This document shows positions 1 through 9,508 of a stretch of DNA of 9,508 nt, one piece after another. The stretch comes from Rudanella sp. GTDB lineage: Bacteria; Bacteroidota; Bacteroidia; Cytophagales; Spirosomataceae. Position 1 is the first letter of the stretch. Each line of letters starts with the position of its first letter. The notes under the pieces were generated by a model that saw only the letters and a program-made list of their open reading frames with translations, had not been told where the DNA came from and searched no databases. The DNA lies in NCBI GenBank assembly GCA_026785985.1, contig JAJAYX010000494.1:1-9508 (forward strand), written 5' to 3'. Made by a program: the position numbers and the translations under genes.

Positions 1-518
1 GGTTCAACATAGAATACCTGAAATGGGGCCGTTTTCTGTACGCCCAGCAGCACAAACCGCCTTGCCCCCAACCCATCCAAATAAAAAGCGGCCTGTCGGT
101 CGTATTGATATTGGGTACAGCATTTCAGGAACTGCGCCTTCGTTCGGGCGCGGGTTGTCTTGATGTCCACAACTAAGCCGTGACGGAGTGTCAGGTCGGT
201 TTGGCATTTGCAAAGCAGCCCCGTTGTCGTATCGCGGAACAAATGTGGCTGTTCTTTTCGTCCCCATTGCAACGCCCAACGGCCAAAACTTGTGTTCCGA
301 ATGGCCTGTACCATTTGGGCCAGTCGCACCTGGTCAATGCTACTGTCGATGGGTCGTCCGCAGCGTGGCTCTAAAACCAATTGGTGAAATGCCGAACCCT
401 CGGCAAAGGCCTCAGTGGGTATCCGGTTCGGCTCGGCGGTCAAGAATCGCTCAAACTCGGTTAGGTCGGAGTTTGAAACGGCAGGAAAAGAACGGTAATC
501 AGCAGATGGAAATAACAT
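1..518 (-). CDS. RecE-like PD-(D/E)XK exonuclease, 3' part cut by window edge
   Basis: The frame opens at an ATG read from 518 and stays open to the left edge (172 codons, no stop), so the C-terminus lies outside the window. The visible motifs fit RecB/RecE-type nucleases (PD-(D/E)XK superfamily, the DUF3799/exodeoxyribonuclease VIII group). These are the GxxxH motif (G41-H45), an Asp in QTDLT (D108), VDIK (D118 and K120, the D-x-K catalytic core) and a QxxxY motif in RQAAFY (Q142-Y146). Known members degrade one strand of dsDNA from an end and work with a single-strand annealing protein in recombination. A role in plasmid or phage-like recombination is inferred; no annealing partner is recognisable in the window. 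The gene is last of the leftward set and is separated from the gene at 600-1312 by an 81-bp gap holding a perfect palindrome. No 16-nt insert is present in the visible part. Confidence 0.75.
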   Translation of the reverse strand, partial: MLFPSADYRSFPAVSNSDLTEFERFLTAEPNRIPTEAFAEGSAFHQLVLEPRCGRPIDSSIDQVRLAQMVQAIRNTSFGRWALQWGRKEQPHLFRDTTTGLLCKCQTDLTLRHGLVVDIKTTRARTKAQFLKCCTQYQYDRQAAFYLDGLGARRFVLLGVQKTAPFQVFYVE

Positions 519-555
519 GGTAGCTACCTATTGGAGTAAGGAAACAGAAAGAAAG

Positions 556-591
556 TTAGGTACTCAGATATTTAAATATCTGAGTACCTAA
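556..591. terminator. 36-bp perfect palindrome, probable terminator or operator
   Basis: The sequence TTAGGTACTCAGATATTT is followed directly by its exact reverse complement, centred between 573 and 574. It begins 8 nt past the stop of the leftward gene at 600-1312. On the minus strand it is followed by a pyrimidine-rich CTTTCTTTC tract, which fits an intrinsic terminator. Its AT-rich centre and half-site ACTCAGATA would also suit a dimeric repressor upstream of the nuclease gene. A related, shorter palindrome lies at 1502-1517. Confidence 0.5.
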
Positions 592-599
592 TAAAAAGA

Positions 600-1312
600 T
601 TAAACGACTTCGGCTTCAACCTCCTGAACACTTTCCGTTTGCTCTTCCCCCGAACCTACCCCAAGGGGCTGAACGTCGGCAGGGGGCAGGGAGAAACTTT
701 CGGAAAAGGCCAGATAATTGGCCGTTTGTTTCAGCGTATCCCGCCGATAAATGGGATAGTCAGCCGCATAATCGGCTAACTGCGCTACCATCTCCGGTGT
801 GGCCAGTTCATAACAGAACCGACCGATGTACCACGACTTGGTAGGATCGGTTTTGCTGGTGAGTTTCTCCGGTCGAACGGTTAACACCACATCGCACAAA
901 GACAACGGCTCCTGACCAGCATAGACGAGTTTTTTGAGGACGTTCCGCAACTCACCCAGCGTCGTGCCGTTGAACATGATGCTCGACACGCAGTTGAACG
1001 AGTCCACGAAAAACAGTTCTGCCCACGGTTCACGGTTGCGGTTGAAAAGACCATCTTCAAACACCCGGAACACAAACGGCTGAAACGACAACTCCTTCAC
1101 GGGCTTACCGCTCTTATCGAGAACAGGCGTTTCACCGTCGATGTTGAACTGCCCGGTTTGGGACGGGGCCGCCCGTGCGGTTGTAGCGGTACTGTTTCGG
1201 CTCGCCCGCTTCGGCGGTCCGATTCGATGTAGCGAAAGATGTCATTAATTACGGCCTCGCCGTGTTTATTGATTACTTCTTTCGGACCGCCGATGCGGCT
1301 GTAGGATTTCAT
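600..1312 (-). CDS. Unknown conserved-looking protein, frame broken by two 16-nt inserts
   Basis: I do not recognise the family. As it stands, the frame from the ATG at 1312 runs through FRYIE and then changes at 1206-1221 and again at 1161-1176. Deleting 16 nt at each place gives one 226-residue frame ending at 600. The joins read FRYIE-CEPKQYRYNR and YRYNR-QTGQFNIDGE. The body after the joins (1160 to 600) is soluble, with no membrane segment, and ends in an acidic tail (ESVQEVEAEVV). Its position between the single-TM protein and a RecE-like nuclease suggests DNA processing on the element, but this is only context. A third 16-nt copy (1283-1298) lies in frame at codons 5-10 and adds SRIGGP. 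Removing that one gives a stop after MKSYRKK, so it must be read through if this start is right. A pipeline would call this a frameshifted pseudogene. Confidence 0.6.
1161..1176 (-). repeat. 16-nt palindromic insert E1 (divergent copy)
   Basis: In gene sense it reads ACGGGCGGCCCCGTCC. It shares its first nine positions after the initial base with the copies at 7545 and 7624, then differs. It can form stem CGGG/CCCG with loop CGGC. Deleting these 16 nt joins YNR to QTGQFNIDGE in the gene at 600-1312. The exact edges are uncertain by a base or so. Confidence 0.6.
1206..1221 (-). repeat. 16-nt palindromic insert E2
   Basis: In gene sense it is CGGACCGCCGAAGCGG, identical to the copies at 3238 and 6611. 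It can form stem CCGC/GCGG with loop CGAA. Deletion joins FRYIE to CEPKQYRYN through a rebuilt TGC codon. It lies only 29 nt from insert E1, so the peptide between them is short and has to be in its own frame. Confidence 0.8.
1283..1298 (+). repeat. 16-nt palindromic insert E3, in frame near a start codon
   Basis: On the + strand it is CGGACCGCCGATGCGG, identical to the copy in the Toprim gene at 4340-4355. It is in the opposite orientation to its host gene. It lies 14 nt after the first base of the ATG at 1312 and is read in frame as part of SRIGGP. It is the only copy whose deletion does not repair a frame. Confidence 0.75.
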
Positions 1313-1519
1313 ACCTGTATAGCGTAAAAAGGGGTTACTGCCTGGAATTGACCGGCCAAGCGTCTCCGGTTAGAACACTATAAAGATAGCTAAATAGTCG
1401 GCTATTTAAAAGACAAACTATTGATAGACAGAACTTTGACAACCCATTTTGATTGGTTGTCTTTAGTAAACCCCCCTTGATTAGTAGGCAGCTATTCAAG
1501 TACTCAGCTATCTGAGTGT
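1313..1519. other. 207-bp intergenic region with three short hairpins
   Basis: I see no supportable gene here. It holds three inverted repeats: TAAATAG-TCGG-CTATTTA (1391-1408), GACAACC...GGTTGTC (1438-1461) and ACTCAG-CTAT-CTGAGT (1502-1517). The motif AGCTAT recurs at 1490, 1506 and, as its complement, near 1386. The promoter of the leftward gene starting at 1312 should lie here. TATCTTTA read leftwards just before the gene is a weak match to the Bacteroidota -7 element TAnnTTTG. A replication or regulatory role for the hairpin cluster is possible but unproven. Confidence 0.35.
1502..1517. terminator. Short palindrome after the 1520-2263 gene
   Basis: ACTCAG-CTAT-CTGAGT is a 6-bp stem with a 4-nt loop, immediately past the stop codon of the leftward gene that ends at 1520. 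There is no U-run behind it, so terminator function is uncertain. It shares the half-site ACTCAG(A/C)TA with the palindrome at 556-591, so both could instead be binding sites for one protein. Confidence 0.35.
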
Positions 1520-2263
1520 TCACTTGTGGTGGTTAATTCTGGGCTTGGGTTTTGCCCGGATCAATTCGCGCTCGCGCTGACGCAGGAAATACTGCTGTTG
1601 GCGAGCGTCAACGATACGCTCCAACCGATTTAATTCGTCCATGAAAAGAGGGGAGTGGTAGAGCGTATCCGCTTCCTGAAGTAGATGTGCGTCGAATGAG
1701 TGGGCGACCACAGTGCGGGCCACAATGTACCGATGCTGCCAATAACCGGGTGCCAGCGAATCCCTTTCCTGAAGCGTTTGCAAACAGGCATACAGCAATC
1801 CGCCCGCGAGTAAGCCAACGGTAGCCATCCCGACGGTCAAAAAACGAACCAGCCGCAACACCGTTTTACCAGGCTGCTCAACCTTGATTACTTTCGGAAC
1901 AATGCGATCCAAATGCTGCTGCATTGCCGGACTCAACTGATCCGGCAGTTGAGGAAGCCAATTGGTCAACTCACGAAGCAACTGTTCTTGTTGGGTTCGT
2001 CCCGCATCAGCAATCGCCGAAGTCAGCGCGCCAATCAAGTGGGTGGGATCAAAACCGGGCGTTGGCACAAGAGGCATTTCCTCGGCCACTGCTGGTGAGG
2101 AGATTGGCTCATTGGCAGCATCAGTAGGGGAGGAGTGAGGGCGTTGCCAGTACGGATTGGTCGGATAGGGTTTATCCGACGAGGCAGCGGGCGTTTTACC
2201 GGATGCCCAGTCCTGACCAATCATGTCGTGGTCAGGGTGAATAGGGGAGGAGGTTGTGTTCAT
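1520..2263 (-). CDS. Single-pass membrane protein of unknown function
   Basis: A 247-residue protein of no family I recognise. Residues 1-70 are rich in Pro, Ser and Thr and look disordered. Residues 72-130 are probably helical (HLIGALTSAIADAGRTQQEQ). A hydrophobic helix spans about 140-162 (FLTVGMATVGLLAGGLLYACL), flanked by Arg and Lys. The C-terminal 70 residues are charged and helical (DELNRLERIVDARQQQYFLRQRERELIR), ending in a basic tail. It follows the Toprim gene by 55 bp across a strong hairpin. In the setting of transfer genes it could anchor a DNA-processing complex to the membrane, which is inference from context only. The frame is uninterrupted and has no 16-nt insert. Confidence 0.7.
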   Translation of the reverse strand: MNTTSSPIHPDHDMIGQDWASGKTPAASSDKPYPTNPYWQRPHSSPTDAANEPISSPAVAEEMPLVPTPGFDPTHLIGALTSAIADAGRTQQEQLLRELTNWLPQLPDQLSPAMQQHLDRIVPKVIKVEQPGKTVLRLVRFLTVGMATVGLLAGGLLYACLQTLQERDSLAPGYWQHRYIVARTVVAHSFDAHLLQEADTLYHSPLFMDELNRLERIVDARQQQYFLRQRERELIRAKPKPRINHHK

Positions 2264-2278
2264 TGGAAAGGGGAAATA

Positions 2279-2312
2279 GCCTCAGTCAGCCAACGTGAAG
2301 GCTGACTGAGGC
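2279..2312 (-). terminator. Strong hairpin terminator after the Toprim gene
   Basis: A perfect 13-bp stem (GCCTCAGTCAGCC with GGCTGACTGAGGC) and an 8-nt loop lie 6 nt past the stop of the leftward gene ending at 2319. On the minus strand it is followed by TATTTCCCC, a weak U-tract. It probably ends or attenuates transcription before the gene at 1520-2263. Confidence 0.65.
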
Positions 2313-2318
2313 ATAGCT

Positions 2319-5141
2319 TCATAGTTTAGCGCGGTACGTTCGGGCGGTTTCGCCCACCGGTTCAGCCGGAGTTTGCTTGGTGGCCTGCTCTGCTTTAAGG
2401 TCGGTGTGGCCCCGAATTGCCGGAGGAGTACCAACCTTGAGCGGGCTGGAATCGGGGAGGGGTTCCCCCTGCCGGTTTTGCAGGATGTCGTTGAGGTCTT
2501 TCTGCTGCCGGGTTGGCCGGATAATCTGGTAAAGTGCCTGCCCCTGCCGTTGGTTGATCTCATCGGTGAGCAGAGTCAAGGCTTTGACTAAGAGCCGCCC
2601 ATCGTTCGGGAAATGGATGCGGGTACGGGTCACCGCCTGCTGCTGCTGACTATCAGTCAACGTTTCGCGCTGAAACTCCTGCACCTTTTTTTCCTTGTCG
2701 TTGGGGTCGTTGTTGTAGTTAAACTGTTTGGTAAACCGGTTCATCTCGTCGAGAAAACGGCCTAGAAACGCATCATTTCGGCCCTGTGCTTTTTCGGCCC
2801 CACCTTCACCAGGCACAAGCGGCTGACGCAGTTCCAGTTCCAGCTTATTCACGCCAGAGTACAGGTCTTTTTCGAGTTTGGCATCTTTGTGGTGTTGAAT
2901 TCGCTGCACCATTTCTTCGGGTGAAATCATGGCGCGCTCACGGGCCACCCGAAATTCATTGCCCACCTTGGTCGTCATGTACTCCGACTGAGCGAGTTTG
3001 GTCTCCTGCTCCGGCAGGGGAATTCCGTACGCTTTGGCATAGGTGAAGGCCGGAATGACCGACTGCACCATCTCAACCGACACCTTGACGTACTCATCCG
3101 GCCGGTTCGCCGGTGCGATAATCTCCTTGAAGCGGGCCTGGTGATTGATGGCCAGTTTGTGACCTTCCGACAACGCACCATCGGCCAGATCGAACCGCTT
3201 CAATACATCGCTGAACGTCTTAACCTCGGTATCAAATCGGACCGCCGAAGCGGGCAAACGTCGGACCCAGCACATTGGCCAACGGATTTGGGGGCAGGTT
3301 GGGGCCGGAGTAAGCGATTTCTGGCTTGATCCGAAGAGCCGGATCAGCGGCTGGGTGTGTCAGGCCGAGGTAATTGATCGCAAACCGAAGACCGGCATTG
3401 TCGCCGTCCTGGGCAATCACAAACTGGGCTTCGGGATTGCGGTCCAGTACCTTCTGAATGAACCCCAGTTGCCGGCTTCCCGGCTGGCCACCCGTTGCCA
3501 TGTAAAACCGGCGTTCGCCCTCCGCTTCGGGGTTCAGTTGCTTAAACGAAAGGGCATCAATGGCTGACTCGGCCACCAGAATCCGTTGAGCAGCCACCTC
3601 CCGAAACGCATTTCGGGCTGATTCGAGCGGAATCTGCACTTGCTTTGGTTTTCCATCCTCCACGAAGTTAAACGCAATGGTTTCGGGATTGTGCCGAAAC
3701 ACTGTACCGACCGTGCCGACCGGCAGCGTGGCTTTATCGTTAATAGCCAGGGGTGTCTTCAGCTCATAAAACCGGTTTGAATGCCACATAGCTTCGCCCC
3801 GCTCCCCCGACGGAAACGATCGCTCCGGCGACCCGGTTGAAGCGTTCGTTGCGAATATCCATCGACACCAGGTGACCATCCTGCGCATACATTGGGAAAG
3901 CAGTGTTGTGGTGGGTTGTTCCCTTTTCCGAGGTGTACGAGACAGTCTTGATCCGTCCATCGAATTCGGGGGAAAACAGTACGTCTTTTCGCAGGGAGCG
4001 GCCTTCGAGATAGCGGGTGTCGGTGAGGGGCGCAATGGAATAGCGGCTGTGCAGGTCTTTCTCGCGCAGTTTGGTGTCAATCAGGCTTTCTTTTACCTGT
4101 CTGAGCGGGGCAGTCACGCTCTTTTCCAATTCGTAGTCAGCCGAGGACATAATCCGGTCAACAGCTTTGAACACGTTCCGGTAGATGCCATTCTCAACCC
4201 GTTCCAAAAACTTGATCACATCGCCCCGCCAGCCGCGCTGATCGTTCATATCGACGAACATTTTCTGACCGTACTTATCGCCGGTATAAACCGCCAACCG
4301 CTCCTTCGATCCCTTTTCGCCCCGTTCATAAATGAGCCACCGCATCGGCGGTCCGATCATCGCTGGGTTTAGACTTCTTAGTGTCCAACTGAAACCCATA
4401 ATCCCGCAGTACGACCTCCAGATCAAGTTCTCGTTTAATAACATCAAAATCCCGAACCAGCTTTCCAGTCCCCGGTTTCAAACCAGTCCCTTCGGCTGGT
4501 TTTTTGGCTTGCCCATCGGTTGACTGCCTAACAGGTTCCTGCTTTGCCGCAGTGGGCTGGCCAACTTCACTTGGCGAAACGGTCTGCTTACCCCGCACAT
4601 TAGTTAAGTCGATCCGGTTATCGTCGGCGTACTTCTCCAGCGTTTGAATGTTCCAGGCTTTGTGGTAGGCTGTCGAATCGCGGACGTTCTGGTATAGGTC
4701 GGTCACGGCCAATTGCCGGTAGGCCACCGACCCATCGAGTTTACCCCGATTGGTGATGAGTGCAGCCCGGTTGGTTTGGGCGCGGGTGAACAACTCACTG
4801 AACTCCTTTGCGTCGAAGCCGTTGACGGCCGGGTACAACCCCACACGCTGCGGTCCATCACCGAGCGTGAGCATCTTTTTGGCCTGAGGATTGTCGGTTA
4901 GGGCCGGGTTCGTCCGCGTCAGCACGCGCGGCCCGTAAAGTTCTTTGATCGCCGTGTCGAGCCGTTCGAAGTTGGCGCGGGTTGGCTCGATCCAGAGTTG
5001 GACGTTGCCGATGGCGCGGGCCGGGGCAATGGCATTCATGGCGTAATCTCCAAACGCCAGGTAGCGTACTCCCGCCTTGTTGAGCTGACGCAAAATGGCC
5101 AACTGCTCGCGGGTAGCGCGATTTTGTGCTTTCTGTTTCAC
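2319..5141 (-). CDS. DUF3991/Toprim-type protein with dead nucleotidyltransferase-like N-terminus, frame broken by three 16-nt inserts
   Basis: Three 16-nt deletions (4340-4355, about 3812-3827, 3238-3253) give a single 924-residue frame from the ATG at 5141 to the TGA at 2319. Residues 1 to about 190 resemble the AbiEii/DUF6036 nucleotidyltransferase fold (VRYLAFGDYAMNAI, then GNVQLWIEP). The usual GDxDxW acids are absent (GNVQLW), so catalysis is unlikely. Residues from about 230 resemble the DUF3991 region that precedes Toprim in plasmid primase-like proteins (LRDYGFQLDTKKSKPS, WLIYERGEKG). The Toprim signature follows: Glu near 514 in LVAESAIDAL and the DxD near 568-570 in AQDGDNAG, the acidic residues that bind Mg2+. 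The last 300 residues are charged and helical and unassigned. A primase- or relaxase-associated role in plasmid transfer is inferred from family and neighbours. It starts 14 nt after the preceding gene. Pipelines would split it or call it a pseudogene. Confidence 0.75.
3238..3253 (+). repeat. 16-nt palindromic insert E4, inverted relative to its gene
   Basis: On the + strand it reads CGGACCGCCGAAGCGG; in the leftward gene it therefore reads CCGCTTCGGCGGTCCG, which can form a C(UUCG)G tetraloop hairpin. Deletion joins LANVLGPTFA to FDTEVKTFSDVLKRFD. Without deletion the frame ends at a TGA 3 nt past the insert. Confidence 0.85.
3812..3827 (-). repeat. Probable 16-nt insert E5, diverged copy
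   Basis: A +1 frame change between IRNERFNRVA and GERGEAMWHSNRF is repaired by removing 16 nt here; gene-sense CGGAGCGATCGTTTCC is one consistent choice, shifting by one base either way. With one gap, CCGGAGCGATCGTTTCC matches CCGGGCGGCCGGTGCC at 12 of 16 positions, so it may be an older copy. The hairpin is weaker (GGAG/TTCC). The position of the frame change is firm; membership in the repeat family is less sure. Confidence 0.45.
4340..4355 (-). repeat. 16-nt palindromic insert E6
   Basis: In gene sense it is CGGACCGCCGATGCGG, with stem CCGC/GCGG and loop CGAT. Deletion joins DTKKSKPSDD to WLIYERGEKGSKERLAVY in the Toprim-type gene. Without deletion translation ends at the TGA at 4326-4328. 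Confidence 0.85.
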
Positions 5142-5155
5142 GAAATAGATGCCGA

Positions 5156-5440
5156 TTAAGGGGTTGTTAGTTCAAAGCCGCCAAGCTGCGGTTCCTGAGC
5201 GCGATGCAAGTCGCCAGCCAGTTCCGTTAAATCATACTGGAGTTCGGTAAAAGCCAGAAAGAGCCATTCGCGCTCATCAACAGTCAGGCTTTTCCATAAC
5301 TCAAGGTCGTTGACCGATGCGTTAACGACAGTAATCGGCGGGTCGCCCGGCTCTTCGCCATCGCCAATGAACAGTGGTTGAATGGCCTGATGAATCCGTT
5401 CGCTGCCCCATCGCTCTTCCAGTGTTGTCAGGTAAATCAT
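5156..5440 (-). CDS. Small acidic protein of unknown function
   Basis: A 94-residue acidic, soluble protein with no membrane segment and no motif I recognise. It contains a helical stretch (VNDLELWKSLTVDEREWLFLAFTELQYDLTELAGDLHRAQ). It is tightly packed: the gene upstream ends 11 nt before its ATG at 5440, and the Toprim-type gene starts 14 nt after its stop, so all three are probably co-transcribed. Real coding is supported by this spacing and by a plausible protein composition. The small size and acidity would suit a partner of the Toprim-type protein, but that is a guess. Confidence 0.65.
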   Translation of the reverse strand: MIYLTTLEERWGSERIHQAIQPLFIGDGEEPGDPPITVVNASVNDLELWKSLTVDEREWLFLAFTELQYDLTELAGDLHRAQEPQLGGFELTTP

Positions 5441-5451
5441 GGTTAGATCGG

Positions 5452-5796
5452 TTAGAGGCTGGGTTTAGGAACGGGTATTAGCTCATTAGTTGTGGGATGC
5501 ACTACCCCAGGTGCAACCTGATTAGTCGGTGATTCGGCGGGCGGACTCAGTAAGGTGAGAAGCAGGGTAGGAGGGGAGTCAGCAGTTACCTGTTTCGCTT
5601 GCACCAGCACAGGATTAATCCGATGGACGACCTGATCGTGTACATCCGTCAGGATAGGTTGCCACACCAGTGGCTTTCCGGGTAATGCGATGGCCGCTTC
5701 CTGAAGGCATTGGTCAAAAGATGGCTCGAATAGCTGGATAAGCCGCTTCGATTGCTCTCCGTCGAGTTGTTGATGGTTTGAATTGCTTTGATTCAT
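5452..5796 (-). CDS. Small protein of unknown function, first gene of the leftward operon
   Basis: A 114-residue protein of no family I recognise. The N-terminal half is polar and helical (EQSKRLIQLFEPSFDQCLQEAAIALP). The C-terminal half is rich in Pro, Val and Thr and probably disordered. The start at 5796 is the first ATG after the AT-rich divergent region, which makes it the promoter-proximal gene of the leftward set. Its stop is 11 nt before the next start. A regulatory or DNA-binding role would fit its place, but no helix-turn-helix is apparent. Confidence 0.6.
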   Translation of the reverse strand: MNQSNSNHQQLDGEQSKRLIQLFEPSFDQCLQEAAIALPGKPLVWQPILTDVHDQVVHRINPVLVQAKQVTADSPPTLLLTLLSPPAESPTNQVAPGVVHPTTNELIPVPKPSL

Positions 5797-5890
5797 TGCT
5801 TATATTTAATTTTTTATCTAAATTAATTTATTATATTTAATAAATTATCTTTTTCACGCTTAATTTTGCGACGTATTGATCACATAGCTT
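5797..5890. promoter_or_regulatory. AT-rich divergent promoter region
   Basis: This 94-bp stretch separates the two divergent gene sets and is far richer in A and T than its surroundings. It holds a 10-bp inverted repeat, TAATTTATTA-tatt-TAATAAATTA (5824-5847). On the + strand TAATTTTG at 5861-5868 matches the Bacteroidota -7 element TAnnTTTG, with a weak -33 candidate TTTA at 5836, about 22 nt before the ATG at 5891. On the minus strand TAATTTAG (complement of 5819-5826) is a one-mismatch -7 candidate for the operon starting at 5796. The inverted repeat overlaps both, so one regulator could control both directions. Confidence 0.5.
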
Positions 5891-6568
5891 ATGGGTAATA
5901 GATGCAAATTAGGGCTAAAAGGGCTGGTTTTGAGCGTGGTATTGCTGGCGTATCATGACCGAAAGGCAATGGCTCAGAGTCGAAATTTTTTATCAGTCTC
6001 GCGGTCGGGTGAAACGGTGCAAGAATGGATACGCCGATCTCCAAGTGAGCAGGTTCAGCACCGGTTTTCTGAGTTGTTTATGGCCTCGCCCGACATGGCC
6101 CAGTCAATCCCCTGCCTGCCGCCACTCGGTGACTGGTCTGGCAACCGGATTTCGTCTGAATTTGGCTGGCGCAATCACCCAACGCTGAGGGTTATACGTC
6201 ATCACGATGGTATCGACATTGCCGGTCCCCATCAGTACGTTCGGGCAGGGGCATCGGGACGGGTGGCAACAGTCGGGCACAGCCGAAGCCTGGGGTGCTA
6301 CGTCCGCATCGACCACCTCAATTCGTACAATACAGTTTACGGCCATCTGGCGATGGCCCTTGTGCATCCGGGTCAGGCGGTTGGCATTGGGCAGACGCTG
6401 GGGATTACGGGCCGAACGGGCCGCGCAACGGGTGTGCATCTGCACTACAGCGTCTTCAAAAATAATGTACCCGTGAACCCCATTGGCCACCTTCGATTGG
6501 CCATTGATTTCGTGAACACCTATAAGCGGCAACAGCAGCGACTAACTACGACTCATCAACCTCATTAA
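5891..6568 (+). CDS. Secreted M23 (LytM-type) metallopeptidase
   Basis: A 225-residue protein. Residues 1-28 look like a signal peptide: a basic start, the hydrophobic core GLVLSVVLLA, and probable cleavage after AMA. The M23 catalytic domain spans about 80-195 and shows the zinc ligands of the family: HxxxD (H105-D109 in HHDGIDI) and HxH (H183 and H185 in HLHYSVF). The conserved H152 (VYGHL) and the fold marker SSEFGWRNHP are also present. M23 enzymes cut peptidoglycan cross-links, and conjugation systems often carry a lytic enzyme to open the wall for the transfer channel. That role is inferred from the coupling gene starting 12 nt downstream. The frame is intact and has no 16-nt insert. 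Confidence 0.85.
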   Translation: MGNRCKLGLKGLVLSVVLLAYHDRKAMAQSRNFLSVSRSGETVQEWIRRSPSEQVQHRFSELFMASPDMAQSIPCLPPLGDWSGNRISSEFGWRNHPTLRVIRHHDGIDIAGPHQYVRAGASGRVATVGHSRSLGCYVRIDHLNSYNTVYGHLAMALVHPGQAVGIGQTLGITGRTGRATGVHLHYSVFKNNVPVNPIGHLRLAIDFVNTYKRQQQRLTTTHQPH

Positions 6569-6580
6569 ACGTCCAATCCA

Positions 6581-8836
6581 ATGCCAGAAATGACCAGTAA
6601 AGAACGGGATCGGACCGCCGAAGCGGGGCCACACCCAAACCGTTGAGCTTTTCATAATTGCAGCCATTTGTTTGTTGCTGCTCCACTGTCTGTGGTACTG
6701 TCACGAACTTATCTATCCAGCTACCTGGATACGTAACTATCTGTATAACTTTCTATCTACCCTCAACACCCGTTTAGGGTTATTCGGTAATCCGTTCACC
6801 AGCAAAGCATTGGTGTTACTATTACTCTTTTTGTATGCCATTGGCTCGAAGGGAAAAATCGACCCGACGATTGGGCGAAGTCAGGTATTCCGCTATTCAG
6901 CTACGGGCCTACTATTATTCATCGGTTCCATCCCGATCCTTTATGCCAAAACCTTTGTGTCTCCCGTTGCCATCGACGGGCTGTATATGGCCCTGACGAT
7001 AGCAGGTACCATGCAGTTGATCAAGGGTGGGCAGTACCTGTCCCGCATCCTGTTTACGAGGTCGCCAAACGACATTTTCAACGATGCGAGCGAAGAGTTT
7101 CCCCAGAACGAAACGCTGGTGCAGAATGAGTTTTCGGTCCATTTCCAAACACTCTATTCCTACAAGGGTCAATGGCGACGGGGCCTGATTAACGTCGTCA
7201 ATCCGTTTCGGTCAGTTATCGTGCTGGGCTTGCAGGGATCGGAGAAAACGTTTGCCGTGTTGATTCAGGCTCTGTGGCAAAGTATTTACAAAGGATATGT
7301 GGCCTACGTATATGATTTTAAATTTCCGGACCTGACCGAGGAAGCCTACAACGCCTACCTGAAAACCCTGGCCGAAAACACTTACGCCTGGACACCCGCC
7401 GATGAGCTTACCGACCGCAAACGCAGAAACGATCCGGTAATCCCGAAATTTTACCGCTCCGGCGGGCCGGTCCTCAATTTCGATGACATCGAGTTTTCGC
7501 ATCGGTGCAATCCCATCGATGCCGACGGCATGACCGACGTGATGCCGGGCGGCCGGTGCCGTTGCCTACGAAGCCGCCCAAACAGTGATGTTGAACTTGA
7601 ACCGGACCTGGGCGCAGAAACAGCCGGGCGGCCGGTGCCGGTGAGTTTTTCCCGGAGTCGGCCATCAACTTCCTGACTTCGGTACTCTGGTATTTGCGGA
7701 CGGTGAACCTGAAATACCGCGCGTTGCTTGGGCAGGAAGAAAGCAAACCCGCCGATCAGCAGAATCCCGATTTACTCGCTGCCTACGCCCGGCTGTCTAA
7801 CTGCTGCACGTTCCCACACACGCTGGAGTTCATCAACCAGCGCTACGACGTAACCTTTGCCCTGATGGAGCGATACCCGGAAGTGGAAATTTACGTGCGA
7901 CCTTTTATCGATGCCCGCGATGGGGGCGCGATGGAGCAGTTGGAAGGACAGATTTCCTCCGTGCGTATCCCGATGGCCCGGCTCTCCTCGCCGACACTGT
8001 ATTGGGTGATGACGGGGTCTGATTTTACGCTTGACATCAACAACCCTGCCGATCCGAAAATCCTCTGCACGGGCAATAACCCCGCCCGGACGGCCATCTA
8101 CGGCACGGCCTTCTCCCTGTACACGGCCCGGCTCATGAAATTGGTGAACCGGAAAGGGCGGTTAAAATCGGCGTTATTCTGGGACGAGCTACCGACCATG
8201 TTCCTCAAAGGGCTGGATATGCTCATCGCGACGGCCCGCTCGAACAAGGTGGCCACCTGGCTGGGTATTCAGGACTTCGAGCAATTGACGCGGGATTACG
8301 GTGAAAAAGAAGCGAAGGTAATTATGAACCTGGGGGCCAATGTGTTCTCCGGCACGGTGGTTTATGAAACCGGTACGCCGGGGCGGGCCGAGAAACTATC
8401 CCGCCGATTTGGGAAAACGAATCAGGCCAAAGAGTCCATTACCTATTCCAAACACGATACGACGATCAACGTATCGCAACAGTTGACCGAGATGATTCCA
8501 GCGGCCAAAATCTCCCGGCTCAAACAGGGCGAATTTGTCGGGCAGTTCGTGGACAATTTCGGCGAAGAACTGGAGTTGAAAACCTTCAAATCGTTCATTG
8601 GCGTGGAAACGGAGCAAATGAAGAAACCCCACAAACTGCCGCCCATGCTCGATCTTGATGGCCTCATTCGCGACGTGTACGGCGTTGACCCGACTACCCT
8701 TTCGCCCGCCCATCGGCAAAATTTCAAATCCCGGTTGCTTCAGGATAATTACAAACGGGTGAAGGAGGATGTTCGGCTCCTGGTTGATTTTGAAGTGGCA
8801 GATTTTGGGATTGTGGTTAAAGAGCGCAAGGGTTAG
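6581..8836 (+). CDS. TraG/VirD4-type conjugative coupling ATPase, frame broken by three 16-nt inserts
   Basis: Deleting the three inserts (6611-6626, 7545-7560, 7624-7639) gives one 735-residue frame from the ATG at 6581 to the TAG at 8834. Residues 14 to about 150 hold several hydrophobic helices (ELFIIAAICLLLLHCLWY, ALVLLLLFLYAIG, GLLLFIGSIPILY), the usual membrane anchor of type IV coupling proteins. A Walker A-like loop lies at residues 211-218 (GLQGSEKT) and Walker B at about 517-522 (FWDELP). The segment NPIDADGMTDVM...VAYEAAQTVMLNLNRTWAQKQ...GEFFPESAINFLT is typical of the Bacteroidota TraG/MobC coupling family and is rebuilt only when the second and third inserts are removed. Coupling proteins dock the relaxosome to the transfer channel and pump DNA. 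Unusually, the Walker A glycine before Lys is Glu (E216). As it stands, translation from 6581 stops at 6643-6645, after about 21 codons. Confidence 0.85.
6611..6626 (+). repeat. 16-nt palindromic insert E7
   Basis: CGGACCGCCGAAGCGG, in gene orientation, directly after codon 10 of the coupling gene. Deletion joins MPEMTSKERD to GHTQTVELFIIAAI and links the start codon to the first membrane helix. Without deletion a TGA follows within 19 nt. Confidence 0.85.
7545..7560 (+). repeat. 16-nt palindromic insert E8
   Basis: CCGGGCGGCCGGTGCC. With the following G it forms stem CGGC/GCCG and loop CGGT. Deletion joins DADGMTDVM to VAYEAAQTVMLNLNRTW, both conserved-looking parts of the coupling protein. 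Confidence 0.9.
7624..7639 (+). repeat. 16-nt palindromic insert E9, identical to E8
   Basis: An exact second copy of CCGGGCGGCCGGTGCC, 63 nt (21 codons) after E8. A G flanks both copies at the 3' end and another at the 5' end, so 18 nt are shared. Deletion joins NRTWAQKQ to GEFFPESAINFLT. Confidence 0.9.
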
Positions 8837-8900
8837 TAACAGAGGTTGAAGTTAGACCAGGCAAAAATACGTAGCTCAAAACCTACCCCTTTGTTCCTTC

Positions 8901-8924
8901 CTGACTGCCTTTAAGGGCAGTCAG
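8901..8924. terminator. Bidirectional hairpin between convergent genes
   Basis: CTGACTGCC-tttaag-GGCAGTCAG is a 9-bp perfect stem with a 6-nt loop. It lies between the stop of the coupling gene (8836) and the stop of the convergent gene (8933). It can serve both transcripts, although no strong U-run follows on either side. Confidence 0.6.
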
Positions 8925-8932
8925 CGCACTTT

Positions 8933-9508
8933 CTACAAGATGTAGTGCGATGCGATGGCGTGGAATGCCTTCTCGTCAAGAGCATACCGGGCGGGTAGGG
9001 TTAGCCCTGAATTGCCGTTGAATAGCGCATGGTTCACGCCGTTGTACAATAGCCAGGCATTGGGGCCGGTGGCTAAAACGGATTCCTCAATGGCCATGCG
9101 CTCCATAGCCGCTTCTACCAGCTTTTGCGAAACGCCCACTTTCCGAACGAGTTTGGCGGCTTCCTGCCGGTCGGTTACGGCGGTATCGTGCAGTACGTTA
9201 AACACATCGTGCGTGGGGCTGGGGCATTCCTTCGCGTACCGCATAAAGTCGCGCAGGAAATTGACCAAAAACGCCTGGAACTGCTTTAGGTTGATGCCCC
9301 GGTGCGTAAAGATGTGCTGGTAGGCTCGTTCCGTCTCCGCGCTTTCATAGACCCATTCCAGGCCTTTCACATTGGCGTTTTCGGGTGTGTGGCCAGTTAC
9401 TAACCAATCAAGGTATTGGTCAAGGCTCACAAAATCGTCGGCCCAGCCCATCATGCCGTTAGAACAGATTTGACGGTAGTAGGCCACCCGCACTTTCTGT
9501 TGCCGTAC
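8933..9508 (-). CDS. DUF932-like plasmid/phage protein, N-terminus cut by window edge
   Basis: The frame is open from the right edge (reading VRQQKVRVAYYRQICSNG) to the stop at 8933, so the visible 191 residues are the C-terminal part. A GTG at 9493 could in principle start it, but the open frame beyond argues for a longer gene. The pattern RQICSNGMMGW followed by an all-helical region and then PNAWLLYNGVNHALF resembles DUF932-type proteins, which are common on Bacteroidota plasmids and phages and have no firmly known function. That assignment is from memory of the family pattern and is only moderately sure. It is convergent to the coupling gene and not part of either operon. No 16-nt insert is seen. 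Confidence 0.55.
   Translation of the reverse strand, partial: VRQQKVRVAYYRQICSNGMMGWADDFVSLDQYLDWLVTGHTPENANVKGLEWVYESAETERAYQHIFTHRGINLKQFQAFLVNFLRDFMRYAKECPSPTHDVFNVLHDTAVTDRQEAAKLVRKVGVSQKLVEAAMERMAIEESVLATGPNAWLLYNGVNHALFNGNSGLTLPARYALDEKAFHAIASHYIL

Follow-up and report, generated by a model that had tools for sequence, protein, structure and literature searches.

What are the short GC-rich palindromes that interrupt three genes of plasmid-transfer type on a 9,508-nt contig of a Rudanella metagenome bin, and what becomes of the genes that carry them? An earlier note on this contig, analysed over its whole length and referred to here as the window, had described nine 16-nt inserts and offered two explanations: a tiny mobile element that had repeatedly hit these genes, or a cell that tolerates the inserts.

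Inserts in the window and on a sister contig

The window was compared with six relatives for the gene of unknown function, six for the primase-type gene and seven for the TraG-type gene, the pieces of which match Pfam PF14293, PF12696 and PF10412. The comparison yields twelve clean insertions, nine of 16 nt and three of 15 nt, the latter in frame and of the same hairpin family (Table 1). Events were initially called where a gap was present in all relatives but one, and absence was then checked site by site; every insert is missing from each relative that aligns across its site. All nine 16-nt inserts lie where the earlier note had placed them, its count being incomplete by the three 15-nt ones, of which the one at 8371 falls beyond the stretch that it had covered. 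Its expectation of gaps of exactly 16 nt against uninterrupted homologues is borne out at nine sites (net +15 at 1282) and fails at the three 15-nt sites, and the in-frame versions contradict the claim of a +1 frame shift at every insert. A 1-nt deletion 4 nt from the insert at 1282 brings the net change there to +15, so the reading frame is broken by eight of the twelve inserts, not nine. Removal of 16 nt at these eight sites restores the frames, as had been proposed: with the insert at 1282 left in, all three genes are open. From stop to stop, the gene of unknown function is open over 735 nt after removal of its two frame-breaking inserts, and the primase-type and TraG-type genes over 2787 and 2187 nt, respectively, without inserts. 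That no other indel or stop is needed is correct for the three genes, except for the 1-nt deletion at 1282 and for the extreme end of the TraG-type gene, where the stop comes one codon too soon. The sequence CGGACCGCCGAWGCGG has five copies in the 9.5-kb contig and twelve in the whole 4.68-Mb bin, against none for the reversed control.

Table 1. Insert-bearing genes of the window and their inserts; coordinates of the 16-nt inserts are net.
Feature	Position	Strand	Remarks
Gene of unknown function, homologue of XAZ81936.1 on Fibrella plasmid CP155472	600..1312	-	three inserts
16-nt insert CGGGGCCGCCCGTGCG	1164..1179	+	target A^G; absent from 6/6 relatives
16-nt insert TCGGACCGCCGAAGCG	1207..1222	-	target A^G; absent from 6/6 relatives
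16-nt insert TCGGACCGCCGATGCG	1282..1297	+	1-nt deletion 4 nt away, net +15, frame kept; absent from 6/6 relatives
Toprim-domain (primase-type) gene	2319..5141	-	four inserts: one 15-nt, three 16-nt
15-nt in-frame insert CGCACCGGCGAACCG	3103..3117	-	target T^G; absent from 6/6 relatives
16-nt insert TCGGACCGCCGAAGCG	3237..3252	+	target A^G; absent from 6/6 relatives
16-nt insert CCGGGTCGCCGGAGCG	3821..3836	-	then A; absent from 6/6 relatives, next base G in 6/6
16-nt insert TCGGACCGCCGATGCG	4341..4356	-	target A^G; absent from 6/6 relatives
YWFCY / TraG-type coupling protein gene	6581..8836	+	five inserts: two 15-nt, three 16-nt
16-nt insert TCGGACCGCCGAAGCG	6610..6625	+	target A^G; absent from 7/7 relatives
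15-nt in-frame insert CGGCCCGCCGGAGCG	7455..7469	-	target C^G; absent from 7/7 relatives
16-nt insert CCGGGCGGCCGGTGCC	7545..7560	+	target G^G; absent from 7/7 relatives
16-nt insert CCGGGCGGCCGGTGCC	7624..7639	+	target G^G; absent from 7/7 relatives
15-nt in-frame insert CGCCCCGGCGTACCG	8371..8385	-	target C^G; absent from 7/7 relatives

A second contig of the bin, which matches another part of the same plasmid type, carries eleven more inserts, missing from one to five relatives per site. Ten of these eleven are exactly 16 nt in free alignment, while the remaining one (5679) was read from the site-by-site comparison with relatives. On this sister contig, codon 241 of a traJ-like gene has also changed from TAC to TAA, a nonsense mutation, and a TraG ATPase gene has gained 1 nt close to its 3′ end. 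Apart from the inserts, only three lesions fall inside genes when the two plasmid contigs are compared with 16 reference genes (5,044 codons).

A 17-nt double hairpin and its target base

The net insert length is 15 or 16 nt at all 23 sites of the two contigs, and the insert together with a flanking base can be read as a 17-nt double hairpin, the commonest variant of which is TCGG(ACCG)CCGA overlapping CCGC(CGAA)GCGG. With the target base included, the stem is paired at four of four positions at 23 of 23 sites, using four different stems (background 17-mers: 126 of 20,712), and in the best-fitting orientation the second stem ends, at every site, on the base adjoining the insertion (G with C-stems, A with T-stems); these counts come from a hairpin family partly defined from the same 23 sites, with the orientation picked for fit. 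The feet are CGGA, CGCA, CGGG, CGGC, CGCC or GGGG throughout. Ten distinct 16-mers are present on the two contigs, the stem being kept via compensating changes, and several variants have two to five identical copies on a single contig, as expected of recent local spread.

Read from the sites, and with some guesswork, the net length would depend on what the unit shares with its target: 16 nt where only the adjoining stem base is common to both, and 15 nt where the first base is common too. No target duplication longer than these shared end bases was seen at the sites. Exceptions to the rule are site 3821, which needs A where six of six relatives have G, and sites 2414 and 3335 of the sister contig, where a C precedes the site in the closest relative and predicts 15 nt, the observed length being 16. 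Stem-base counts over all fetched loci were set aside, these loci having been fetched by motif and their T-stem rows being mostly the other strand of the same copies.

Copies in other genomes and in insertion sequences

A search of this genome and its relatives, as the earlier note had advised, finds the commonest 16-mer in 40 of 149 genomes, the bin included (38 of 91 from the same family and 2 of 58 outside it), with 132 copies against one for the reversed control. Phylum-wide, it is present in 4 of 395 genomes versus one for the control. Carrier genomes include single contigs of 6.3 and 7.0 Mb. One insert copy is common to two species whose flanks are 83% identical; copies can therefore also be inherited for long. 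Copies have also entered transposase genes and intergenic palindromes, and clean insertions are seen in a cobW-type gene and in a tRNA-Met gene that belongs to a predicted prophage; inverted pairs of copies lie 56-256 bp apart. One pair of loci, considered as an orthologous insert in a host gene, was rejected: the bases are in-frame signal peptide codons conserved in both species, so some pattern matches are plain coding sequence. The motif also matched 15 stretches of viral contigs, 12 of them outside the contigs of genome 2832102650; nine of these 12 fall within open frames of more than 800 nt and may be due to chance. Loci from two genomes, covering roughly the first 30 matches of each, gave 56 motif matches; five of these disrupt a reading frame, and the isolate-quality genome G003 has none of the five.

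The relative G002 harbours an IS256-type element (PF00872) in four copies, all with a frame-breaking insert in the transposase gene. The element measures 1340 bp versus 1324 bp in a 71% identical relative, and the insert sits cleanly. Perfect 8-bp target duplications flank two of the copies; in the remaining two the duplications are swapped between them, which is consistent with four separate transpositions. No intact copy was found, nor any other match among 35 scored candidates. An IS630-type element of the same genome and a two-insert element of another genome (G084) were considered as second multi-copy cases; each has one full-length match only in its genome and therefore speaks neither for nor against tolerance. 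IS3-type remnants of G002 share the site, but are decayed.

Origin and consequences of the inserts

The first of the two explanations offered earlier, a tiny mobile element entering these genes repeatedly, is well supported by the empty sites in relatives, the recurrence of the 16-mer in other genomes and the variety of loci that hold copies. We consider it fairly probable that the twelve precise hairpin inserts in the transfer genes of the window spread as an ultra-short non-autonomous mobile element and inactivated the genes whose frames they broke. Few bacterial mobile elements are likely to be smaller than this hairpin of 15-16 nt; each frame-breaking insert probably disables its gene. Unlike IS200/IS605 and other autonomous insertion sequences, a unit of this size encodes no transposase, and an enzyme acting in trans would most likely be at work. 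The hairpin would travel as single-stranded DNA, either copied or moved, and be ligated at positions where one of its end bases fits the target. Since the unit consists of a hairpin on a 4-nt foot, our first guess for this enzyme is an HUH/Y1 single-strand nuclease of the REP/IS200 type. Copies would be kept chiefly in DNA that can be lost at little cost (conjugation genes, transposases, intergenic palindromes), and this would account for the many inserts in the plasmid region and for the host genes, which look mostly spared.

Several known systems resemble this hairpin in part. The translational bypass of T4 gene 60 and the byp elements of Magnusiomyces mitochondria also involve non-coding gaps inside genes; these gaps are larger than 15-16 nt, and the sites described here show no excess of identical take-off and landing codons. 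Rickettsia palindromic elements (RPE) are likewise palindromic inserts in genes, but they are longer and kept in frame, whereas the present units of 15-16 nt break the frame in eight of twelve cases in the window. The GC clusters of yeast mitochondrial DNA are short, GC-rich and palindromic. They are dispersed repeats considered mobile, according to PMC7218506, and differ in residing in an organelle. The same source presents MUSE1 (Koll et al. 1996, as cited in PMC7218506), an ultra-short element from the mitochondria of Podospora; a very short insert, many copies and presence or absence between relatives are also seen here, although MUSE1 belongs to fungal mitochondria and the likeness is one of size. 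RPE-4 and RPE-6 have been equated with CGTC repeats (PMC3733652).

A rival origin is that of ordinary REP sequences moved by a REP-associated tyrosine transposase (RAYT). According to PMC3733652, PMC6006769 and PMC8266576, REPs and REPINs also combine a foot with a hairpin, form inverted pairs and insert into palindromes and sometimes genes; they measure 20-50 nt, carry a GTAG or CGTC tag, lie mostly between genes and are RAYT-linked in the GTAG type. The dispersed copies and their closely spaced inverted pairs fit this explanation, as do the Y1 genes found in 75 of 90 genomes searched. However, the unit is shorter, its foot is another one, no GTAG, GTGG or CGTC tag is present in the copies, and these often break frames. 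With Y1 genes in 75 of 90 genomes, presence alone says little: they also occur in genomes without the 16-mer, and one carrier (G049), with a single copy, has no Y1 match. A hairpin of this kind was met in 4 of 30 fetched Y1 loci; the two within about 150 bp of the gene appear to lie inside another repeat. No clear REPtron was seen among these 30 loci, and no mobilising enzyme was identified among them or the Y1 genes of the 90 genomes. We regard an ordinary REP/RAYT origin as unlikely. Each 16-mer could instead be the footprint left by the excision of a larger transposon, and the short palindrome, precise position and lack of a long target duplication would suit such a scar; yet a scar would not need a stem, which the ten distinct 16-mers keep by compensating changes, and the loci inspected held no larger element with these termini. 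We consider this origin very improbable. An assembly or sequencing artefact might be suspected in a bin fragmented into 891 contigs and 71.7% complete. Single contigs of 6-7 Mb are among the 40 of 149 genomes that have the same 16-mer, so it is not an assembly error, and the copy common to two species further reduces the probability of any artefact to almost nil.

It has also been suggested, as the second explanation of the earlier note, that the cell tolerates the inserts; a ribosomal hop or frameshift within the 16 nt, or RNA trimming, would then yield full proteins from interrupted genes. The four IS256-type copies of G002 suggest that at least one broken gene still worked, although gene conversion, or a helper copy since lost, could also account for them. 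The scarcity of other lesions, three inside the 16 reference genes, points the same way but is equally well explained by a recent burst, and pN/pS is 0.05-0.18 in six genes versus 0.04-0.17 between insert-free relatives. Against tolerance, the inserts fall in codon phases 0, 1 and 2 at 10, 2 and 7 of the 19 sites tested, and identical take-off and landing triplets at the needed distance occur at 2 of 19 sites versus 13% of random positions (identical matches only). A +1 frameshift signal of the CUU-CGG-C type within the insert, known from Ty1, was rejected as a general explanation since the phases vary across sites. The nonsense codon of the traJ-like gene, the frame-saving deletion at 1282 and the low share of frame-breaking matches (5 of 56 in two genomes, none in G003) also speak against it. 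With mixed phases and so few matched triplets, tolerance is mostly not supported, and we hold it to be improbable.

The mobile hairpin remains our preferred reading. A bolder version of it, which we put forward only tentatively, treats the 17-nt double hairpin as bacterial mobile DNA of a new class: it would graft itself at a base that completes its own stem, be the smallest mobile element known in bacteria, reach more than 20 copies in a conjugation module and be carried in at least one working gene (the IS256-type transposase). No description of this hairpin family was found in the literature searched, whose coverage mostly excluded subscription papers. If mobility were shown directly, bacterial mobile elements would be known at a smaller size than before, and the enzymatic question would become by what means a 17-nt hairpin is joined to a target that contributes the final base of its stem. 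Annotators of Spirosoma-like genomes would also be alerted to one recognisable family of 16-mers as the source of some 'pseudogenes' and split ORFs. Filled and empty sites, together with an insertion sequence that has spread with an insert in its transposase gene, would then provide natural tests of how cells cope with frame-breaking inserts.

Hairpin insertions in plasmid-type genes of the bin

In a MAFFT alignment of the window with its relatives, twelve hairpin insertions stand out as absent from the latter: nine measure 16 nt and three 15 nt. The earlier note had placed nine 16-nt palindromic inserts in three transfer-type genes; all nine are found there at that length, and it was the tally of the family that fell short, by the three 15-nt copies. 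When each given interval was excised and the junction compared with the relatives, junctions were gap-free in 6/6 or 7/7 relatives at eleven window sites. The expected gap of exactly 16 nt against uninterrupted homologues is thereby borne out for the nine except at 1282, where a 1-nt deletion 4 nt away reduces the net gain to 15 nt and keeps the frame. This deletion also qualifies the claim that no other indel or stop is needed, which otherwise stands for these three genes, apart from a stop one codon early at the very end of the TraG-type gene. As foreseen, removing the inserts restores the reading frames: with the 1282 insert kept, the three genes are open from stop to stop over 735, 2787 and 2187 nt. 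Of the insert-bearing genes, one has a toprim domain, one is a coupling gene of the YWFCY/TraG type, and the third is of unknown function. Further calls, namely events of 6 nt (at 634), 3 nt (at 4493) and 15 nt (at 6562) together with two short deletions, fall in variable or intergenic regions, lack the hairpin sequence and were not counted as inserts.

The bin holding the window comprises 4.68 Mb in 891 contigs, with a completeness of 71.7%. The window is contig C494 in full. Of the 8 kb used as query, 83% aligns at about 72% DNA identity with part of a 212-kb plasmid from Fibrella sp. ES10-3-2-2 (CP155472), and the contig also matches contigs from Fibrivirga, Spirosoma, Rudanella and Fibrella. 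From these matches we infer that C494 is plasmid DNA and that the bin belongs to the Spirosomataceae. A looser motif search of the bin uncovered a second contig, C501, which matches a different part of the same Fibrella plasmid. Its transfer genes contain eleven inserts, of which five lie in the TraG-type ATPase gene. Ten measure exactly 16 nt in free pairwise alignment, while the insert at 5679, at a gene end, falls in a 30-nt gap and was read from its junctions instead. Judged by match lengths only, the ATPase gene is 80 nt shorter than the query, the equivalent of five inserts, in G001, G002, G078, G041, G056 and G010, and 77 nt shorter in G079. The two contigs may or may not belong to one molecule; the total of 23 inserts is the sum over both.

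Architecture and target base

All 23 copies follow one plan: 1 nt, a 4-nt foot, a 4-nt stem, a 4-nt loop and 3 nt of returning stem. The fourth returning stem base is the base adjoining the insertion, completing a C-G pair at 20 sites and a T-A pair at three, and in the three 15-nt copies the target supplies the first nucleotide of the plan. Among the copies are ten different 16-mers with four stems. Such a paired stem occurs in 126 of 20,712 background 17-mers, and the orientation of each copy was picked to fit, which about doubles the chance of a one-end match. Because the opposite strand obeys the same plan, the most apt description of the unit is a 17-nt stretch in which two hairpins overlap.

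Within the bin itself, all three 15-nt sites have the family's first base immediately before the insert (that first base being a guess for two of the three variants), and, leaving out 1282, no 16-nt site does. The net gain thus appears to equal 17 less the number of end bases common to unit and target. Against this rule, A follows the insert at 3821, yet G stands there in 6/6 relatives; at the remaining two T-stem sites the closest relative does have A. Also against it, the closest relative has C before C501 sites 2414 and 3335, which would predict 15 nt.

Distribution, genomic settings and a possible mechanism

Searching the whole genome and related genomes, as the earlier note had proposed, finds 12 copies of the commonest 16-mer, CGGACCGCCGAWGCGG, in the bin, five of them in the window (reversed control, 0). 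It is present in 40/149 genomes, the bin included (38/91 within the same family, 2/58 outside), with 132 copies against one for the reversed control. Prefixed by a T, it is found in 4/395 genomes drawn across the phylum (control, 1), namely the bin, G006 of the same family, and G178 and G326 with single matches. Looser-motif and control counts, in which palindromic matches are scored on both strands, are 117 vs 13 (bin), 286 vs 22 (G003), 82 vs 25 (G002) and 68 vs 38 (G001).

Positions of hairpin copies and palindromes
Feature	Location	Remark
15-nt inserts	Window 3103, 7455, 8371	MAFFT alignment
Perfect 36-nt palindrome, TTAGGTACTCAGATATTT plus complement	Window 556-591	Intergenic; no relation to the 16-mers
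Copy in ISAzo13-type transposase gene	Bin, outside the plasmid genes	IS name partly by eye
Copy in second transposase fragment	Bin, outside the plasmid genes; same contig as ISAzo13-type gene	IS names partly by eye
Two copies in transposase-like gene	Bin, outside the plasmid genes	No Pfam match
Copy in IS630-type gene	Bin, outside the plasmid genes	Pfam DDE_3
Copy in cobW-type gene	Bin, outside the plasmid genes	
Copy upstream of sucC-like gene	Bin, outside the plasmid genes; L148:2626, contig C548	About 12 nt before start codon
Mirrored pairs in palindromes	L137, L132, L134, L150, L151, L152, L138	
Copy in tRNA-Met gene	L316:9368-9459, L153:13257-13348	Predicted prophage contig

The copy before the sucC-like gene could affect translation. 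Frame-breaking rows number five of 56 among loci of two genomes, all five from the bin and one possibly no real gene; none was seen among the fetched G003 loci. Seven of 14 inspected loci of relatives are intergenic palindromes with copies at mirrored positions in both arms, and two more palindromes have mismatches in one arm. On a predicted prophage contig matching G020, ARAGORN calls the interrupted tRNA as tRNA-Met only once the insert is removed, and otherwise misreads it as tRNA-Arg. G020 and G045 share a copy in an apparently intergenic place whose flanks are 83% identical, which indicates that some copies are old. In G136, outside the family, the 16-mer occupies one and the same position in three copies of a repeat, two of them near-identical and the third 78% identical (L158, L095). 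In G002, two decayed IS3-type remnants, 72% identical (L125, L129), agree in the codon of the GNCWDNAVAESF motif at which the insert lies, reflecting either common ancestry or a preferred site.

The likeliest route is movement of the hairpin in the form of single-stranded DNA, with an enzyme acting in trans joining it where one end base fits the target. That the enzyme would be an HUH/Y1 protein is a guess drawn from the hairpin's resemblance to REPs, one that G049, with a single CGGACCGCCGAWGCGG copy and no Y1 match, weakens. For the mirrored pairs, candidate routes are insertion of a duplex into a folded palindrome stem, or use of one arm as the template for repairing its partner. REPs, described in PMC8266576 as 20-50 nt long and most often bearing a GTAG tag, differ from the present family in size, tag and linkage; PMC6006769 and PMC3733652 record, respectively, a Bacteroidetes Y1 subclass with atypical structures and REPs within genes and palindromes. 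Nearest in size is the 11-bp MUSE1 of Podospora mitochondria, as cited in PMC7218506. The literature searched yielded no description of the present family.

Fate of the interrupted genes

Across the 19 sites tested for codon phase and hop triplets, no general reading trick is visible, because phases 0/1/2 are mixed (10/2/7) and identical hop triplets occur at 2/19 sites vs 13% at random. The contrary case is a 1340-bp IS256-type element of G002, in four copies (L123, L124, L126, L127; one differs by a single base), all with an insert at the WLDGIYYKVR motif that breaks the 416-codon transposase frame; an insert-free homologue in G028 measures 1324 bp, and the G001 assembly holds only the element's ends. 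The repeats flanking two of the copies, GTACGCTC and GTTTCCCT, fit separate transpositions as target duplications, and the other two have AAGTGATG and CTGATTTT swapped between them, as an inversion between copies would leave. Since all four carry the insert and show this target-repeat pattern, the element seems to have transposed after insertion, through a since-lost intact copy, gene conversion or transposase made despite the insert.

The survey of lesions covered 16 reference genes with 5,044 codons, some 60 of which lie past the contig end, excluding two small genes without a match and one poorly aligned gene. Besides the 1282 deletion, the other in-gene lesions are a 1-nt insertion near a 3′ end and a TAC-to-TAA change at reference codon 241 of a traJ-like gene (L254), which also has a 16-nt insert; gene ends aside, this is the sole premature stop in the 16 genes. 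Three more genes differ at their ends, one by a 10-nt gap plus a stop, another by a 10-nt gap alone and the last by a stop that comes one codon early; these differences resemble edges of the alignment or of the gene. Against the Fibrella plasmid, pN/pS is 0.05-0.18 for six genes, with the traJ-like gene truncated at its nonsense codon for this purpose; among the insert-free relatives themselves it is 0.04-0.17. The scarcity of other lesions and this pN/pS range indicate that the inserts in the plasmid genes are either recent or tolerated.
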